From contig JAPPII010000009.1 of assembly GCA_028820845.1 (NCBI GenBank), positions 1 to 64,000 on the forward strand: 64,000 bases of DNA. The letters run 5' to 3'. The notes beneath the pieces are model-generated. The model did not search any database. It saw only the letters and a list, made by a program, of their open reading frames with translations, and was not told the origin of the DNA. This DNA is from Candidatus Poribacteria bacterium (GTDB lineage Bacteria > Poribacteria > WGA-4E > WGA-3G). Shown here in pieces: positions 1-64,000 of this stretch (within the stretch, counting starts at the first letter, position 1; each line of letters opens with the position of its first letter). The position numbers and the translations under genes were made by a program.

Positions 1-933
1 TATTTATCAAGGTCCACGGCACTTTTCGTGTGTCCAAAAATACTTATTGCGAAAACTATTGACGGAGTTGGACTAACCTTATCCGAAAAGCGAAGCTTCA
101 TATCGGCATTGCAAAAGGAGCATTCCGTGCGAGATATTTGTGGTATCCTCGGTGTCAACCGGAGCAGTCTCTATTATCAGCCGAAAGCGGATCCGTCTGA
201 AGAGGTGCTTCTCGCTGAAATTCAGAAACTTGCTGGCGCGTATCCGAGATACGGATATCGGCGTATCCGAGAGCTCTTGGTGCGTCAGGGATACACTGTT
301 GGGACCCGACGCGTCGCCCGGTTGATGAGAGAAAATCATCTCCGCGTCTCCGTCACGCGTGTCTGTCGAACAACAAGATCGCTTCAGGGGGATAAACCGT
401 GGCACAACCTGATCGAAACGCTTGAGATTTCTCATGCAGATCAGGTCTGGGTGGCTGATATTACCTACATCCGTCTCAAGAGACACTTCGTCTATCTCGC
501 ACTGCTCATGGACGTTTTCACCCGAATCATCAAAGCGTGGCAGCTCGGTCCACACTTGAACCAAACTCTGACGCTCAAACCGCTCCAAGAAGCATTCTGC
601 CACAGCGTCTGTGAGATTCATCATTCCGATCAAGGCGTGCAGTATCTTTCAAACGCTTATATCGCAACACTCCAAGCACAAGGCGTTGAGATTTCCGTGG
701 CACACCGCGGACGGCCTTGGGAGAACGGATATGCCGAAAGACTCATCCGCACGCTCAAAGAGGAGGAAGTTGACATCAATGACTATCAAAGCATCACCGA
801 GGCGAGAGATCGCATCGGACATTTTATCAGACAGGTGTATCACCAGAAACGCCCGCATTCGGCGTTAGGGTATCTGACACCTATCGAATTTCAACGAAAA
901 ACCTTATCTTAACTTTGCGAAATTGTGGTCTAA
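1..933 (+). mobile_element. IS3-family element, copy 1, left part outside the window
   Basis: An orfB-type transposase gene and a right end that aligns with the corresponding end of the second IS3 element at 1587-2798: the last bases, GTGGTCTAA at 925-933, match GTGGCCCTAA there. The proteins of the two copies are clearly related but diverged, so they are different members of one group and not a recent duplication. The left end and any orfA lie outside the window. The right end sits 27 bases before the ATG of the TIR-like gene, and the TIR frame stays open back to a stop inside the IS end, so the insertion may have cut off the TIR gene's original 5' end. Confidence 0.8.
28..912 (+). CDS. IS3-family transposase OrfB (DDE integrase)
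   Basis: Catalyses strand transfer of the IS. It has an N-terminal HTH_21-like segment (about residues 30-90) followed by an rve integrase core. The DDE triad is visible as VADITYIRL (first Asp), HSDQGVQY (second Asp) and ENGYAERLIRTLKEEE (Glu). The frame is open to the start of the window and the GTG at 28 is only the first possible start. In IS3 elements OrfB is normally made as an OrfAB fusion by -1 frameshifting, so the true product probably begins in an orfA upstream of the window. The C-terminal IIxR and LGYLTPIEFQ segments closely match the transposase at 1610-2464. Confidence 0.9.
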   Translation: MCPKILIAKTIDGVGLTLSEKRSFISALQKEHSVRDICGILGVNRSSLYYQPKADPSEEVLLAEIQKLAGAYPRYGYRRIRELLVRQGYTVGTRRVARLMRENHLRVSVTRVCRTTRSLQGDKPWHNLIETLEISHADQVWVADITYIRLKRHFVYLALLMDVFTRIIKAWQLGPHLNQTLTLKPLQEAFCHSVCEIHHSDQGVQYLSNAYIATLQAQGVEISVAHRGRPWENGYAERLIRTLKEEEVDINDYQSITEARDRIGHFIRQVYHQKRPHSALGYLTPIEFQRKTLS

Positions 934-960
934 ATACGCGTATGCACTACAATCTGTATT

Positions 961-1548
961 ATGCAGACCAGTGATAGGCACTTTGTTGACATGATTCCTG
1001 ATCAATATGTATACGGTTTTACAAGTAAAGAAGAAGCCGAAAATGCCCTTAAAACAATCGCAAGATCTATAAATAGGGATTCACTTGTGGATTTATCATT
1101 AAATACGGATCAGAATATCACTCCCAATAACCAAACAAAATACTTTATTGGGCATGGCGGTTCACTTGAGTGGCTAAAACTTAAGGATTTTTTAGAGAAT
1201 ACATTAGGGCTTCCTTACGAAGAATTCAATCGTATTCCACAGGCTGGTAAAATCACCAGTGACCGTCTCAAAGAAATGCTGGAATCGTGTTGTATGGCAT
1301 TTCTTATTATGACAGGTGAGGACGAACATACCGACGGCACGCTACACGCTCGTAGTAACGTGATTCATGAAATCGGGTTGTTTCAAGCTCAACTTGGTTA
1401 TGAAAGGGCAATCATTTTACTCGAGGAAGGTTGTGAGGATTTTAGTAACATTCACGGAATTACATATATCTCATTTCCAAAAGGAAACATTAGGGCAGCC
1501 TTTGAGGATATTCGTGAGGTCTTGGAACCAGAATCTATATTAGAGTAA
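961..1548 (+). CDS. TIR-like nucleotide-binding effector (PF10137-type)
   Basis: 195 residues. Residues 60-190 look like the TIR-like domain found in Pycsar and CBASS effectors: YFIGHGGS (start of the fold), a central AFLIMTGEDEH strand, NVIHEIGLFQAQLG, which carries the conserved Glu (E137) expected to be the NADase catalytic residue, and RAIILLEEG. Known members cleave NAD+ when triggered by a cyclic nucleotide or another cue; that role here is inference. No good ribosome site precedes the ATG. The frame is open upstream to 934, just inside the flank of an IS3 end, so the N-terminus may be truncated. The next gene starts four bases after the stop, which suggests a two-gene operon. No cyclase gene is visible next to it. 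Confidence 0.75.
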   Translation: MQTSDRHFVDMIPDQYVYGFTSKEEAENALKTIARSINRDSLVDLSLNTDQNITPNNQTKYFIGHGGSLEWLKLKDFLENTLGLPYEEFNRIPQAGKITSDRLKEMLESCCMAFLIMTGEDEHTDGTLHARSNVIHEIGLFQAQLGYERAIILLEEGCEDFSNIHGITYISFPKGNIRAAFEDIREVLEPESILE

Positions 1549-1609
1549 AACAATGCAAATAGATATTACTTGTAGTGCCACCATTTATTAGGGCCACAAT
1601 TCCCTAAAG

Positions 1610-2464
1610 TTAAGACAAGTTTTTTTGCTGAAATTCCATAGGTGTCAAATACCCTAACGCCGAATGTGGGCGTTTGAGATGATACACTTGTGTGATGAAA
1701 TGATCGATGCGATCTCTCGCTTCGTGGATGTTCTGATAGTCGTTAAGGTGGACTTCTTCTTCCTTGAGGGTGCGGATCAACCGTTCTGCGTATCCGTTCT
1801 CCCAAGGGCGCCCTCTGTGCGCTACCGAAATCTCAACGCCATGCTGCTTCAGCAGTGAGATATAGGCATTTGAAAGATACTGCACGCCTTGATCAGAGTG
1901 ATGAATCTCACAAACCCCGTCGTCTAAAGCTTGCTCTAAGGGGTGCAAGGTCAAAGATTGCGTCAAGTGTTGACTGAGATTCCACCCTCTAATCATGCGC
2001 GTGAAGACATCCATGAGCAGAGCGACATAGACGAAGCGTCTGTTGAGTCGGACGTAGGTGATATCACCCACCCAGACCTGATCGCATCGGCAGATATCAA
2101 GGGTCTTCAGGCGATTCTGCCACGGTTGCCGACTCTCAGCGGAGTGGGTCGTTTGACACGCCCGTTTGACAGCCACCAAGAGGTTGGCTGCTTTCATCAA
2201 CCGGGTGACGCGCTTATACCCAACGGTGTATCCTTCAGCCACCAGCAGCTTCGTGATACGTCTATATCCGTATGTTGGATAGGTCGCCGCTAACTCCTCT
2301 ATTCTCGTTCGCAGTCCCTCTTGAGAAGGGTCGCTCTTGGGTTGATAATAGAGAAGATTCCGGTTGTAGCCGAGGGTTTTACAAATCTGTCGAATCGAAT
2401 ATGAAGAAGCATTGTGCACTTTTTCCACCATTTCTCGTTTCTTTGATGCCGTTAGGTCAACCAC
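1610..2464 (-). CDS. IS3-family transposase OrfB
   Basis: 284 residues with an N-terminal HTH_21-like region and an rve core. The DDE residues are seen in VGDITYVRLN, HSDQGVQYLS and ENGYAERLIRTLKEEE. The frame overlaps the end of orfA by 13 bases and lies in the -1 frame relative to it, so the active enzyme is expected to be an OrfAB fusion made by ribosomal slippage. The first methionine of this frame is therefore probably not a real start. It is the closest relative in the window of the transposase at 28-912. Confidence 0.93.
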   Translation of the reverse strand: MVDLTASKKREMVEKVHNASSYSIRQICKTLGYNRNLLYYQPKSDPSQEGLRTRIEELAATYPTYGYRRITKLLVAEGYTVGYKRVTRLMKAANLLVAVKRACQTTHSAESRQPWQNRLKTLDICRCDQVWVGDITYVRLNRRFVYVALLMDVFTRMIRGWNLSQHLTQSLTLHPLEQALDDGVCEIHHSDQGVQYLSNAYISLLKQHGVEISVAHRGRPWENGYAERLIRTLKEEEVHLNDYQNIHEARDRIDHFITQVYHLKRPHSALGYLTPMEFQQKNLS

Positions 2465-2736
2465 TTCGCGGCTTTTTTTTCAATGTCTAAGGCGACCGTG
2501 AGACGCCCAACGAGTTGCTCAAGGTGAGCGATCCGCGACGCATCCGCCGCTGACGCTTTATCCTTGGATCCAAACAGAGACGCAAAGTTTTCAATCGCTT
2601 GCTGTTTCCACTTCGACAGCTGTTGTTCGCTGAGGTTATGGTGTCTACAGACTTCTGCTTGCGAAGTTTCACCGCGGAGTGCCTCCAGAACGACCTCCGC
2701 TTTAAACTCGGGTGTGTATCTCGTTCGTTTCGCCAT
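2452..2736 (-). CDS. IS3-family transposase OrfA (HTH_Tnp_1)
   Basis: 94 residues. The N-terminus, RYTPEFKAEVVLEALRGE, is the typical start of the helix-turn-helix that binds the IS ends, followed by a leucine-zipper-like C-terminal helix (IAHLEQLVGRLTVALDIEKK). AGGAGG lies upstream of the ATG at 2736. The frame ends just beyond a run of eight A residues. Alone, OrfA usually acts as a repressor or DNA-binding partner; fused to OrfB it forms the transposase. Confidence 0.9.
   Translation of the reverse strand: MAKRTRYTPEFKAEVVLEALRGETSQAEVCRHHNLSEQQLSKWKQQAIENFASLFGSKDKASAADASRIAHLEQLVGRLTVALDIEKKAAKWLT
2472..2480 (-). other. Probable -1 frameshift site of the IS3 element
   Basis: Read on the minus strand this is A8 followed by G, placed just before the orfA stop and inside the orfA/orfB overlap region. 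Runs of this A AAA AAG type are the slippery sites of IS3 elements, and the offset between the two frames is -1 as required. Slippage itself cannot be seen from sequence. Confidence 0.7.
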
Positions 2737-3601
2737 CGGAATCCTCCTTTCGAGTAGATTGTTAGTATATCACAATCTTGCCTTAGGGGGTGGCCCTAAT
2801 TTCCGGTGGCAGTACAACTGGTTATGTTACAGAACCACTCGTAGGTTATCATTTTACAATTACGGTCACAAGCGATAGCGTTGAACACCTATCACTAAGT
2901 GATATTCAGATTTCAAAAGAAGTAAGGATTTACATAAGTCCCGACCGTTATCCCACCGACTTCCATAGCGAATTTGAAAAGATAACAAAGGAGGACTATC
3001 GCAGAGGTAGTATAAACAAGTGCCTTTCTCTTAGCAAGGCATTAGAAATAGGTGACCAAATAGAATGCTCTGTATTTATAGTTGAGCCGGAAACTCGTAG
3101 TGGGGTTACAACCTATGCCATTAATAATCGTCGTACAGATATTGAAACCTACGCTGATTTTGACCACCTATGGCTATATCCGAATAACAGATATTTTAGA
3201 CGATCAGAGGCGGATTCCCAGGAGTCTCTAAAATTCCGAAAAAAATGGCGTTATACGTGTATAAACAGGGAAAGATATGAAAAAATAACAGGTTATACAT
3301 TGTTTGGCTACAGAAGAAAAAAGTGGGTAAACAAAAACCCTAAAATGACATTCCCAATAATATGGTGCATACAGGTTAAAACCACAGCCTCTAACCTATG
3401 GAAAAGAATTACAGGGCCGGAAAACCCACCAAAAACGACTACCCACAAACTTGCTATAATTGGTATTCTTGTTGGCATAATGGGTTTTGTTGCCACTATT
3501 GTTTTCGGTATAATCAGTATTGTTTTCGGTAGGTTGTTTTAGATAACCATAATTTCATCCCAAAACTACTTATTGTGTAAATCAAAAGGAGAGAAATCCG
3601 A

Positions 3602-4189
3602 GTGGTAAATTATCAGAAATATATGCGTTCAAAAGAGTGGAAAGCGAAACGGCAGGAAAAATTAGAGGCATGTAAACATAAGTGCGAGTGTGAGGGCGGG
3701 TGCTACAGAAAGGCAACCCAAGTCCACCATTTGCACTATGACACGCTGGGTGAAGAAAGTATTCAGGACTTGCAAGCTCTCTGTCCAAAATGCCACATGC
3801 AAAAGTCTGATGTAAGAGGGTTTTATGGTAACGTGCCGCGGTATTGTTGCCAAACCGAACCGATAGAGGAAAGTGAAAACCCAAAGAAAATCCTACCTTA
3901 TTCTGTTTGGAACGAGGCGAACTTTCATTATCAAATGAATACTGATAAGTATGAAAATATCGCAAATCAGTTAGGAACAGACCCCGTAATTGCCTCACTC
4001 CTTGACAACCTCGCAATTATGTTTGCCTGCGACGATATAGTAGTTGAACCTAAAATTACGGAGGCGATAGAGGATTACACGGACGTAGTGCCTGCTTCAG
4101 AGGTCGGTTTGGAAGGTTATTGTGATACTGTCTATCGGATAAAACCGGAATTTCAAAAGTATTTTCCAAGTGACGAGTATGGCGAGTGA
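3602..4189 (+). CDS. HNH-domain protein
   Basis: 195 residues, starting at a GTG with AAGGAG upstream. Residues 20-65 carry an HNH-nuclease-like zinc-binding fold: CECEGGC supplies cysteines, then QVHHLHYDTLGEE (the HH motif), then LQALCPKCHMQ (the final CxxCH). The remainder (about residues 70-195) is acidic and unrecognised. It lies directly downstream of the TIR/membrane-protein pair and convergent with the restriction enzyme at 4459-7515, so a defence role is plausible but not shown. HNH proteins of this size also occur as stand-alone mobile or phage nucleases. Confidence 0.65.
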   Translation: MVNYQKYMRSKEWKAKRQEKLEACKHKCECEGGCYRKATQVHHLHYDTLGEESIQDLQALCPKCHMQKSDVRGFYGNVPRYCCQTEPIEESENPKKILPYSVWNEANFHYQMNTDKYENIANQLGTDPVIASLLDNLAIMFACDDIVVEPKITEAIEDYTDVVPASEVGLEGYCDTVYRIKPEFQKYFPSDEYGE

Positions 4190-4208
4190 TGGGTATAACG
4201 GTTGAAGT

Positions 4209-4358
4209 TAATTGCAATACACATTTCGCCCCGCTGGAGCTGAAGATACTGGAGGACGCGTTTCTATACACATTTCGCCCCGTTGGAGCTTTGTTTTTTG
4301 GCGACACATGTTTCTACACAGATGCCTCCCTTCGCGGGCTGGAGATCAAACAAAAAAG
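4209..4358 (+). repeat. Three imperfect tandem copies of a ~49-bp repeat
   Basis: The 25-base core ATACACATTTCGCCCCG.TGGAGCT occurs at 4217-4241 and again at 4266-4290 with one change. A third, more degenerate copy follows from about 4309 (TTTCTACACAGATG then CGGGCTGGAG). Period is about 49 bases. The copies are contiguous and the intervening parts also resemble each other, so this is a tandem array and not a CRISPR. It occupies the gap between two convergent genes. A reading frame through it (4186-4416) looks fortuitous. Confidence 0.7.
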
Positions 4359-4365
4359 TTATGAA

Positions 4366-4408
4366 AATCCGCGTAATCTGTGTAATCCGATAAATCCGCG
4401 ATTCAGAC
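4366..4408. repeat. Dispersed ATCCGCG/GTGTAATCC repeat
   Basis: AATCCGCGTAATCTGTGTAA followed by TCCGATAAATCCGCG. The same word family, read on the other strand (ACGGATT, GATTACACGGATT, CGGATTTACAGGATT), recurs at 34690-34935. It is non-coding and function is unknown. Confidence 0.5.
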
Positions 4409-4415
4409 AAGCATA

Positions 4416-4437
4416 GGCGAGGTTAGGAAACCTCTCC
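4416..4437 (-). repeat. Hairpin repeat of the GGTTTCTAACC family, copy a
   Basis: GGCGAGGTT, loop AGGA-type, AACCTCTCC. Read on the minus strand this is GAGGTTTCCTAACCTCGCC. It is imperfect at one stem position and sits at the 3' side of the restriction gene ending at 4459. Confidence 0.65.
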
Positions 4438-4458
4438 AGCAGAGAATGGAATCAAAAC

Positions 4459-7400
4459 CTACAAGGCAGGTAAGTTTTTGACAATTTCCACTGTCCGTAA
4501 ACTTACATGGATAACGCGGGCGATGAGATCTACGATATACAGCGGCTCCCCCACCCGGTTCGGGTCGTTCACAATCCCACTCCGTTTGTCAGTCTTGACA
4601 CGATATTGATCTACAATCCATTCCAATGCAGAACGCGTGCCTAACTGATAGTCGTACACTTCCGGGGGGATACCCGCCAGCGTCAAGAAATCGTTATATT
4701 TCAGATGCGTTTTATCTTTGGACAATCGCATCTTCTCAACGCGCCAATCTATCGGGGTATCGGGGGTCTCGATGTATTTTAATTTATCGTATTTCGGGCA
4801 GGATTCGTAGTTGATGTGGTGGTCTGCTAACTGCGCGCCTGCGTTGGCAAATCCCCAGAAATCCTCGGCATAGGGGATATGCGGCAGATCGCGCTTGAGG
4901 TTCATCTGATACTTCTCACGATAGGTAGGGTGGTGCAAGAGTCCGTAGGTATAGTGGAAAATGTCCCACTTGGTGATGGTGTTGTCGTCGTAATGGTTTT
5001 GGAATTCTGCCAATGCCCAATCCGTGATGTTCTCTTGTCGATTCGTGCCGTTCTCGGCATAGGTATAGAAGGGAAAACATTGGGAACCGCTCTGTGGCAG
5101 TAAGTCTGGAATCTGGTTTGCCATTAGTGAAAACATCGGCAATTCTTTCCCAACCTTAAGCCATATCACCCGGTTTTCTGTCTCAGTCTCTGGTATAGGA
5201 AAAATAGACGGAAACAGATAGACACAATTGTTGAGAACGCGATCAAAAAATAGGTTTGATTTTGTAAAGGGCCGGTAAAGTGTATTGCGCACCTTGTTTT
5301 CTGCATATTCAGCAGGTCTGCCCCGTTGCAAGTGTTGACGTAATTCCCGATCCCATTTAATCTTTGTGTCATCATAAATCACAAAATCATTGACATTCAC
5401 CCGCTGGTTTTCTCGACGATTCCACCTATCCACCTCTGCGTTGTAAGTGCCAATCATTCCCCGAATGTTCTCGTTAAGGACATCTCGGTTAAAGTTGTAA
5501 ACCCAAGCATCGCGACCTGTTTTAACACCTGCACTATAGGTTTTGAAAATCACACCCGCCGTTTCGCCCTTTGCTGCTTTCGCTTCCTTCGTTCCCACCG
5601 GGATAAACGTATCAAATTCGGCGTGGAGCCCTTCGGTTAACCATGCATACTGTTTATCCGGTTGAATTGGATTCCATTCTATGGTTCCTATGTGTTGGTG
5701 TTCATTCAGAAAATTAAACTTTCTCTCCTTATTCCACAAATCATCGGTCCGATAATAAAAGATATTGGGTTTTTCTGATGGGTTCTGCTTGTTCTTGACA
5801 AACAAATTGATACTCACACCAACCCGAATTCCGAACACATTTGCATCGGAAATCTTTAATCCTTTCCGTGCGTTGCCACCCAGATCCAGAACGTAAATCG
5901 TGTCGAAATCTTCCGATAGGTGTTTTCGCATCCCGTCAAATGCCAAACCCTCGAGAAATCCGCTGTTCGTCACAAAGGCAACAACGCCTTCGTCTTCAAT
6001 ACGGTCGCATGCCCATCGAATCGCTTTGATGTATGGATCGTAGAGGGCACTCTTAAGTGTCGCTTTGGAATCTGCAGCGTAGGTGTCTGTGATTCGCGCG
6101 TCCATTGTTTCATACTTCCGATTTCTGTTGTTGTCGCTATCGTTCACCTGCCACGCGTTGTAAGGCGGGTTACCGATGACGACGAACATATCCGCCGCCT
6201 TTTGTCTCTCAACCCGTTCCGTGTTTTCACGTGTGAAGAGTTCGCCTTGCTGCCGCTCAAGCAGCTCAAATGTGTCGGCAAGCACTATCCCTTCAAACGG
6301 CAGATACGTACCCGTCCGACGGAAGTACTCTTGTTCAATGTTCAGGCTGGCGATGTAGTAGGGCAGAAGCATCACCTCGTTGCAATGCAACGCATGGCGG
6401 TATTTTGCCTCTAACGTCGTGCCTTGGATGTCCTGCATGAGTCGAACAATGAAGTTACCCGTGCCAACAAATGGATCGATGATATGCACACCGGTATCCG
6501 ACAGGGACCGATTGAACTCGGTATCAAGGATATGTTCGACACTCTTCACCATGAAATCTACGATGGGTTGTGGCGTGTAGACGATACCGTGTGTATCCGC
6601 TACATCTTCGGAGAACCCTTGAAAAAACTTCTCGTAAAAGGTGTTGAGGAAGTGCTGTTTTTGGGAGAAGTCTTTACAGAGTGCCGATGCCTGCTCAATT
6701 GCCACGTAGAACCGATCCAAGGGTTTGAGAAATTCTTCACGACTGAACGCCTCTCGGATTAGGGCATCCACAACGTTTTCAATTTCGCGTGCGATGATAT
6801 TTCGGCGGGTGAAGGCGGAATTGTTAAAGACCGTACGGAAGATGCGTTCGGTGAGGATATGTTGAACGAGCATCTCTTCAACGGCATCTTGTGAAAGGTC
6901 TGGGTTAATGGAGGTGCGGCAGGTTTCGTAAAAATCGGTGAACGCCTTCTTGAACGCTGTATCGGTGTCGTGGCGTTCTTCAATGAGTTCCTTTAGCCTA
7001 TTTGCAAGGTCTGGGACATGTTCCCTGAAATCCGAGACGGCTGTCTGCCAATTGTCGAGTGCGGGTGCGGTATAAGTGAATAGATATTGGAGTACGCCAA
7101 TCAGACGCGCGGGTTCGGTGATGTCGGTGTCCAGTGCGACCTGTCCGTTTTGGTATAAGATGGCGCGCGTTGGGTTTTGGAAGAGGGTATTGTCGAGCGG
7201 ATAGCCAGCGTCACATTTGTCTTGGACGGCTTTGATGAGGTCATCATCTGTATCTTTTGCCTCCCAGTACGCGAATGGGAGTCCATAAGCGTCAAGGACA
7301 ACACCGTCAATGACAATGCGGTTGCCTTCTGGTGCCTGCATACGATATTGCGGGACGAGTGTGGCGTTGACCTGTTTCGCACAAGCTTGTAGGAGTGTAT

Positions 7401-7515
7401 CAAAAGGCGCGCTGACGGCACCTTCGTGTGTGATGGCGTGCTTGTCGTACTGTTGCAGCGTAGCATAGTAGTCTCGGATTGCTTTATGGTTGGGTTTGAG
7501 GTTGAGTTTTGGCAT
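4459..7515 (-). CDS. Single-chain restriction-methylation enzyme (type ISP/IIG-like)
   Basis: 1018 residues. An N-terminal Mrr/PD-(D/E)xK-like nuclease is visible as IVIDGVVLD (D70) followed by AYWEAK (E85, K87). A helical connector leads into an N6-adenine methylase core: DPFVGTGNF (AdoMet motif I, near residue 347) and NPPYNAW (catalytic motif IV, near 455). The C-terminal part (ISP_LLaBIII_C-like) ends in a target-recognition region. Known type ISP enzymes such as LlaBIII also carry a helicase between nuclease and methylase and are about 1600 residues; no helicase motifs are visible here, so it behaves like a shorter type IIG relative in which cutting and methylation share one recognition domain. 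No separate specificity gene is adjacent. Confidence 0.85.
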   Translation of the reverse strand: MPKLNLKPNHKAIRDYYATLQQYDKHAITHEGAVSAPFDTLLQACAKQVNATLVPQYRMQAPEGNRIVIDGVVLDAYGLPFAYWEAKDTDDDLIKAVQDKCDAGYPLDNTLFQNPTRAILYQNGQVALDTDITEPARLIGVLQYLFTYTAPALDNWQTAVSDFREHVPDLANRLKELIEERHDTDTAFKKAFTDFYETCRTSINPDLSQDAVEEMLVQHILTERIFRTVFNNSAFTRRNIIAREIENVVDALIREAFSREEFLKPLDRFYVAIEQASALCKDFSQKQHFLNTFYEKFFQGFSEDVADTHGIVYTPQPIVDFMVKSVEHILDTEFNRSLSDTGVHIIDPFVGTGNFIVRLMQDIQGTTLEAKYRHALHCNEVMLLPYYIASLNIEQEYFRRTGTYLPFEGIVLADTFELLERQQGELFTRENTERVERQKAADMFVVIGNPPYNAWQVNDSDNNRNRKYETMDARITDTYAADSKATLKSALYDPYIKAIRWACDRIEDEGVVAFVTNSGFLEGLAFDGMRKHLSEDFDTIYVLDLGGNARKGLKISDANVFGIRVGVSINLFVKNKQNPSEKPNIFYYRTDDLWNKERKFNFLNEHQHIGTIEWNPIQPDKQYAWLTEGLHAEFDTFIPVGTKEAKAAKGETAGVIFKTYSAGVKTGRDAWVYNFNRDVLNENIRGMIGTYNAEVDRWNRRENQRVNVNDFVIYDDTKIKWDRELRQHLQRGRPAEYAENKVRNTLYRPFTKSNLFFDRVLNNCVYLFPSIFPIPETETENRVIWLKVGKELPMFSLMANQIPDLLPQSGSQCFPFYTYAENGTNRQENITDWALAEFQNHYDDNTITKWDIFHYTYGLLHHPTYREKYQMNLKRDLPHIPYAEDFWGFANAGAQLADHHINYESCPKYDKLKYIETPDTPIDWRVEKMRLSKDKTHLKYNDFLTLAGIPPEVYDYQLGTRSALEWIVDQYRVKTDKRSGIVNDPNRVGEPLYIVDLIARVIHVSLRTVEIVKNLPAL

Positions 7516-7610
7516 GAAAATAGCATAACAGGTTTGGAGTAATGAGTCAATTCGTTTTCGGTTTTGATTTTCGTTCCATTGATTTTTGTCACACCCGTTT
7601 CTGTAAAATG

Positions 7611-7619
7611 TGCTATAAT
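7611..7619 (+). promoter_or_regulatory. Extended -10 promoter (TGCTATAAT)
   Basis: A perfect TATAAT with the upstream TG of an extended -10, about 60 bases before the carboxypeptidase ATG. The best -35-like word, TTGTCA at 7586-7591, is 22 bases away and too far to count, which fits an extended -10 promoter. It lies in the divergent gap with the restriction gene. Confidence 0.6.
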
Positions 7620-7679
7620 GCGGTTATGCGGTAGTGTGCTTAAGTCTTGGGAATAAAAAAGTACGGAGGAAAAGTTAAT

Positions 7680-9161
7680 ATGAGTGAAAAAGAACAACAG
7701 ACCTCTGAAGAGAGTTCAGCTGAAGAGAACAACCCACCTACCCCCGAAGATAACCTCTCGGTTACACATCACAGCGTTACGATTAACGGTGAAGAGATTC
7801 GTTATACCGCGACGACGGGGACACTTGTGCTAAAAGAGGAAGTCGATAAGGAAGGTGAGAAAGCGAAAGCGTCGGTGTTTTTTATTGCGTATACCCGCGA
7901 TGATGTAGAAGATTTGTCCGAACGCCCAATAACTTTCTCCTTCAATGGAGGTCCTGGATCTTCGTCGGTATGGCTACATTTGGGTGTGTTAGGTCCGCGG
8001 TGTGTGAAACCTGACGATGACGGCGAACTGCCACAGCCTCCATACGAACTCAAGAATAACGACTGCTCCATTTTAGACAAGACGGATCTGGTCTTCATTG
8101 ATCCTGTGAGTACGGGTTTCAGTAGAGCAGTACCGGGGGAAGAGGCAAAGCAGTTTCATGGGTTCAAGAAGGATATTGAGTCTGTGGGAGACTTTATCCT
8201 GCTGTATTTGGGACGCTATAAACGCTGGGGTTCACCGAAGTTCCTCATTGGCGAAAGCTACGGAACGACGCGCGCCAGTGGACTCTCCGGTTACCTGCAG
8301 GAACGGCACGGTACCTATCTCAACGGTATTATGCTCGTCTCGGTCGTTCTGAATTTTCAGACGATCCGGTTTGCACCTGGAAACGATCTGCCGTATATCC
8401 TCTATTTGCCTACTTATGCAGCGACGGCATTGTATCACGGTAAATTGGAAGCGGATGTCCAACTTGAGTCCTTTATGGACGAGGTCAGAGTATTCGCAAT
8501 GGGCGATTACACGACGGCTCTGATGCAAGGGAGTGCGTTACCTGCTGACCAACGTGCTAACATTACGCAACAACTCGTGAAATATACTGGGTTGAGTGCT
8601 GAATATATTGAGCGGACGGACTTGCGCATTAACATCGCCCGTTTCTGCAAGGAGCTTCTCCGAGACGAAGATCGCACAGTCGGACGGTTCGATAGTCGCT
8701 ACAAAGGTATTGATCGGGATTCCGCAGGTGAGATGTATGAATACGACCCCAGTTCAGCAGTTGTTCAAGGCGCATACACGGCAATGCTCAACTACTACGT
8801 CCGTGATGAACTGGAATTTGCGTCTGACCTTCCGTATGAAATCTTGAGCAGGCGTGTGCATCCATGGGACTATGGCGATCACCAGAATGAATACGTCAAC
8901 GTTGCGGATACGCTTCGGAAGGCGATGACGACCAACCCTGCGCTAAAGGTCTTTGTTGCTAACGGTTATTACGATCTGGCAACACCGTTTTTGGCATCAG
9001 AGTATACCTTTAGTCACCTTGGACTCGATAAATCCTTACAGGACAACATCTCAATGGCTTACTATCAGGCAGGGCACATGATGTACATTGACCAAGGCGA
9101 ATTGCAGAAGATGAAAAGAGACCTGGATGCATATCTTGATAGTGTGCTTTCAGGGGAGTAG
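7680..9161 (+). CDS. Serine carboxypeptidase (peptidase family S10)
   Basis: 494 residues from the ATG at 7680, chosen because CGGAGGA lies nine bases upstream and the conserved part starts later. It releases C-terminal amino acids from peptides. Family marks are SFNGGPGSSS (oxyanion region), GESYGTTR with the nucleophile Ser, NGYYDLATPF with the catalytic Asp and AGHMMYID with the catalytic His. The N-terminus is acidic and polar (MSEKEQQTSEESS) with no signal peptide, unusual for a family that is mostly secreted. An ORF start 33 bases upstream would not create one either. Three bases separate it from the oxidoreductase gene, suggesting one transcript. Confidence 0.9.
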   Translation: MSEKEQQTSEESSAEENNPPTPEDNLSVTHHSVTINGEEIRYTATTGTLVLKEEVDKEGEKAKASVFFIAYTRDDVEDLSERPITFSFNGGPGSSSVWLHLGVLGPRCVKPDDDGELPQPPYELKNNDCSILDKTDLVFIDPVSTGFSRAVPGEEAKQFHGFKKDIESVGDFILLYLGRYKRWGSPKFLIGESYGTTRASGLSGYLQERHGTYLNGIMLVSVVLNFQTIRFAPGNDLPYILYLPTYAATALYHGKLEADVQLESFMDEVRVFAMGDYTTALMQGSALPADQRANITQQLVKYTGLSAEYIERTDLRINIARFCKELLRDEDRTVGRFDSRYKGIDRDSAGEMYEYDPSSAVVQGAYTAMLNYYVRDELEFASDLPYEILSRRVHPWDYGDHQNEYVNVADTLRKAMTTNPALKVFVANGYYDLATPFLASEYTFSHLGLDKSLQDNISMAYYQAGHMMYIDQGELQKMKRDLDAYLDSVLSGE

Positions 9162-9164
9162 GTT

Positions 9165-10208
9165 ATGAGTTATCAGAGAGAATTTGAGAAGCGGTTAGAT
9201 GTTGCGGTTGTGGGGGTCGGTTCACACGGGTATCGGAATGTACTACCGACAATGACCTTTCTTCCGGTACGGCTGAAGGCGTTGTGCGACCTTGATATCG
9301 AGCGTGCGCGTATCACTGCCAAGCAGTACGGTGTTGATGCGTTTTATCCAAACATGGCAGAGATGTTTGAGAGCGAAGAATTGGACGCTGTTTTTTTGTG
9401 TGCACCGCCGCGTCTGCACCCCGAATTGACGTGTGAGGCACTGGATGCGGGGATGCATGTCTGGTTAGAAAAGCCGCCGGGGATGTTTGCGGATGAAGTT
9501 TCGGAGATGATCGCTCACCGGAAGGATCGCGTCGTCGTGGTTGGATTCAAAAAGGCGTTCATGCCCGCGACGCAGAAGATTATCGAAATCTTTGCAACAG
9601 AGGAATACGGTGCCTTACGCAGCATTTTAGGGGTCTATCCGATGACGATTCCGAGCGATGGCAAACGTATCCTACGCGAGAAGGTACATACGAATTGGCT
9701 TCAAAATGGGGTACATCCGTTGTCGCTGCTCGTCGCGGTCGGTGGGAAGGTTGCAAATGTGACGGCTCACAGAGGCAGGCGCGGTGGCGGCGCGTGCATA
9801 TTGGAATACGAAAGCGGTGTGATTGGCAACTTCCATTTGGCTGATGGTGCGAGACATGGGCAGCCTTCGGAACTCTATCAGTTTTTCGGCGATGGGTGTC
9901 ATGCTGAAATTCAGAACGGTGTACGTGTCGTACTCCAGCGCGGCGTGTCTTTCAATTACAGCGGTAGCACGAGTTATGTGCCTGAAGGCTTTGACAGCGG
10001 CGCGATTGTCTGGGAACCGCAAAACAGTCTGGGAACGCTTGAAAACAAAGCATTTTTCACACAAGGCTTCTACCAGGAGATGCGGTATTTCTGTGATTGT
10101 ATTCTGGAGGGCAGACCGGCGGAACAAGGCTCGCTTGAGTTTGCGTTGGAAGTGATGAAAGTTTATGAGGCGGGGCTTCGCTCGGAAGGTGAGACTGTCG
10201 CTGTTTGA
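9165..10208 (+). CDS. Gfo/Idh/MocA-family NAD(P)-dependent oxidoreductase
   Basis: 347 residues. Rossmann domain with [13 protein letters not shown] (nucleotide loop), CDLD at the end of the second strand, and WLEKPPG carrying the EKP lysine of the family. The C-terminal alpha/beta substrate domain includes GVHPLSLL with the catalytic-type His. Members oxidise or reduce sugars, inositols and related polyols; the substrate cannot be read from sequence. It follows the S10 peptidase by three bases and is probably co-transcribed. Confidence 0.85.
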
Positions 10209-10235
10209 CAGAAATAATGGCATTCGGAGGCAAAG

Positions 10236-11960
10236 ATGCTGACAAAATTGATTTGCCGTAATTTCAAACACTTTGGCGAAGTTGAGATTGAATTGGGGAA
10301 TCCGGTCGTCTTCATCGGTCCGAATAACTCCGGCAAGACAACAGCGTTACAAGCCCTTGCTTTATGGGAAATAGGTCTCAAACGGTGGAATGACAACCGC
10401 AAAGGGAAAACAAACCCGGAAAAGCGTCCGGGTGTTGTCATCAACCGGCTCGACCTCATCTCTGTTCCTGTGCCGAATGCGCGATTGCTCTGGCGAGATT
10501 TGCAAGTTCGCGACGTGAAAAGGGTTGAGGGTAGACAACGGACTCAAAACGTCCGTATAGATATTATTGTGGAGGGTGTTACCGCTAACAAAGCATGGCA
10601 ATGTGGTTTTGAGTTTGATTATGCCAATCAGGAATCTTTTTATTGTCGCCCACTGAGAACATCAGAAATAGAGGGGGAAGTATCCGCTCGAATGCCTGTC
10701 GCAGAAGAGGCGGAACGCCTCTCTGTTGCCTTCCTGCCCCCGATGTCTGGACTCACATCCAACGAAACACGACTCGATCAAGGGGCAATCAATGTCCGGA
10801 TTGGAGAGGGACGGACAGCAGAGGTTTTGCGGAATCTCTGTTATCAAATTTCACAAGATGAAGAAAAATGGAAAGGACTCTGCAAGCAAATCAACGATCT
10901 GTTTGGCATACAACTTGAGAAACCGGATTATATACCGGGACGTGGAGAGATTACGATGAGTTATCGGGAAGCGTCTAATGTATCTTTAGACCTTTCTTCA
11001 TCGGGACGCGGTTTACAGCAAACGCTTCTACTACTTGCCTACATTGCTACACACCCGGGTTCTGTTTTATTACTTGACGAACCCGATGCACACCTCGAAA
11101 TCCTTCGGCAACGGCAAATTTATCAGGTCCTTACAGACTTGGCAATGGAACACGGGAGCCAGATCGTTGCCGCCAGCCATTCTGAGGTTGTCCTCAGAGC
11201 GGCAGTAAAGCGCGACGATGCTGTTATCGCATTTCTTGGTAAGCCCCATCGTATTAACGATCGCGGCAGTCAATTGCTTAAATCGCTTATAGACTTTGAT
11301 TTTGAACAATATTACCAAGCACAGCAAAGGGGTTGGGTGCTTTATCTTGAAGGGTCTACAGACCTCTCAATCTTGCAAGCATTTGCCGAGAAACTCGATC
11401 ACCCCGCGCAAAAAATATTGAAAGCACCTTATACCTATGACATCAGCAACCGACAAGGAAAAGCTCATAAGCACTTTTATGCGTTACGAGAGGCAAAACC
11501 AGATCTGGTGGGATTCTGTCTCCTTGATCGAATTACTGGGCAGCTTCAGCAAGTTCCTGGATTAATAACCTATGCATGGCAGCGGCGCGAGATTGAGAAC
11601 TACATTGTTCCCACCCAAAAAGTGTTAATTGGCTGGGTACGCAATGCAGCGGGAGGCCCTCTGTTCTCGGATACTTGGGCTACTACGATGGAGGAAATCA
11701 TTACGGAAATTGAAAAAGCCCGAGTAACACTCCGTCAAGAATCGCCATGGTCTCCAGATATAAAAGTGACTGACGACTTCCTAGATCCACTTTTCGAGGC
11801 TTTCTTTGAAAAATTGGAAATGACGAATTTTATGCGAAAAACAAATTATTATACTTTAGTTGAATATCTACCAGCAGAACAGATTGATCCTGAAGTCACC
11901 AATGTACTGGACATGGTTTTAGAGGTCGCCAATAAAGCAGTGCCGTTGGGCAGTGTGTAA
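10236..11960 (+). CDS. ATPase-TOPRIM fusion (AAA15/OLD-like plus DUF4435-like; PARIS-like)
   Basis: 574 residues. The N-terminal SMC/RecF-type ATPase has GPNNSGKTT (Walker A, residues 28-36), SSSGRGLQQ (signature), VLLLDEPDAHLE (Walker B, near 276) and AASHSEV (His switch). From about residue 365 a TOPRIM-like domain follows: LYLEGSTDLSIL supplies the first Glu and an Asp, GFCLLDRI a later Asp, and REIENYIVP resembles the EIENY motif of DUF4435. ATPase plus DUF4435 is the make-up of PARIS, a defence system in which the pair senses anti-restriction proteins; fused forms exist. OLD-family nuclease is the main alternative. It lies in the same neighbourhood as the restriction enzyme at 4459-7515, which fits a guard role (inference). 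Confidence 0.6.
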   Translation: MLTKLICRNFKHFGEVEIELGNPVVFIGPNNSGKTTALQALALWEIGLKRWNDNRKGKTNPEKRPGVVINRLDLISVPVPNARLLWRDLQVRDVKRVEGRQRTQNVRIDIIVEGVTANKAWQCGFEFDYANQESFYCRPLRTSEIEGEVSARMPVAEEAERLSVAFLPPMSGLTSNETRLDQGAINVRIGEGRTAEVLRNLCYQISQDEEKWKGLCKQINDLFGIQLEKPDYIPGRGEITMSYREASNVSLDLSSSGRGLQQTLLLLAYIATHPGSVLLLDEPDAHLEILRQRQIYQVLTDLAMEHGSQIVAASHSEVVLRAAVKRDDAVIAFLGKPHRINDRGSQLLKSLIDFDFEQYYQAQQRGWVLYLEGSTDLSILQAFAEKLDHPAQKILKAPYTYDISNRQGKAHKHFYALREAKPDLVGFCLLDRITGQLQQVPGLITYAWQRREIENYIVPTQKVLIGWVRNAAGGPLFSDTWATTMEEIITEIEKARVTLRQESPWSPDIKVTDDFLDPLFEAFFEKLEMTNFMRKTNYYTLVEYLPAEQIDPEVTNVLDMVLEVANKAVPLGSV

Positions 11961-11980
11961 AATATAAAAAGGAGGTAAAC

Positions 11981-12994
11981 GTGGAATATAGAAGATTAGG
12001 AAAAAGTGGACTCAAGGTATCTGAAATCTGTTTAGGGACGATGACCTTCGGTCACGGTGCCGATGAAACGGAATCACACAAGATGGTGGATCTGGCTTTG
12101 GATGCAGGTGTGAACTTCTTTGATACGGCTAATTCCTATGCGGATGGCGAGTCTGAAATCCTGCTTGGCAAGGCACTCAAGGGACGACGACGCGATGCGG
12201 TCGTAGCGACCAAATTTTTCAACCCGATGGGTACCGGTCCCAACGACTCTGGTATGTCTCGCGTCCATATCATGCAAGCGATTGACGATAGCCTTAAACG
12301 TCTACAGATGGATTATGTAGACATCTACTATATCCACCACGTTGATTTACAAACCCCATTAGAAGAAATGCTTCAAGCACTCGACGATCTGGTTCGACAA
12401 GGAAAAGTACGCTATACGGCGTGCAGTAACTACCAAACATGGCTATTATCCGAGGCGTTATGGCTCAGCGATACGAACGGTTGGACACAGTTCTCCTGCT
12501 ATCAACCACAGTATAGCCTCGTTGTGCGAGATATAGAGCAAGAACTTGTGCCGCTCTGTGAACTTAAAGGGTTGGGTGTCGTTGTATGGAGTCCGTTAGC
12601 GGGTGGATTCCTCTCTGGTAAATACAGACCGGGGGAACGGACGCAAGGTGGAACACGCTCCGAAGAGGGTTGGGCATACCCGGAACGCTATTTTGCTGAG
12701 AACGCTGATGAGACGTTGCAAACACTGTTTGATGTCTCTGATGAACTTGAACGGAGTCCTGCGCAAGTTGCGCTCCGGTGGGTGCTTGAACAACGCGCAA
12801 TGACCTCAGTGATTGTTGGGGCAAGGCATACGGAGCATCTGCGTGATAACCTCGGCGCAGCAGGGTGGCGACTTGAAGGCGAAGCACTTCAAAAACTCAA
12901 CGAGGTCTCACATCTGCCGGATCGGTACCCGGAAGCGATGGAAAAGAATATGCATGAACGACGGGATAGTGCGGTTAATATGCCGAGTTTGTAG
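11981..12994 (+). CDS. Aldo/keto reductase
   Basis: 337 residues from a GTG start with AAAGGAGG eight bases upstream. NADPH-dependent carbonyl reductase fold (TIM barrel). The catalytic tetrad is visible: FFDTANSYADG (Asp and Tyr), VVATKFF (Lys) and YYIHHVD (His). The C-terminal cofactor-binding segment SVIVGARHTEHLRDN is also typical. It resembles the subgroup of K+-channel beta-subunit/YhdN-like reductases. Substrate unknown. It starts 20 bases after the ATPase-TOPRIM gene. Confidence 0.9.
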   Translation: MEYRRLGKSGLKVSEICLGTMTFGHGADETESHKMVDLALDAGVNFFDTANSYADGESEILLGKALKGRRRDAVVATKFFNPMGTGPNDSGMSRVHIMQAIDDSLKRLQMDYVDIYYIHHVDLQTPLEEMLQALDDLVRQGKVRYTACSNYQTWLLSEALWLSDTNGWTQFSCYQPQYSLVVRDIEQELVPLCELKGLGVVVWSPLAGGFLSGKYRPGERTQGGTRSEEGWAYPERYFAENADETLQTLFDVSDELERSPAQVALRWVLEQRAMTSVIVGARHTEHLRDNLGAAGWRLEGEALQKLNEVSHLPDRYPEAMEKNMHERRDSAVNMPSL

Positions 12995-13032
12995 AACTAC
13001 CCTTCAAAAAAGCGAACTTTTCTCTTTTCGAT

Positions 13033-13061
13033 TTGACTAAATTAGCAAAGCGGCACATATT
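13033..13061 (+). promoter_or_regulatory. Candidate promoter for the efflux adaptor-permease pair
   Basis: TTGACT, 17 bases, CATATT, ending about 75 bases before the adaptor ATG. The -35 is good, the -10 is weak (four of six consensus bases). Confidence 0.35.
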
Positions 13062-13136
13062 TCAGCCACATACTCTTCGGAGCGAAAGAAAGGGAAAAGA
13101 TAATTTAGCGTCTTACTATTAGAAGGGGTATCTATA

Positions 13137-15218
13137 ATGCTAATAAGAAAATGGAAACTTATTGCAATTGTTGGTGCGGCTGTCCTGGTTGCAGCGGTCG
13201 CGGTTGTCGTGGGACGCATGGTATTTGCAACCAAAGACGAAGCAGCCAATGCTGATGCATCAGCAGTTAAAACAGCAATCGTTGAACGGGGGGATATTGC
13301 GGTCACAATTGACGCAACGGGGACTATCAAACCGTTGAATATCGTCAAGGTCAGTTCCAAAGCGAGCGGAAAGATTCTAAAACTCAATGTTGATGCCGGT
13401 GATTACGTCGAGCAAGATGACATCATCGCGATTATTGAAACCACCTACGTCCAAATTAGCTTGGAGCAGGCTGAAGCGGATTTGCGATCTGCGCAAGCGC
13501 GTTTGCAACAGGCAGAAATTGACCTCCAACTCCAGAAAGAACAATCGGCAATCCAGATTCGTCAAGCTGAGGAATCTCTCCTTGAAGCGAAACAACGCCT
13601 CGTCCAACTGCAGGAGGAGATTCGGCTTGAAAAGATAGCAAATGCCCGCGGGGTCATGGATGCCGAAAACAGCCTCAAAATCGCTGAGATTCGGTATAAA
13701 TTGCTGACATCTGATGAAGTGCGGGATGAAAATAGGCGGCGGGCGCAAGCCTCCTTAGATCAAGAAAAAGCAAACTTAGAACTCGTGCAAGCAGAGCATA
13801 AACGGAACAAAACACTCTACGAGAAAGAGCTCATTTCACAAGCAGCATTAGAATCCTCACAGGCACAGCTTAAATCGGCAGAGGCGCGATATAAATCCGC
13901 TGAGGAAAACCTGAAATTGGTAGAGAAACCCGCCACTGAAGCCGAACTTGAACTCGGGCGCGCGGATATTAAAAAGGCGGAATTCAACCTCGCGCTCGCC
14001 AAAGAACGCGTAGAGGCTGAAGCCACACGAGATATGGACATTGAACTTCAGCAGCAACGGATTGTACAGGCTGAAGAGTCTTTGAAACTCACAGAGGCGA
14101 ATCGAAAACAAATTGAACGGAAAGAACGCGACCTGGAGACTGCACGCTCATCGGTCAAACGGAGTGAAACGCAGCTGGAGCTTCGTCAAATCGAATATAA
14201 CGATACTGTTATCAAAGCCCCTATTTCTGGAACAATCCTTGAAAAATTGGTTGAAGAGGGACAGGTAATCACTTCACGTCTCTCCTCACTTGCCTCAGAA
14301 GAAGGGCAAACGCTTGTCACAATGGCTGACCTCGACACCGTCTATGTTGTGACAGATGTTGACGAAACCGACATCGGTAAGATAGAGATCGGGCAACCTG
14401 TAACAATCACAGTCGAAGCCTATCCCGATACGCCGTTCCAAGGGGAAGTCTTGAAAATTGCACCCCAAGGTCAAGCGATCCAGAATGTGACGACGTTTGA
14501 AGTGACCTCTGAGTTGAAAAACGTGGAAGCGACAAGCACACGGCAAGGCACGGTAAGAGGTGCTGGCAGATGGCAAGGACAAGGCGGTGGTGCCCGTCCA
14601 GACTTCGCAAATATGACTGAGGAGGAGCGGGAACGTTTCCGTGCGATGCGTCAACAACGGCAGGCAGAAGGTGGTGCAAGCGAAAGGTCAAGCCCTGATG
14701 CGCAAGAAGCTCCGACACAAGCGACCCCGACGGAGGAACAACCTGTCGCACAAGCAGAAGAGACTCCTGACGATGATTGGGGTGGACTTTTCGGAGGCTT
14801 CTTTGAAGAAGCACCTATTGTAGAAGCACCAACGCAACCTGAACCCGCAGAGACCGAAGATACAAAGATACCCTTCCTCAAGCCCGGCATGAACGCCACC
14901 GTCCAGATCTCGGCTGTTAACAGAATGGATATTCTCACATTACCAACTGAAGCCGTGCTTGATATGCGAGGCAGGAAAATGGTGAGAATTATCGGACCAG
15001 ACGGACAACCCGGACGACCACAGCCGGTCGTGACAGGTGTCAACAGTTTTGACAAAATCGAAATCATTTCTGGGCTTGCCGAAGGGGATACCGTTGTAAT
15101 CGGGGGTGCTGGACCTGGGGGTGGCGGCGGTGGTGAAGATTGGCGGCGACGCATGATGCAGAATCCGGCTTCCACAATGCGCCGAATGACCGGTGGCGGC
15201 GGCCGTGGTGGACGATAG
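13137..15218 (+). CDS. HlyD/MacA-type efflux adaptor with a large glycine/glutamine-rich insert
   Basis: 693 residues. An N-terminal membrane anchor (IAIVGAAVLVAAVAVVVG) is followed by a lipoyl-like half (GKILKLNVDAGDYVEQDD), a very long alpha-helical hairpin (about residues 100-350), the second lipoyl half (APISGTILEKLVEEGQVI) and a beta-barrel (TDVDETDIGKI). About residues 465-580 form a low-complexity insert rich in Gly, Gln, Glu, Pro and Thr, after which the barrel/membrane-proximal domain resumes (FLKPGMNATVQIS). The tail is Gly/Arg-rich. The family links an inner-membrane pump to a TolC channel. The next gene is a MacB-type permease with no ATPase domain. Confidence 0.88.
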   Translation: MLIRKWKLIAIVGAAVLVAAVAVVVGRMVFATKDEAANADASAVKTAIVERGDIAVTIDATGTIKPLNIVKVSSKASGKILKLNVDAGDYVEQDDIIAIIETTYVQISLEQAEADLRSAQARLQQAEIDLQLQKEQSAIQIRQAEESLLEAKQRLVQLQEEIRLEKIANARGVMDAENSLKIAEIRYKLLTSDEVRDENRRRAQASLDQEKANLELVQAEHKRNKTLYEKELISQAALESSQAQLKSAEARYKSAEENLKLVEKPATEAELELGRADIKKAEFNLALAKERVEAEATRDMDIELQQQRIVQAEESLKLTEANRKQIERKERDLETARSSVKRSETQLELRQIEYNDTVIKAPISGTILEKLVEEGQVITSRLSSLASEEGQTLVTMADLDTVYVVTDVDETDIGKIEIGQPVTITVEAYPDTPFQGEVLKIAPQGQAIQNVTTFEVTSELKNVEATSTRQGTVRGAGRWQGQGGGARPDFANMTEEERERFRAMRQQRQAEGGASERSSPDAQEAPTQATPTEEQPVAQAEETPDDDWGGLFGGFFEEAPIVEAPTQPEPAETEDTKIPFLKPGMNATVQISAVNRMDILTLPTEAVLDMRGRKMVRIIGPDGQPGRPQPVVTGVNSFDKIEIISGLAEGDTVVIGGAGPGGGGGGEDWRRRMMQNPASTMRRMTGGGGRGGR

Positions 15219-15280
15219 GTTTATCAATCGGCTTGCTGGTGTAGCTAATGACATGAAAAATACATTCGCAAGATCCGGTT

Positions 15281-15300
15281 CGGTTAGAAACCGCACCTAC
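15281..15300 (-). repeat. Hairpin repeat, copy b (GTAGGTGCGGTTTCTAACCG)
   Basis: Read on the minus strand: GTAGGT, then GCGGTT, loop TCT, AACCG. It lies between the adaptor and permease genes, inside what should be one transcript, so here it would be an RNA hairpin in an intercistronic gap. Confidence 0.7.
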
Positions 15301-15329
15301 CGCGGTCAGAGGCATAGGAGGAAATACTT

Positions 15330-16541
15330 ATGAGTATCTTGGAGAGTCTTACAAACGCATTCAGTGCCTTATTGGCGAATAAACTCCGGTCTATGTTAAC
15401 GATGTTAGGGGTCATCATCGGGGTTGGGGCGATTATAACGACGACTTCAATTGGAGAAGGCGCGAAAGCCGACGTTACAGAACGGATTCAAACGCTCGGT
15501 GCGAACATTCTCGCTGTTCGTCCAGGGCAAAGCAGGACCCGCGGACGCGGTTCTGCTGATGCGCGCAAAAGCCTTACTGTCGCAGATATGGAGGCATTAG
15601 AAGCGCGCGGACAGACTTTTGGTTATGTTACACCCGAAGTTAGCAGCCGTGCCCAAGTGAAATATCTCAACAGAAATGTGAATACGACCATTGTTGGGAC
15701 ATCTCCGGCGTATCTTGTCACGGCAAACTTTACAGTTGAGAACGGAAGGTTCTTTACAGACAGTGAGATCCGATACCGTGAACGCGTCTGTGTACTTGGC
15801 AAAACCGTTGTTGATAACCTCTTTGAAGGTGTGGACCCTGTTGGCAAAACTGTAAAAATTAAGAACGTCGGTTTCCACGTCGCAGGTGTTATGAAGGAAA
15901 AAGGGGCAAGCGGTTGGCGAAACCCGGATGACCAAGTTTTCATTCCGTATACAACCGCCATGAAACGTGTTTTCGGAGAGGAGTACCTATCAAGTATTAG
16001 CATACAAGCGAATGACGATAAACTTCTCGAAGCGGCAGAAACTGAAGTAACCGAACTCCTCCGAAAGCAACACGAAATTGCCCCAAATAAAGAACTTGAC
16101 TTTCACATTCGGAATCAAGCAGAATTCATGGAAACACTCGAAGAATCAAACCAAACCTTCACTAATCTGATTTTGGGAATTGCCGTGGTATCTTTAGTTG
16201 TTGGTGGTATTGGTATTATGAATATTATGTTAGTTTCTGTGACGGAGCGGACGAAAGAGATTGGGTTACGCAAAGCCGTCGGGGCACAACGCTCCGATAT
16301 TCTCGTTCAGTTCCTTGTCGAATCTACAAGCCTTGCAGTCATAGGAGGTGTCATTGGGATTGGTGTCGGCGTCGGTGGTGCAGAATTGGTGACATCGTTC
16401 TGGGAGTGGCGAACCCTTGTCTCGCCGATATATGGCATGGTCTCCTTTGTTGTCAGCGCGTTGGTAGGCATCTTTTTTGGGGCATATCCAGCGTGGAAGG
16501 CATCCAAACTCCATCCGATTGATGCGCTTAGACATGAATAA
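15330..16541 (+). CDS. MacB/FtsX-type ABC transporter permease
   Basis: 403 residues. One transmembrane helix near the N-terminus (MLTMLGVIIGVGAIITT), a MacB_PCD periplasmic domain (about residues 45-265), then three C-terminal helices (NLILGIAVVSLVVGGIGIMN; LAVIGGVIGIGVGVGG; MVSFVVSALVGIFFGAYPAW), the FtsX arrangement. AGGAGG precedes the ATG. It needs a separate ATPase: none is adjacent, but a LolD/MacB-like ATPase lies at 28068-28772. Expected role: mechanotransmission-driven export or lipoprotein transport with the upstream adaptor and a TolC channel. Confidence 0.9.
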   Translation: MSILESLTNAFSALLANKLRSMLTMLGVIIGVGAIITTTSIGEGAKADVTERIQTLGANILAVRPGQSRTRGRGSADARKSLTVADMEALEARGQTFGYVTPEVSSRAQVKYLNRNVNTTIVGTSPAYLVTANFTVENGRFFTDSEIRYRERVCVLGKTVVDNLFEGVDPVGKTVKIKNVGFHVAGVMKEKGASGWRNPDDQVFIPYTTAMKRVFGEEYLSSISIQANDDKLLEAAETEVTELLRKQHEIAPNKELDFHIRNQAEFMETLEESNQTFTNLILGIAVVSLVVGGIGIMNIMLVSVTERTKEIGLRKAVGAQRSDILVQFLVESTSLAVIGGVIGIGVGVGGAELVTSFWEWRTLVSPIYGMVSFVVSALVGIFFGAYPAWKASKLHPIDALRHE

Positions 16542-16552
16542 CGGTTAGCGGT

Positions 16553-16577
16553 CAGGTCGGAAACCTGCTCACGCAGG
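16553..16577. repeat. Degenerate hairpin repeat, copy c
   Basis: CAGGT, CGGAA, ACCTG, followed by a second AACCTG...CAGGTT palindrome. It resembles the family core (minus strand GGTTTCCGACC) but is less exact. It lies just after the permease stop. Confidence 0.4.
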
Positions 16578-16579
16578 TT

Positions 16580-16617
16580 CCTTTCAGTCGTCAAGATGTT
16601 GAAAGGTCTTTTTAATT
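16580..16617 (+). terminator. Probable rho-independent terminator after the permease gene
   Basis: CCTTTCA (16580-16586), a 13-base loop, TGAAAGG (16600-16606), then TCTTTTTAATTTT. The stem is only seven pairs but the T-rich tail is good. Confidence 0.55.
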
Positions 16618-16650
16618 TTAAGTTTCACGATAGCATAAAAAGGAATCACT

Positions 16651-17367
16651 ATGGGAAAAATAGCAGTTATTGCGGGTGTGGGACCTGGCTTAGGGGCTGC
16701 TCTCGCCCGTAAATTTGTAGAGGAAGGCTGCGACGTAGCCCTCCTGTCACGCTCATCCGCCTACATAAAAAACCTCTCTACAAGATTGGGAGAATCCGGT
16801 CGTAAAGCCATACCCATCCCAACAGATGTTGCCGAAGCCGAGGAAGTCGCAGCAAGTTTCGCACGCATTCGAGAAGAACTCGGCGATCCGGACATCCTTG
16901 TGAATCATGCAGGGAACGCTGCTTGGGGGAGTTTCGCCGATCTCACACCCGAAGCGTTTGAAGGTGCGTGGCGCGTTTGTACGCTCGGTGGATTTCTCTG
17001 TTCAAAACAAGTCGTACCGGGGATGCTTCAGAAAGGTGGCGGGAATATACTATTCACGGGTGCGACATCTGCTGTCCGTGGCAGAGCAGGCGCGCTGGCG
17101 TTCAGCAGTGCGAAGTATGCCACACGCGGCTTAGCATCGGCACTTGCCCGTGAAGTCGGTCCACAGGGTATCCATGTCTCGCACATCATTATCGACGGTG
17201 TTATTGATACACCGGGGGTACGGCAACGCTATAAACTCAGAGAAAACGAGCCGCTCCTTGAACCCGATGCGATCGCGGATACCTATTGGGCTTTGATACA
17301 GCAGGAACGGAGTTCGTGGACTTTTGAAGTAGATGTCCGCCCGTATAATGAGGAATTTTTTACTTAA
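16651..17367 (+). CDS. Short-chain dehydrogenase/reductase lacking the usual catalytic Tyr
   Basis: 238 residues. Cofactor loop GVGPGLG (residues 10-16), NHAGN (the NNAG equivalent) and TGATSAV with the catalytic Ser. At the YxxxK site the sequence is FSSAK (F151, K155), so the Tyr is Phe. An SDR subgroup with FxxAK at this site is common in bacteria and is annotated as oxidoreductase, so this need not be inactive. It may be transcribed alone: a terminator-like hairpin precedes it and a convergent gene follows. Substrate unknown. Confidence 0.8.
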   Translation: MGKIAVIAGVGPGLGAALARKFVEEGCDVALLSRSSAYIKNLSTRLGESGRKAIPIPTDVAEAEEVAASFARIREELGDPDILVNHAGNAAWGSFADLTPEAFEGAWRVCTLGGFLCSKQVVPGMLQKGGGNILFTGATSAVRGRAGALAFSSAKYATRGLASALAREVGPQGIHVSHIIIDGVIDTPGVRQRYKLRENEPLLEPDAIADTYWALIQQERSSWTFEVDVRPYNEEFFT

Positions 17368-17376
17368 AAGGAAATC

Positions 17377-17400
17377 GGTGCGGTTACAAACCGCACCTAC
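17377..17400 (-). repeat. Hairpin repeat, copy d (perfect nine-pair stem)
   Basis: GGTGCGGTT, ACA, AACCGCACC, then TAC. Read on the minus strand: GTAGGTGCGGTTTGTAACCG. It sits between the convergent SDR and PhyH-HEAT genes and could form a hairpin in either transcript. Confidence 0.75.
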
Positions 17401-17423
17401 CGTGATTGGGAACGCTGGGTCCC

Positions 17424-18797
17424 CTAAAAGGTGCTCTCTTTTGAGGTTAGCGGACACCAGCGTGTCGTTTCGAGGTAGTGGAGTAGCACGGTTTTCGCTG
17501 CGGGTGTTCCGATACGATAAAGTGCATGCACGGCATCCCCACGTACGTAACGATTCTCATCAAGCAGGACATTTTGCAATCCTTCAACCGCGCCGGGTGC
17601 GTCTCTACCGATTCGCGCCAAGGCGAAAACCGCATTCCGGCGAACGCCAGGGCTTTCATCTTCCAACGCCTTCACAATCCGAGGTACAGCAACTGAGCTC
17701 GACTGGCTTGTTGTTCCCAACGCCTCAATCGTGCGCGAACGAACAGCACCAGAAGGGTCGTCCAGTGTTTCGACTAACGCAGGCACCGCGGGTTCAGCCT
17801 TGATCCCCAAGTCGCCGAGTGCTTCCGCCGCGTTATCACGCACGTATTCACAGGAATCCTTCAATGCCTCACGTAAGGGTTCAACTGCTGGGGTTCCCAC
17901 TGCGTTGAGAGCATAACAAGCGTTTCGACGTGTCATCTCCGATTCATCTTGCAAACACTGCACCAACGCAGGCACCGCCGCCTCTCCAAATCGGGGCAAT
18001 TCATAAGCTGTTTGCAATCCTATTGATTCCGATGTGCTGTTGAGCGCACTGATTAAACTCGATAACGACTCACCGTTCGGCGTTTCGTGCGTGTCAGCAT
18101 CCTCAATTCCTTGATGCCATTTCCAGAGGTGTTGAAACATTTTCTGATGTTCTGCGGGTCCTGCAAGAGAGCCGTTTGCCCAATCGGTCTCCTTATTTGC
18201 CCACGTCGGTTCCTGCGGCTCCGACATGCGGGTATAGAGAAACTTCATCATGTAGCGCCTCTTTTCGCTACTATTAGGCATAGCGCGGTGCCAGAGGTCA
18301 TAGTTTGCGAAGGCGACTGTTCCCGCTTTGCCAACAACAGGTTGTTCAGGTGAAATCTCTGCGCCTTCACGGGTGCTATAGTAGTGACTCATTGGGACAA
18401 CTCCGGTAGGACCGAGTTCTAACGGAGTATCTTGCGGATAATAGAAAACGAGTAACCTACGTGTATGATGCGACCAGCGTTTGCCACCGTCTTGGTGCAT
18501 CCCTTGCCCCTTGCTACCGGGTGGATTATAGTGGGGATGGCGATGCGGTTGCATGTAGTAATCCGCGCCAAGCAGGCTTGTCAAAGCACCTTCAACGTTT
18601 GGGTCGTCAAGGACATTCTGAATTTCAGGTATCCGCGGCACGAGGTTATTACCGGGATTACCTTCCTTATCAAAGACGGTCATCGTCTTCTCATAGATTG
18701 CATCGTGAAACTGTGCGGGCAGATCGGTTGTAACGGTGACGTAACCGTTCACAATAAAGTGTCGCATCTGCGCATCTGTCAAGAGACCTTCTGCCAT
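17424..18797 (-). CDS. Phytanoyl-CoA dioxygenase-like protein with C-terminal HEAT repeats
   Basis: 457 residues. Residues 1-215 are a PhyH-type Fe(II)/2-oxoglutarate oxygenase: MHQDGG gives the iron-binding H101-x-D103, LWHRAM the distal H170, and R180 the 2-oxoglutarate-binding Arg. From about residue 245 there is a run of about six HEAT/PBS-lyase-like repeats (units with A/VPALVE.L.D, NAA.AL..LG), a protein-interaction scaffold. The fusion of the two is uncommon. The enzyme is likely active. Substrate unknown: relatives hydroxylate lipids, amino acids or ectoine. TGGAGGAACAA-type purine-rich sequence precedes the ATG. Confidence 0.88.
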   Translation of the reverse strand: MAEGLLTDAQMRHFIVNGYVTVTTDLPAQFHDAIYEKTMTVFDKEGNPGNNLVPRIPEIQNVLDDPNVEGALTSLLGADYYMQPHRHPHYNPPGSKGQGMHQDGGKRWSHHTRRLLVFYYPQDTPLELGPTGVVPMSHYYSTREGAEISPEQPVVGKAGTVAFANYDLWHRAMPNSSEKRRYMMKFLYTRMSEPQEPTWANKETDWANGSLAGPAEHQKMFQHLWKWHQGIEDADTHETPNGESLSSLISALNSTSESIGLQTAYELPRFGEAAVPALVQCLQDESEMTRRNACYALNAVGTPAVEPLREALKDSCEYVRDNAAEALGDLGIKAEPAVPALVETLDDPSGAVRSRTIEALGTTSQSSSVAVPRIVKALEDESPGVRRNAVFALARIGRDAPGAVEGLQNVLLDENRYVRGDAVHALYRIGTPAAKTVLLHYLETTRWCPLTSKESTF

Positions 18798-18981
18798 TTT
18801 TTGTTCCTCCCTCTTTTTTGAAACTTGCCAAAGGGCTGTCTACAAGCGTCCGATGCGTCTAATTATTCCACAAAATTGTGCAATTTTCAAGAAATTTTCC
18901 TGTCAAATCCGAAATTGTGATAAAATAGCAAGAAATTGGAGTCAATTCGTAGGGCTATAGCACGAACTTGGAGGTTTTAGG

Positions 18982-20187
18982 ATGGGACGAAGTTTTGAAA
19001 AATCACTGGCATGGCAGAAGCGCGCCAGAGCTGCACTGGTCGGCGGCGGGCAACCGCATAAGCAGAGCCAACCGCCGAGACCTGTTATGATTGCAGGTGC
19101 GAAAGGAGCGCATTTTTGGGATGCCGATGGCAACGACTATATCGACTATCTAATGGGATACGGACCGATGATCCTTGGACACGCCTATCCTACCGTGATT
19201 GAGACGGTCACAAGACATCTTGTTGAACGCGGTAACGTTTACAACTTCGGACATACGCTTGAGGTAGAGCTTGCTGAAAAGTTGGTTGAGATTATTCCAT
19301 CGGCGGACAAGGTTGGCTATTTTGTTGGCGGTTCAGATGCAACGACGGGTGCGATTAAGTTCGCGCGGGCGTATACCGGTAAAGAAAAGGTAATTCGTTC
19401 GGGTTATCACGGATGGCACGACTGGTGCAGCCACGCCCGCGGACATTTGCCGAGTGCTGCCGCATCTACACTGAGCGTCGATTTTAACGACCTTCAAGGA
19501 CTCGCTGACCTTTTTAAAGCGCACCCTGACGAGATCGCGTGTCTGATTATGGAACCCTCTGGGCACGATCTTCCGAAAGATAACTTCCTCGAAGAAGCAA
19601 AGAAACTCGTGAATGCTAACGGCGCGTTGATGATCTTTGATGAAGTCAAAACGGGATTCCGCTACGCTTTGGGCGGTGCCCAAGAATACTTCGGTGTTAC
19701 TCCTGACATGTCCGTTTTTGGAAAAGCACTCGCCAACGGGTTTGCGACTGCTGTCGTCGTCGGTAAAAAGGAAATCATGGACGAGGTCGGCGATGTCTGG
19801 GTAGCCGCGACCTTCCACGGAGAGGTCTCCCTCGTTGCCGCCGCAATCGCTACGATAGAAGAACTTGAGGCGAAAGACGGTGTCGCATTCATGTGGAAAC
19901 AGGGACAGAAACTACTCGATGGCTACAGGGAGATGGTAGCACGCCTCGGCATTGAGAACGCTCGGATCGGTGGTATCGGTCCGATGCCATACTTCGGATT
20001 GAACACCGATAGCAGCGATGAACGCCAACAACGTTTCCATCAGACCTTCTACGAAGCGACTTTAGATGGCGGTTTGTACCTACCGGAAGGACATATCTGG
20101 TTTATGTCGATGTCGCATACGGATGAAGATATTGAGAAGACGCTTACGGTTTCTGAAGATGCCCTTAAACGCGCCAAGGCTGCATAG
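18982..20187 (+). CDS. Class III aminotransferase (glutamate-1-semialdehyde aminomutase-like)
   Basis: 401 residues, PLP-dependent fold type I. Visible are DADGNDYIDYLMGYGPMILG (substrate entrance), GGSDATTGAIKFARAYTGK (PLP phosphate site), GYHGWHDW, LMIFDEVKTGFR (the Asp contacting the PLP ring nitrogen) and FGKALANG with the Schiff-base Lys. It resembles HemL but lacks close identity in the gating region, so a different aminotransferase acting on an unknown substrate is more likely than heme synthesis. AGGTTTTAGG lies before the ATG. The next gene is a PhyH-like protein, possibly the same pathway. Confidence 0.85.
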   Translation: MGRSFEKSLAWQKRARAALVGGGQPHKQSQPPRPVMIAGAKGAHFWDADGNDYIDYLMGYGPMILGHAYPTVIETVTRHLVERGNVYNFGHTLEVELAEKLVEIIPSADKVGYFVGGSDATTGAIKFARAYTGKEKVIRSGYHGWHDWCSHARGHLPSAAASTLSVDFNDLQGLADLFKAHPDEIACLIMEPSGHDLPKDNFLEEAKKLVNANGALMIFDEVKTGFRYALGGAQEYFGVTPDMSVFGKALANGFATAVVVGKKEIMDEVGDVWVAATFHGEVSLVAAAIATIEELEAKDGVAFMWKQGQKLLDGYREMVARLGIENARIGGIGPMPYFGLNTDSSDERQQRFHQTFYEATLDGGLYLPEGHIWFMSMSHTDEDIEKTLTVSEDALKRAKAA

Positions 20188-20338
20188 GAAGGGCAAAACC
20201 GCTGAACAGTTGTAGCAATCAGGAATGTGAGTCGCACTTTCTTTAAGCCGTTCACAATTCCTAAGGAAGCACTGCAACTTCACCGAAAACCTGCCCGAAA
20301 CGTAGTGGAGGGCAGCCCAGGAGCGAATAGTTAAAAAA

Positions 20339-21232
20339 ATGGCAAAAGTCATACATCACAGCAACCCCTTCATTGTTGACAAAAACCTCGGATCGGCACT
20401 TGACTTAGAGAACGCAGATGCCCAACTCACCGCAACAACTTCTGATGGCAGTCCAGTCGTCGCACCGACGCAGGAACAGAAATATCTTTTTGATATGCGC
20501 GGTTGGCTCTTAGTTCCAGGCGTGCTGTCGGGTGATGAACTTGCGGAGATGCAGGAATTTGCCCACCGACTCCGCCATGACCCGGAATCAATCCCAGAAC
20601 ATGAGCGTTCTCCGCTCGGCGGTCCTTTGCAACGTTTATCGGATCACCCAAATGTTGTGGGCTTCCTGAACGAGTTCGTGGCGCATCCTGCGCTATCGAG
20701 TCAGGAGTGCTATGGATTCCGGATGGAGTCGTGTAGTCTGTTCTATCGGACTGTTGGTGACGGAAATTTCGGACCGCACAACGGAAACGGAATGCTCCGT
20801 TTTCCGGGTGACTCCCATCTCTATCGGTGTATCCCAGGCAAGGCACACAGCGGGTTAACCCGCGTTGTTTGGGAACTGAATCCAGTGAAATACCGACAAG
20901 GTGGGACGCTATTTATTACGGCGAGTCATAAGGCAGTCTACACAGCACCGGACACAATCCAGAGTCCAGATTCTCCGATTTGGGATACGTACGAGTGTCC
21001 CGCTGGCTCCCTGCTATTTTTCACAGAAGCACTGACGCATAGCACGCATCAATGGACGAATGCAGAAAACGATCGGCTGGCTACTTTCAGTTGCTACAAC
21101 ACAGTGAACAGCAAGTGGCACGACTGGGATCCACATCCTAAATTGTTAGCGGAAATGCCTGCGAAACGCCAGACGCTCTTCCGTCCAGTCCGCGCTGCGA
21201 ATAATTTGATTGGGGAGAGGTATCGGCATTAA
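20339..21232 (+). CDS. PhyH-like protein with an HxG instead of HxD iron motif
   Basis: 297 residues. The fold is the Fe(II)/2-oxoglutarate PhyH type, with a distal His in LTHSTHQW (H234 or H237) and an Arg (R246) in NDRLATF. At the position of the HxD triad the protein has PHNGNG: H147-N148-G149, so the carboxylate ligand is missing. In the same superfamily, halogenases replace this Asp by Ala or Gly and bind chloride there. Alternatives are an Asn150-liganded oxygenase or a pseudoenzyme. There is a 150-base gap after the aminotransferase gene with no clear ribosome site. Confidence 0.75.
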   Translation: MAKVIHHSNPFIVDKNLGSALDLENADAQLTATTSDGSPVVAPTQEQKYLFDMRGWLLVPGVLSGDELAEMQEFAHRLRHDPESIPEHERSPLGGPLQRLSDHPNVVGFLNEFVAHPALSSQECYGFRMESCSLFYRTVGDGNFGPHNGNGMLRFPGDSHLYRCIPGKAHSGLTRVVWELNPVKYRQGGTLFITASHKAVYTAPDTIQSPDSPIWDTYECPAGSLLFFTEALTHSTHQWTNAENDRLATFSCYNTVNSKWHDWDPHPKLLAEMPAKRQTLFRPVRAANNLIGERYRH

Positions 21233-21248
21233 GAAGCGGCTCAGACGC

Positions 21249-21279
21249 ATAGGGACAGAGCCTTTGAGTCTGTCCCTAT
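21249..21279. terminator. Hairpin between convergent genes
   Basis: ATAGGGACAGA, nine-base loop, TCTGTCCCTAT: a perfect 11-pair stem between the PhyH-like gene and the caspase-like gene on the other strand. The T-tract is weak on both sides, so it may act as an RNA end-stabiliser as much as a terminator. Confidence 0.6.
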
Positions 21280-21284
21280 ATCTT

Positions 21285-22910
21285 CTATGAAACTGTCTGC
21301 CTCGTTTTCCGGTATCTGTAATATGTCCACGCGCCAGATGTGATTAGAATGACGACGACAACAACGAGACCGATATTAAAAAGATAACGGGCGCGATTGA
21401 GTTCCCAGAGGCGTTGGCTCGCGAGTTCCGCAGCCGGAGTTCCCTTTCGCGCCTTCGCTTTTAACTCTTGCCAATACCTTTTTGCGAGGTCTGGCTGTCC
21501 ATGTTGTTCGGCAAGCTTCGCTGTAACAACCAGCGTATTAACATCGTGAACATCTTGTTTGTCGAGCGCATCGGCGAAGGAGCTGAGAAGTAAAACCGTT
21601 AATTCTGGGGACATCTGTGGGAAATCTGTAGTCTGTTCAATCCCGTTCTGAAACGCGATAATCGCGCCTTGATGGTCGTTTTGATCAAAGGCAATCTGTG
21701 CGATTTCAAACCACGTCCGTTTAACAAGTTGAATCGTGTGTTCTATATCGGTATAGCCATCAAACGTGAAAGTAAGGGCTTCATAACTCAGATCACCTTG
21801 TTTTGCGTGAAGCGTGTAAGTTTCACCGAGTGTAAGCAACCCTGAATCCTTCCAATCGTCAAAGCGGTAAGCACCATCTGCCTCAAGCGTCTGCTGGTGT
21901 GTTGTTCCACCAATCCAAACGATTGTCCCAGTGACCGGTTGACCCTCAACACCTACGACAGTCCCGTGTATAGCAATAGGTTGCAGGACCCACCCCATGC
22001 GGACGGACTCCCCGAGCACCAATTGCAATTCGGCAGTTTTGGGGAGAGGGATATGATAACCAAGCTTCTTAACCGATACTGTGGAAGTGCCCTGCTGCAA
22101 ATTCTCTGTGACGAGTGCCGGTGTGCTCCCAACTTCTACATCGTTAATAGAAATTTGTGCGCCATCAGGAAAGGTCTCAATCTTAATCGCAGGACTGAGT
22201 TTGAGAAGCGCTGCCTCAACATCACCCGTTGGTGCGAGTACGCCGTTAGGGAGTTCCTCATCTGTCCGGAACAATTCAAAGGTCTCAATGATACTGATCT
22301 GCCTGTTCTCATCCGTATCAGTTGTGTCTGTAGCAAGTGCGTCGTTGAGTACCCGAAGAGCTCTCGTAGCATCTGCTTGGGGTGCCAATTGAATCACGTT
22401 CAGGGCAGCACTGCCCAGAATCTCACGGTTGGCATAGTAAGTGTTTAGGTCTGTATCATCGGAGTACCCATCAAGTATAACAACGGCGCGTCCTTCAAAA
22501 GACTCCCTAAACCACTGATTCAGCGTTGCATCTTGAATCGTTTGCGTATCACCTGGAATTAGCAGATGCATGGCATTCGGGCGTCTGTGTTTGACAACCA
22601 TTCCATGAAATAAAAAGATTAGGGTTGCATCCGGCTGTACTTGCTGCCCAACTTCTTGAAGTAAGGCGTAAATCTCTTGCGTGGTAACAACATCACCTGC
22701 AAGACGATGGATCTGCTCACTCGGCACCTGTCCGCGCGTCGTCAGGAGTTCAGTAAGCGTATTTAGCAGTTCATGTGCACGTGCATCCGGGGTTGCATCC
22801 ACAATCAACCAGTGTACGCCAGAATCAACCGAAAACGCTGGCACGGATACGGCGATAACGAGTGCTGCAGAGATAAAAATGGCAGCGAGAATAGTGTTGG
22901 GTTTCAGCAT
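21285..22910 (-). CDS. Membrane-anchored caspase-like fold protein with PEGA domain, catalytic Cys lost
   Basis: 541 residues. Signal peptide (AAIFISAALVIAVSVPAFS), then a caspase/peptidase C14-like fold: LIFLFHGM gives the usual His (H102) but the strand that should end in the catalytic Cys reads VVILDGYSD (147-151), with Tyr/Gly in place of Cys. A PEGA domain follows (about 245-295; FPDGAQISINDVEVGSTP), then a carboxypeptidase-regulatory-like beta domain (315-395), a helical region of TPR type, and a C-terminal transmembrane helix (NIGLVVVVVILITSGAWTYY) with a short basic tail. It is therefore probably displayed outside the inner membrane as a non-catalytic binding or scaffold protein. Confidence 0.75.
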   Translation of the reverse strand: MLKPNTILAAIFISAALVIAVSVPAFSVDSGVHWLIVDATPDARAHELLNTLTELLTTRGQVPSEQIHRLAGDVVTTQEIYALLQEVGQQVQPDATLIFLFHGMVVKHRRPNAMHLLIPGDTQTIQDATLNQWFRESFEGRAVVILDGYSDDTDLNTYYANREILGSAALNVIQLAPQADATRALRVLNDALATDTTDTDENRQISIIETFELFRTDEELPNGVLAPTGDVEAALLKLSPAIKIETFPDGAQISINDVEVGSTPALVTENLQQGTSTVSVKKLGYHIPLPKTAELQLVLGESVRMGWVLQPIAIHGTVVGVEGQPVTGTIVWIGGTTHQQTLEADGAYRFDDWKDSGLLTLGETYTLHAKQGDLSYEALTFTFDGYTDIEHTIQLVKRTWFEIAQIAFDQNDHQGAIIAFQNGIEQTTDFPQMSPELTVLLLSSFADALDKQDVHDVNTLVVTAKLAEQHGQPDLAKRYWQELKAKARKGTPAAELASQRLWELNRARYLFNIGLVVVVVILITSGAWTYYRYRKTRQTVS

Positions 22911-22953
22911 AGGTTCTACCCGTAAATTATGTTTCGAGTCTACTTAACAGATT

Positions 22954-22982
22954 AGTTTAACAAAAACTGTGAACGATTTCAA
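22954..22982 (-). promoter_or_regulatory. Promoter of the caspase-like gene
   Basis: On the minus strand TTGAAA, 17 bases, TAAACT, about 45 bases before the ATG at 22910. Confidence 0.5.
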
Positions 22983-22999
22983 GAAAAAAGAACCACATT

Positions 23000-23431
23000 A
23001 GATGTTAAAATGTCTAAACGTTTAGTGGAAAACTGCGTCAAAAGATTATAGATTAAGGTTTCTTAGCGCAGCTTGCAAATTTCCAAAATTTCCTATTTTG
23101 AAGCGAAGCGTCTGTATTAGGATTAAGGGGCGCGGTTAGAAATTGTGCTTACAAATTAGGACGGACATCGAGCGAAATTGAAGGGGCTCGCGTCAACGTC
23201 ATAATATATATGGTCAATAACCCTAAAGCTAAAGCATCGGGCTTGTGCGAAGCGTATGCCAAACGTTCACTCCACGAGTTAAACTATTGACTACAGTCAG
23301 CGCATTCGCTATATCGCGGTCTCTCGGCGTGGCAGTCAATGCAATGTTTCGGATGCTCCCCAAGTCTGATTCCTCTTGGAGACTGCGATCTGGATGGGGA
23401 AACATATAACCCGAAAGGGAGATTACATACA
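23000..23431 (+). ncRNA. Candidate omega-RNA region of the IsrB-like element
   Basis: About 430 bases with no gene, directly upstream of the IsrB-like start. In IscB/IsrB elements the guide-bearing omega RNA is encoded just upstream of the protein, and for IsrB it is around 300 nt. Several short inverted segments are present. The stretch also contains a decayed copy of the GGTT...AACC hairpin repeat near 23128-23152. The RNA itself is inferred from position only. Confidence 0.35.
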
Positions 23432-24454
23432 ATGTATGTTCCTGTTAAGAGTAAAGACGGTAAGATATTAATGCCGACTCATCCTAATAAGGCGGGTATG
23501 CTCATTAAGAAAGGGTTGGCAACACCGTATTGGTCTAACGGTATATTTTGTCTCAGACTTAACTATGCTACAGAAGACGAATACACACAAGATATAGTAG
23601 TAGGTGTAGACCCCGGTAGCAAAAAAGAAGGTTTTACAGTGAAGTCTGAAAAGCATACCTATTTGAATGTGCAGGCGGACGCTCACAGTAAAGTCGGCAA
23701 GAAAGTTGAAAAGCGTCGGGAGTTGCGGAGAGGGCGTCGGTCGCGTAAATGTCCGAATAGGAAGCATAGGACGAATCGTCTTGCGAACCAAGTCCGTATT
23801 CCCGCGGGCACACGCGCACGTTGGGATTGGAAGTTGCGTATCCTCGACTGGTTATCCAAACTCTATCGAATCACGCATGTATGTGTTGAAGATATTAAGG
23901 CACGGACGATAGCATATGCGAAAAAGTGGAATACCTCTTTTAGTCCCCTTGAAGTGGGTAAGCAGTGGTTCTACGCTGAAGTTCAGAAGCGTTGGGACCT
24001 GCGAACCCTTCGAGGATGGGAAACAAAGGAGATACGAGAGAGACTTGGACTCAAGAAGTCTTCCAAGAAACTTGCTGAAACCTTTGACGCACATTGTGTG
24101 GATTCTTGGTGTCTTGCATATCACACGGTAGGAGGTGAAAGCAGCCCTGATAATACCCATATATTCTGCCTATCACCGATACCGATACGGAGGCGTGAAC
24201 TTCATAGACAGAACCCACAGAAAGGTGGCAACCGTCCGCGTTATGGTGGGACGACTTTCAATGGCTTGGTAAAGAACACACTGGTTAGGCATATTAAGCA
24301 TGGCTTGACCCGTATTAGCGGCTTTAGCAAAAGGGGTATTTCGCTATATTCTTTGGCAGGAAAGCGTCTTTGTCAAAACGCGAAAATAGCAGATTTCAAG
24401 GTGCTAACACGCCTTAACTTTAACTATAGGAGTGGGCATTCCTCCCCGAGCTAA
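23432..24454 (+). CDS. isrB: IsrB-like RNA-guided RuvC protein (RRXRR, no HNH)
   Basis: 340 residues from the ATG at 23432, chosen because the family begins (M)xVPVxxKDGKxLMPTHP. After this PLMP-like domain come RuvC-I (VVGVDPGSKKEGF), an arginine-rich bridge helix (RRELRRGRRSRKCPNR, the RRXRR motif), RuvC-II (VCVEDIKA) and RuvC-III (FDAHCVDSWCLAY). Between RuvC-II and RuvC-III there are only about 65 residues (FSPLEVGKQWFY, RGWETKEIRERLGL) and no HNH nuclease, which is the IsrB arrangement; IscB has HNH there. All RuvC acidic residues are present, so a guided nicking activity is plausible. The frame runs into the right-end hairpin of the element. Confidence 0.8.
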   Translation: MYVPVKSKDGKILMPTHPNKAGMLIKKGLATPYWSNGIFCLRLNYATEDEYTQDIVVGVDPGSKKEGFTVKSEKHTYLNVQADAHSKVGKKVEKRRELRRGRRSRKCPNRKHRTNRLANQVRIPAGTRARWDWKLRILDWLSKLYRITHVCVEDIKARTIAYAKKWNTSFSPLEVGKQWFYAEVQKRWDLRTLRGWETKEIRERLGLKKSSKKLAETFDAHCVDSWCLAYHTVGGESSPDNTHIFCLSPIPIRRRELHRQNPQKGGNRPRYGGTTFNGLVKNTLVRHIKHGLTRISGFSKRGISLYSLAGKRLCQNAKIADFKVLTRLNFNYRSGHSSPS

Positions 24455-24474
24455 AGCAGCGGGGTCTCCTGCCC
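24434..24474 (+). repeat. Right-end hairpin of the IsrB element
   Basis: Nested stems GGGC/GCCC and CCCCG/CGGGG around the loop AGCTAAAGCAG. It overlaps the last codons of the IsrB-like gene. Such imperfect hairpins are the single-strand DNA recognition structure of IS200/IS605 elements. Confidence 0.7.
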
Positions 24475-24558
24475 GAAGATTGACAATACGGTTTTGGTGT
24501 AATCCGTGGGTTCCCAAAACTTGAGGATAGATAGTGTTGAATCGACACAAGCATCGGT

Positions 24559-25953
24559 ATGGACAAGGAGATTTTAATGATTCACGGGAAAATTAAGTTT
24601 ACTGTTTTGTCAAAACTCGCGGGTCCGCGAAACCCATTGTTAAAAATTATCTTGATTGCGCAATTAGCGATAGCTTTCAGTGTAGGTGCGCAAGAACCTG
24701 GCGGCGAGGTGGATTTATCACAACCTTTAACGCTTGAGCAGTGTATTCAAATAGGTTTAGAGAAAGCGTCAAGCATGCGAAATGCGCGCTTGAACCTTGC
24801 GATCCAAGAACTTCGCGTGAAGACTGCACGCGCTGACTATTTTCCACAAATCTTTGCCACCGGTAGTTACGACTTTTCTGACCGGATTGATTTCGGATTT
24901 GAACCCGAAAATTATAATTTAGGATTACGCGGACAATATACGATCTGGGACAACGGTCAGCGCGAAGGTGGCTTTGCACAAGCGAAAGAGAATTTGAACG
25001 CTACAGTGAGCCGCAATGAAGGCATTAAACAAGGTCTAATTCTTGATATTACCCAAGCCTACTATGATGTCATCCAATCGCAGGAGCTCGTCAGCGTGAG
25101 TGAGCAGATCCTGGCGAGGTCTCAAGAGAATACACGACGCACGCGAGATTTCGTAGCGGCGGGTTCACTCATCCCGGCAGATATTGCCACTGCTGAAGTT
25201 CGCGAAGCAAACGACCAATTAAGTTTGCTAAACAACCAAAATTCACTTCAAATTGCACAGGCAACCCTGCCACGGCTCCTCGGGTTGGACCCAGGCGTGC
25301 TGCTTACCGTTTCGGTTGATGAAGCATATCAGTTGTATCAAGACCGGGGGACCATTGAACGGATAGCGATTCCGGTCGAAGAAGCCATCCAGACAGCACT
25401 TGACAATCGTCCAGAGTTCCAAGAACTTCAGGCACAATTAAGAGTGCAAGAATGGAGTTTAACCTTGGCAAAATTACAACGGTGGCCCCGGTTGAATGCG
25501 GATGCCAGTTACGATGTGAATCTTGACGATTACCTCCGGGAGCGCGAGAATTTCTCTGATTTTCGGAGCTGGAGCATTGGTGCCTCACTAAACTTCACCC
25601 TTTTTGACGGCGGTATTTTGAGCAATCGCGTCAAAGAAATAAATATGCAGTTAGAGCAGACGCGGGAAAACGCGAGTGATCTGGAACGGAATGTGGCTCT
25701 CGCTGTCAGACAAGCATACCTAAACCTCAAACGGAGTGAAACCTCGCTTGACATCTCCAAGGCACAAGTTAACAACGCACAACTGAGTTTGGACGTGATT
25801 CAAGGACGTTTCGATGTGGACAAAGCGATTCTGCTTGAATTGCTTGATGCCCAAACAAGCTACGCACAGGCATTGACGAATCAGGTGAATGCCTTTTACG
25901 ATTACAAAATTGCACAGACCCGTCTGCAAGACGCAATGGGGGTCTTACAATAA
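24559..25953 (+). CDS. tolC: TolC-family outer-membrane efflux channel
   Basis: 464 residues. Signal peptide (LLKIILIAQLAIAFSVGAQ, preceded by a basic stretch; a later start at the MIHGK methionine is possible), then two OEP repeats of paired coiled-coil helices and beta strands: LTLEQCIQIGLEKA starts the first and IPVEEAIQTALDNRPEF the second; LNFTLFDGGI and GQYTIWDNGQREG are the characteristic strand turns. It forms the trimeric outer-membrane duct for tripartite pumps. Two bases separate it from the adaptor gene, so they form an operon. Confidence 0.9.
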   Translation: MDKEILMIHGKIKFTVLSKLAGPRNPLLKIILIAQLAIAFSVGAQEPGGEVDLSQPLTLEQCIQIGLEKASSMRNARLNLAIQELRVKTARADYFPQIFATGSYDFSDRIDFGFEPENYNLGLRGQYTIWDNGQREGGFAQAKENLNATVSRNEGIKQGLILDITQAYYDVIQSQELVSVSEQILARSQENTRRTRDFVAAGSLIPADIATAEVREANDQLSLLNNQNSLQIAQATLPRLLGLDPGVLLTVSVDEAYQLYQDRGTIERIAIPVEEAIQTALDNRPEFQELQAQLRVQEWSLTLAKLQRWPRLNADASYDVNLDDYLRERENFSDFRSWSIGASLNFTLFDGGILSNRVKEINMQLEQTRENASDLERNVALAVRQAYLNLKRSETSLDISKAQVNNAQLSLDVIQGRFDVDKAILLELLDAQTSYAQALTNQVNAFYDYKIAQTRLQDAMGVLQ

Positions 25954-25955
25954 CC

Positions 25956-27929
25956 ATGAAGAGTCGAAAAAAGTGGTTCATTATCGGGGCGATTGCTGTT
26001 GTCGTTATCGCCGTTGGGGCAATCGGTGCAACCCGGATGAATTTCAGTTTCGGTCAACAGAAGAAAGACGAAGAGGTTAAACAAGAGGTCGTTCGGCGTG
26101 GGGAATTCCGCGTGCGAGTACGTGAATCGGGCAATTTACGCTCCTTCCTTGAGGTAGATGTCCGGTCAAATGTTGAGGGTGAGATCATCAAAATCCTCGT
26201 TGACGAAGGACAAAAAGTTGAAATAGGAGATCCTCTCCTCCGCATTGATGATGAACAAATTTTAGAGCAAAAGAAGCAGGCTGAGGCGAATCTCGACGCC
26301 CGCGACGCTGAACTCAGACGCGCAGAACTCCAGATTGAGATCACTGACAAACAGCAGGATAGCAACCTGGCACAAGCACAAAATTCGGTACTTAAGGCAC
26401 AAGCCACATTAGATTCATTCGTTGCGACAACACAGCAGCGGATAACGGAAGCCGAAACGCTCGTCGCTACAACCCAAAATTCCCTAAATCAGGATATTAT
26501 CGGACTTAAACAAGCAGAAATTGCGTTAGGACAAGCGAAACTGACGCTTGAGCGTGCGCAGACAACAGTTGAGTCGGCAAAAATCTCCTACGAGACAACT
26601 GCATCAGAACACGAACGAAATAAGGAACTGTTCGACAAACAACTCATTTCAAAACAGGCGTTAGAGGATTCGCAGAAACAGTTAATCATCGCCAGATCGA
26701 ATTATGAGACCTCCCTAAAAGAGGTCGATTCGCAAGGTGAAACGATAAAATCTCAAGAAGAAAACATCAAAGCAATGGAGCAAGCGATTGAGAGCAGACG
26801 TTCGACGTTTGATTTGAATAAAAAGAATGTCAAGACGCTCAAAGACTCGTTAGAAGCCCAACGTAAGCAGTACAAGGCAGAACTTGAGGACGCGCAGACG
26901 CGCCTTGACCAGATACAAGAAACAATAGAACAACAAAAAGCATTGGCGAAACACGCGAAGGTCGGCGCAGAGGCAAGCCGACTTGAAGCAGAAAGTCGAC
27001 TCAAGTCGCAAGAGGAGCGTTACAACTGGACAACCGTCACTGCGCCTATCCCTGGTACGATTACACGCCTCATTGTAGAAGAAGGTGAGATTATTACCTC
27101 CGGACGTTCAGCCTTCTCACGCGGTGAGCCAATCATGCGGATCGCCGATCTTGATCAAATGATTGTCAGAACACAAATCAATCAAGTAGAGATCGGGAAA
27201 ATACAGTTAGAGCAACGTGCCGAGATTAGCGTTGATAGTTACCCGAATCGTATCTTTCCGGGGCAGGTGAGTGAAATTTCACCGAGTGCAACACCGCGAG
27301 GCCCACAGAACCAGAGTTCTGTGATCACATTTGAAGTAGATGTAGAGGTTATCGGTTCACCGCCGGAACTGCTGCCTGGGATGTCCGCTGATGTAGACAT
27401 CATCGTGTTTGAAGAATCAGATATTCTGCAACTCCCGATACCCTCGGTATTAAGCCCTGAGATTTTCACTGTCAGAGCGAAAGTTAATCCAAGTGATTTG
27501 GGACGATTCCGAGAAGGTCAGGAACTCAGAATTCGGAGCCTGGTCGGAAAAGAGTTCCCTGGACGGGTTGGTAAAATTTCACCGGAGCAGGACCGCGGTA
27601 ATCTCGAAATTTTGCTTGAAGGTGACCAAAAAGGGTTGCGGACGGGTCCGATAGAGATTAGCATCATTATTGCAGACGGGAATGCGCTCTCCGGTGTGGA
27701 AGCCGAAGTAAGCAGCGAACGGCAATACTTTGTCATGTTGGATACAGGTGAACCGAATAAAAACAAAAAGGAACAAAAAGGGGTTAAAACCCATATTACA
27801 ATTGGGCAGCGGAACAACACACACTTTCAAATCACCGGTGGTTTGAAAGAAGGTGATCGCGTTTTTGTCCCTTCTATGCAAGAATTAACCAAAGGCGAAA
27901 AAACTTCGGACGATGAAGAAGACAAATAA
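25956..27929 (+). CDS. HlyD/MacA-type efflux adaptor, second copy
   Basis: 657 residues. N-terminal anchor (WFIIGAIAVVVIAVGAIG), lipoyl half (EGEIIKILVDEGQKVEIGD), a long alpha-hairpin with heptad-like Gln/Glu/Lys-rich helices (about residues 95-350), second lipoyl half (TVTAPIPGTITRLIVEEGEII), beta-barrel (QINQVEIGKI) and a membrane-proximal domain (ELLPGMSADVDIIVF). An additional barrel-like module at about 500-590 (GRFREGQELRIRSLVGKEFPG) lengthens it relative to MacA. It lies between TolC and a MacB/LolD-like ATPase, but the permease is missing here; the pair at 13137-16541 has the permease but no ATPase. Confidence 0.88.
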   Translation: MKSRKKWFIIGAIAVVVIAVGAIGATRMNFSFGQQKKDEEVKQEVVRRGEFRVRVRESGNLRSFLEVDVRSNVEGEIIKILVDEGQKVEIGDPLLRIDDEQILEQKKQAEANLDARDAELRRAELQIEITDKQQDSNLAQAQNSVLKAQATLDSFVATTQQRITEAETLVATTQNSLNQDIIGLKQAEIALGQAKLTLERAQTTVESAKISYETTASEHERNKELFDKQLISKQALEDSQKQLIIARSNYETSLKEVDSQGETIKSQEENIKAMEQAIESRRSTFDLNKKNVKTLKDSLEAQRKQYKAELEDAQTRLDQIQETIEQQKALAKHAKVGAEASRLEAESRLKSQEERYNWTTVTAPIPGTITRLIVEEGEIITSGRSAFSRGEPIMRIADLDQMIVRTQINQVEIGKIQLEQRAEISVDSYPNRIFPGQVSEISPSATPRGPQNQSSVITFEVDVEVIGSPPELLPGMSADVDIIVFEESDILQLPIPSVLSPEIFTVRAKVNPSDLGRFREGQELRIRSLVGKEFPGRVGKISPEQDRGNLEILLEGDQKGLRTGPIEISIIIADGNALSGVEAEVSSERQYFVMLDTGEPNKNKKEQKGVKTHITIGQRNNTHFQITGGLKEGDRVFVPSMQELTKGEKTSDDEEDK

Positions 27930-28067
27930 ATTTGCGTGATTGTTAGTATAGACAAACTGCCTTCCCTTCCTTTTTGATATTGCGTCAAAAAGAACAGGCT
28001 TGAAAAAGGGTCCATAAATTTAGATATATCTTTAGCTTCATGTCAGTAATGCTAAGGAGGAAACGTT

Positions 28068-28772
28068 GTGTTAATAGATGTAAAAGACCTGACGAAAGTT
28101 TACCAGATGGGTGACGTTCAGGTGCACGCGCTGCGAGGCGTGACCTTCACAGTAACATCAGGTGAATTCATCGCGATTATGGGACCATCGGGTTCCGGGA
28201 AGTCAACAATGATGGATATCCTCGGATGTCTCGCGACACCAACAGCCGGTGAGTACTTCCTCGAAGGCGAAGAGGTCGGCAAACTTTCGGACAATCGTCT
28301 GGCAGACATCCGGAACAAGAAGATCGGTTTCGTGTTTCAGTCGTTTAACTTGCTTCCCCGGACGAGTGCGCTCAACAACGTTGAGTTACCCCTCATCTAC
28401 TCCGGCTTGGGCAGAAAGGAGCGGAAACGGCGGGCATTTGAAGCCTTAGAGGCGGTTGGTTTGGCGGATCGCGTGGATCACAAGTCAACGGAGTTGTCGG
28501 GTGGACAGATCCAGCGCGTTGCGATTGCGCGTGCCTTAGTCAACAGACCGTCAATGATCTTTGCTGATGAACCGACAGGGAACTTAGATACCCGTTCTGG
28601 GACTGAAATCATGGCGATCTTCAACCGACTCAACGATGAAGGCAACACTATCATTATGGTGACACACGAACCTGAAGTCGCGGAACATGCTAAACGTGTG
28701 TTGCACATCCGAGACGGTTTAATCGAGCGGGATGTCAGGAAAAATGGACATAATGGCGCGGATGCCGAATAG
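28068..28772 (+). CDS. MacB/LolD-type ABC transporter ATPase
   Basis: 234 residues from a GTG with AAGGAGG seven bases upstream. Walker [11 protein letters not shown]-loop FVFQSFNLL, signature [15 protein letters not shown], Walker [13 protein letters not shown], His switch VTHEP. The sequence belongs to the LolD/MacB/FtsE class that powers FtsX-fold permeases. No permease follows; the only such protein in the window is at 15330-16541. The gene sits at the end of the TolC-adaptor run after a 138-base gap. Confidence 0.92.
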
Positions 28773-28875
28773 ATGAACCTCGATGGGCGTGCTGGCGTGC
28801 TTTTCAAGTGCGCCCAACTTCGTAAAGATAATACTCACTCGTCGCGCCTATAAGCCTATCAAACTCGATTCAACT

Positions 28876-29844
28876 ATGCACCATGTCAGAATTACCACGC
28901 CGTCTCGGTTACATTTTTCCCTGCTTGATTTGAACGGCGCGCTCGGACGTATTGATGGAGGTTTCGGTTTAGCAATTACCGATCCAAATTTTCAAATCGT
29001 CGCTGAGCGGGCAAACACCCTGGACGTAGCTGCCTCTGTATACCGCGATCGGGCATATTCGGTTCTCGAACGACTCCAAAAAATCCATCCATTCCCCGGT
29101 ATTAAATTAACACTTGCAACCGAAATCCCGATGCATTGTGGCTTCGGATCTGGCACACAACTCGCGCTCGGTGTTGCACAAGCCGTTAATATTCTGTATG
29201 AACTCAGTTTGGATGTGCAAGAACTCGCAAAAATTGTCGGACGCGGTGGCACTTCAGGTATCGGTATTGCAGCGTTCGACACAGGTGGCTTCATTGTAGA
29301 CGGCGGACACCGTTTTCCAGACCAGAAGGCTTCCTTCCTACCTTCTTCCGCCGTGGGTGATATTCCACCACCCCCCATCCTACTGCGTTACGCATTTCCA
29401 GAATCGCCGATGCTGATTGTGATGCCGAACTGTTCGAGGATTTACGGCGAGGCAGAGATAGAATTGTTCCAGACCCTATGTCCACAACCGGAATGGATCG
29501 CTCAAAAACTATCCCACATACTCCTACTCCAGATACTCCCGGCTCTCATCGAAGGGGATATGTCTAACTTCGGCAACGCTTTAAACCGTATCCAGAAATT
29601 TGGGTGGAAGCGGGTGGAAATTGACGCGCAAGGTAATGAGTTACAACTAACACTCGATTTCCTAAGCACTACTGGTGCCTTCGGTGCTGGCGTTAGCAGT
29701 TGGGGACCTGCGATTTGTGTGTTAGGCGAGGAAATTGGGGAGCTGAAACGGGAGACGGAAGCATTCCTGAAAACGCTCCCGAATGGGGGTTCATGTTTTA
29801 TTACGCGAGCGAATAATTCAGGTGCCCACGTTATAACAGATTAA
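28876..29844 (+). CDS. mptG: Beta-ribofuranosylaminobenzene 5'-phosphate synthase-like (GHMP fold)
   Basis: 322 residues from the ATG at 28876, chosen because the family starts with a (V)RITTPSRLHFSLLDLNG-type segment; the longer frame to 28783 adds an unrelated leader. Further marks are the glycine-rich GHMP loop IPMHCGFGSGTQLALG, GRGGTSGIGIAAFDTGG and the late SSWGPAI segment. In methanogens and methylotrophs this enzyme makes the first committed intermediate of (tetrahydro)methanopterin from 4-aminobenzoate and PRPP. No other methanopterin gene is adjacent. It is convergent with nfuA across a terminator. Confidence 0.8.
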   Translation: MHHVRITTPSRLHFSLLDLNGALGRIDGGFGLAITDPNFQIVAERANTLDVAASVYRDRAYSVLERLQKIHPFPGIKLTLATEIPMHCGFGSGTQLALGVAQAVNILYELSLDVQELAKIVGRGGTSGIGIAAFDTGGFIVDGGHRFPDQKASFLPSSAVGDIPPPPILLRYAFPESPMLIVMPNCSRIYGEAEIELFQTLCPQPEWIAQKLSHILLLQILPALIEGDMSNFGNALNRIQKFGWKRVEIDAQGNELQLTLDFLSTTGAFGAGVSSWGPAICVLGEEIGELKRETEAFLKTLPNGGSCFITRANNSGAHVITD

Positions 29845-29852
29845 AAACAAAA

Positions 29853-29877
29853 ACGGACAGATGTAGAACCTGCCCGT
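29853..29877. terminator. Bidirectional terminator between mptG-like and nfuA genes
   Basis: ACGGACAG, nine-base loop, CTGCCCGT, flanked by A-rich sequence on the left and TTTT on the right. On the minus strand the stem has one G-U pair and is followed by TTTTTGTTTTT, so it is best for nfuA; on the plus strand it has one mismatch. Confidence 0.75.
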
Positions 29878-29882
29878 CTGTT

Positions 29883-30497
29883 TTAGCCTTTGCTTGGGGA
29901 ATAATATGGATTATCCCCAGCAGCGTGGTCAGTCGTATCAACGACATGCTTAATCTCAGGGAAAACTTCCTGAATCATGGCTTCAATGCCGTGTTTGAGG
30001 GTGACATTCGCCATCCCACACCCTTGACAGCCACCGCCCATATGAATATAAATAGAGTCATCCTCAACGTTCAGGAGTTCTATTTGCCCACCGTGTGCAG
30101 CAACAGCTGGGTTGATACGTTCATCAATAAGTTTTTGAATCTCCTGCGCTTTGGGATTGTCCCATGTCGGCGTATTGGGATTCTCAATGTTAAAGCCACT
30201 GGAATTTAGGTCCTCGACATAATCAATAACAGCACCTTTGAGGTCAGACGCGCTTTCTGCATCAACGAGGACTTTAAAATTCTCACAATCGACGATAATA
30301 TCACCGTCTTGAACTTCGGTAGCCAAGCCGAGACTGTACTGGAAAGCGGTAGCGGTTCTACCTTGGATACCAATCCGCAGCCCTTCGACTTCAACTTCCT
30401 CAGTTTGTATAACTGCGTGAATTTTCTCTTGTGCGGCTTCCGTAACTTCAAGCAAAGGAGTTTCGGTTCCCGTGAACTTCTTCAAGAAATTCTTCAT
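29883..30497 (-). CDS. nfuA: NfuA-like Fe-S cluster carrier
   Basis: 204 residues. The N-terminal half (3-100) is a HesB/IscA-like domain without the usual cysteines (LRIGIQG, SLGLATEVQDGD). The C-terminal NifU domain (about 120-195) has the cluster-binding GCQGCGMA motif. It carries and delivers [4Fe-4S] clusters to apo-proteins. Degenerate A-type plus NifU is exactly the NfuA arrangement. It lies 19 bases downstream of the sigma-factor gene and may share its transcript. Confidence 0.9.
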   Translation of the reverse strand: MKNFLKKFTGTETPLLEVTEAAQEKIHAVIQTEEVEVEGLRIGIQGRTATAFQYSLGLATEVQDGDIIVDCENFKVLVDAESASDLKGAVIDYVEDLNSSGFNIENPNTPTWDNPKAQEIQKLIDERINPAVAAHGGQIELLNVEDDSIYIHMGGGCQGCGMANVTLKHGIEAMIQEVFPEIKHVVDTTDHAAGDNPYYSPSKG

Positions 30498-30516
30498 AGT
30501 CGCCTTCCGTGATTAT

Positions 30517-31818
30517 TTATGCGGCTCTGGAGGATTCAGATCGAAACTCTCTCATCTCTTCATATTGAAATTCACTCATCTCTTTATAAAGATTATTCAA
30601 TCTTTTGAGTGCGTCTATTTCAAGCTGCCGGACGCGTTCTCGAGTGACCTTCAAGGCAACACCAATTTCTCGGAGCGTTTTCCGTTCTCCATCTTCAAGT
30701 CCAAAACGCATCCGCAGGACTATCTGCTCGCGTTCAGGTAACTTGTCAAGAAATTGAGCGATCAAATCGGCGTTAATCAATTCGGCGATGGGACCGTCTT
30801 CTCCACTGGTAGTGGGGTCCTCGATTAAATCACCTAATGTTGAAGCAGAACGTTCATCACTCAGCGGTAAATCCATGGAAATCGCATCAGCGTTAAAGGT
30901 AAGAATCTCTTCAACCTGATTGACAGTGAGGTCCAAAGCCTCCGCTATCTCATCGCGTCTGGGTTCACGTTGCAACTCTTGGCACAACGTTGCATAAATA
31001 GAATCAAATTTATTCATCTTCGCGACGATATAGGAAGGTAAACGAATCGAACGAGAGAAATTATCAAGCGTGCGCATGATCGCCTGCTTAATCCACCAGA
31101 TAGCATAAGTACTGAATTTAAACCCCTTCCGATAATCAAATTTACTTGCCGCCTTAATGAGTCCGATATTTCCTTCCTGAATCAAATCTTCAAGTGGGAC
31201 ATTGTGGCCCTGATATTTAACGGCAATAGAAATAACGAGGCGTAGGTTGGCCTGGACTAATTCATCTCGTGCGCTGTGTGCTTCAATCTCAGCAACTTCA
31301 ATCCGTTCCGCCAGCTCTTTTTTCTGCTCGTCAGGTAACGTATCGGATTGCACCAGAATGTTTAGTAATTCAGCCACTAAGGTCCTGCGTGCGGCATTAC
31401 CGCCAGGTTTAATCTGCTTCGCCAGTTCCTCTTTTCTCTCAAGAGACAACAGGTTGTTTTCCAATAGTACTTCTAACAATTCATCGCCTGCTTCTCGCGG
31501 TTCGTCCTCGTTGGCTCCAATCTGTTTCACCAGTTCCACTTTCACCTTGGGAGATAATAGTTCAACTTTTACTAATACTTCCAGTAGTTCGTCCAGTGGT
31601 TGTGCCTCCGCGGCTTCAATCCGTTTCGCTAATTCAACTTCTTCTTCTCGTGACAACAGGCGATGACCTGCTACGCTTCGGAGCCAACTCGTGAGTGCTG
31701 TCCGATCGCTCCCCTTAGAATTCTCAGAATACTCTGTCTCTTCCATCGGAAATGCCGAATCCATATAAGATTCAACATTCCCTATATTAGCTGTTTCACC
31801 GAAATACTCGGCTTCCAT
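30517..31818 (-). CDS. Sigma-70 factor (RpoD-type) with a fourfold region 1.2 motif
   Basis: 433 residues. Regions 2-4 are canonical: DLIQEGNIGL (2.1), KGFKFSTYAIWWIKQAI (2.3-2.4, promoter melting and -10 recognition), region 3 (PSYIVAKMNK) and a region 4 helix-turn-helix (TLREIGVALKVTRERVRQLE) for the -35. Region 1.1 is absent. Before region 2, the LLSREEEVELAKRIE element of region 1.2 appears four times in tandem: residues 54, 87, 123 and 160 begin LLSREEEVELAKRI, LLSPKVKVELVKQI, LLSLERKEELAKQI and TLPDEQKKELAERI. Only the last leads into the normal ARDELVQANLRL. Ordinary members have one. It is preceded by a consensus-like promoter of its own. Confidence 0.9.
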   Translation of the reverse strand: MEAEYFGETANIGNVESYMDSAFPMEETEYSENSKGSDRTALTSWLRSVAGHRLLSREEEVELAKRIEAAEAQPLDELLEVLVKVELLSPKVKVELVKQIGANEDEPREAGDELLEVLLENNLLSLERKEELAKQIKPGGNAARRTLVAELLNILVQSDTLPDEQKKELAERIEVAEIEAHSARDELVQANLRLVISIAVKYQGHNVPLEDLIQEGNIGLIKAASKFDYRKGFKFSTYAIWWIKQAIMRTLDNFSRSIRLPSYIVAKMNKFDSIYATLCQELQREPRRDEIAEALDLTVNQVEEILTFNADAISMDLPLSDERSASTLGDLIEDPTTSGEDGPIAELINADLIAQFLDKLPEREQIVLRMRFGLEDGERKTLREIGVALKVTRERVRQLEIDALKRLNNLYKEMSEFQYEEMREFRSESSRAA

Positions 31819-31861
31819 TGTTCTCCTCTCCTTATTTATAGATTTTGATAAACAAAGATTA

Positions 31862-31891
31862 ATGATACATTCTCTTTAAACGCTTTGTCAA
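31862..31891 (-). promoter_or_regulatory. Promoter of the sigma-factor gene
   Basis: Minus strand TTGACA, 18 bases, TATCAT. The -35 is perfect. The -10 ends about 45 bases before the ATG at 31818, in an AT-rich gap that continues to about 31980. Confidence 0.7.
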
Positions 31892-32014
31892 GTAAAATGT
31901 TTAAAAAAAAATGAAATATTGTAAAAAAAAGCCGTATAACCTCACATTTTACCAAAATTTATCCATTATTTCGCACTTATGGTAAACCTTAGCATTAATT
32001 GGACACTCTACACC

Positions 32015-32038
32015 GGCGAGGTTAGAAACCTCGCCTAC
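32015..32038 (-). repeat. Hairpin repeat, copy e (perfect nine-pair stem)
   Basis: GGCGAGGTT, AGA, AACCTCGCC, then TAC. Read on the minus strand: GTAGGCGAGGTTTCTAACCTCGCC. It sits about 75 bases past the end of the decarboxylase-half gene, in its likely 3' untranslated region. The rest of the 31849-32112 gap has the sigma-factor promoter and AT-rich sequence only. Confidence 0.8.
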
Positions 32039-32112
32039 CACGGAGCGGAGAATGTCTATTTATTTTTGACGTTTACCATACTTCATAACTACCAAATTAT
32101 AACCACAGCAAA

Positions 32113-32625
32113 CTATGTAGCATGTCCGATCAGTAGCACTGCTGCAGGAAACGAAGTGGTAGCAGCTTTTTCAAACGCTCTACCGATACACGAAATATCG
32201 TCATCCGTCTCCAACATTTCATAAGGCAAATTCCACGCTTTCAGCGTCGGTTCAAGAAAGGTTGCTACAGAATCGACCCAATTCCCATTTGCGTCGCGGT
32301 TGTGATACCCACGATAACCAATAAATACGACTATTGGTACTTGCATGTTAACAACAGTGCCGCGAATGGCATCGCCGGACTCCAGAAAACCTGTATTCTG
32401 AATGATGATGACGGGTTTTCTACCACCCACGTACAACCCAGAAGCAATAGCAAACGCCTCACCCTCACGGGTTACCGTGATAACTTCGATATCGGGTTCT
32501 GCCCGCAAAATTTCATAAATCCGCGCGCTACCGTTATCAGGAACGCCTATGGCATGCGTAATGCCCTGTTTCTTCAATTCGTCTACAATATTTTGTGCTG
32601 ATGCCAATTTCTGTCCCTCATTCAT
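32113..32625 (-). CDS. ThDP-dependent decarboxylase alpha half (sulfopyruvate/phosphonopyruvate decarboxylase-like)
   Basis: 170 residues from the ATG at 32625; a TTG 18 bases upstream overlapping the acs stop region is an alternative. This is a TPP_enzyme_N (PYR) domain: ITHAIGVPDNGS, then VTREGEAFAIASGLYVGG with the Glu that activates thiamine diphosphate, IIQNTGFLESGDAIRG and PIVVFIGYRG. ComD (sulfopyruvate decarboxylase alpha) and phosphonopyruvate decarboxylase begin this way. The partner beta (PP) half, normally next door, is absent here, so either it is encoded elsewhere or the protein acts differently. It follows acs by about 20 bases and is probably co-transcribed. Confidence 0.75.
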   Translation of the reverse strand: MNEGQKLASAQNIVDELKKQGITHAIGVPDNGSARIYEILRAEPDIEVITVTREGEAFAIASGLYVGGRKPVIIIQNTGFLESGDAIRGTVVNMQVPIVVFIGYRGYHNRDANGNWVDSVATFLEPTLKAWNLPYEMLETDDDISCIGRAFEKAATTSFPAAVLLIGHAT

Positions 32626-32645
32626 TATAAATACAATACGCAAAT

Positions 32646-34589
32646 CTACTGCCTACCTTCAACCAAAGCATCAACAACCGTTGGATCAGCAAGCGTTGAG
32701 GTATCACCGAGCTCAGAGAGGTCGCCTTCTGCGATCTTTCGGAGGATACGCCGCATAATTTTTCCGGATCTCGTCTTTGGCAATGCGGGTGTAAACTGGA
32801 TCTTATCAGGTGTGGCAATAGGTCCGATATGTTGCCGTACCGCCAGTTTGATACCGGTTTCTACCGTATCAGACGGAGATTCACCCGTCATCAGCGTGAC
32901 ATAGGCATAGATCCCTTGCCCTTTGATGTCGTGCGGGTAACCGACGACGGCTGCTTCTGCGACCGCTTCATGCTGTCCGATTGCCCCTTCAACTTCGGCA
33001 GTTCCCAATCGATGTCCAGAGACATTCAGAACATCGTCAACACGACCTGTAATCCAATAGTATCCATCTTCATCGCGTAGGACACCGTCCCCGGTCATAT
33101 AGTAGCCGGGAAATCGGCGAAAATAGGTATCCAAGAACCGTTCATGGTCGCCATAGACGGTCCTCATGATACCGGGCCAGGCGGTTTTAATACAGAGATA
33201 CCCAGTCGCCGGGTTGCCTTCCACCTCGTTCCCTTCTTCATCGAGTATCACAGGTTCAATTGCAAAGAACGGGAAAGTTGCTGAACCGGGTTTCAATGGC
33301 GTTGCTGCGGGCAGCGGTGTCATCAAGATTCCGCCAGTCTCCGTCTGCCACCACGTATCGACAATCGGGCAACGCCCATCGCCAACGGTATTGTAGTACC
33401 ATAACCACTCTGGCTCTTTGATGGGTTCGCCGACCGTGCCGAGTAACCTGAGTGTGGAGCGGTCATATTTCTCGACCCATGTATCGCCTTCCTTCATCAA
33501 TGCGCGGAGTGCGGTTGGCGCGGTGTAGAAGATGTTGATACGATGCTTTTCGACGACCTGCCAAAATCTTCCAAAGTCGGGATAGTTTGGCACGCCTTCA
33601 AACATAACGGTAATCGCCCGATTCGCAAGTGGACCGTAGATGATGTAAGAGTGCCCAGTAATCCATCCTATATCAGCGGTACACCAGTAGACATCCCCCT
33701 CGTGGTAGTCAAAAACCTGTTGGTGTGTGTAAGATGTATAGGTGAGATAACCGCCTGTGGTATGTAAAACCCCCTTGGGTTTCCCAGTTGAACCGGAGGT
33801 ATAAAGAATAAACAGGGGATCTTCAGCATCCATAACAGTGGGTTCACACTCGGCATCGGCATTCGCCATCGCTTCATGCCACCAAATATCCTGCGAAGCA
33901 TCGAAATCGACTGTATCGCCGGTACGCTTGACGACGACGACCTTTTCAATGGATGGGCATTCGGCAACAGTGGCATCGGCGTTAGCTTTCATGGGTATAT
34001 CGCTACGGGGTCCGCGCATTGCGGTATCTTGTGTTATGAGCATTTTGCACGCCGAGTCGTTAATCCGGTCTCGGAGGGATTCCGCTGAAAATGCCCCGAA
34101 GACGATGGAGTGAACGGCACCAATCCGTGCGCATGCGAGCATCGCGATGGCTAACTCTGGAACCATCTGTAGATAGATACAAACGCGGTCGCCTTTTTCA
34201 ATGCCTTGTGCCTTGAGAACGTTGGCAAATTTTTTGACCTCAGTTAGCAGTTCATCAAAGGTAAAGGTTTTATCTTCAGATGGATCGTTTCCCTCCCAGA
34301 TAATAGCGGTTGCATCGCCGTGTCCAGCCTCTACATGCCGATCAAGGCAATTATAACAAGCATTCAGTGTGCCGCCTTCAAACCATTTAATTTCCGCTTC
34401 GACGAAGTCGTAATCGCGAACGGTATGCCATTTTTGATACCACGTCAACCGTTCCGCAACCGTTGCCCAAAATGCTTCAGGGTCTCGGACGGACTCGGCA
34501 TATTGTGCTTCGTATGCCTCTAAACTGTTGACGTATGCGTTATCTATAGGATAGGTAGTGTCTTCCGGTGGAAAAACGTTGTTAGCCAT
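32646..34589 (-). CDS. acs: Acetyl-CoA synthetase (AMP-forming)
   Basis: 647 residues, the usual length. It activates acetate to acetyl-CoA via acetyl-AMP. The ANL-superfamily marks are [20 protein letters not shown] (ATP loop), WWQTETGG (adenine and acetate pocket), YYMTGDG (ribose-binding Asp), [18 protein letters not shown] (hinge) and [12 protein letters not shown] with the lysine that is acetylated in regulated homologues. GGAGAGGAG precedes the ATG. It is the first gene of a short run with the decarboxylase half. Confidence 0.93.
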
Positions 34590-34689
34590 TTTATTATTTT
34601 ATCTCCTCTCCAAATCAATCTGCGGTTCTCAAAATACCTCTATAAGTTGTATAGGATACATTTTACAAAAAAAGGGTGAGCATGTCAAC

Positions 34690-34935
34690 TACAATTATCT
34701 GAATCACGGATTTTCACGGATTATGCAGATTACACGGATTTCTGGGGTGTGTAAATATCTTGTTGAAAGTGTTGTCTGAAGGCACGTCGCATGAATCAAC
34801 GGTATTCATGCCTTAGGACATGAACCGAGGCGAGTCCGCCACAAATCGCGGATGACACGGATTGTGGACGCAGAAGACGCGGATTTTTGGGACATTTGGT
34901 CGTCAGAATCAGGATTATCGGATTTACAGGATTGG
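34690..34935. repeat. Repeat-rich non-coding stretch
   Basis: The 34590-35122 gap has no gene I can support. 34690-34740 and 34850-34935 carry many ACGGATT/CGGATTT words (for example GATTACACGGATTT) of the type also seen at 4366-4408. 34778-34842 holds a relative of the 70-odd-bp element nested in the hairpin repeat at 58634 (shared GCACGTCGCATGAATCA and ACGGTATTCA). A frame at 34887-35117 has no ribosome site and no recognisable content. Confidence 0.55.
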
Positions 34936-35122
34936 GAACTGTCACTCACAAACTGATAGGAATCAACGCGAAATGCGCGTGTAGCTTATGGCGTATGCTA
35001 CAACGTAGAAGGTTTGAGGAAGCAGTAGAGCTGCATAAACCCGCTCTAACATCTATCAAACTGCCCACAAGCAAGGCTCTCAAAGCAACACCTTATAATA
35101 GGCGAAGGTATTGCTAAAACAG

Positions 35123-36163
35123 TTAATCTTGTTTCTCGTCGAAAAATTTTCCGCTAATCACATCTTGTAAAATCTTTCCTCTATTTATACGGGTCATCCT
35201 ATCGTTGGTCGCTTGTCTAGTCGTTGTAAGGTACTCTGCTATTCTCTTGTCTTCCTTTTCAACCTCACTGTCTAACCCTCGCTGTCCTAACCTTTCTACT
35301 AATTCGTAAAACTGTCGCAGCTGTTCTCCAACTTTTGCAGGCTGAAGTGGTTTGTTTTCTTTAACTAACGCTCTATAAATCTCCACAAGCAAAGTAAATA
35401 GATCCGCCTTTCGCCAGACACGGCTATTTTGAAGAAATCCACACGCTTCTATAAACTTAAAAACTCTTTGAAATCCAATCTCTAAACGGCACTTTTCTTC
35501 AAATGTATCGTTATATTCTTGCAGATAATTTTCAAGTTCGTTATCCCTATTAAAGTAGGTTGACATCACAGTTACAACAATAGACAAAGCGAAACGAACA
35601 TCTCCCATACGTCTTACTTCGTTAGAATAGAAGACTCTATGTTTTTGAAAAAAAGGATCTTCCGCAAGTTTTTCAGCGAATCGTTTTATTTCTCCATCAA
35701 ATCTGGCATTATGAATCTCCATAGCATTCAAAGCATAGTTCGTTGAGTTAATTCGTTGAAACACCTCCTTTATCTTACTAATGTCTATTTTTCCCAAGTC
35801 TCGAACAACAACCTGATATTCTAAAAAGTCAACTTGTTTTCCTTCGGGTAGCTTCGAGTAGGAAATCACCTCTTTCGACAACCTTAAGTCTGGCGATGCT
35901 TCAAAGTACTGTTTCAATGTAGTTAACCTCTGTTGGCCATCTACCAGCATTTCCTTCCCTTCTCCAGTGACAGGATCTACTTCACCAGCAGCAATATATA
36001 TTTCGGGAAAAGGATACCCATCCAAAACTGTTTGAATAAAAGCACTTTTATGTTTATTCGACCACACTAAACGTCTTTGAAATTCAGGTCTTGGAATCAA
36101 GATTTCGTTCCGAATATCTGCCAAGAGCGTGCGTATTTTTTTATTTGTCGCTGTTGTTTGCAT
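35123..36163 (-). CDS. DUF262 (ParB/GmrS-like) protein
   Basis: 346 residues. The N-terminal DUF262 domain is visible: IPEFQR-like PRPEFQRRLVW, then GYPFPEIYI and MLVDGQQRLTTLKQYF, the DGQQR motif that in ParB/Srx-fold proteins binds or hydrolyses a nucleotide. The rest (about 140-346) is helical. DUF262 proteins occur in GmrSD, BREX-associated and other defence systems, often with a DUF1524 HNH partner; there is none here. GGAGGAG precedes the ATG inside the end of the nucleotidyltransferase gene (23-base overlap), so the two form a tight pair. Confidence 0.8.
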   Translation of the reverse strand: MQTTATNKKIRTLLADIRNEILIPRPEFQRRLVWSNKHKSAFIQTVLDGYPFPEIYIAAGEVDPVTGEGKEMLVDGQQRLTTLKQYFEASPDLRLSKEVISYSKLPEGKQVDFLEYQVVVRDLGKIDISKIKEVFQRINSTNYALNAMEIHNARFDGEIKRFAEKLAEDPFFQKHRVFYSNEVRRMGDVRFALSIVVTVMSTYFNRDNELENYLQEYNDTFEEKCRLEIGFQRVFKFIEACGFLQNSRVWRKADLFTLLVEIYRALVKENKPLQPAKVGEQLRQFYELVERLGQRGLDSEVEKEDKRIAEYLTTTRQATNDRMTRINRGKILQDVISGKFFDEKQD

Positions 36164-36743
36164 TCTTCTCCTCCAAGTTATCTATACATTGTTGTATACA
36201 AATTGTCTGATAGTTCTCGAGAAAAAAATACGACTTATATAATCCACCGGAAATTTTAAAATCTCCATATTTACGACTATTAGTGATAGACCGGAAAAAA
36301 TTCCACCAATCTTCTCTCAAAGGAAACATAGATGATCGAGGCAATTTATCAGGTCTTATCCATCCTCGAAAGAAATAGTCAACAAATTGATCATATTCGG
36401 GCCAATATGAACCCTCATACTTATATCTAAACACTTGTTCCCAAAATTCATCAAATAATCTCGAAGACACCAGAGCGACATCAATATCAGATTCATTACC
36501 GAATAGACGATATTTTTTATCTGGTACAACACTAAAACCCAGTTTTGTTGAGCCCACAACCAAAACATCATTTGGGTGCAGTCCGAAGTGATCAGCAACC
36601 TCCGAGCGCAAATCGAAGTATTTGTCCTGAGATAACATACAACATTCTCCAAAAAGAATGTGTTTTCTGACTATTCGGGTTGCCGATAAACGTCTTAATT
36701 CTTTCTTAAACTCATCAAGTCTTTCTTTACCCTCGTCAATCAT
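36141..36743 (-). CDS. Predicted nucleotidyltransferase paired with DUF262
   Basis: 200 residues from the ATG at 36743. The MNT/pol-beta-like nucleotidyltransferase core is visible: VLVVGSTKLGFS (the GS motif), followed about 20 residues later by ESDIDVALVS, the two metal-binding Asp of the DxD motif. The remainder contains aromatic-rich PEYDQFVDYFFRGW and KYGDFKISGG and is not recognised. Such enzymes attach nucleotides to tRNA, proteins or small molecules. The spacing from GS to DxD is longer than in typical CD-NTases. Tightly coupled with the DUF262 gene and beside a restriction system. Confidence 0.7.
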   Translation of the reverse strand: MIDEGKERLDEFKKELRRLSATRIVRKHILFGECCMLSQDKYFDLRSEVADHFGLHPNDVLVVGSTKLGFSVVPDKKYRLFGNESDIDVALVSSRLFDEFWEQVFRYKYEGSYWPEYDQFVDYFFRGWIRPDKLPRSSMFPLREDWWNFFRSITNSRKYGDFKISGGLYKSYFFLENYQTICIQQCIDNLEEKNANNSDK

Positions 36744-36789
36744 TATCAATTCCTAAGAAAATATGAGATACTGTCGCGCTCCACCCAAG

Positions 36790-36813
36790 TGGCGAGGTTT
36801 TCTAACCTCGACC
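36790..36813 (+). repeat. Hairpin repeat, copy f
   Basis: CGAGGTT, TTCT-type loop, AACCTCG at 36793-36810. It lies between the promoter at 36834 and the nucleotidyltransferase gene, that is, in the expected 5' leader. Confidence 0.7.
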
Positions 36814-36833
36814 ATTACCAAACTCATATTACA

Positions 36834-36842
36834 ATTATACCA
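36834..36842 (-). promoter_or_regulatory. Extended -10 promoter for the NTase-DUF262 pair
   Basis: On the minus strand TGGTATAAT, a perfect -10 with TG, about 90 bases before the ATG at 36743. No convincing -35. The pair therefore may be expressed independently of the restriction genes upstream. Confidence 0.5.
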
Positions 36843-36951
36843 CATATCATAGAGCAAATACCAATCTAAGCTGACGAAATCTAAGAGGAGAGGTTGCTGA
36901 CTTAAGGACAAAAGAACAGGTGAAGTGTTCCCATCCGAAATATCAAGGCAC

Positions 36952-38334
36952 TTACAAAACAGATTCCAACCAGTCGATAGCGGTTTGTTCGTCCTGTTCA
37001 ATGGCAATTTCGACTGATCGTTTGGCAGATTCCAGCAGGTCTTTGGCGCGCTTGCGTAAGTTGAAGGATTCGATGACCTTCTGTTGGATTTCAGTCTGTT
37101 TCTCTGCTCTGATTGTTGGAACAACGACTTTACTAAATTCTTCCCTATTAATTGCAGTAAGGATTGTCCCACTACACCCTTTCTTGAGCTGTAACTGACC
37201 GACGCTACTTTTCAAAAACACTAATAAAGTTTCCGAATTAAGCATATCCGAATTGATAGCATGAAACCCAGTCGAACATAGGGCATTATCATATTCCTCT
37301 GTTATCAAGGCTATGCTTTCCAGTGAGCCTTCAACAGACGAAACAATAACATCTCCCGCGTTCACCTTGCACCGTGCTCTACTTGGCAAGTTTTGTCCTT
37401 GCTCTACCATACAACCGTTTATTTCCGCACTGCTTCCGATATTGGCAAGTTCAATGTACTTGTATTCCGTTTCAGGTTCAGGTTTGAAATTGCTATCTTT
37501 TAACTGGGCATGATTCCCAATCTTACCCCATCCGCCCGGATAACCTTTAATGTCATCAATAATATCCTCGTATTTCGGTTGGAAGTAATCCGCGTCAATG
37601 CGTTCCGCGCGTTGCATGCTTGCATAATCTGTGGCAAAAGTCAACCTGTGCTTTGGTTGCCAGTCGGTAAGTCCCAGTTCCTCAAGGAGAAGAGTTTGGG
37701 TTTCGGCATACCGCGTTTTTGATAGTTCTGTTAGTTCTTTTGAACGGAGATAGGTTTTCTCTATTTCGGTTTGAAGGTTTTCCCAATTCGGGACAGGAAT
37801 TTGGTATAAAAAGGGCGGAGCAATATGAGGTTGTGCGCTACCATATTTGCCTCTTTCTATTAATGCTTTACCATACTTGGTATTGAGAAAAATAGCGAGA
37901 AAGAAAGGGTTTAAGGCACCACTTCGGATGATAAGCGTATCGGACATTGATATAGCAGGGTTATTTTCAAGATAGATAGCACATTGACCAACATTTGCCC
38001 CTGATCGCATTATCAGAATATCTTTGTAATGTATCGCGTTTTCCTTTAAACGTTCTGCATCTTCTTCTGATATATAAACCGGATTCGCTGTCAGATCAAT
38101 GGAGAGCGGGCGAACGTTTTGCCCTCTTAATAACAGAACACCATCATCCACATAATTTCGCTTTATTTCTTTAGGGTGTTTGATGTTGACTTGAAAATCA
38201 ATGAGTTTGCGCGAACCAATATCTTCGAGTCGGCGTTGGATCTGTAAATAATCGGGTCTAAAAAACTCCGCATCAAACCGCAGGGAATGGGAGGCATCCA
38301 CTATAGATTGGTAATCAACGGTAGAATACTGCAT
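36952..38334 (-). CDS. hsdS: Restriction-modification specificity subunit (HsdS/BcgIB-like)
   Basis: 460 residues with two target-recognition domains separated by conserved helices. Each half ends with the typical helical spacer: LQTEIEKTYLRSKELTELSK (about 190-215) and KQTEIQQKVIESFNLRKRAK (about 410-435). Each TRD starts with a similar DAEFFRPDY / DADYFQPKY segment, a clear internal repeat. It gives sequence specificity to the methylase-nuclease subunit encoded upstream. The ATG overlaps the stop of the DUF4145 gene by one base (TAATG). Confidence 0.9.
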   Translation of the reverse strand: MQYSTVDYQSIVDASHSLRFDAEFFRPDYLQIQRRLEDIGSRKLIDFQVNIKHPKEIKRNYVDDGVLLLRGQNVRPLSIDLTANPVYISEEDAERLKENAIHYKDILIMRSGANVGQCAIYLENNPAISMSDTLIIRSGALNPFFLAIFLNTKYGKALIERGKYGSAQPHIAPPFLYQIPVPNWENLQTEIEKTYLRSKELTELSKTRYAETQTLLLEELGLTDWQPKHRLTFATDYASMQRAERIDADYFQPKYEDIIDDIKGYPGGWGKIGNHAQLKDSNFKPEPETEYKYIELANIGSSAEINGCMVEQGQNLPSRARCKVNAGDVIVSSVEGSLESIALITEEYDNALCSTGFHAINSDMLNSETLLVFLKSSVGQLQLKKGCSGTILTAINREEFSKVVVPTIRAEKQTEIQQKVIESFNLRKRAKDLLESAKRSVEIAIEQDEQTAIDWLESVL

Positions 38335-38993
38335 TATTGCGTTTTACCATCCCGTTTTTCTACTGCTTCCTTAGGCCCCTCAGGAAGTCCATCGTAAAGT
38401 TCTTGAATCTGTTTAGGTTGTGTGATCAAGACACCAGCAATGACATTGATTAAGTTAAAAAGTGCTTGAACATCGGCAGTGTCGTCAAACACGATTTCCC
38501 CTGGGTGAACGGCATTGTCGCCCGTTATTCTCACAATATCCAATGATTGCTGGACCTTCGGGGCAAGTCCTTTTTTTACAAGATTCCCTATACTGTCATT
38601 GATATTACTTGTCTCTCCGAGATGTTTCATAAGCATTTCTACAGCCAATCTCAACAAAGCACAAGCGGCACGTGGAGATTGATCAGCTATAGCGGCAGCT
38701 TCGTCATAAACTTGTGTTACATCCTCCGGTAAATCACCATTTGCTGGTGGAGCACTACGCGTTGGCGGATAGATAATCTTTTCTGCTAACCAAAGAGTCC
38801 CGCTTTTACAGTGTGAACAAATAGCAACCTCCACGTCCACGTCTTTAATACAAATTTTATTAAATAAAACATCACGGAGGGCTTCATTGTAAACTGTAAT
38901 AACAGCATCTTCCCAATGTTGCAAAGCAAAAACCTGACAATTTGGACAATGAAAGGCATCATTCTTGTACTTTGGTGGATAATATTCAGACAT
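38334..38993 (-). CDS. DUF4145 zinc-ribbon protein inside the restriction operon
   Basis: 219 residues from the ATG at 38993, chosen because GGAG lies six bases upstream and it directly follows the methylase stop. A zinc ribbon comes first (HCPNCQ, then ICSHCKSG), then a helical DUF4145 domain (about 100-210; AACALLRLAVEMLMKHLGE and ITGDNAVHPGEIVFDDTADV, the last being the family's GN.AVH motif). DUF4145 often occurs in restriction loci as a separate or fused domain; its biochemical role is unknown. Placed between the methylase-nuclease gene and the specificity gene. Confidence 0.85.
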   Translation of the reverse strand: MSEYYPPKYKNDAFHCPNCQVFALQHWEDAVITVYNEALRDVLFNKICIKDVDVEVAICSHCKSGTLWLAEKIIYPPTRSAPPANGDLPEDVTQVYDEAAAIADQSPRAACALLRLAVEMLMKHLGETSNINDSIGNLVKKGLAPKVQQSLDIVRITGDNAVHPGEIVFDDTADVQALFNLINVIAGVLITQPKQIQELYDGLPEGPKEAVEKRDGKTQ

Positions 38994-38995
38994 GT

Positions 38996-41083
38996 TTATC
39001 TCCAAAAGCTCAAATCTTTACGCCTTGCCCATTCAATAAAGGCTTCGGCGATGCCGTCAGGGAGTTCTCCGTTGTGGTTGTGTAGGTCGTGATCAACAAT
39101 CAGGTGCCCGTTTTTGTCCAATTTGTGCTGTCCATCGCTATTTTCAAGGAAAATATAATCGCCAGAATTATCTTTACCACCCTTCCCACTCACCGCTAAA
39201 AAGACGGAGTAGTTGTCAACTTTTCGACAAAGGGGGCCCGCATTTGGATCATCGTTCCACTTTTGTACGAATAGAACGCTCGTTTTCGTACCGGTATGCG
39301 GTTTGAAAGTGTTACCGTGTAAACTGACGATAGCCAAAATACGGCCGCGCTCGGCGATAAATTCACGGACGGACTTGTCAGACGTGTTGTTAAATCTGCC
39401 TTGCGGTAGCACAATCGCCATACGCCCCCCGGGTTTGAGGAAATCAAGATTGCGTTCAATAAATAGGATATCGCGACCGATTTTAGTGTGTGCCTTGCCG
39501 TTCTGCTTAAAGGTGAGGTTATATTGATGGAGGATACGACTCTCCTTGATGTCTCCAGCAAAGGGTGGATTCGCCATCAGAATATCAAAACCAAATGACT
39601 TGTTCCTGTCCTGTTCCAGCCTTAACGCTTTGAGTCGATCAAAACCGTCGCCATACGTGCGTACCCACCTGCTATTTCTCTCTGTGCTGTCGTCCCACCG
39701 CTCGTAATCCAGTGTGTTGAGGTGCAAGACATTCGTTTCACCGTCTCCTGCGATCAGATTGAGGGTTCTCGCCACCCGGACAGTCTTTTCGTCGAAATCA
39801 ATTCCAAACACTTTGAGGACGTGCTCTTTGTCGGCTGCAGGGATTTCCGCATTCGTGAACAGCGTCCCAGTCAACTTGAAAACGGTATGCACCGGAAACC
39901 CGCAACTCCCAGCGGCGGTGTCAATCATATATTCCCCTGGCTGCGGATTGAGCATTTTGACACACATATCTATGACGTGGCGTGGCGTGAAGTATTGCCC
40001 TTTTTCGCCTTTGGCAGATTTACTCACCAGATACTCAAACGCTTCATCGACAACCTGTAAATTGGAGTTGAACAACTTTATATCCTGCAAACTGGACACA
40101 CAGACTGATAGGTGGCTGTCAGATAGTTCAAACGTCGAATGTTCGGGAAAAACGCCTCTCCACCGGTCTCTTGCATCGTCAAAAAGCCGCTGAATTTTGG
40201 TTTTGAGTTGGGAGTCGGTTTGTCCTGTGTTTCTGAACTCCACCGCTCGAAAATCGTCATCTGGAATTTCTTCAACGGCTTTCTTGAGAACCTCATAATC
40301 TGGATTTTCAACGTCGTAAGATTGATCTGTTTCTTGAATAGCCGTGTTGATTCTGGATCGCAGGAGGCGGTTGATAAACATCTTATCTTCCTGACTCTTG
40401 AATTCATCATAGAGTTTGGTAAAGATGAGTTTAAAGACCTCCTCAAAGACATCCACGCCTGCGTTGGCGAGTACCTCATCCTCTAATTCCAAAATGACAT
40501 CCTTCAAGGATTTGTGTTCCGTTGCGAGCTTATCCTTAAGAATGAGATCCTTGAGCGTAAAACGCTCATTGAGGATATCCGCCAAAGTCTGATCGGCGTT
40601 CGGAATATCGGTAATGTCTTCAAAGTAGTTCGGGTCTCGCCGGTGGTAGTGTGAAATCTGCTGTCCGTTTGTCCATACAGCAATAGGCGCGCCGGTGGCA
40701 TTGCAGTAGGAACGGAGTTGTGCCTTGCCGTCTTGGAGTTTTGGCTTTTTTACTTCAATGATAATATAAGGACTATCGGCTCTGTCCTTGTCAAGGATAA
40801 CGATGTCAGCACGTTTCTTTTCTCTACCGAAATTGACAAGATGCTCAAACCGCACGCGTTCTCGTGGATAATGATACCGGTTCAGGAGGCGTTCTACATA
40901 CAATTGACGGATGAGTTCCTCGGGTTTGAGCTGGATTGCTTTCCCTCGGATAGGGCAGTAGGTGATGGGTGTTTTTTTGCCCTCTATTCTTTGACGTAAG
41001 CTCTGAATTTCGGAAGCGTCGAATAGGTCGAGGTGGTAATTGCTGTCTTTGAGTATCGTTTGGATGATGTCGGGTTGGGTCAT
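38996..41083 (-). CDS. Restriction nuclease-N6-adenine methylase fusion (BcgI A-like)
   Basis: 695 residues. The N-terminus is a type I HSDR_N-like PD-(D/E)xK nuclease: RADIVILDKD (D93) and IIIEVKKPK (E110, K112). A helical HsdM N-terminal region leads to the N6-adenine methylase: GQYFTPRHVIDMCV, DTAAGSCGFPV (AdoMet site), MANPPFAGD (catalytic NPPF) and GGRMAIVLPQG. No SF2 helicase is present anywhere in the operon, so this is not a type I translocating enzyme; nuclease-methylase in one chain plus a separate specificity subunit is the type IIB (BcgI) arrangement. Confidence 0.85.
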   Translation of the reverse strand: MTQPDIIQTILKDSNYHLDLFDASEIQSLRQRIEGKKTPITYCPIRGKAIQLKPEELIRQLYVERLLNRYHYPRERVRFEHLVNFGREKKRADIVILDKDRADSPYIIIEVKKPKLQDGKAQLRSYCNATGAPIAVWTNGQQISHYHRRDPNYFEDITDIPNADQTLADILNERFTLKDLILKDKLATEHKSLKDVILELEDEVLANAGVDVFEEVFKLIFTKLYDEFKSQEDKMFINRLLRSRINTAIQETDQSYDVENPDYEVLKKAVEEIPDDDFRAVEFRNTGQTDSQLKTKIQRLFDDARDRWRGVFPEHSTFELSDSHLSVCVSSLQDIKLFNSNLQVVDEAFEYLVSKSAKGEKGQYFTPRHVIDMCVKMLNPQPGEYMIDTAAGSCGFPVHTVFKLTGTLFTNAEIPAADKEHVLKVFGIDFDEKTVRVARTLNLIAGDGETNVLHLNTLDYERWDDSTERNSRWVRTYGDGFDRLKALRLEQDRNKSFGFDILMANPPFAGDIKESRILHQYNLTFKQNGKAHTKIGRDILFIERNLDFLKPGGRMAIVLPQGRFNNTSDKSVREFIAERGRILAIVSLHGNTFKPHTGTKTSVLFVQKWNDDPNAGPLCRKVDNYSVFLAVSGKGGKDNSGDYIFLENSDGQHKLDKNGHLIVDHDLHNHNGELPDGIAEAFIEWARRKDLSFWR

Positions 41084-41223
41084 CGTTTTTTCTTATCTAT
41101 TAATGCTTTCGCCAAAGTCGTTTACAATTTCAGTAATGTTGTCCATGTTTTTTCGTGTTCAAGTTCTTCTATTTTCTGGTGGGATGTCTGGATTTCTTCT
41201 CGCTGATTGATAGACAAGAAAAC

Positions 41224-41493
41224 TCAAAGCACATCAAGCAACTTTTCATATTCTGCATGCGGCCCGATCCAGAACCAAACGATTTTTCCACTATCAACAA
41301 CTCCAACCGCTCTATAGTTGATGTTAATACGTACAGCATAAATTGACTCAGTGTTATGTACTTTCTTGAATCGCAAACTTGGGTGATATGGATTTTCCCT
41401 GAAGAGTCTATAGGCATCTTTAGCCTGCTGTCGAATGTTATTTGGTAATTTCGCAAGCATCTGCCGGAAGCGTTTTGTTGTGCTTGAATTCAT
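41224..41493 (-). CDS. RelE/ParE-type toxin
   Basis: 89 residues, compact and basic. Typical segments are FRQMLAKLPNNIRQQAKDAY, HPSLRFKKVHNTESIYAVRININYRAVGVVDSGK (the central strands, quoted only as a pattern: HPSLRFKK and YAVRI) and IVWFWIGPHAEYEKLL at the end. Most members cut mRNA at the ribosome or poison gyrase. The start overlaps the antitoxin stop by four bases (ATGA). It is downstream of the antitoxin as in many such modules. Confidence 0.8.
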   Translation of the reverse strand: MNSSTTKRFRQMLAKLPNNIRQQAKDAYRLFRENPYHPSLRFKKVHNTESIYAVRININYRAVGVVDSGKIVWFWIGPHAEYEKLLDVL

Positions 41494-41708
41494 AGTTGGT
41501 CTGGATTTAGTTCCTGCGTTTGCCCCCTACGATGTTCAGCAAGTGCTTCTGAAGCCAGCTTGGATAATGTCTCTTGAGAACTGGCAAACAATTTATCCCA
41601 TCGTTTTTCAGAACGAAGTTCAGCAAGGACCCAATCTGCAAGTGCATCCTGTTCCTTGGGTGAAAGTTTTGATGCTTCCGTAAAAGCGTGTTCAAGGCGC
41701 GTTGTCAT
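41490..41708 (-). CDS. Antitoxin of the RelE-type module
   Basis: 72 residues, acidic and helical (LSPKEQDALADWVLAEL; WDKLFASSQETLSKLASEALAEH), with AAAGGAGG upstream of the ATG. It lacks an obvious ribbon-helix-helix but has the size and order of antitoxins next to RelE-type toxins. It should neutralise the toxin and may repress the operon. Confidence 0.75.
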   Translation of the reverse strand: MTTRLEHAFTEASKLSPKEQDALADWVLAELRSEKRWDKLFASSQETLSKLASEALAEHRRGQTQELNPDQL

Positions 41709-41854
41709 GAAGATACCTCCTTTATTATATTGATGGACAAGAAATTCAAGAGCACAGCGACAAACTGATAATAACTTCTCCGGACGTTAGTATTTTTTAT
41801 CGACACACCGTTGATGCATTATAACATGACAACCGAGCGACTGCAATAAAATTT

Positions 41855-42589
41855 TCACATAAAAAAACGTGAAAAAAGGACAGCGACTGTATCCATTGTC
41901 ATTGCGACGAGCCAGTGGATTGCTGCGCCATAAAGAAACGTGCGCGTCTCTAACGCGAGGACACCAAGCAGGACACCTGCAATGATTGAACCCAATGCCT
42001 CCGGCAACGGCTTTGAATAGTGAAGCACCGCAAACGGAATCGTTTGGATCAAGATACTGTAGTTCCCAAATTTCCGTTCTAATCCGAAGAGCATAAAGCC
42101 ACGGAAGAAGAATTCCCACGAAAACATGTAAACGCCATAAGCGAGTTGATAGGGTAAAAACGTCTGCCAACTGTCTGCAATTACCTTGCAGAGCGGATAC
42201 TTCACGCGGAAAGGTGGATACACAATGACTGCAAGGATAACCACTGGAATCATCAGAACCCATGCCGCACCGGTGACACTCCACCCGAGTTTCTGATTTC
42301 CGAGTTGAAATCCGTAGTCTTTTAGCCGCTGGGTTGTCCCGAATCTGGCGACGAGAACGGGGACAAGGAATAACGTAATTCCAGTGGTCAGAAACCAGTA
42401 ATAGTACGGATAACTTTCCGCCAGCGGTCCGGCCCCAAAGTATTCTGCGAAATGGAGTCTGAAGAAACTTCGGCGGGTATAATATCTATGCAGCATCAAG
42501 AGTAGGGCTGAGGCGAGCAGAATGACTGTCGCTTGGCGTTCCCAACCGCGCAGATATTTCTCTTTTAAAGTTTGAATGTGGGAAATCAT
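41855..42589 (-). CDS. CPBP-family intramembrane metalloprotease-like protein
   Basis: 244 residues with about seven hydrophobic segments. The CPBP/CAAX-protease motifs are recognisable: SWEFFFRGFM (glutamate and arginine of the first motif), FAVLHYSKPLPE (second motif His) and GAAIHWLVA (third motif His). Only one of the two Glu of the usual EExxxR pair is present. Family members cleave prenylated proteins or process peptides, or protect against bacteriocins. It is divergent from the glycosyltransferase gene. Confidence 0.8.
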   Translation of the reverse strand: MISHIQTLKEKYLRGWERQATVILLASALLLMLHRYYTRRSFFRLHFAEYFGAGPLAESYPYYYWFLTTGITLFLVPVLVARFGTTQRLKDYGFQLGNQKLGWSVTGAAWVLMIPVVILAVIVYPPFRVKYPLCKVIADSWQTFLPYQLAYGVYMFSWEFFFRGFMLFGLERKFGNYSILIQTIPFAVLHYSKPLPEALGSIIAGVLLGVLALETRTFLYGAAIHWLVAMTMDTVAVLFSRFFM

Positions 42590-42590
42590 C

Positions 42591-42619
42591 TTGACATCTC
42601 GTAGGTTTTAGGATATTAT
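42591..42619 (+). promoter_or_regulatory. Strong promoter of the glycosyltransferase operon
   Basis: TTGACA, 17 bases, TATTAT: perfect -35 and optimal spacing. It starts two bases from the divergent protease ATG, so protein bound here could affect both genes. Confidence 0.75.
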
Positions 42620-42708
42620 ACCGTTACCTACGAAAATTAGCAATAGACGGGTTTAAAGACATTCAGCACTCTAAGATTCGATTGGACGGAATATAATAAA
42701 AGGATCGG

Positions 42709-43725
42709 ATGTTTGCGCCTAATCAGATTGAACGGATCTTAATCATTAGACTCGCACCATTGGGTGAGACGGTTTTGACGACTCCGGTTATCTGTGCCTT
42801 ACGTCACCACTTTCAAAATGCTTATATCGCTTATATGGTAGCACCCACGCGAGAGGATTTGGTCTCCGCCAACCCACATCTGAACGAGGTGCTGACCTAT
42901 CAAGCATCCGTGCCAAAACTCATCTATCAAATCGCTCGTCGAAGATTTCAGATGGCACTCGTTTTACAACCGACCTTTCGCTTGGTGCTTCATACATTCC
43001 TCGCTCGAATTCCGTTCCGTGTCGGGTTTGAAACAAACGCTGGAGGGCAGAAGTTGTTGAGCGTCGCAGTGCCGAATAACACAGCACAACATGAAACACA
43101 ACGCTATCTCGATGTTGTCCGTGCATTAGGTATTGAAGTAACAGACAATGAACCGGAAGTATTCGTTGATAGCACTGGCACAGCGTGGGCGAACAATTTC
43201 TTTGAAAGCCAAAAACTTAAGGATAGCCATCCTATCATCGGTCTGAATCCAGGGGCGGCTACTGCCTATCGCCGTTGGGAAGCCTCCAACTTTGCCGTCC
43301 TCGGTGATCAACTTCACGAAAGGTATGGCGCGCATATTGTTATCACAACCGGACCGCGGGAAGGTGAGTTAGCAGCTCAGGTCGCGAAGCAGATGTCGCA
43401 CCCGCCTGCTATCGTTAGCCAAGCAACCACAATGGAACTTGCGGCACTTCTGCAACGGTGTAATCTATACATCAGCAACGATACAGGACCGATGCACCTC
43501 AGCACCGCCGTGAAAACGCCGACTGTTGCCTTGTTTGGTGCGTCAAACCTCGGACAATGGGCACCGCTGTGGGATAAACACGCAGTGGTGGCGCGTACAA
43601 CGTGTCCGCTTATGAAAACATTATCGTCCAAAGAGTGGGACGCGCATACCGATCGCGCACGTGAAAATCTGGAGGCAATTACCCCGGATCAGGTTATGGC
43701 AACAGTGGAAAAACTCAAATGGTGA
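42709..43725 (+). CDS. Glycosyltransferase family 9 (heptosyltransferase-like)
   Basis: 338 residues, GT-B fold. Visible are ILIIRLAPLGETVLTTPVI (N-terminal beta-alpha start), GLNPGAATAYRRWEASNFA (sugar-nucleotide domain start) and SNDTGPMHLSTAVKTPTVAL (the conserved D(T/S)GPMH motif). Members add heptose to the lipopolysaccharide inner core from ADP-heptose. It begins an operon with the next two genes: the following ATG lies inside its last codons. Confidence 0.88.
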   Translation: MFAPNQIERILIIRLAPLGETVLTTPVICALRHHFQNAYIAYMVAPTREDLVSANPHLNEVLTYQASVPKLIYQIARRRFQMALVLQPTFRLVLHTFLARIPFRVGFETNAGGQKLLSVAVPNNTAQHETQRYLDVVRALGIEVTDNEPEVFVDSTGTAWANNFFESQKLKDSHPIIGLNPGAATAYRRWEASNFAVLGDQLHERYGAHIVITTGPREGELAAQVAKQMSHPPAIVSQATTMELAALLQRCNLYISNDTGPMHLSTAVKTPTVALFGASNLGQWAPLWDKHAVVARTTCPLMKTLSSKEWDAHTDRARENLEAITPDQVMATVEKLKW

Positions 43726-45212
43726 AATCCGAACACACTCAGACCCCAGAAGAAGATGCACAACGCATTAGAAATTATTTAACCGACATCCGCGCAAGGA
43801 TGTACCGACAGGCACTCTTGCAAACGGTTACAATGGTGCTTTTCTGTGGCCTCATTCTGCTTGTTATTCTATCTATTGTAAATCGACTGATTCCGCTACC
43901 GATGCACATGTCAAACATGAGTTGGATAGTTCTGTTCGTAAGTGTGAGTGTAGGGGTCTGTCTCAGCATTAAACAGTGGAAGGACCTACCATCTGTCGCC
44001 CAATTTGTTGATGAAAAGATGGAGCTCAAGGAACGACTCAGGACAGCATTTGGATTGATACAGCACATCCCTGAAGGTGAGTTCGCGCGACTCCAAATCC
44101 GAGATGCTGCTGAGATTGTGCCATCCTTGGATATGCAAAAAGTCTGTCCGTATCGCGCGCCAAAACTATTGCGATTGTTTCCGATTCCACTTTTGTTGAT
44201 AGGACTCTCTTTCACAATACCACTTTTCTACGAGGTCCCGGAGCCGCTCAGTGAGTCTCAACAGCGGGCATTAGATCAAGTTATCCAAAACCTTGAAGAG
44301 AAACAGGTCAGAGACCCAGAACTCCAGAAGCACATTCGTGACACAGCAGAAAAGTTGAAAGCCGCAACAGATCTTGACACTGCCCAAGCGTATCTCAGCA
44401 ATCTAAACACAGAAGTCCGTAAACAAAAATTAACACAAGACGTTATTACTGAAGCGACAGAAGCAAGCCAACATTTTCAGAGCATGGATGCTGAGCAGCT
44501 CGCATCAGCACTGAAAGATCTCACAGAACAGGCTGAGATACCACCAGAACTCCAAGCAGAACTGCAAGGTCTCTTTGAACAGCTATCTGCAAGCCTGCCA
44601 GAAGGCGAACTCCGTAATTCGTTGAATCAGGTTCAGGGTAAGACGGTTACACCAGAGACATTGCAGGAAATTATCGATGCGCTGCAAGAAGCAGAAACAC
44701 CCATGAACCTTGCACAGTTGGAAGGTGAATTGAGAGCCAACCGCAAGGAACTGGCACTTGCGGCTATTGAAACGGAGGCATCCGATGGCGGGGTTGCTAA
44801 TGTGGACGGCACACCTGGACAAAATGCGGGCACTCGTGAAGTCCAAGGCACGCGTGAAGTCCCGTCAAACGCCGAATCTCAGTCCTTATCGGCAGCGGAT
44901 AATGACAAAACAGTGAATAACACAACAGACGAAGAAAATCTCACAACGCCGTTGCTCGGAGACGAAGCACCGGTTTCACAAATTAATGGAAAACGCCTGA
45001 CGCTTATAGCCGATTCGTCTGGTGATTCAGAAAGTTTCTCCAACGTTTTCACTGGAGAGATCCGGGTCAATGCGCTGCCGTATCTGCCCTTCAGCGATGT
45101 CGTTCTCAACGCGACGCGAGCGTATGCCGAAGCCATTAACAACAATCGTATTCCTGTGAAATACCAGATACAGATTAAAGACTATTTGGAGGCAATTTCC
45201 GAAAAAAGATGA
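43719..45212 (+). CDS. Uncharacterised membrane protein with long helical domain
   Basis: 497 residues, not recognised. About residues 35-60 and 65-85 form two transmembrane helices (VTMVLFCGLILLVILSI; SWIVLFVSVSVGVCLSI) and a third lies near 150-170 (LFPIPLLLIGLSFTIPLFY). From 180 to 345 it is Glu/Gln/Leu-rich and helical, probably coiled-coil. 350-430 is a polar, disordered linker, and the tail from 450 (LPYLPFSDVVLNATRAYAEA) is compact. The topology resembles proteins found with DUF58/MoxR loci, but no such genes are next door. It overlaps the GT9 gene by seven bases and the TVP38 gene by four. Confidence 0.75.
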   Translation: MVKSEHTQTPEEDAQRIRNYLTDIRARMYRQALLQTVTMVLFCGLILLVILSIVNRLIPLPMHMSNMSWIVLFVSVSVGVCLSIKQWKDLPSVAQFVDEKMELKERLRTAFGLIQHIPEGEFARLQIRDAAEIVPSLDMQKVCPYRAPKLLRLFPIPLLLIGLSFTIPLFYEVPEPLSESQQRALDQVIQNLEEKQVRDPELQKHIRDTAEKLKAATDLDTAQAYLSNLNTEVRKQKLTQDVITEATEASQHFQSMDAEQLASALKDLTEQAEIPPELQAELQGLFEQLSASLPEGELRNSLNQVQGKTVTPETLQEIIDALQEAETPMNLAQLEGELRANRKELALAAIETEASDGGVANVDGTPGQNAGTREVQGTREVPSNAESQSLSAADNDKTVNNTTDEENLTTPLLGDEAPVSQINGKRLTLIADSSGDSESFSNVFTGEIRVNALPYLPFSDVVLNATRAYAEAINNNRIPVKYQIQIKDYLEAISEKR

Positions 45213-45889
45213 AAAAAAGCGTAATTAAAATTCTGATTGCTGTCGGCATTATCGTAGCAGTCTATTTCGTGCTGAGACACTATGGAATAACAAAACATAT
45301 CCGATTAGAAAATGTACCGAAAATCAAAACATGGGTAGAAAGTTTTGGTGTCATCGCTCCACTGATTTATATCGGACTCTATCTTATATCTACTGTCTTC
45401 TTTCTCCCAGGTTTTCCGGTAACCGTGTTAGCAGGTTTTGTTTTCGGACCGTTATGGGGTGTTTTTTATGCTTCCATCGCCTCCATCATCTCTGTCGCTT
45501 GTGCTTTCCTGGTCGCGCGCTATGTTGCGCGCGATCTCGTTGAGGGATGGATCAAGGAAAACGCGCAATTCCAAAAAATAGACGAACAGGTTGAAGAACA
45601 GGGATGGCGGATTTTGATGGTTACACGCTTGATTCCCATCTTTCCGTTTAACCTACAAAATTACGCCTATGGATTGACCAAGATTCGGTTTTGGACATTC
45701 GTCCTTACTTCCGCTGTCTTTATGTTACCAGGGACAATAGCATTGGTGATGCTTGGTGGCGCGTTCGTTAGCGGTGAGGGAAGCATTTTGAAGACGATGC
45801 TCTATCTCGGCATCGCGGGTGTACTTATGTTCGCGCTATCATTAGTGCCGAATCTTCTCCGAAAATATCAAAACAAAGAAATTAAGTAA
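45209..45889 (+). CDS. TVP38/TMEM64-family (DedA-like) membrane protein
   Basis: 226 residues with five or six transmembrane helices. The VTT-domain motifs are present: FFLPGFPVTVLAGFVFGPLWG and the late VTRLIPIFPFNLQNYAYGLT. Family members are thought to act as lipid scramblases or in undecaprenyl-phosphate recycling. ATGA overlap with the preceding gene indicates translational coupling. It converges, with five bases between, on the CCA-type gene. Confidence 0.88.
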   Translation: MKKSVIKILIAVGIIVAVYFVLRHYGITKHIRLENVPKIKTWVESFGVIAPLIYIGLYLISTVFFLPGFPVTVLAGFVFGPLWGVFYASIASIISVACAFLVARYVARDLVEGWIKENAQFQKIDEQVEEQGWRILMVTRLIPIFPFNLQNYAYGLTKIRFWTFVLTSAVFMLPGTIALVMLGGAFVSGEGSILKTMLYLGIAGVLMFALSLVPNLLRKYQNKEIK

Positions 45890-45894
45890 GTAAT

Positions 45895-47229
45895 CTACTC
45901 AGACTGGCGAATTAACGCTGCTATGGCAGCAAATGCTTCTTCACGCGTTTGGATTTCACCCTTAAATTGGCGTTCTTCGATCTGTTCCAATAAATTCCCT
46001 ATCTGTTTTCCCTCTTTCAAGTTGAACACCTGGATCAGATCGTCTCCAGTGATGAGCCTGCCCTGCGCTTGAATGGGTAGGATATGCTCATAGTAGGTAT
46101 CAGCAATCTGTTTAAGAACTACTGAATCCAGTGGGCGCGATGCGGCAGCATAGAGCAGCACGCCCCACCAATGAGACGCAGAAGTTCTGAGGAAATAGAT
46201 TATCTGTTCATGGGTTAATTGGGTGTCCACATCTTTAAGAAATTGCGCATACTTAGAGATAATACCCTTTACGAACTGCGTCGCTTTGCGACTTAACCGA
46301 AGATGTTTTCCAATATCGCTGGAATTGTCGCCCAAGAGTAGGCTGAGTTTGATTAAGGAACGCCGGTTAACGCCATCCCCCAATTCTTCTTGGAGATAGC
46401 TACCGATTTCCTCAGAATAAGTGCGGAGCGGAAGAGGAATGGGTGCTCCTTCAAATGCCTCAATTAGATGCCATGGAACACACATCCCGCGGACACTGGG
46501 TAAAACGTGTGTCAACAGCCCGCTGGCTTCCATCTGCTGCAAATACAGATGTGCCTTCTCAACATCAAGAATCTTCATCAATTCATCACGACGGCGTTCC
46601 ACCGCAACGTTTGGCAGTAACTCTCGGTGCTTCCGTACGAGTGCGATTGCATTTTCGGAAATTTCAAATTCTAATTGCGCAGCAAACCTATAAATCCGTA
46701 ACAGGCGGACCGGATCTGCTAAGATTACGCGTTCACTCGGAAATTGAAGCAGACGGGTTTTTAAGTCCTTCATACCGCCACATGGATCAATTACGCGATG
46801 TAAATCCAACTTGTGGGCGCGGTCTGTGACGGACCCCATATCCTCAAACACAACCGCCATTGCATTAATTGTTAAGTCCCGCAAACGTAGATCGTCAGTT
46901 AGGGACTCGGCTCGGAATTGTGCGAAATCCATGGTGAGTGGTGAGTCATCTGAAGGATCGGACTTTTTAACGATCACGCGTGCGGTAGGCGGATCTTCTT
47001 CAAGCGTGATGCATGTCGCCTTGATGTTAGCAGCAAATGCTTTAGCAAAGTGGATTGCATCAGAAGATAGTGTAAAATCAAAATCTGCAGTTTGACGCTC
47101 AAGAAGTAGATCTCGGACACTGCCGCCGACGAGATAGAGGCGTATCCCTCGCGCTTTCGCAAAAGTATCAAGTGCCTTCATAGTAGAATCGTGAAACAAC
47201 TTTTGGAGGGTCAAAATACTAAGCTTCAC
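45895..47229 (-). CDS. CCA tRNA nucleotidyltransferase / poly(A) polymerase family
   Basis: 444 residues. Class II head domain: LYLVGGSVRDLLLERQTADF-type motif (GGxxR and DxD within DFDFTL), LRLRDLTINAMA (RRD-like specificity motif) and DPVRLLRIYRFAAQLEF (neck). The C-terminal part has no clear HD motif. It adds CCA to tRNA 3' ends, or in some relatives only A or CC; the class cannot be settled here. It overlaps the downstream end of the membrane hydrolase gene by four bases (ATGA-type), so the two are co-transcribed. Confidence 0.85.
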   Translation of the reverse strand: MKLSILTLQKLFHDSTMKALDTFAKARGIRLYLVGGSVRDLLLERQTADFDFTLSSDAIHFAKAFAANIKATCITLEEDPPTARVIVKKSDPSDDSPLTMDFAQFRAESLTDDLRLRDLTINAMAVVFEDMGSVTDRAHKLDLHRVIDPCGGMKDLKTRLLQFPSERVILADPVRLLRIYRFAAQLEFEISENAIALVRKHRELLPNVAVERRRDELMKILDVEKAHLYLQQMEASGLLTHVLPSVRGMCVPWHLIEAFEGAPIPLPLRTYSEEIGSYLQEELGDGVNRRSLIKLSLLLGDNSSDIGKHLRLSRKATQFVKGIISKYAQFLKDVDTQLTHEQIIYFLRTSASHWWGVLLYAAASRPLDSVVLKQIADTYYEHILPIQAQGRLITGDDLIQVFNLKEGKQIGNLLEQIEERQFKGEIQTREEAFAAIAALIRQSE

Positions 47230-47837
47230 TGACTTACCCGTGCCTTCCGCCTCTGTGCTTTACGAGAACGAAATAGGATGCCATCAAGATAGAGGTGACT
47301 CGCATAACCGATGAAACTCGCTACGTAAAAAGGTAAACCGGTGAGGATAATCGCCGGAAATTCTTCCCACTCGACTAACGCATCGAAACTCTCTAAGAGG
47401 TTATCTCCATCCTGCCACTCAGGATATGTAGCATAGACAGGCAGCAACAGGAATACACCGGGCAGTAAAAGCATGGTGCCTTTAGCATGTGTCCATCCGC
47501 GGTGTTTGCTCATGATCGGAAGCATCGCGAAGAGACCCAGCAGCGCAGATTCCAGATACCTCTGCAAAAAAACAATGAGCGCGATGTTTAGCAAAAATAA
47601 GAGCCTGTAAAATATTTTCTGACTCTTGCTCTTAATATCAACATCTGGCCACAATCCGAAGAGCACCGCTATTATGAAGCACCCTATAACCTTTATGGGG
47701 TTCACGGAGATCGTTGGATTCCATGCCAATGGGATTGCATAAAGTGTTGAAACAGCAATAGTTGCAATAACGGAAACGATGAAGAAGGTGCTATAAGCAA
47801 CCAACCCACCGATCCAATGTTCACGAAACATACTCAT
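47226..47837 (-). CDS. YdjM-like membrane-bound metal-dependent hydrolase (DUF457)
   Basis: About 204 residues from the methionine at 47837; the frame extends to 47900. About five transmembrane helices. The family's metal-site motifs are LFGLWPDVDIKS (PDxD), KHRGWTHA (HRGxTH) and GYASHLYLDGI (HxxxD). In E. coli ydjM is LexA-regulated and of unknown substrate. The ORF's upstream residues lack a hydrophobic start, which favours the internal methionine. First gene of the pair with the CCA-type enzyme. Confidence 0.8.
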   Translation of the reverse strand: MSMFREHWIGGLVAYSTFFIVSVIATIAVSTLYAIPLAWNPTISVNPIKVIGCFIIAVLFGLWPDVDIKSKSQKIFYRLLFLLNIALIVFLQRYLESALLGLFAMLPIMSKHRGWTHAKGTMLLLPGVFLLLPVYATYPEWQDGDNLLESFDALVEWEEFPAIILTGLPFYVASFIGYASHLYLDGILFRSRKAQRRKARVSQ

Positions 47838-47936
47838 GGAAAATATTATAGCACGTTTTGCCGAAAAATGAAATTGGAAATAGGGTTTCAATAACCTCAA
47901 TCAGAGAGTTTAGGTTTTGCGTGTCGGAATTTTAAT

Positions 47937-47966
47937 TTGACTTTATAAAACAAAGTATGATACAAT
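47937..47966 (+). promoter_or_regulatory. Promoter of the rimP-nusA-infB operon
   Basis: TTGACT, 18 bases, TACAAT. It lies about 480 bases before rimP, so the transcript would have a long leader. It is the best promoter-like sequence in the gap. Confidence 0.65.
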
Positions 47967-47971
47967 TATGT

Positions 47972-48444
47972 TGTGATTGTTGGGAATGTCATCCTCAATT
48001 TACCAGAAATCTCGGTTCGCGAGCGGTATCCAAAAGGCTCTATCGAACAGTGAAGACTAAGACTACAGGCAAATTTAGTTGATAAAAAAAAGGAAAAGGG
48101 TTATTATGTAACAATAGAGGCAGGTCCGTAAGAACTAATACCATTTCTAAAAGTTTATCTCGCATTAACCGAACCCACTCACGTCACACCCAGTAGGTGC
48201 GGTTTCTAACCGCACCGAGCAGTGCTGAAAAATAGCCAACCTTTTAAGAGGAATTATCAATTAGAATTGGTATAACACACTGCTGCTTAAACATCGGTAG
48301 AAGTTGTAACACGCAGTAGCTCGGGATTACAGATGAGATTTTTATACTGCAGTTTTACGCCCATCATCTGCGTGCGACGAAATCCAAACGAACCGCGAAG
48401 AACCTCTATTATTGGGACATATCGCGTTTTTTTTTATATTTATT
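47972..48444 (+). other. Long untranslated leader before rimP
   Basis: No gene is visible in this 470-base stretch. It contains a perfect copy of the hairpin repeat at 48196-48216 and little else that I can recognise: no tRNA cloverleaf, and no known riboswitch consensus that I can identify. Confidence 0.5.
48192..48216 (+). repeat. Hairpin repeat, copy g (perfect nine-pair stem)
   Basis: AGTAGGTGCGGTT, TCT, AACCGCACC. It is the best-preserved plus-strand copy and lies in the rimP leader. Confidence 0.85.
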
Positions 48445-48894
48445 ATGGCCGTAAGCGAGAAGAATTCGATTTTTGAACTGTTAGCACCCATACTTGACAT
48501 TGATGGCATTGAACTTGTAGATGTTGAAACGCAGTTAAAGACCCTACGACTTCTGATTCACAAACCCGGAGGCCTCTCTGTATCTGATTGTCAAGCAGTC
48601 AACAGTGTTGTGCGACCCATTTTAGAAGTGCATGAACACTTGGCAAGTTATACGCAATTAGAAGTCGCCTCACCGGGCTTAGATAGGCCTTTACGAACCG
48701 CTGCGGACTTTCGACGAAATTGTGGACGCACAGTCCGGATAGAAGCCGCTTCAGAAGACGAGAAAAAATATCAGGTGCAAGGCACCGTGATAGAAGTATC
48801 CGAAGCGCAGGTGGTCTTAGCAGAAACGAACGAAGACCGCGTCGCCATTAATATTTCAGACATCTACAATGCGTATATACACCTGAAATGGTAG
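48445..48894 (+). CDS. rimP: Ribosome maturation factor RimP
   Basis: 149 residues from the ATG at 48445; a TTG 33 bases earlier would add a hydrophobic leader that the family lacks. N-terminal alpha/beta domain (GIELVDVETQLKTLRLLIHK; VASPGLDRPL, the highly conserved PGLDRPL motif) and C-terminal SH3-like barrel. It acts in 30S assembly. No clear Shine-Dalgarno site precedes it. First gene of the translation cluster, before nusA. Confidence 0.9.
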   Translation: MAVSEKNSIFELLAPILDIDGIELVDVETQLKTLRLLIHKPGGLSVSDCQAVNSVVRPILEVHEHLASYTQLEVASPGLDRPLRTAADFRRNCGRTVRIEAASEDEKKYQVQGTVIEVSEAQVVLAETNEDRVAINISDIYNAYIHLKW

Positions 48895-48977
48895 TCGGCA
48901 CAGATAACCGGCAGCGCAGTTCACAAGCGTATATTCAGCGGACCTGTACATAACATAGAAATTCGGAAAGGAGTACG

Positions 48978-49000
48978 CGGGGCGATCAGAAAAGTCCCCG
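48978..49000 (+). other. Hairpin between a Shine-Dalgarno-like site and the nusA start
   Basis: CGGGG (48978-48982), 13-base loop, CCCCG (48996-49000). AAGGAG lies before it at about 48967, but the nusA ATG is at 49013, so if this GGAG is the real ribosome site the hairpin would bring it closer to the start by folding out about 23 bases. Otherwise nusA has no evident ribosome site. Confidence 0.4.
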
Positions 49001-49012
49001 TGGATATTATTT

Positions 49013-50323
49013 ATGTTAGAAAGTCTCCAAAACGCTATTCGTCAAAATACAGCGCAAACAGAACTTCCGGAGCATGTTTTCGTTGAAGCAATAGAAGCCG
49101 CTTTACGTGCTGCTGCGCGTCGAGTTTACGGTCAAGATGCCGATATTTCTGTCGAGATTGATCTCGAAAAAGGAGACATACGGTGCTATGTCCCGAAAAA
49201 AGTCGTTAATATTATGCGAGATTTCTCAACAGAAATCCCGATTGAGGAAGCAAAGAAACTCCAAGCGGATGTCGAACTTGATGACGTGCTAAACGTTGAG
49301 ATCAATCCCAGTGAGTTTGGACGCATCCCGGCACAATTGGCAAAGCAGATTCTCTTCCAAAAAATCAAACAGGCAGAACGCGAAAAAATCTATCAGGAAT
49401 TCGCTGGTCGTGAAGGCGAAATTGTCACCGGGTACGTCCAGCGCTTTGAACGCGGGGGTATTATCTTAGACCTTGAACAGACAGAAGCTTTTTTGCCGCC
49501 GCGCGAGATGCCTCGTTCAAAAACCTACGAACGCGGGAAACGTTTACAGTGCTTAATTCTGGCAGTGAAAAACGAGGTGCGCGGTGCCCCAGTTATCGTA
49601 TCGCGCACACACCGTGATCTCCTCGCAATGCTTTTTGAGCAAGAAGTCCCTGAAATTTATGAAGGTCAGGTCCGTATCATGGCAGTTGCGCGTGATCCGG
49701 GGAATAGAGCGAAAGTCGCTGTCATGGCAACTGAGGAAGGCATAGATGCCGTCGGTACATGCGTCGGGGTCAAGGGAATTCGAGTCCAAACAATCGTTAG
49801 TGAACTTGACGATGAAAAAATCGACTTGTTAGAATGGAGCGATGATACCAGTGTTTTCATTGCCAACGCTTTACGTCCTGCCGCTGTCCGTCGGGTAGAA
49901 CTCGATGAGGAAAACAAAAGCGCACGTGTGGTTGTTCCTGATAACCAACTCTCGTTAGCAATCGGTCAACGCGGACAGAATGCACGGCTCGCCGCAAAAT
50001 TGACCGGATGGAAGGTTGACATAAAAGGTGAATCCGAAGCGACTGTTTCGATTGATGAACTTTTCAAACCGTCTCCGGACAACGAAGATTCAGATGTAAC
50101 AGGACTTGAAGAAACACCGGTAGATGAAGCGAGCACTGAACAAACAGAAACAGAGACTGAAGGAACCACTGAACAACCAACGGACTCGGAAGTGAATATT
50201 GAAACGGACATAGACACTGAGAGTCCTGAAACTGTGACAGCAAACACACAAGATGAAGACGTATCTGTGATAAACTCCGAAGAAGACCCTGAAGATGATG
50301 ACTTTGACCCTGAAGCCCAATAA
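49013..50323 (+). CDS. nusA: Transcription termination/antitermination factor NusA
   Basis: 436 residues. N-terminal RNA-polymerase-binding domain, S1 domain (about 130-200; VTGYVQRFERGGIILDLEQ), KH1 (VPEIYEGQVRIMAVARDPG, DAVGTCVGVKGIRVQTI) and KH2 (LSLAIGQRGQNARLAAKLTGW). The C-terminal 95 residues are not the AR repeats of E. coli but an acidic Glu/Thr/Asp-rich tail (TETETEGTTEQPT), probably disordered. It controls pausing, termination and coupling. In operon with rimP and infB. Confidence 0.93.
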   Translation: MLESLQNAIRQNTAQTELPEHVFVEAIEAALRAAARRVYGQDADISVEIDLEKGDIRCYVPKKVVNIMRDFSTEIPIEEAKKLQADVELDDVLNVEINPSEFGRIPAQLAKQILFQKIKQAEREKIYQEFAGREGEIVTGYVQRFERGGIILDLEQTEAFLPPREMPRSKTYERGKRLQCLILAVKNEVRGAPVIVSRTHRDLLAMLFEQEVPEIYEGQVRIMAVARDPGNRAKVAVMATEEGIDAVGTCVGVKGIRVQTIVSELDDEKIDLLEWSDDTSVFIANALRPAAVRRVELDEENKSARVVVPDNQLSLAIGQRGQNARLAAKLTGWKVDIKGESEATVSIDELFKPSPDNEDSDVTGLEETPVDEASTEQTETETEGTTEQPTDSEVNIETDIDTESPETVTANTQDEDVSVINSEEDPEDDDFDPEAQ

Positions 50324-50396
50324 CATTCCTACAGTCTTTTTTGGAATTTACTCAGGAACTATTCCGCACGGCAGCGGCGTGCTAGGTCCATAGTAG

Positions 50397-50714
50397 GTGA
50401 AGTTTTTGAGGAACGTTATTCGCACTTGTATCGGGTGCCGTGGCAAATTTCCACAAAAAACGTTAATTCGATTTGTATGTCAAGGGGACAAAACGCTGCA
50501 AATAGATGCACAGAAGAAATCAGGAGGCCGCGGGGCTTATGTGTGTTGGTCTCAACCTTGCATTCAAAAAGCGTTCAAGTCTCCAAAGCGGGTTAATGCT
50601 CTATTACGTGCAGAACTTACAAGTAACGTTATTGCGCGATTTGAACAAGTTCTTCTTGAATATACAAGAAAATCCACGAACTCAATAGGAAAAAGGAGGA
50701 ACTATCATGGGTAA
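50397..50714 (+). CDS. rnpM: RnpM/YlxR family RNA-binding protein
   Basis: 105 residues from a GTG. The DUF448 motifs are clear: RTCIGCRGKFPQKTLIRFV, then GGRGAYVC and the basic helix. YlxR, now RnpM, binds RNase P RNA in Bacillus. It sits between nusA and infB as in most bacteria and overlaps infB by eight bases. Confidence 0.88.
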   Translation: MKFLRNVIRTCIGCRGKFPQKTLIRFVCQGDKTLQIDAQKKSGGRGAYVCWSQPCIQKAFKSPKRVNALLRAELTSNVIARFEQVLLEYTRKSTNSIGKRRNYHG

Positions 50715-52740
50715 AGCCACACGGCAGCGGCGAAAATCTACAAAAGGAAATCGTGAAGCGAATCAAAGTTCTGGTGTACCTGTTTCTAAATTGGCAAGAC
50801 AATATAAACTCACAAATAAGGAACTCCTCGCCATATTAAGAGACCACGGCGTTCAGGTTAAAAATGAAAAGAGCACGCTTGATCCGGACACTGTTGCACT
50901 CGTCGAATCTGAATTACAAGTAGATCTCAATGCGGAAAATACAGTTGTGGCGTCTATCGAAAACGATGCTGATACAAGCTCCAACACTACAGATGGTTTG
51001 CAAATCACAGAGGGGGCAACGGTAGCGGATCTCGCCGCGTCCCTGGAATTACAACCTTCAGCCCTGATTATGCGGTTGATGAAGTTACGGGTGATGGCAA
51101 ATATTAATCAACGTCTCGATTATGACACGCTCCTGATGCTTGGAGAACACTTAGACTTTGAGGCAATCAAAAAACGGACGCTCGAAGAAGATTTATTAAC
51201 AGATCCACCCGACCCGCCGGACTCTTTACAATCCCGGGCACCAGTCGTTACAATCATGGGGCACGTTGATCACGGTAAAACTTCTCTCTTGGACTCTATC
51301 CGTGAATCAAACGTAAGCGAATCTGAGGCGGGGAATATTACACAACACATTGGTGCTTACCATGTGACCTTGGAAACTGGCAGCGTGGTTTTCTTGGATA
51401 CGCCCGGACACGCCGCTTTTACGGCGATGCGGGCACGGGGTGCACAAGTGACGGATATTGTTGTTCTGATTGTCGCAGCCGATGACGGCGTTATGCCGCA
51501 GACAGTTGAGGCGATTAGCCATGCAAAAGCCGCCAAAGTCCCAATTGTGGTGGCGATTAATAAAGTCGATGTCCCTGGTGCGCGCCCAGACTATATCCGA
51601 CAACAACTCTCAGAACACGACCTTATGCCAGAGGAGTGGGGTGGGCAAACGATTTGTGTCGAGACCTCCGCGACAGAAGGAACCGGGATTGACACTTTGC
51701 TGGAAATGTTGCTCTTGGAAGCGGCACTCCTTGAACTGAAAGCCAATCCAAATAAATCTGCTCGCGGTGTTGTTATTGAAGCACAAGTCGATAAAGAGCG
51801 CGGGGCTATCGCGACTGTTCTTGTGCAATCCGGCACCCTGCGTGTCGGAAATTCCTTTATTTCAGGACGATACTCTGGCAAAGTTAGAGCAATGATAGAC
51901 GACCACGGTAAACGGATGAAAGAGGTAGGTCCCTCATGTCCCGTTGAAATCCTCGGCTTCACTGGTGTTCCAGAGGCAGGAGACAGATTTTATGCGGTTG
52001 ACTCTGATCGGGATGCCCGTGCTATTAGTGAAGCGCGACAAGACCAATATCGGACTGAAAAACTTGGTGCGAACAGCCATGTGAGTTTAGAAAACCTGTT
52101 CCAACAGATTCAGGAAGGCGAGATTAAGGAGTTGAATGTTGTACTTAAAGGGGACGTGCAAGGCTCAGTGCAGGCAGTTGCCTCATCCCTCCTCGATCTG
52201 AGTACGGAGGAAGTCAAGATCAACATCATTCACCAAGCAGTTGGCGGTATCACCGAAACCGATATTTTGCTTGCTTCAGCATCCGATGCTATCGTCGTCG
52301 GTTTTAATGTACACCCAACAACAGAAGCCGTCCAAGCCAAAGAAAGCGAAGGAATTGATGTCCGCACGTATAACGTCATTTATAACCTCATTTCCTACAT
52401 CCGTTCTGCCATGGAAGGCTTATTAGACCCAGAAGTCCGTGAGGTCGTTATCGGACGGGCAGAGGTTCGCGAATTGTTCAGAGTGCCGCGACTCGGTTTA
52501 GTTGCAGGAAGTTATGTTAATTGGGGCCGGATCTCCTACAATCAACCGCTTCGTGTACTTCGCGACAACCGCTTAATTCACGAAGGGAAAGTGAATTCGC
52601 TTCGCCGTTTCAAGGACAATGTGAACGAAGTGCAAGCGAACTATGAATGCGGCATAGGTATAGAGACTTTCGATGATTTAAAGGTCGGTGACGTTCTTGA
52701 ATGCTACGTCCACGAACAAGTGGCGCGATCGCTTTCATAA
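50707..52740 (+). CDS. infB: Translation initiation factor IF-2
   Basis: 677 residues, with AAGGAGG before the ATG. Two IF2_N-like motifs ([20 protein letters not shown] near residue 24 and [17 protein letters not shown] near 115) sit in a short N-terminus of about 175 residues. The GTPase domain has GHVDHGKT (G1), DTPGHAAF (G3) and NKVD (G4), followed by domains II, III and the C2 tRNA-binding domain. It places initiator tRNA in the 30S complex. Shorter than the 800-900 residue versions of proteobacteria. Confidence 0.94.
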
Positions 52741-52818
52741 GAGATATAACTTCATAACGGGTCATTCTCACAAAAAGTGTGGTTGGAAAACCGTGCTTGT
52801 AATTGACAGGCAACTTTC

Positions 52819-53103
52819 ATGCACATCGGTGTTTGTAAAATCTGGCTCCGCATTCCGCAGAGCCACTCGCTAAAGGCGAAACGCCGAGTTATCAAAAGCC
52901 TTGTAGCAAGGCTCAAGAACCGATTTAATATCGCGATTGCCGAAGTGGACGCACTCAATGTGCATGAAGCTGCGGTATTAGCAGCTGTATCCGTTTCTAA
53001 CGATGCAGCACATCTGAACAAACTCATCTCACACGTTATTACCTTTATCGAGGCAAATGTAGACGCTGAGTTAGTGGATTACAAAACTGAATTTTTCTTT
53101 TAA
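52819..53103 (+). CDS. ylxP: YlxP/DUF503 family protein
   Basis: 94 residues. Characteristic ferredoxin-like sequence: HIGVCKIWLRIPQSHSLKAK with RVIKSLVARLKNRFNIAIAE, and a closing FIEANVDAELVDYKTEFF. The family accompanies infB and rbfA in many bacteria; its role in ribosome maturation is suspected, not established. Spaced 78 bases from infB. Confidence 0.88.
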   Translation: MHIGVCKIWLRIPQSHSLKAKRRVIKSLVARLKNRFNIAIAEVDALNVHEAAVLAAVSVSNDAAHLNKLISHVITFIEANVDAELVDYKTEFFF

Positions 53104-53149
53104 TGAAGATTGCAGGTGAAAACCTACTGTTATTAAAGATAGGGAAATC

Positions 53150-53533
53150 ATGGTAAATAATAGAAGGCAAGATCGGGTTAGTGCCCTAATTCAACGAGAA
53201 CTGAGCGAAATTATCCAACGTTCTGTTAAGGATCCACGCGTTGCCCTTTGTACCATCACACAAGCAGAACTTTCACCAGATTTGAAATACGCCGATGTGA
53301 AAGTTAGTGTCATCGGCGACAAAACGCAAAAGGATAATACGCTCGCGGGTCTGAAAAGTGCGGCGGGATTCCTTAGGCGAGAAATCGGCAACCGCCTGAC
53401 GCTCCGCTACTCACCAGAACTTCGGTTCGCCATAGATGAATCTGCGGATTATCTTTTTAAAATAGATGGGCTCCTTAAATCCGTCGAATCTGAAGACGAA
53501 ACACCTGAGAACGATACTCCGGATCTTTCATGA
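53150..53533 (+). CDS. rbfA: Ribosome-binding factor A
   Basis: 127 residues. KH-like fold with VSALIQRELSEIIQRSVKDPR at the N-terminus, LSPDLKYADVKVSVIG and LRYSPELRFAIDES, all RbfA hallmarks. It assists 16S rRNA maturation in the small subunit. The tail is acidic (ESEDETPENDTPDLS). It overlaps nrnA by four bases. Confidence 0.93.
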   Translation: MVNNRRQDRVSALIQRELSEIIQRSVKDPRVALCTITQAELSPDLKYADVKVSVIGDKTQKDNTLAGLKSAAGFLRREIGNRLTLRYSPELRFAIDESADYLFKIDGLLKSVESEDETPENDTPDLS

Positions 53534-54552
53534 ACACCCAATATATGGCAGATATACATAATTACAGGATACTCTTGGCGTTACTGGATCGGTATCAGCA
53601 TTTCGCGCTCTCAACGCATATCAACCCAGACGGTGATGCGATTGGTTCCGAACTCAGTCTCTACCTATTCCTAACGGAGTTAGGAAAATCCGTTAGAATG
53701 TTCAATACTGACGCAGTGCCGGTTAACTATAGATTTCTGCCATCTTGGGATAGCATCGAAGATATACATTCAGTCGGGACGTATCGTCCAGAAGTTCTGA
53801 TTGTATTAGATGCAAGCACATTGGAACGGATTGGTAAGACCCTATCGAAAATTTTACTGCCTCTACATACGCTTGTTAACATCGATCACCATACAACAGC
53901 AGAAGCGTTCGGAGACATCAATCTTATCGAACCTTCGGTTTCCTCTACATCAGAAATCGTATACACACTCATCAAACACCACCAAACACCAATAAGCAAA
54001 GCATGTGCGCTCTGTTTGTACACAGGACTCATGTTTGATACGGGTTGTTTTCGGTATAGTAACGCGACAGCAGAAACCCACCGTATTGCAGCAGAATTAA
54101 TTGAAGTAGGGGAATTTGCGCCCGATGAAGTCTATCGATATGTCTATGAACACATCCCGGTCAGTAAGATTCGCCTATTGAGTGAAATTCTCCGGACTTT
54201 GCAAGTAACAGATAATGGCAAAATCGCATCGGTCTATGCTACACAAACGATGTTCGGGAAGACTGGCACAACTCCTGAAGCTGTGGAAGGTGTTGTAAAT
54301 CAGATTCAAGCGATTGCAGGCGTTGAGGTGGCACTGTGTGTATGCGAGCTGCCAGATGGAAGTACGAAGGTCAGTTTACGGAGCCAAGGTCAGGTAGACG
54401 TTAGTGAGCTGGCTTCAGAGTTTGAAGGTGGTGGACATTCACGCGCCGCGGGTTGTCGGATCGTGATGCCGTATCTATCAGCAATTACAGCCCTTATTCA
54501 TAGTGCCCAACGATACATCGACCAGACCCCACGAGATGTGGTGATTCGCTGA
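53530..54552 (+). CDS. nrnA: DHH/DHHA1 phosphoesterase NrnA
   Basis: 340 residues. DHH domain with HINPDGDAIGSEL (metal motif), VLDAS and NIDHHTTAEAFGD (the DHH signature), then the DHHA1 domain ending GGGHSRAAGCRI. It degrades short oligoribonucleotides and 3'-phosphoadenosine 5'-phosphate. ATGA overlap with rbfA. In most bacteria the next gene is truB; here it is ribF. Confidence 0.92.
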   Translation: MNTQYMADIHNYRILLALLDRYQHFALSTHINPDGDAIGSELSLYLFLTELGKSVRMFNTDAVPVNYRFLPSWDSIEDIHSVGTYRPEVLIVLDASTLERIGKTLSKILLPLHTLVNIDHHTTAEAFGDINLIEPSVSSTSEIVYTLIKHHQTPISKACALCLYTGLMFDTGCFRYSNATAETHRIAAELIEVGEFAPDEVYRYVYEHIPVSKIRLLSEILRTLQVTDNGKIASVYATQTMFGKTGTTPEAVEGVVNQIQAIAGVEVALCVCELPDGSTKVSLRSQGQVDVSELASEFEGGGHSRAAGCRIVMPYLSAITALIHSAQRYIDQTPRDVVIR

Positions 54553-54564
54553 AGGATTGAAAAC

Positions 54565-55536
54565 GTGGAAAACGCTGGCAATAAGAATGATCCCGCAATA
54601 GCGACAACGATTTATAATTTTGAGGACATCGTTGAATTCGAGAGAAATACGGTGGTTACCTTCGGCGTGTTTGATGGGATCCACATAGGACACCAAGCGG
54701 TTATCAAGACCCTTCTGCAACGTGCTGCACAAGACAGATTGCTGAGCGTGCTGGTCGGCTTCTACCCGCATCCACTTGCGTTTTTATCTCCAGAACGATG
54801 TCCACCTATCCTGACACCTCTCTCCAAACGTATCGAAATTCTTCAGCAATTCGGCATTGATAAAATCGTCATTCTTAACTTCGATGCCCAGATTGCGGCA
54901 ATGTCTCCAGAAACCTTTGTCGAAAAGGTACTCTTGGAAAAATGCCGAGCCAAACACGTTGTCGTTGGATACGCCTGTCAATTTGGGAAAAATCGTGCCG
55001 GTAATGCGCAACGATTGGCAGAAATCAGTGAGGATTACCCATTTGAGGTCTCAATCGTACCACCAACAGAAATAAACGGTGCGCCTGTCCATAGTACCCG
55101 TATTCGCCAAGCCCTCGCGAGGGGAGACCTCCGATGGAGTGCCCAACTACTGGGTCGCCCGTACTCACTGATCGGTGAGGTCATCCACGGCGATGGCAGA
55201 GGCAGGCAGCTCGGTTTTCCGACAGCAAATATAGACACTCGCAACCAAATCTGCCCACCCAACGGTGTATACGCAATCCGCGCGAAATTAGAGGGCAAAT
55301 GGTTAAATGGTGTATTAAACATCGGAACCCGTCCGACATTTAACGAATTGAATTTTCAAGTAGAGAGTTACTTTTTTGATTTTAATGAAACTATCTACGG
55401 TAAATCGGTAGAAATCTTTTTCGTGGAGAAAATTAGAAGCGAACGAAAGTTCCCGAACCTTCAATCCCTTGTGCAACAGATACAACGCGATGTTATGGCT
55501 GCTGCGGAGATCCTTGCTGAATCTGCGCTACAGTAG
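54565..55536 (+). CDS. ribF: Bifunctional riboflavin kinase/FAD synthetase
   Basis: 323 residues from a GTG. The N-terminal FAD synthetase has FGVFDGIHIGHQAVI (HxGH motif) and PVHSTRIRQAL (ISSTRVR-like motif). The C-terminal riboflavin kinase has GDGRGRQLGFPTANID, the family signature. It makes FMN and FAD from riboflavin. Follows nrnA by 12 bases. Confidence 0.93.
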   Translation: MENAGNKNDPAIATTIYNFEDIVEFERNTVVTFGVFDGIHIGHQAVIKTLLQRAAQDRLLSVLVGFYPHPLAFLSPERCPPILTPLSKRIEILQQFGIDKIVILNFDAQIAAMSPETFVEKVLLEKCRAKHVVVGYACQFGKNRAGNAQRLAEISEDYPFEVSIVPPTEINGAPVHSTRIRQALARGDLRWSAQLLGRPYSLIGEVIHGDGRGRQLGFPTANIDTRNQICPPNGVYAIRAKLEGKWLNGVLNIGTRPTFNELNFQVESYFFDFNETIYGKSVEIFFVEKIRSERKFPNLQSLVQQIQRDVMAAAEILAESALQ

Positions 55537-55573
55537 GATGGCACCCCAAACTATTTGGACGCAAGAGTTTAAT

Positions 55574-55602
55574 TTGAATTTCAGGTTGATATGTGGTATT
55601 AT
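55574..55602 (+). promoter_or_regulatory. Promoter of rpsO-pnp
   Basis: TTGAAT, 17 bases, TATTAT, about 190 bases before rpsO. It would give rpsO a leader that includes the inverted repeat at 55670-55727 and a hairpin repeat. Confidence 0.65.
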
Positions 55603-55669
55603 ATATTACATCACATATAGATAAGAAGTGGAATAATCATCGCAAACAACTTAGTTCTCATACCATATA

Positions 55670-55727
55670 GGTCTCAAGTATTGTTGTCTCATAGCGTCCG
55701 CTTTATAAGATGATTTTTAATGAGACC
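55670..55727 (+). promoter_or_regulatory. Long-range inverted repeat in the rpsO leader
   Basis: GGTCTCA at 55670-55676 and TGAGACC at 55721-55727, 44 bases apart. In several bacteria S15 binds its own leader RNA and blocks translation; this is a plausible structural element for such control, although I cannot match it to a known S15 leader class. Confidence 0.35.
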
Positions 55728-55732
55728 GAATG

Positions 55733-55753
55733 AACAGGTTTCTAAAACCTGTT
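55733..55753 (+). repeat. Hairpin repeat, copy h (perfect nine-pair stem)
   Basis: AACAGGTTT, CTA, AAACCTGTT. It lies 40 bases before the rpsO start. The outer stem differs from other copies but still pairs. Confidence 0.75.
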
Positions 55754-55792
55754 GTTTAAATCAGTTGTTCAACCCAAAGGAGGCGAACGCAA

Positions 55793-56083
55793 TTGGCAAT
55801 TAGTGCAGCAGAGAAGAAGGAACTCATGCAACAGCATCAGCTACACCAACAGGATACTGGCTCTCCGGAGGCACAAGTGGCAATTTTAACTGCTCGTATT
55901 CGACAGTTGACTGAACACTTTCAGACACACCGGAAGGATTATCATTCCCGCCACGGACTTTTCCGTCTTGTTGGTAAGCAGCGCCGTTTGTTACGGTATC
56001 TATACAAAAAGGATGTTACGCGCTATTACCGTTTAATTGATGAACTTGGAATTCGTGACACTATCGGATCGAGGAGAAGTTAG
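55793..56083 (+). CDS. rpsO: Ribosomal protein S15
   Basis: 96 residues (mature length about 88 in most species) from a TTG start; AAGGAGG nine bases upstream fixes it. Characteristic segments are [34 protein letters not shown] and [15 protein letters not shown]. It binds 16S rRNA central domain. Placed directly before pnp as in many genomes. Confidence 0.95.
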
Positions 56084-56136
56084 GTTTTGCGTTGGTGACA
56101 CGACGAAAAAATGGAAATACAGGAGTAGTATACAGA

Positions 56137-58458
56137 ATGAAAGTTGAAATGCAACTTGGGAGCGAGAAGTTATCAATTGAAACTGGGAAAGTTGCGAAAC
56201 AGGCAGACGGAGCAGTTTGGGTCCAATACGGTGGAACGGTTGTCTTAGTGACAGTAGTAGCCGATGACAGTGAACACGACTTGGATTTTTTTCCGTTAAC
56301 AGTAGATTACCGTGAGAGAGGTTATGCGACAGGACGTATTCCAACGGTCTACGGTAGACGTGAGCCACGTCCTGGAACATCAGAACAACTGATTGCCCGC
56401 TTAATTGATCACTGCATTCGCCCTCTCTTTCCAAAAGATTTCAAGGCAGAAGTCCAAATTTTATGTAACGTGTTTTCATCGGACGGCATTCATCCAGCGG
56501 ATGTTCCCGCACTTATCGGGACATCTGCGGCTTTGTCGATTTCCGATATTCCCTTTAACGGTCCAGTTGCCGCGGTCACAGTGGGGAAAATTGAAAATGA
56601 ATTGATAATCAACCCGAGTTATGAGGAATTACACGCCTCCGAGATGGAACTGTTCGTAAGTGGCAAAGCGGACGCGGTGATGTCTGTCGAAGGTAGTGGG
56701 CATGAAATCCCAGAAGACGAAGTTATTGATACTATTGTTACTGCGCACGCGCAGATAAAAGAAATTATTAAACTTCAAGAAGGGCTGGCAGCGGTATGCA
56801 GTAACGCCAAACGCGATTATGCAGCCAAAGACATCGAATCAGACCTTAGCTCACGGGTCCGAAATCTCGCTACATCGCGGATTCGAGAATCTATCGGAAT
56901 GGCAGACAAAAAACTGCGTGAAGATTATCTCGAACAGGTCCAAGAAGAAGTCCTATCAGAAATTCTTGAAGATACGCCTGAGGAAACGGATCCGAACGCG
57001 GCAAAGGACACGATTTCTATATTAAGCGAAATCGAAAAAGAAGAGATGCGCGAAGCCATTCTGACACAAGGTAAACGTGTTGATGGACGCGGTGTAACAG
57101 ATATTCGTCCTATCTCTGGAGAGGTCGCGTTGCTTCCACACACCCACGGATCAGCACTCTTTACAAGGGGACAAACACAAGCACTCTGTGTAACGACTCT
57201 CGGTACATCAGGGGATGAAGATGTCCAACGCGGACTTGATGGTGAAGCCAGACACTCTTTCTTCCTACACTACAATTTTCCGCCCTTCAGTACGGGTGAA
57301 GTTAAACGCATGATGGGTCCGGGGCGTCGAGAGATTGGCCACGGTGCTTTGGCACAAAAAGCACTTGAACCTGTTATCCCAGAGAAAGAGGACTTCCACT
57401 ATACCATCCGAGTGGTATCGGAAATCTTGGAATCTAATGCCTCATCGTCAATGGCAAGCGTCTGTGGTGCGACCTTGGCACTCTTGGATGCGGGTGTCCC
57501 GCTTAAAAGAGCTGTCGCCGGAATTGGGGTCGGTCTCATCAAAGAGGGAGAACAGGAAGCAATCCTTACCGACATGCTGGGTACCGAAGATTTCCTCGGC
57601 GATATGGACTTTAAGGTCGCAGGGACCAGCGAAGGTGTCACTGCTATCCAGATGGACATCAAAATTGACGGCGTTAGCCCAGAGTTAATGCGCCGTGCAA
57701 TCCATCAAGCCAAAGAGGCACGCCTCGCAGTCATTGATCAGATGAACGCTGTTATCGCGGAACCGCGTGCGGAACTCTCCCCTTACGCACCGCGAATCCA
57801 CTCCCTTCAAATTGCGCAGCAGAAAATCAAAGACCTCATCGGACCACGCGGTAAAACCGTGCAAGGCATCCAAGAAGAGACGAATACAACCATCAACATT
57901 GAAGATGATGGTACTGTTGAGATTGCGGCTACAAGTGCTGAGGATGTCAAACGCGCCGAGGAAAAAGTGCTTGCAATCACAGCGATGCCCGAAATTGGGA
58001 AAGAGTACACTGGAAAGGTCGTCCGAACCGCGCCTTTTGGAGCATTTGTGGAAATCTTGCCCGGGAAGGATGGACTCGTTCATATCTCACAAATGGGAGA
58101 TGGCTATGTCCGCCGCGCGGAGGACGTCATGCAGGTCGGTGATGAAGTCACCGTCCGTATTCTCACCATCGACGAGCAGGATCGCGTGGATCTGACCCTC
58201 GTCGCAGTAGGTGGAGTCCCGGTTGAAGAACTGAATATCGAGTCGAATGACGAGCGTGAATTCTCAACTGACCGAGAGGGTTCAAGAGACTATCGTGACA
58301 CCGGACGTTCTGGCTATCGCGATAATCGCGGCGACTCACGGGATAGACGGGGTAACGATACTCGCGAACGTCGCAACAATCGTTATGACCAACGTGACAA
58401 TACACGCGACTTCCGGAATCGTCGCTCGCCACGTATCCCAAAAGGACGGCCTCGATAG
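56137..58458 (+). CDS. pnp: Polyribonucleotide nucleotidyltransferase (PNPase)
   Basis: 773 residues from the ATG at 56137, chosen because AGGAG lies eleven bases upstream and PNPases start just before the GSEKLSIETGKVAKQADG-type segment; the longer frame from 56092 is not needed. Two RNase PH domains (first about 10-140, second about 320-550, with GRRE and the LDAGVP region), a helical linker, a KH domain (KIKDLIGPRGKTVQGI) and an S1 domain (GKVVRTAPFGAFVEILPG). The final 70 residues are an Arg/Asp/Asn-rich tail (DTGRSGYRDNRGDSRDRR). It degrades RNA from 3' ends with phosphate. Confidence 0.95.
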   Translation: MKVEMQLGSEKLSIETGKVAKQADGAVWVQYGGTVVLVTVVADDSEHDLDFFPLTVDYRERGYATGRIPTVYGRREPRPGTSEQLIARLIDHCIRPLFPKDFKAEVQILCNVFSSDGIHPADVPALIGTSAALSISDIPFNGPVAAVTVGKIENELIINPSYEELHASEMELFVSGKADAVMSVEGSGHEIPEDEVIDTIVTAHAQIKEIIKLQEGLAAVCSNAKRDYAAKDIESDLSSRVRNLATSRIRESIGMADKKLREDYLEQVQEEVLSEILEDTPEETDPNAAKDTISILSEIEKEEMREAILTQGKRVDGRGVTDIRPISGEVALLPHTHGSALFTRGQTQALCVTTLGTSGDEDVQRGLDGEARHSFFLHYNFPPFSTGEVKRMMGPGRREIGHGALAQKALEPVIPEKEDFHYTIRVVSEILESNASSSMASVCGATLALLDAGVPLKRAVAGIGVGLIKEGEQEAILTDMLGTEDFLGDMDFKVAGTSEGVTAIQMDIKIDGVSPELMRRAIHQAKEARLAVIDQMNAVIAEPRAELSPYAPRIHSLQIAQQKIKDLIGPRGKTVQGIQEETNTTINIEDDGTVEIAATSAEDVKRAEEKVLAITAMPEIGKEYTGKVVRTAPFGAFVEILPGKDGLVHISQMGDGYVRRAEDVMQVGDEVTVRILTIDEQDRVDLTLVAVGGVPVEELNIESNDEREFSTDREGSRDYRDTGRSGYRDNRGDSRDRRGNDTRERRNNRYDQRDNTRDFRNRRSPRIPKGRPR

Positions 58459-58501
58459 TAGAGAAAACCATCTGAATCACATTGCAATCCTAATATTGGT
58501 A

Positions 58502-58527
58502 GGCGAGGTTTCTAACCTCGCCTTTTT
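58502..58527 (+). terminator. Terminator of pnp formed by the hairpin repeat, copy i
   Basis: GGCGAGGTT, TCT, AACCTCGCC: a perfect nine-pair stem directly followed by TTTTT. It has both the repeat core and the form of a rho-independent terminator, 44 bases after the pnp stop. Confidence 0.8.
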
Positions 58528-58539
58528 CCTTTAAATATT

Positions 58540-58568
58540 TTGCATATCATTTATTTTTTTGCTATAAT
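58540..58568 (+). promoter_or_regulatory. Promoter before the small membrane gene
   Basis: TTGCAT, 17 bases, TATAAT, with TG one base before the -10 (TGCTATAAT). Strong. It begins 13 bases after the pnp terminator, so the next transcript starts here. Confidence 0.75.
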
Positions 58569-58633
58569 TTGTATATACGCTTTTATGGTAAAATTTAAAA
58601 ATAATAAAAATAGATAGACATCCACCCCTCAAA

Positions 58634-58735
58634 TGGTAGGTGAGGTTTTGCAGCGTACTCGCTCCCGGTTTATGCCACACGGAGAACCTGAATACCGTTG
58701 ATTCTGATTCATGCGACGTGCATTCTAACCTCGTC
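58634..58735 (+). repeat. Hairpin repeat, copy j, split by a nested 70-odd-bp element
   Basis: GGTAGGTGAGGTTTT at 58636-58649 and TTCTAACCTCGTC from 58723 are the two halves of a family member. Between them lies about 73 bases (roughly 58650-58722), starting GCAGCGTACTCGC and ending GATTCATGCGACGTGCA. Its reverse complement shares GCACGTCGCATGAATCA and ACGGTATTCA with 34778-34842. The gap lies in the leader of the following gene. Confidence 0.7.
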
Positions 58736-58764
58736 AACACTAACGTAACAATAAGGTGCTAAAA

Positions 58765-59025
58765 ATGAAGATAAGACGTAACACCCCTAAACACACTTTG
58801 GACAAAGCAGATCTACTTGACCAGAAATGGGTAACCTACTTTTTAGCGATTGTTCTCATTCTGCTGGTCCTTGTCTTTGTTGTTTTACTATCGCCTACCT
58901 ATAAACGATACATTGTTGATACCGCCAAATCTGTGTTTTACGGTGGAAAGCAGAAAGCACCGCGTCCAAAGGCTTCACCCGCAAACTTCCAAAGCCCGGC
59001 GGTGCTAAACGGTTTAATATTCTGA
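58765..59025 (+). CDS. Small single-span membrane protein
   Basis: 86 residues from the ATG at 58765 (AAGGTG six bases upstream). Basic N-terminus, one transmembrane helix (YFLAIVLILLVLVFVVLLSP, about 26-45) and a basic, Pro/Ala-rich outer tail (GGKQKAPRPKASPANFQSP). Not recognised. Small proteins of this kind are often accessory to envelope machines; it precedes an LptE-like lipoprotein gene by 75 bases. Confidence 0.65.
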   Translation: MKIRRNTPKHTLDKADLLDQKWVTYFLAIVLILLVLVFVVLLSPTYKRYIVDTAKSVFYGGKQKAPRPKASPANFQSPAVLNGLIF

Positions 59026-59100
59026 ACCTAACAGACGAGTACAGAACGACGATATAACACAAGTCGGATTACACTTTTTGGCAAAATTCAGGAGAGAAAG

Positions 59101-59619
59101 ATGTACAGGACCTTGTTCATGTTAGCACTGCTGACAACACTATCCCTATTGATTTCTGGGTGCGGTTACTATTCTAAATCAGAATATCTTGAGCATATTT
59201 CAACCATCCGTATCTCGCCAATTGAAATTTTGGATGCCGATTTCGCTTATGACGCAACCTCTCAACGACCGTACGATGAAGTGATTCATGAAAAATTAAC
59301 ACAGCGCTTCAATCGAAAATGGCGAGACGGAAACGATTCCGAATTTACGATGCGGATACAGGACTACAATTTAGTAGAATACGGCTTCGGTCCGCAAGGC
59401 GAGGTTGAAATGCTACGCATGACGCTACAAATTGAATATGAATTTCTGGATCGGGTTCGCAATACGATGATTGCTGAAAGGGACAACTATATCCAAGTTC
59501 ACGATTTCTATATCGTCCCAAATCGAGCTGAACCGATGGAATCATTGGCACAAGCCAGAGGTCTCATTGTCGAAGAGTTGATAGAAGACCTTTATAACAA
59601 CCTTGCTGAACAGTGGTAA
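59101..59619 (+). CDS. LptE-like outer-membrane lipoprotein
   Basis: 172 residues; GGAGAG precedes the ATG. Lipoprotein signal peptide with the lipobox LISGC (cleavage before Cys 21), then GYYSKSEYLEHISTIRISPI, the LptE-type beginning, and a beta/alpha body. LptE plugs the LptD barrel for lipopolysaccharide insertion. The similarity is structural in type, not close, so another envelope lipoprotein is possible. The next gene overlaps its end if its longer start is used. Confidence 0.7.
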   Translation: MYRTLFMLALLTTLSLLISGCGYYSKSEYLEHISTIRISPIEILDADFAYDATSQRPYDEVIHEKLTQRFNRKWRDGNDSEFTMRIQDYNLVEYGFGPQGEVEMLRMTLQIEYEFLDRVRNTMIAERDNYIQVHDFYIVPNRAEPMESLAQARGLIVEELIEDLYNNLAEQW

Positions 59620-59647
59620 CAAGACGCTGCACGGGAGTCCTGCGCGA

Positions 59648-60730
59648 ATGAAATGCAAGGCAACACACATTTTTTATAGACTTTCTCACTTTTCACTCGG
59701 CACGCTACTCTTTTTTAGTTCAATGTTGATTTCGTGCGGAGAAGAACAAGGGAGCTGGACATCTGTCCAACAGGAAGCCGAATATATCTACGGTGTGTGG
59801 CATAGCACCACAACAAAACAAGCGCAACAGACGATACTTGAAGTTGGAGAAAACATCAAGAACGCGTCAGGACTGTTAGCGCAATTCGTAACAACAGGAA
59901 ACAGCGTCCAAACAACTGTTCCACCCGAGCATCTTTTACCGAGTAATGGAGAATTATCGGGTTGGGTACAGTCGCGCGCGTCATCAACTTATGAGGGCAA
60001 AACACTTTACCGCGATAGACCCTCGTCCCCGGATCTCTACTACGCTTACGGTTTCAAACGGCAGGCAGAAGTGGAATACGAAACGCCTCAATTCGGTTCA
60101 AAACCGTTGATTTTACTCGAAGTTTTCGACATGGGTTCACCAGAAAACGCCCTTGGGATTTATAATTTCCATACCTACCCAAAAATGAGATTTGAATGGA
60201 TTGGGAGCAAAGCGATGCTTTCAGGCAACTATCTCCGATTTTCAAAAGGAAAGTATTTCATTCAAATTGAGGGTTATGAAATAGCGACTGGCATCCGCGA
60301 GGGTATGGTGGCACTCGCTAAAATTATCGCTACACAGATTAAAGACCCTCCACCGGAACCGCCAATCCTGGCACTATTACCGAGTCGCAATAAGGTAAAC
60401 GGAAGTATCAAGTTATTCCGCTCAAATTGGGTATTGCGTCAACTCTACAGCACACTACCAGTCAATACACCACAATTAACGGATACAGCCATCGGGGTAT
60501 CTGCGCGTTACCTGGACAACACGAAATCAACAAACTGGACGGATGCCCAAATTGTTTTCATCATCCGTTTCGCTGATACCGCTACTGCGGAATCTGCGTA
60601 TACGCTTTACCGAGATTCCTTAACGAAAGGGCAAGTACCTTTTGAAGTCAGAACGAGTGGAAACTTTCTCATCAACGAAGCCTCTTCTGTAGGAGGGGTT
60701 TCCAACCCCGATACGAAGTCTCTGCCGTAG
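59648..60730 (+). CDS. DUF6599-like lipoprotein, C-terminus formed by the 38-bp repeat
   Basis: 360 residues from the ATG at 59648, taken because a lipoprotein signal with lipobox LISCG follows at about 31 residues; the frame extends back to 59603. The body (AYGFKRQAEVEYE, ILLEVFDMGSPENALGIYNF, FQIEGYEIATGIREGMVALA-type) suits the DUF6599 family of Gram-negative lipoproteins. The last 17 or so codons, after NEAS, read SVGGVSNPDTKSLP and come entirely from the first unit of the tandem repeat at 60689-60829, which also supplies the stop. Confidence 0.7.
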   Translation: MKCKATHIFYRLSHFSLGTLLFFSSMLISCGEEQGSWTSVQQEAEYIYGVWHSTTTKQAQQTILEVGENIKNASGLLAQFVTTGNSVQTTVPPEHLLPSNGELSGWVQSRASSTYEGKTLYRDRPSSPDLYYAYGFKRQAEVEYETPQFGSKPLILLEVFDMGSPENALGIYNFHTYPKMRFEWIGSKAMLSGNYLRFSKGKYFIQIEGYEIATGIREGMVALAKIIATQIKDPPPEPPILALLPSRNKVNGSIKLFRSNWVLRQLYSTLPVNTPQLTDTAIGVSARYLDNTKSTNWTDAQIVFIIRFADTATAESAYTLYRDSLTKGQVPFEVRTSGNFLINEASSVGGVSNPDTKSLP

Positions 60731-60829
60731 GAGGGGTTTCCAACCCCGATACGAAGTCTCTGCCGTAGGAGGGGTTTCCAACCCCGATACGAAGTCTCTG
60801 CCGTAGAAGGGGTTTCCAACCCCGATACC
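60689..60829 (+). repeat. 38-bp tandem array (3.7 units) built on the hairpin repeat
   Basis: Units start at 60689, 60727, 60765 and 60803. Each reads GTAGGAGGGGTTTCCAACCC then CGATACGAAGTCTCTGCC; the core AGGGGTTTCCAACCCC is the family hairpin. The units are almost identical: the fourth has GTAGAAGGGG. The last copy is partial. The array overlaps the end of the DUF6599-like gene and ends 20 bases before the amidohydrolase gene. Confidence 0.9.
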
Positions 60830-60849
60830 TTGTAGAAAAGGAGTTTTTT

Positions 60850-61602
60850 ATGCGAGGCGATTTTGAAGCTTATCTCAACGATTCATTTCGTGACGAAAAT
60901 GGCAAACTTAACTTAGCATCGTTGCTGGCTTTAGAGGACGAAGCCGATATGGATGTTGCCGTTATCATGCCGAACACCCAACCACTCCCGCAAAACGCGG
61001 AACTTGGGGAGGCAATTCGCGGCAATTCGCGCGCTCTGGGTTGTGCCCTCGTGCACCCAACAGAACCCGATCCCGTCGAACAGGTCAAGTTGGCTGCTGA
61101 GGAGTGGGGTATGCGCGGGATTAAATTGATGCCAGCTGTCCATAACTACAATGTAGATGATCCAATCGTCCGTCCTGTCGTTGAAGCTGCACGTGACCAT
61201 GGACTTATCGTCTCAATCCACTCTGGACCTAACAATTGTCATCCAAATCGGATTGGTACGGTCGCCGGTTGGGTCCCAGAAACACCGGTTATTATGGATC
61301 ACATGGGGTTCCCGGACGACTTAGACGCGGCAATCTCTGTGGCAAAAGCCAACAAAAATATTTCGCTTGGCACAACGATATTGCGTTTTCATCGCCGTTG
61401 GGGAACGGATCCAGACGCGGTTGTACCAACAGAGGTCAAAAAAGCGGTTGATGAACTTGGACCTGAACAGATCGTTTTTGGTTCCAATTTGCCCGAATAC
61501 CGTCCTATTCAGGTTATCAATGCCCTCAAGCGATTAGAACTCGGGGACGACGCAGAAGCACTCATTTTCGGTGAGAATCTGGCACGTATCTATGAACTTT
61601 AA
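60850..61602 (+). CDS. Amidohydrolase-like TIM-barrel protein
   Basis: 250 residues from the ATG, with AAAAGGAG upstream. The segments VAVIMPNTQPL, GCALVHPTEPDP, MRGIKLMPAVHN, GLIVSIHSGPNN, VIMDHMGFPDD and GSNLPEYRP follow the beta-strand pattern of amidohydrolase family 2. His residues in SIHSG and MDHMG correspond to metal or catalytic positions, but the early HxH of many members is absent, so metal content is uncertain. Its N-terminus appears to lack the first strand. Role unknown. Confidence 0.7.
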   Translation: MRGDFEAYLNDSFRDENGKLNLASLLALEDEADMDVAVIMPNTQPLPQNAELGEAIRGNSRALGCALVHPTEPDPVEQVKLAAEEWGMRGIKLMPAVHNYNVDDPIVRPVVEAARDHGLIVSIHSGPNNCHPNRIGTVAGWVPETPVIMDHMGFPDDLDAAISVAKANKNISLGTTILRFHRRWGTDPDAVVPTEVKKAVDELGPEQIVFGSNLPEYRPIQVINALKRLELGDDAEALIFGENLARIYEL

Positions 61603-61612
61603 GATCATCTAT

Positions 61613-61638
61613 GGTAGGCACAGTTTCCTAACCGTGCC
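61613..61638 (+). repeat. Hairpin repeat, copy l
   Basis: GGTAGGCACAGTT, TCCT, AACCGTGCC. One mismatch (A opposite C) in a nine-pair stem. It lies right after the amidohydrolase stop and before gcvT. Confidence 0.7.
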
Positions 61639-61692
61639 GGTTCACAATGTGTCAGTAATTGTAAGATCCACTATGAATCAACGTTTACACTT

Positions 61693-62772
61693 ATGAAACA
61701 GACACCGCTTTATCAGATCCATAAAACCCTGAATGCGAAATTCACCGAATTCGGCGGTTGGGAGATGCCGCTTCAATACAGCAGTATTGTTAAGGAGCAT
61801 CTATCTGTTCGGACGACCGTCGGTCTGTTTGATCTGTCACACATGGGAGAACTTGAGGTTTATGGTCAAGGCGCGAACGCGTTGGTGCAAAAACTCAGCA
61901 CTAATGATGTGGGTCGCTTAACCAATGGACGTGTATTGTATACCCTATTCTGCAACGAAGCAGGTGGGATCGTTGACGACCTTCTCGTCTATCGGTACGT
62001 CGATAATCACTATATGCTGGTCGTCAATGCAGCCAACATCGAAAAAGATCGAATGTGGGTAGAAAGCCACAACGACACCGAGGCAGAAGTCAGAGACGTG
62101 AGCGAAGACACAGCCCTCATTGCGCTACAGGGTCCAAAGTCAATCGACATCCTAAAACCGTTGGTTCCCGAACAAGAGATTTCTGAAATTCGGTATTTTC
62201 GATTTACGCGCAACGAGGTAGCAGGCATCCCAACCACGATTTCGCGGACGGGCTATACCGGAGAAGCCGGTTTTGAGCTATACGTTTCGGCTGAAAACGC
62301 AGAACGTCTGTGGAATGCTCTTTACCCTGAGGTGATAGCCGCTGAGGGACAACCGGTGGGACTCGGTGCTCGCGATACGCTGCGACTTGAAGCTGGTCTA
62401 CGGCTCTACGGCATGGATATGGACGATGACACCAACCCGTTTGAAGCTGGACTTGGTAAGTTTGTCAAATCCAAGAACCGACAATTCGTCGGCAAGCGTG
62501 CGCTTAGCACCAAGAAAAAAAAGGGAAACCTTGCGAAACAGATGGTAGGTTTTCAGATGCTTGACCGGGCAGTGGCACGTTCAGGTTACGCCGTTTATCA
62601 AGCAGGTGAACACATCGGGAACGTGACGAGCGGTGCCCCCTCACCGACTCTCAAATGTAGTATCGGTTTCGCTCTTGTAACATCACAAACAATATCTGAA
62701 GATGATAAAATCGACATAGAAATCCGTAGTAGGATGCATCCTGCTAAAATTGTAACCGTGCCTTTTATCTAA
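61693..62772 (+). CDS. gcvT: Aminomethyltransferase (glycine cleavage T protein)
   Basis: 359 residues. The T protein releases ammonia from the lipoyl-bound aminomethyl group and forms 5,10-methylene-tetrahydrofolate. Seen are FGGWEMPLQYSSIVKEHL, SHMGELEVYGQ, GGIVDDLLVYRYVD (the catalytic Asp), GYTGEAGFELYV and ARDTLRLEAGLRLYG, and the C-terminal domain TSGAPSPTLKCSIGFALV. Together with gcvH downstream it marks a folate-dependent glycine-cleavage cluster. Confidence 0.93.
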   Translation: MKQTPLYQIHKTLNAKFTEFGGWEMPLQYSSIVKEHLSVRTTVGLFDLSHMGELEVYGQGANALVQKLSTNDVGRLTNGRVLYTLFCNEAGGIVDDLLVYRYVDNHYMLVVNAANIEKDRMWVESHNDTEAEVRDVSEDTALIALQGPKSIDILKPLVPEQEISEIRYFRFTRNEVAGIPTTISRTGYTGEAGFELYVSAENAERLWNALYPEVIAAEGQPVGLGARDTLRLEAGLRLYGMDMDDDTNPFEAGLGKFVKSKNRQFVGKRALSTKKKKGNLAKQMVGFQMLDRAVARSGYAVYQAGEHIGNVTSGAPSPTLKCSIGFALVTSQTISEDDKIDIEIRSRMHPAKIVTVPFI

Positions 62773-62797
62773 TATCAACACTCAAACGGAGAAAATC

Positions 62798-63613
62798 ATG
62801 GATACCATAAACGGTTTTGAATTCAAGCAGAGAAAGTATATGCCAGTCTTTCCAAAAGCAAACGGTAAAACAACTATCTATATTGAAGGCTATCCATGTG
62901 AGGACGACGAGCCGATGTCCGCAACCGATTTTCATGGCGAACAGATTAACACGCTCGCCGATCAATTCAAACGATACTTCGCGATCAACGAACTCGTTCA
63001 TATCACTGTTGACAGTTTTATCTATTATAGTGAAGGCGACATCACAAAATGTGTCGCTCCTGATATTCACATCGTCTTCGGGGTCGCGAAATATCCGTTA
63101 CGCCGTAGTTTCTATACGTGGGCAGAAGGCGCAGCACCCGTTGCTGTCTTTGAGTTCCTCTCTGACGCGACAGCACGTCAAGATCGGACTGAAAAAGTCG
63201 GCGTGTATCTCAATGATATAGGTGTCCAGGAGTATTTTATACATCAACCGGAGCTGAAGAAACCTGCAGAGCTTCGCGGGTGGCGGCAGGATCCGTCAGG
63301 CGGTATTGTTGAAATGGAACCGGATGCAGAAGGTGGTCTGTTCAGCGAAGCGTTAAATCTCTACTTTCGCTGGGAGGAACAACATCACACCCATGTTAGG
63401 TTGTTACGTCCGTATCTGCCAGATGGCACGCCGATTACAACATCTCTGGAGGAGCAGCACCTCAAAGAGGCGGCAGAAACACGCGCAACAGAAGAAGCAC
63501 AACGCCGACAAGAGGCCGAAAAACTCGCAGCAACTGAAGCACAACGCCGACAGGATGCTGAAATAGAATTAGAAAAACTCCGGACACAACTTGCGAACCT
63601 TCAAAGTCAATAG
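62798..63613 (+). CDS. Uma2-family (DUF820) nuclease-like protein
   Basis: 271 residues; GGAGAA lies before the ATG. The Uma2 core (about 20-200) is a PD-(D/E)xK-like fold: CVAPDIHIVFGV (the Asp), VAVFEFLSDATARQDRTEK (Glu, and the late Lys) and DIGVQEYFIHQPE. The C-terminal 60 residues are a Gln/Glu/Ala-rich coiled coil with a repeated AQRRQ(E/D)AE unit. Such genes are numerous in cyanobacteria and Poribacteria; function unknown. It interrupts the gcvT-gcvH order. Confidence 0.85.
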   Translation: MDTINGFEFKQRKYMPVFPKANGKTTIYIEGYPCEDDEPMSATDFHGEQINTLADQFKRYFAINELVHITVDSFIYYSEGDITKCVAPDIHIVFGVAKYPLRRSFYTWAEGAAPVAVFEFLSDATARQDRTEKVGVYLNDIGVQEYFIHQPELKKPAELRGWRQDPSGGIVEMEPDAEGGLFSEALNLYFRWEEQHHTHVRLLRPYLPDGTPITTSLEEQHLKEAAETRATEEAQRRQEAEKLAATEAQRRQDAEIELEKLRTQLANLQSQ

Positions 63614-63702
63614 CTCAGTTAAAAGCAGTACGCACACGCCATGTGCAGTAATCCGTTGAGGCAGTAAATTAAAACATACAAATAAATGTGAAGGGAAATT
63701 AG

Positions 63703-64000
63703 ATGATCCCAGAAAACTTAAAATACATGGAAAGCCATGAATGGGCAAGACAAGAAGACGATATTGCCACTATCGGTATCAGCGACTACGCGCAATCTGA
63801 AATTCAGGATATTGTCTACGTCGAATTGCCAGAAGTCGGCGCAGAGCTCACACAGAAAACCGAGTTCGGTGTCATAGAATCTGTCAAAGCAGCGTTTGAC
63901 CTTTATGCACCGGTCAGTGGCGAAGTGATCGAGGTCAATGAATCGCTCCTTGACGCGCCGGAACAGGTGAATGAATCTCCTTATGATGACGGGTGGTTTC
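63703..64000 (+). CDS. gcvH: Glycine cleavage H protein, cut by the window end
   Basis: 99 residues visible. It starts at the ATG 63703 with AAGGGAA upstream and runs off the right edge, so no stop is seen. The lipoyl carrier segment is clear: [39 protein letters not shown], with the lipoylated Lys in ESVKA, and the ending segment PYDDGWF. It shuttles the aminomethyl group between P, T and L proteins. The expected P gene would lie beyond the window. Confidence 0.93.

Follow-up and report, generated by a model that had tools for sequence, protein, structure and literature searches.

The genes at positions 35,123 to 36,743 of the window, by which is meant the whole 64,000-nucleotide stretch of Candidatus Poribacteria DNA that was analysed, encode a small nucleotidyltransferase (NTase) and a DUF262 protein that together form a conserved cognate pair. 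The motifs of the pair are intact, both genes are under purifying selection, the two are inherited together, and they occupy prophage as well as chromosomal defence slots. On the strength of this location and co-inheritance, the pair is very likely a genome-conflict module with an anti-phage or toxin-antitoxin function of some kind. That the two genes travel together in phages, in a plasmid and in bacterial defence hotspots indicates that they probably constitute a variant of an anti-virus system, and the pair may well be an anti-phage (phage-exclusion) module, compact, made up of two genes and horizontally mobile, in which the DUF262 protein serves as sensor and the NTase as effector.

Both genes lie on the minus strand, and the two overlapping open reading frames reported in a first-pass annotation of this DNA were confirmed. 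The first gene of the pair (36141..36743) encodes the NTase, a protein of 200 residues containing the motifs GS-x-K-x-G-F-S and S-D-I-D, and the second (35123..36163) encodes the 346-residue DUF262 (GmrSD_N) protein, the two genes having 23 bp in common (36141..36163). Shine-Dalgarno-like sequences were present at both starts. The NTase start was assigned to the ATG at 36743, with AGGA about 8 nt upstream, the alternative TTG at 36749, which would give a longer protein, being less likely; the Shine-Dalgarno sequence of the DUF262 gene, GGAGG, stands just before its ATG (36163) and within the NTase gene. The window derives from a Candidatus Poribacteria MAG, and two loci (L001 and L002) were near-identical to it.

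The first-pass annotation had also credited the pair with a promoter of its own, which could not be upheld: a promoter scan of the region upstream of 36743 returned no minus-strand site, and the 2 sites that it did return compare with 5.9 in shuffled sequences. Inspection of this region by eye revealed only an extended -10 sequence, TGGTATAAT, at 36842-36834. The pair is located 208 bp downstream of a restriction-modification (R-M) operon on the same strand, and read-through from that operon into the pair is therefore possible. A dispersed hairpin repeat, GGCGAGGTTTTCTAACCTCG, is also found upstream of the pair (36791..36810). It was ruled out as a pair-specific regulatory element because 60 copies, at no more than 2 mismatches, are spread across the genome, as against 0 for a reversed-pattern control.

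The supposition that the NTase and the DUF262 protein belong together was borne out well beyond the genome of origin, with about 23 intact pairs supported by reciprocal searches and congruent trees. Searches led by the NTase located the pair in Poribacteria, in a second phylum (genome G172), in a 6.2-kb plasmid of Cronobacter dublinensis (identities of 31% and 33%), in an Escherichia coli P2-like prophage and in IMG/VR contigs. Searches led by DUF262, which do not presuppose the NTase, revealed an NTase gene directly upstream in every close viral match that had DNA there (L079-L081, L083-L085 and L090-L095), the single exception being a copy that starts at the edge of its contig. Distant DUF262 proteins at 24% identity and without an NTase (L086-L089) were left out of the member count. 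No sign was seen of a tie with antibiotic modification or with the processing of tRNA.

The order of the genes, NTase first and DUF262 second, was the same in all 22 intact pairs compared, with spacings of -59 to +12 bp. When grouped by NTase identity, these pairs gave 19 clusters at a threshold of 80% and 8 at 50%. Distances in the NTase and DUF262 trees were strongly correlated (Mantel r of 0.97, a value reached by 0 of 5000 permutations) and the two topologies were nearly the same, while dN/dS ratios of 0.06-0.36 for the NTase and 0.14-0.30 for DUF262 attest to the purifying selection on both genes. Decayed copies of the pair were observed in three genomes (G027, G003 and G019), and no intact solo copy was found. 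The distribution is sparse, at 18 of 387 genomes in one sample, a count that includes relatives lacking DUF262; this is a point against the anti-phage reading. A viral scan with enterobacterial NTases as queries gave no match, and an annotated phage collection contained none.

The description of the second protein as DUF262 with a DGQQR motif proved correct. The protein matched PF03235 (GmrSD_N) at 1.1e-22, and neither protein of the pair matched the DUF1524 His-Me nuclease at E values up to 1. The motifs QR (residues 29-30), DGQQR (residues 75-79) and FxxxN (F135xxxN139) were kept in 22 of 22 homologues, a set that stands for NTP binding and hydrolysis in the DUF262 family (PMC12137116). The nearest defence proteins were NsnA (6.4e-31 over residues 4-246) and PD-T4-2_A (5.5e-16 over residues 19-306). 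Among PDB entries, chance matches to a neurotoxin light chain (E values of 0.26 and above) apart, the only match was to 7p9k, which we take to be BrxU, and it was confined to the N-terminal part.

Comparison with known systems places the DUF262 protein among relatives that have other partners. NsnA, which we equate with Menshen, is similarly a DUF262 protein without DUF1524. The Menshen DUF262 protein works with a predicted OLD nuclease (PMC10952713), whereas the NTase takes that place here; in the window, the neighbours of the DUF262 gene are acs on one side and the NTase gene and R-M operon on the other, and no OLD/TOPRIM nuclease gene borders the pair. PD-T4-2, identified in E. coli by functional selection and belonging to a kind of system that prophages there commonly carry (PMC9519451), likewise has a short DUF262 protein but is listed with DUF262 and HEPN (PMC10952713), in place of which the present pair has the NTase. 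GmrSD, BrxU, SspE, GrwAB and TgvAB share the DUF262 domain with QR, DGQQR and FxxxN (the motif set as given in PMC12137116) but differ from the pair in having the DUF1524 His-Me nuclease.

The sensor and effector roles are proposed from the way in which GmrSD, BrxU, SspE and GrwAB work and from the reported DUF262 systems Menshen and PD-T4-2. The DUF262 protein would be an NTP-binding and NTP-hydrolysing sensor or switch that responds to some feature of the invading phage, perhaps modified DNA as in GmrSD, BrxU, SspE and GrwAB, and that controls, possibly through direct interaction, a dedicated minimal Pol-beta-type NTase in place of a DUF1524, OLD or HEPN nuclease. Once released or activated, the NTase would put a stop to phage production by transferring NMP onto some essential RNA or protein. 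We tentatively suggest, as one possibility, that the pair represents a new two-gene defence class, with a DUF262 NTPase sensor acting on a dedicated, minimal two-carboxylate NTase effector that NMPylates cellular RNA or protein, as part of a modular family that couples one type of DUF262 sensor to OLD, HEPN, DUF1524 or NTase effectors. The first-pass annotation had envisaged a small anti-phage or toxin-antitoxin system in which one enzyme writes a nucleotide mark that the other reads or reverses. Recurrent pairing in anti-phage and conflict settings, both P2 and chromosomal defence hotspots, lends weight to the former part of this proposal; for the latter no positive evidence emerged, and DUF262 proteins have a known role as NTP-dependent sensors and switches but are not known to erase marks.

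The NTase itself was originally characterized as a GSx..DxD protein with an unrecognized C-terminal half, and this description stands, the window protein matching no family in Pfam, NCBIfam or PADLOC. PF01909 (NTP_transf_2) was weakly matched by 4 of 14 relatives (best value 8e-4), and the protein belongs to phrog_32008 of PHROGs (1.2e-12), where the function is given as unknown. The GSx..DxD motif of the Pol-beta nucleotidyltransferase superfamily is present and invariant, G64, S65, D86 and D88 (numbered from the ATG) being kept in 22 of 22 homologues. By contrast, the third catalytic carboxylate of Pol-beta NTases is not conserved: among these 22 homologues the third strand holds no conserved acid, the only invariant acids are D86 and D88, and E176, present in 19 of 22, is located in the last helix. 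The NTase could therefore be inactive or non-canonical.

Structure prediction with AlphaFold gave a pLDDT of 90.4 with a 14-row homologue alignment and 35.5 from the single sequence, and the structural reading rests on the former model. This model contains N-terminal helices, a strand at residues 60-63 ending at GS, a strand at 86-92 with SDID, a further strand at 163-169 and then a long C-terminal helix, a predicted order that fits a minimal Pol-beta NTase core. Foldseek searches of the model against the PDB and BFVD returned noise only and no significant neighbour. PDB sequence matches of the NTase were attributed to chance, and a Pfam match to DUF3289 (0.018) was dismissed as falling below the cut-off.

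The main rival to an anti-phage module is a toxin-antitoxin system resembling MntA-HepT and working by NMPylation, in which the NTase would be an antitoxin that NMPylates or binds a DUF262 toxin or DNA-targeting effector, with phage infection relieving the inhibition. In MNT/HEPN systems a small NTase neutralizes its partner, and the present pair resembles them in the close linkage of a small NTase with a single partner gene. Strict 1:1 co-inheritance, the lack of intact solo copies, carriage on mobile elements and a ParE-like toxin-antitoxin system next door to the window pair are all consistent with this arrangement. It is nevertheless rather unlikely: the partner is DUF262 and not HEPN, no HEPN or recognized toxin domain occurs in the pair (the NTase family matched neither HEPN nor PD-T4-2_B), and in other systems DUF262 proteins function as NTPase sensors. 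The NTase also departs from its MNT counterparts in its unique C-terminal half and in having no conserved third carboxylate, and when its family was compared by hhalign with the plain PF01909 NTases of the same genomes, only the GS/DxD core could be aligned (probability 40%).

CBASS-like signalling, in which a nucleotide messenger made by the NTase would activate the DUF262 protein, is improbable. The GSx..DxD motif, the weak match of one NTase member to the PADLOC oligonucleotide-cyclase model (0.016) and the occurrence of an NTase with a partner in the same defence context are reminiscent of such a system. With 200 residues, however, the NTase is too small and does not have the larger CD-NTase architecture, no significant CD-NTase match was obtained for its family by sequence or fold, and the pair includes no known CBASS effector. 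To our knowledge, moreover, DUF262 is not a messenger receptor. There is also little likelihood that the NTase is a pseudo-enzyme, that is, a dead nucleotide-binding partner or scaffold that leaves the whole activity to DUF262. The missing third carboxylate and the subtype-specific motifs of the C-terminal half (GWIRPD versus FVSLKE) would agree with this, but invariance of GS and both aspartates in 22 of 22 divergent homologues would be unusual for a dead enzyme.

The settings in which the pair is found argue for the preferred reading, an anti-phage module. Three prophage copies of the pair, in E. coli 1500 (NZ_CP040269.1, 3200-4980) and in loci L018 and L019, lie ahead of the portal gene gpQ in a P2-like region, and in E. 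coli 1500 and L019 the pair is downstream of gpA; the portal of the gpA-gpQ slot in L014 and L019 was recognized by a PHROG match at 6e-170. The P2 gpA-gpQ gap is an experimentally shown hotspot of anti-phage systems (PMC9122126). The portals of L014 and L018 are 97.6% identical while the pairs are only 29-32% identical, which implies that different versions of the pair occupy the same slot. Other prophage and phage slots adjoin genes for an integrase (L015), for a CI-type repressor (L016), for a KAP NTPase (L017) and for lysis or baseplate functions (L091 and L092), and in G172 the pair is part of an operon that also encodes an Mrr-helicase and an AAA_5 protein. A phage accessory (moron) pair that serves regulation or lysogeny and has no part in defence might be suggested by the many prophage copies near repressor, integrase or lysis genes, but is highly improbable given that the P2 gap is a known defence slot and that the pair is also present in chromosomal R-M/NACHT hotspots, on a small plasmid and in the Mrr-helicase/AAA operon. 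The KAP-family P-loop NTPase gene of the L017 phage contig (L017:8073-9815) is situated about 0.5 kb downstream of the pair.

The window pair had been placed in a defence island, and the comparison of genus members agrees. The pair lies upstream of acs, in an interval of variable content that is bounded by acs and a CPBP protease gene (34590..41854) and that constitutes a chromosomal defence hotspot, empty or differently filled in other members of the genus. This interval is nearly empty in L129 and L130, and elsewhere its cargo includes type I R-M, NACHT, DNA methylases, PLD-helicase, Schlafen and toxin-antitoxin modules. A type I R-M-like operon (36952..41083, minus strand) shares the hotspot in the window and is not part of the pair; it comprises, all on the minus strand, genes for HsdS (36952-38334), a DUF4145/PD-T7-4-like protein (38334-39005) and an HsdR_N-N6_Mtase fusion (38996-41083). 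Along its entire length, the DUF4145 protein matched PADLOC PD-T7-4 (8.6e-77), and the operon has a similar arrangement in L133 and L142. Adjoining the operon is a ParE-like toxin gene (PF24732, 2.3e-10) with a small, overlapping antitoxin-like open reading frame upstream (41224-41708).

In several other Poribacteria the pair occupies another site, which is stable, flanked by TPR and TIM-barrel genes and no obvious defence island, and which counts against the defence reading. This site is shared across two Poribacteria genera (L068-L071, L077 and L078), often with TPR-repeat genes upstream and with a conserved AP_endonuc_2 TIM-barrel gene downstream. As third components these neighbours were ruled out, being absent from the window, the phages and the plasmid.

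DUF262 proteins, including a DUF262-only kind, are common in defence loci. Cognate pairing with an NTase across phyla, together with interchangeable P2 cargo, provides a small clonable system for testing DUF262 as a general sensor with different effectors, and adds an NTase lineage without the usual third acid that is unnamed in Pfam, NCBIfam and PADLOC and figures in PHROGs only as phrog_32008. DUF262 defence systems are already known; the NTase-DUF262 unit turns out to be undescribed as far as the literature was covered, no description having been found in the openly accessible papers searched, although one may exist in paywalled papers, preprints or newer system catalogues.

A second recurrent pair involving the same NTase superfamily was also observed, with no DUF262 gene nearby. 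Here, a small biosynthetic-transglycosylase-like gene (about 200-240 codons) overlaps the gene for an NTase of 219-239 residues with the motif GSAxxGxS..SDLD. This arrangement was found in the Poribacteria genomes G017, G005, G065 and G082 (loci L055, L056, L057 and L064, respectively) and on the Aliarcobacter plasmid pM830MA (L013:5235-6489), and in some of these loci a DNA methylase or DUF4365 gene comes next.
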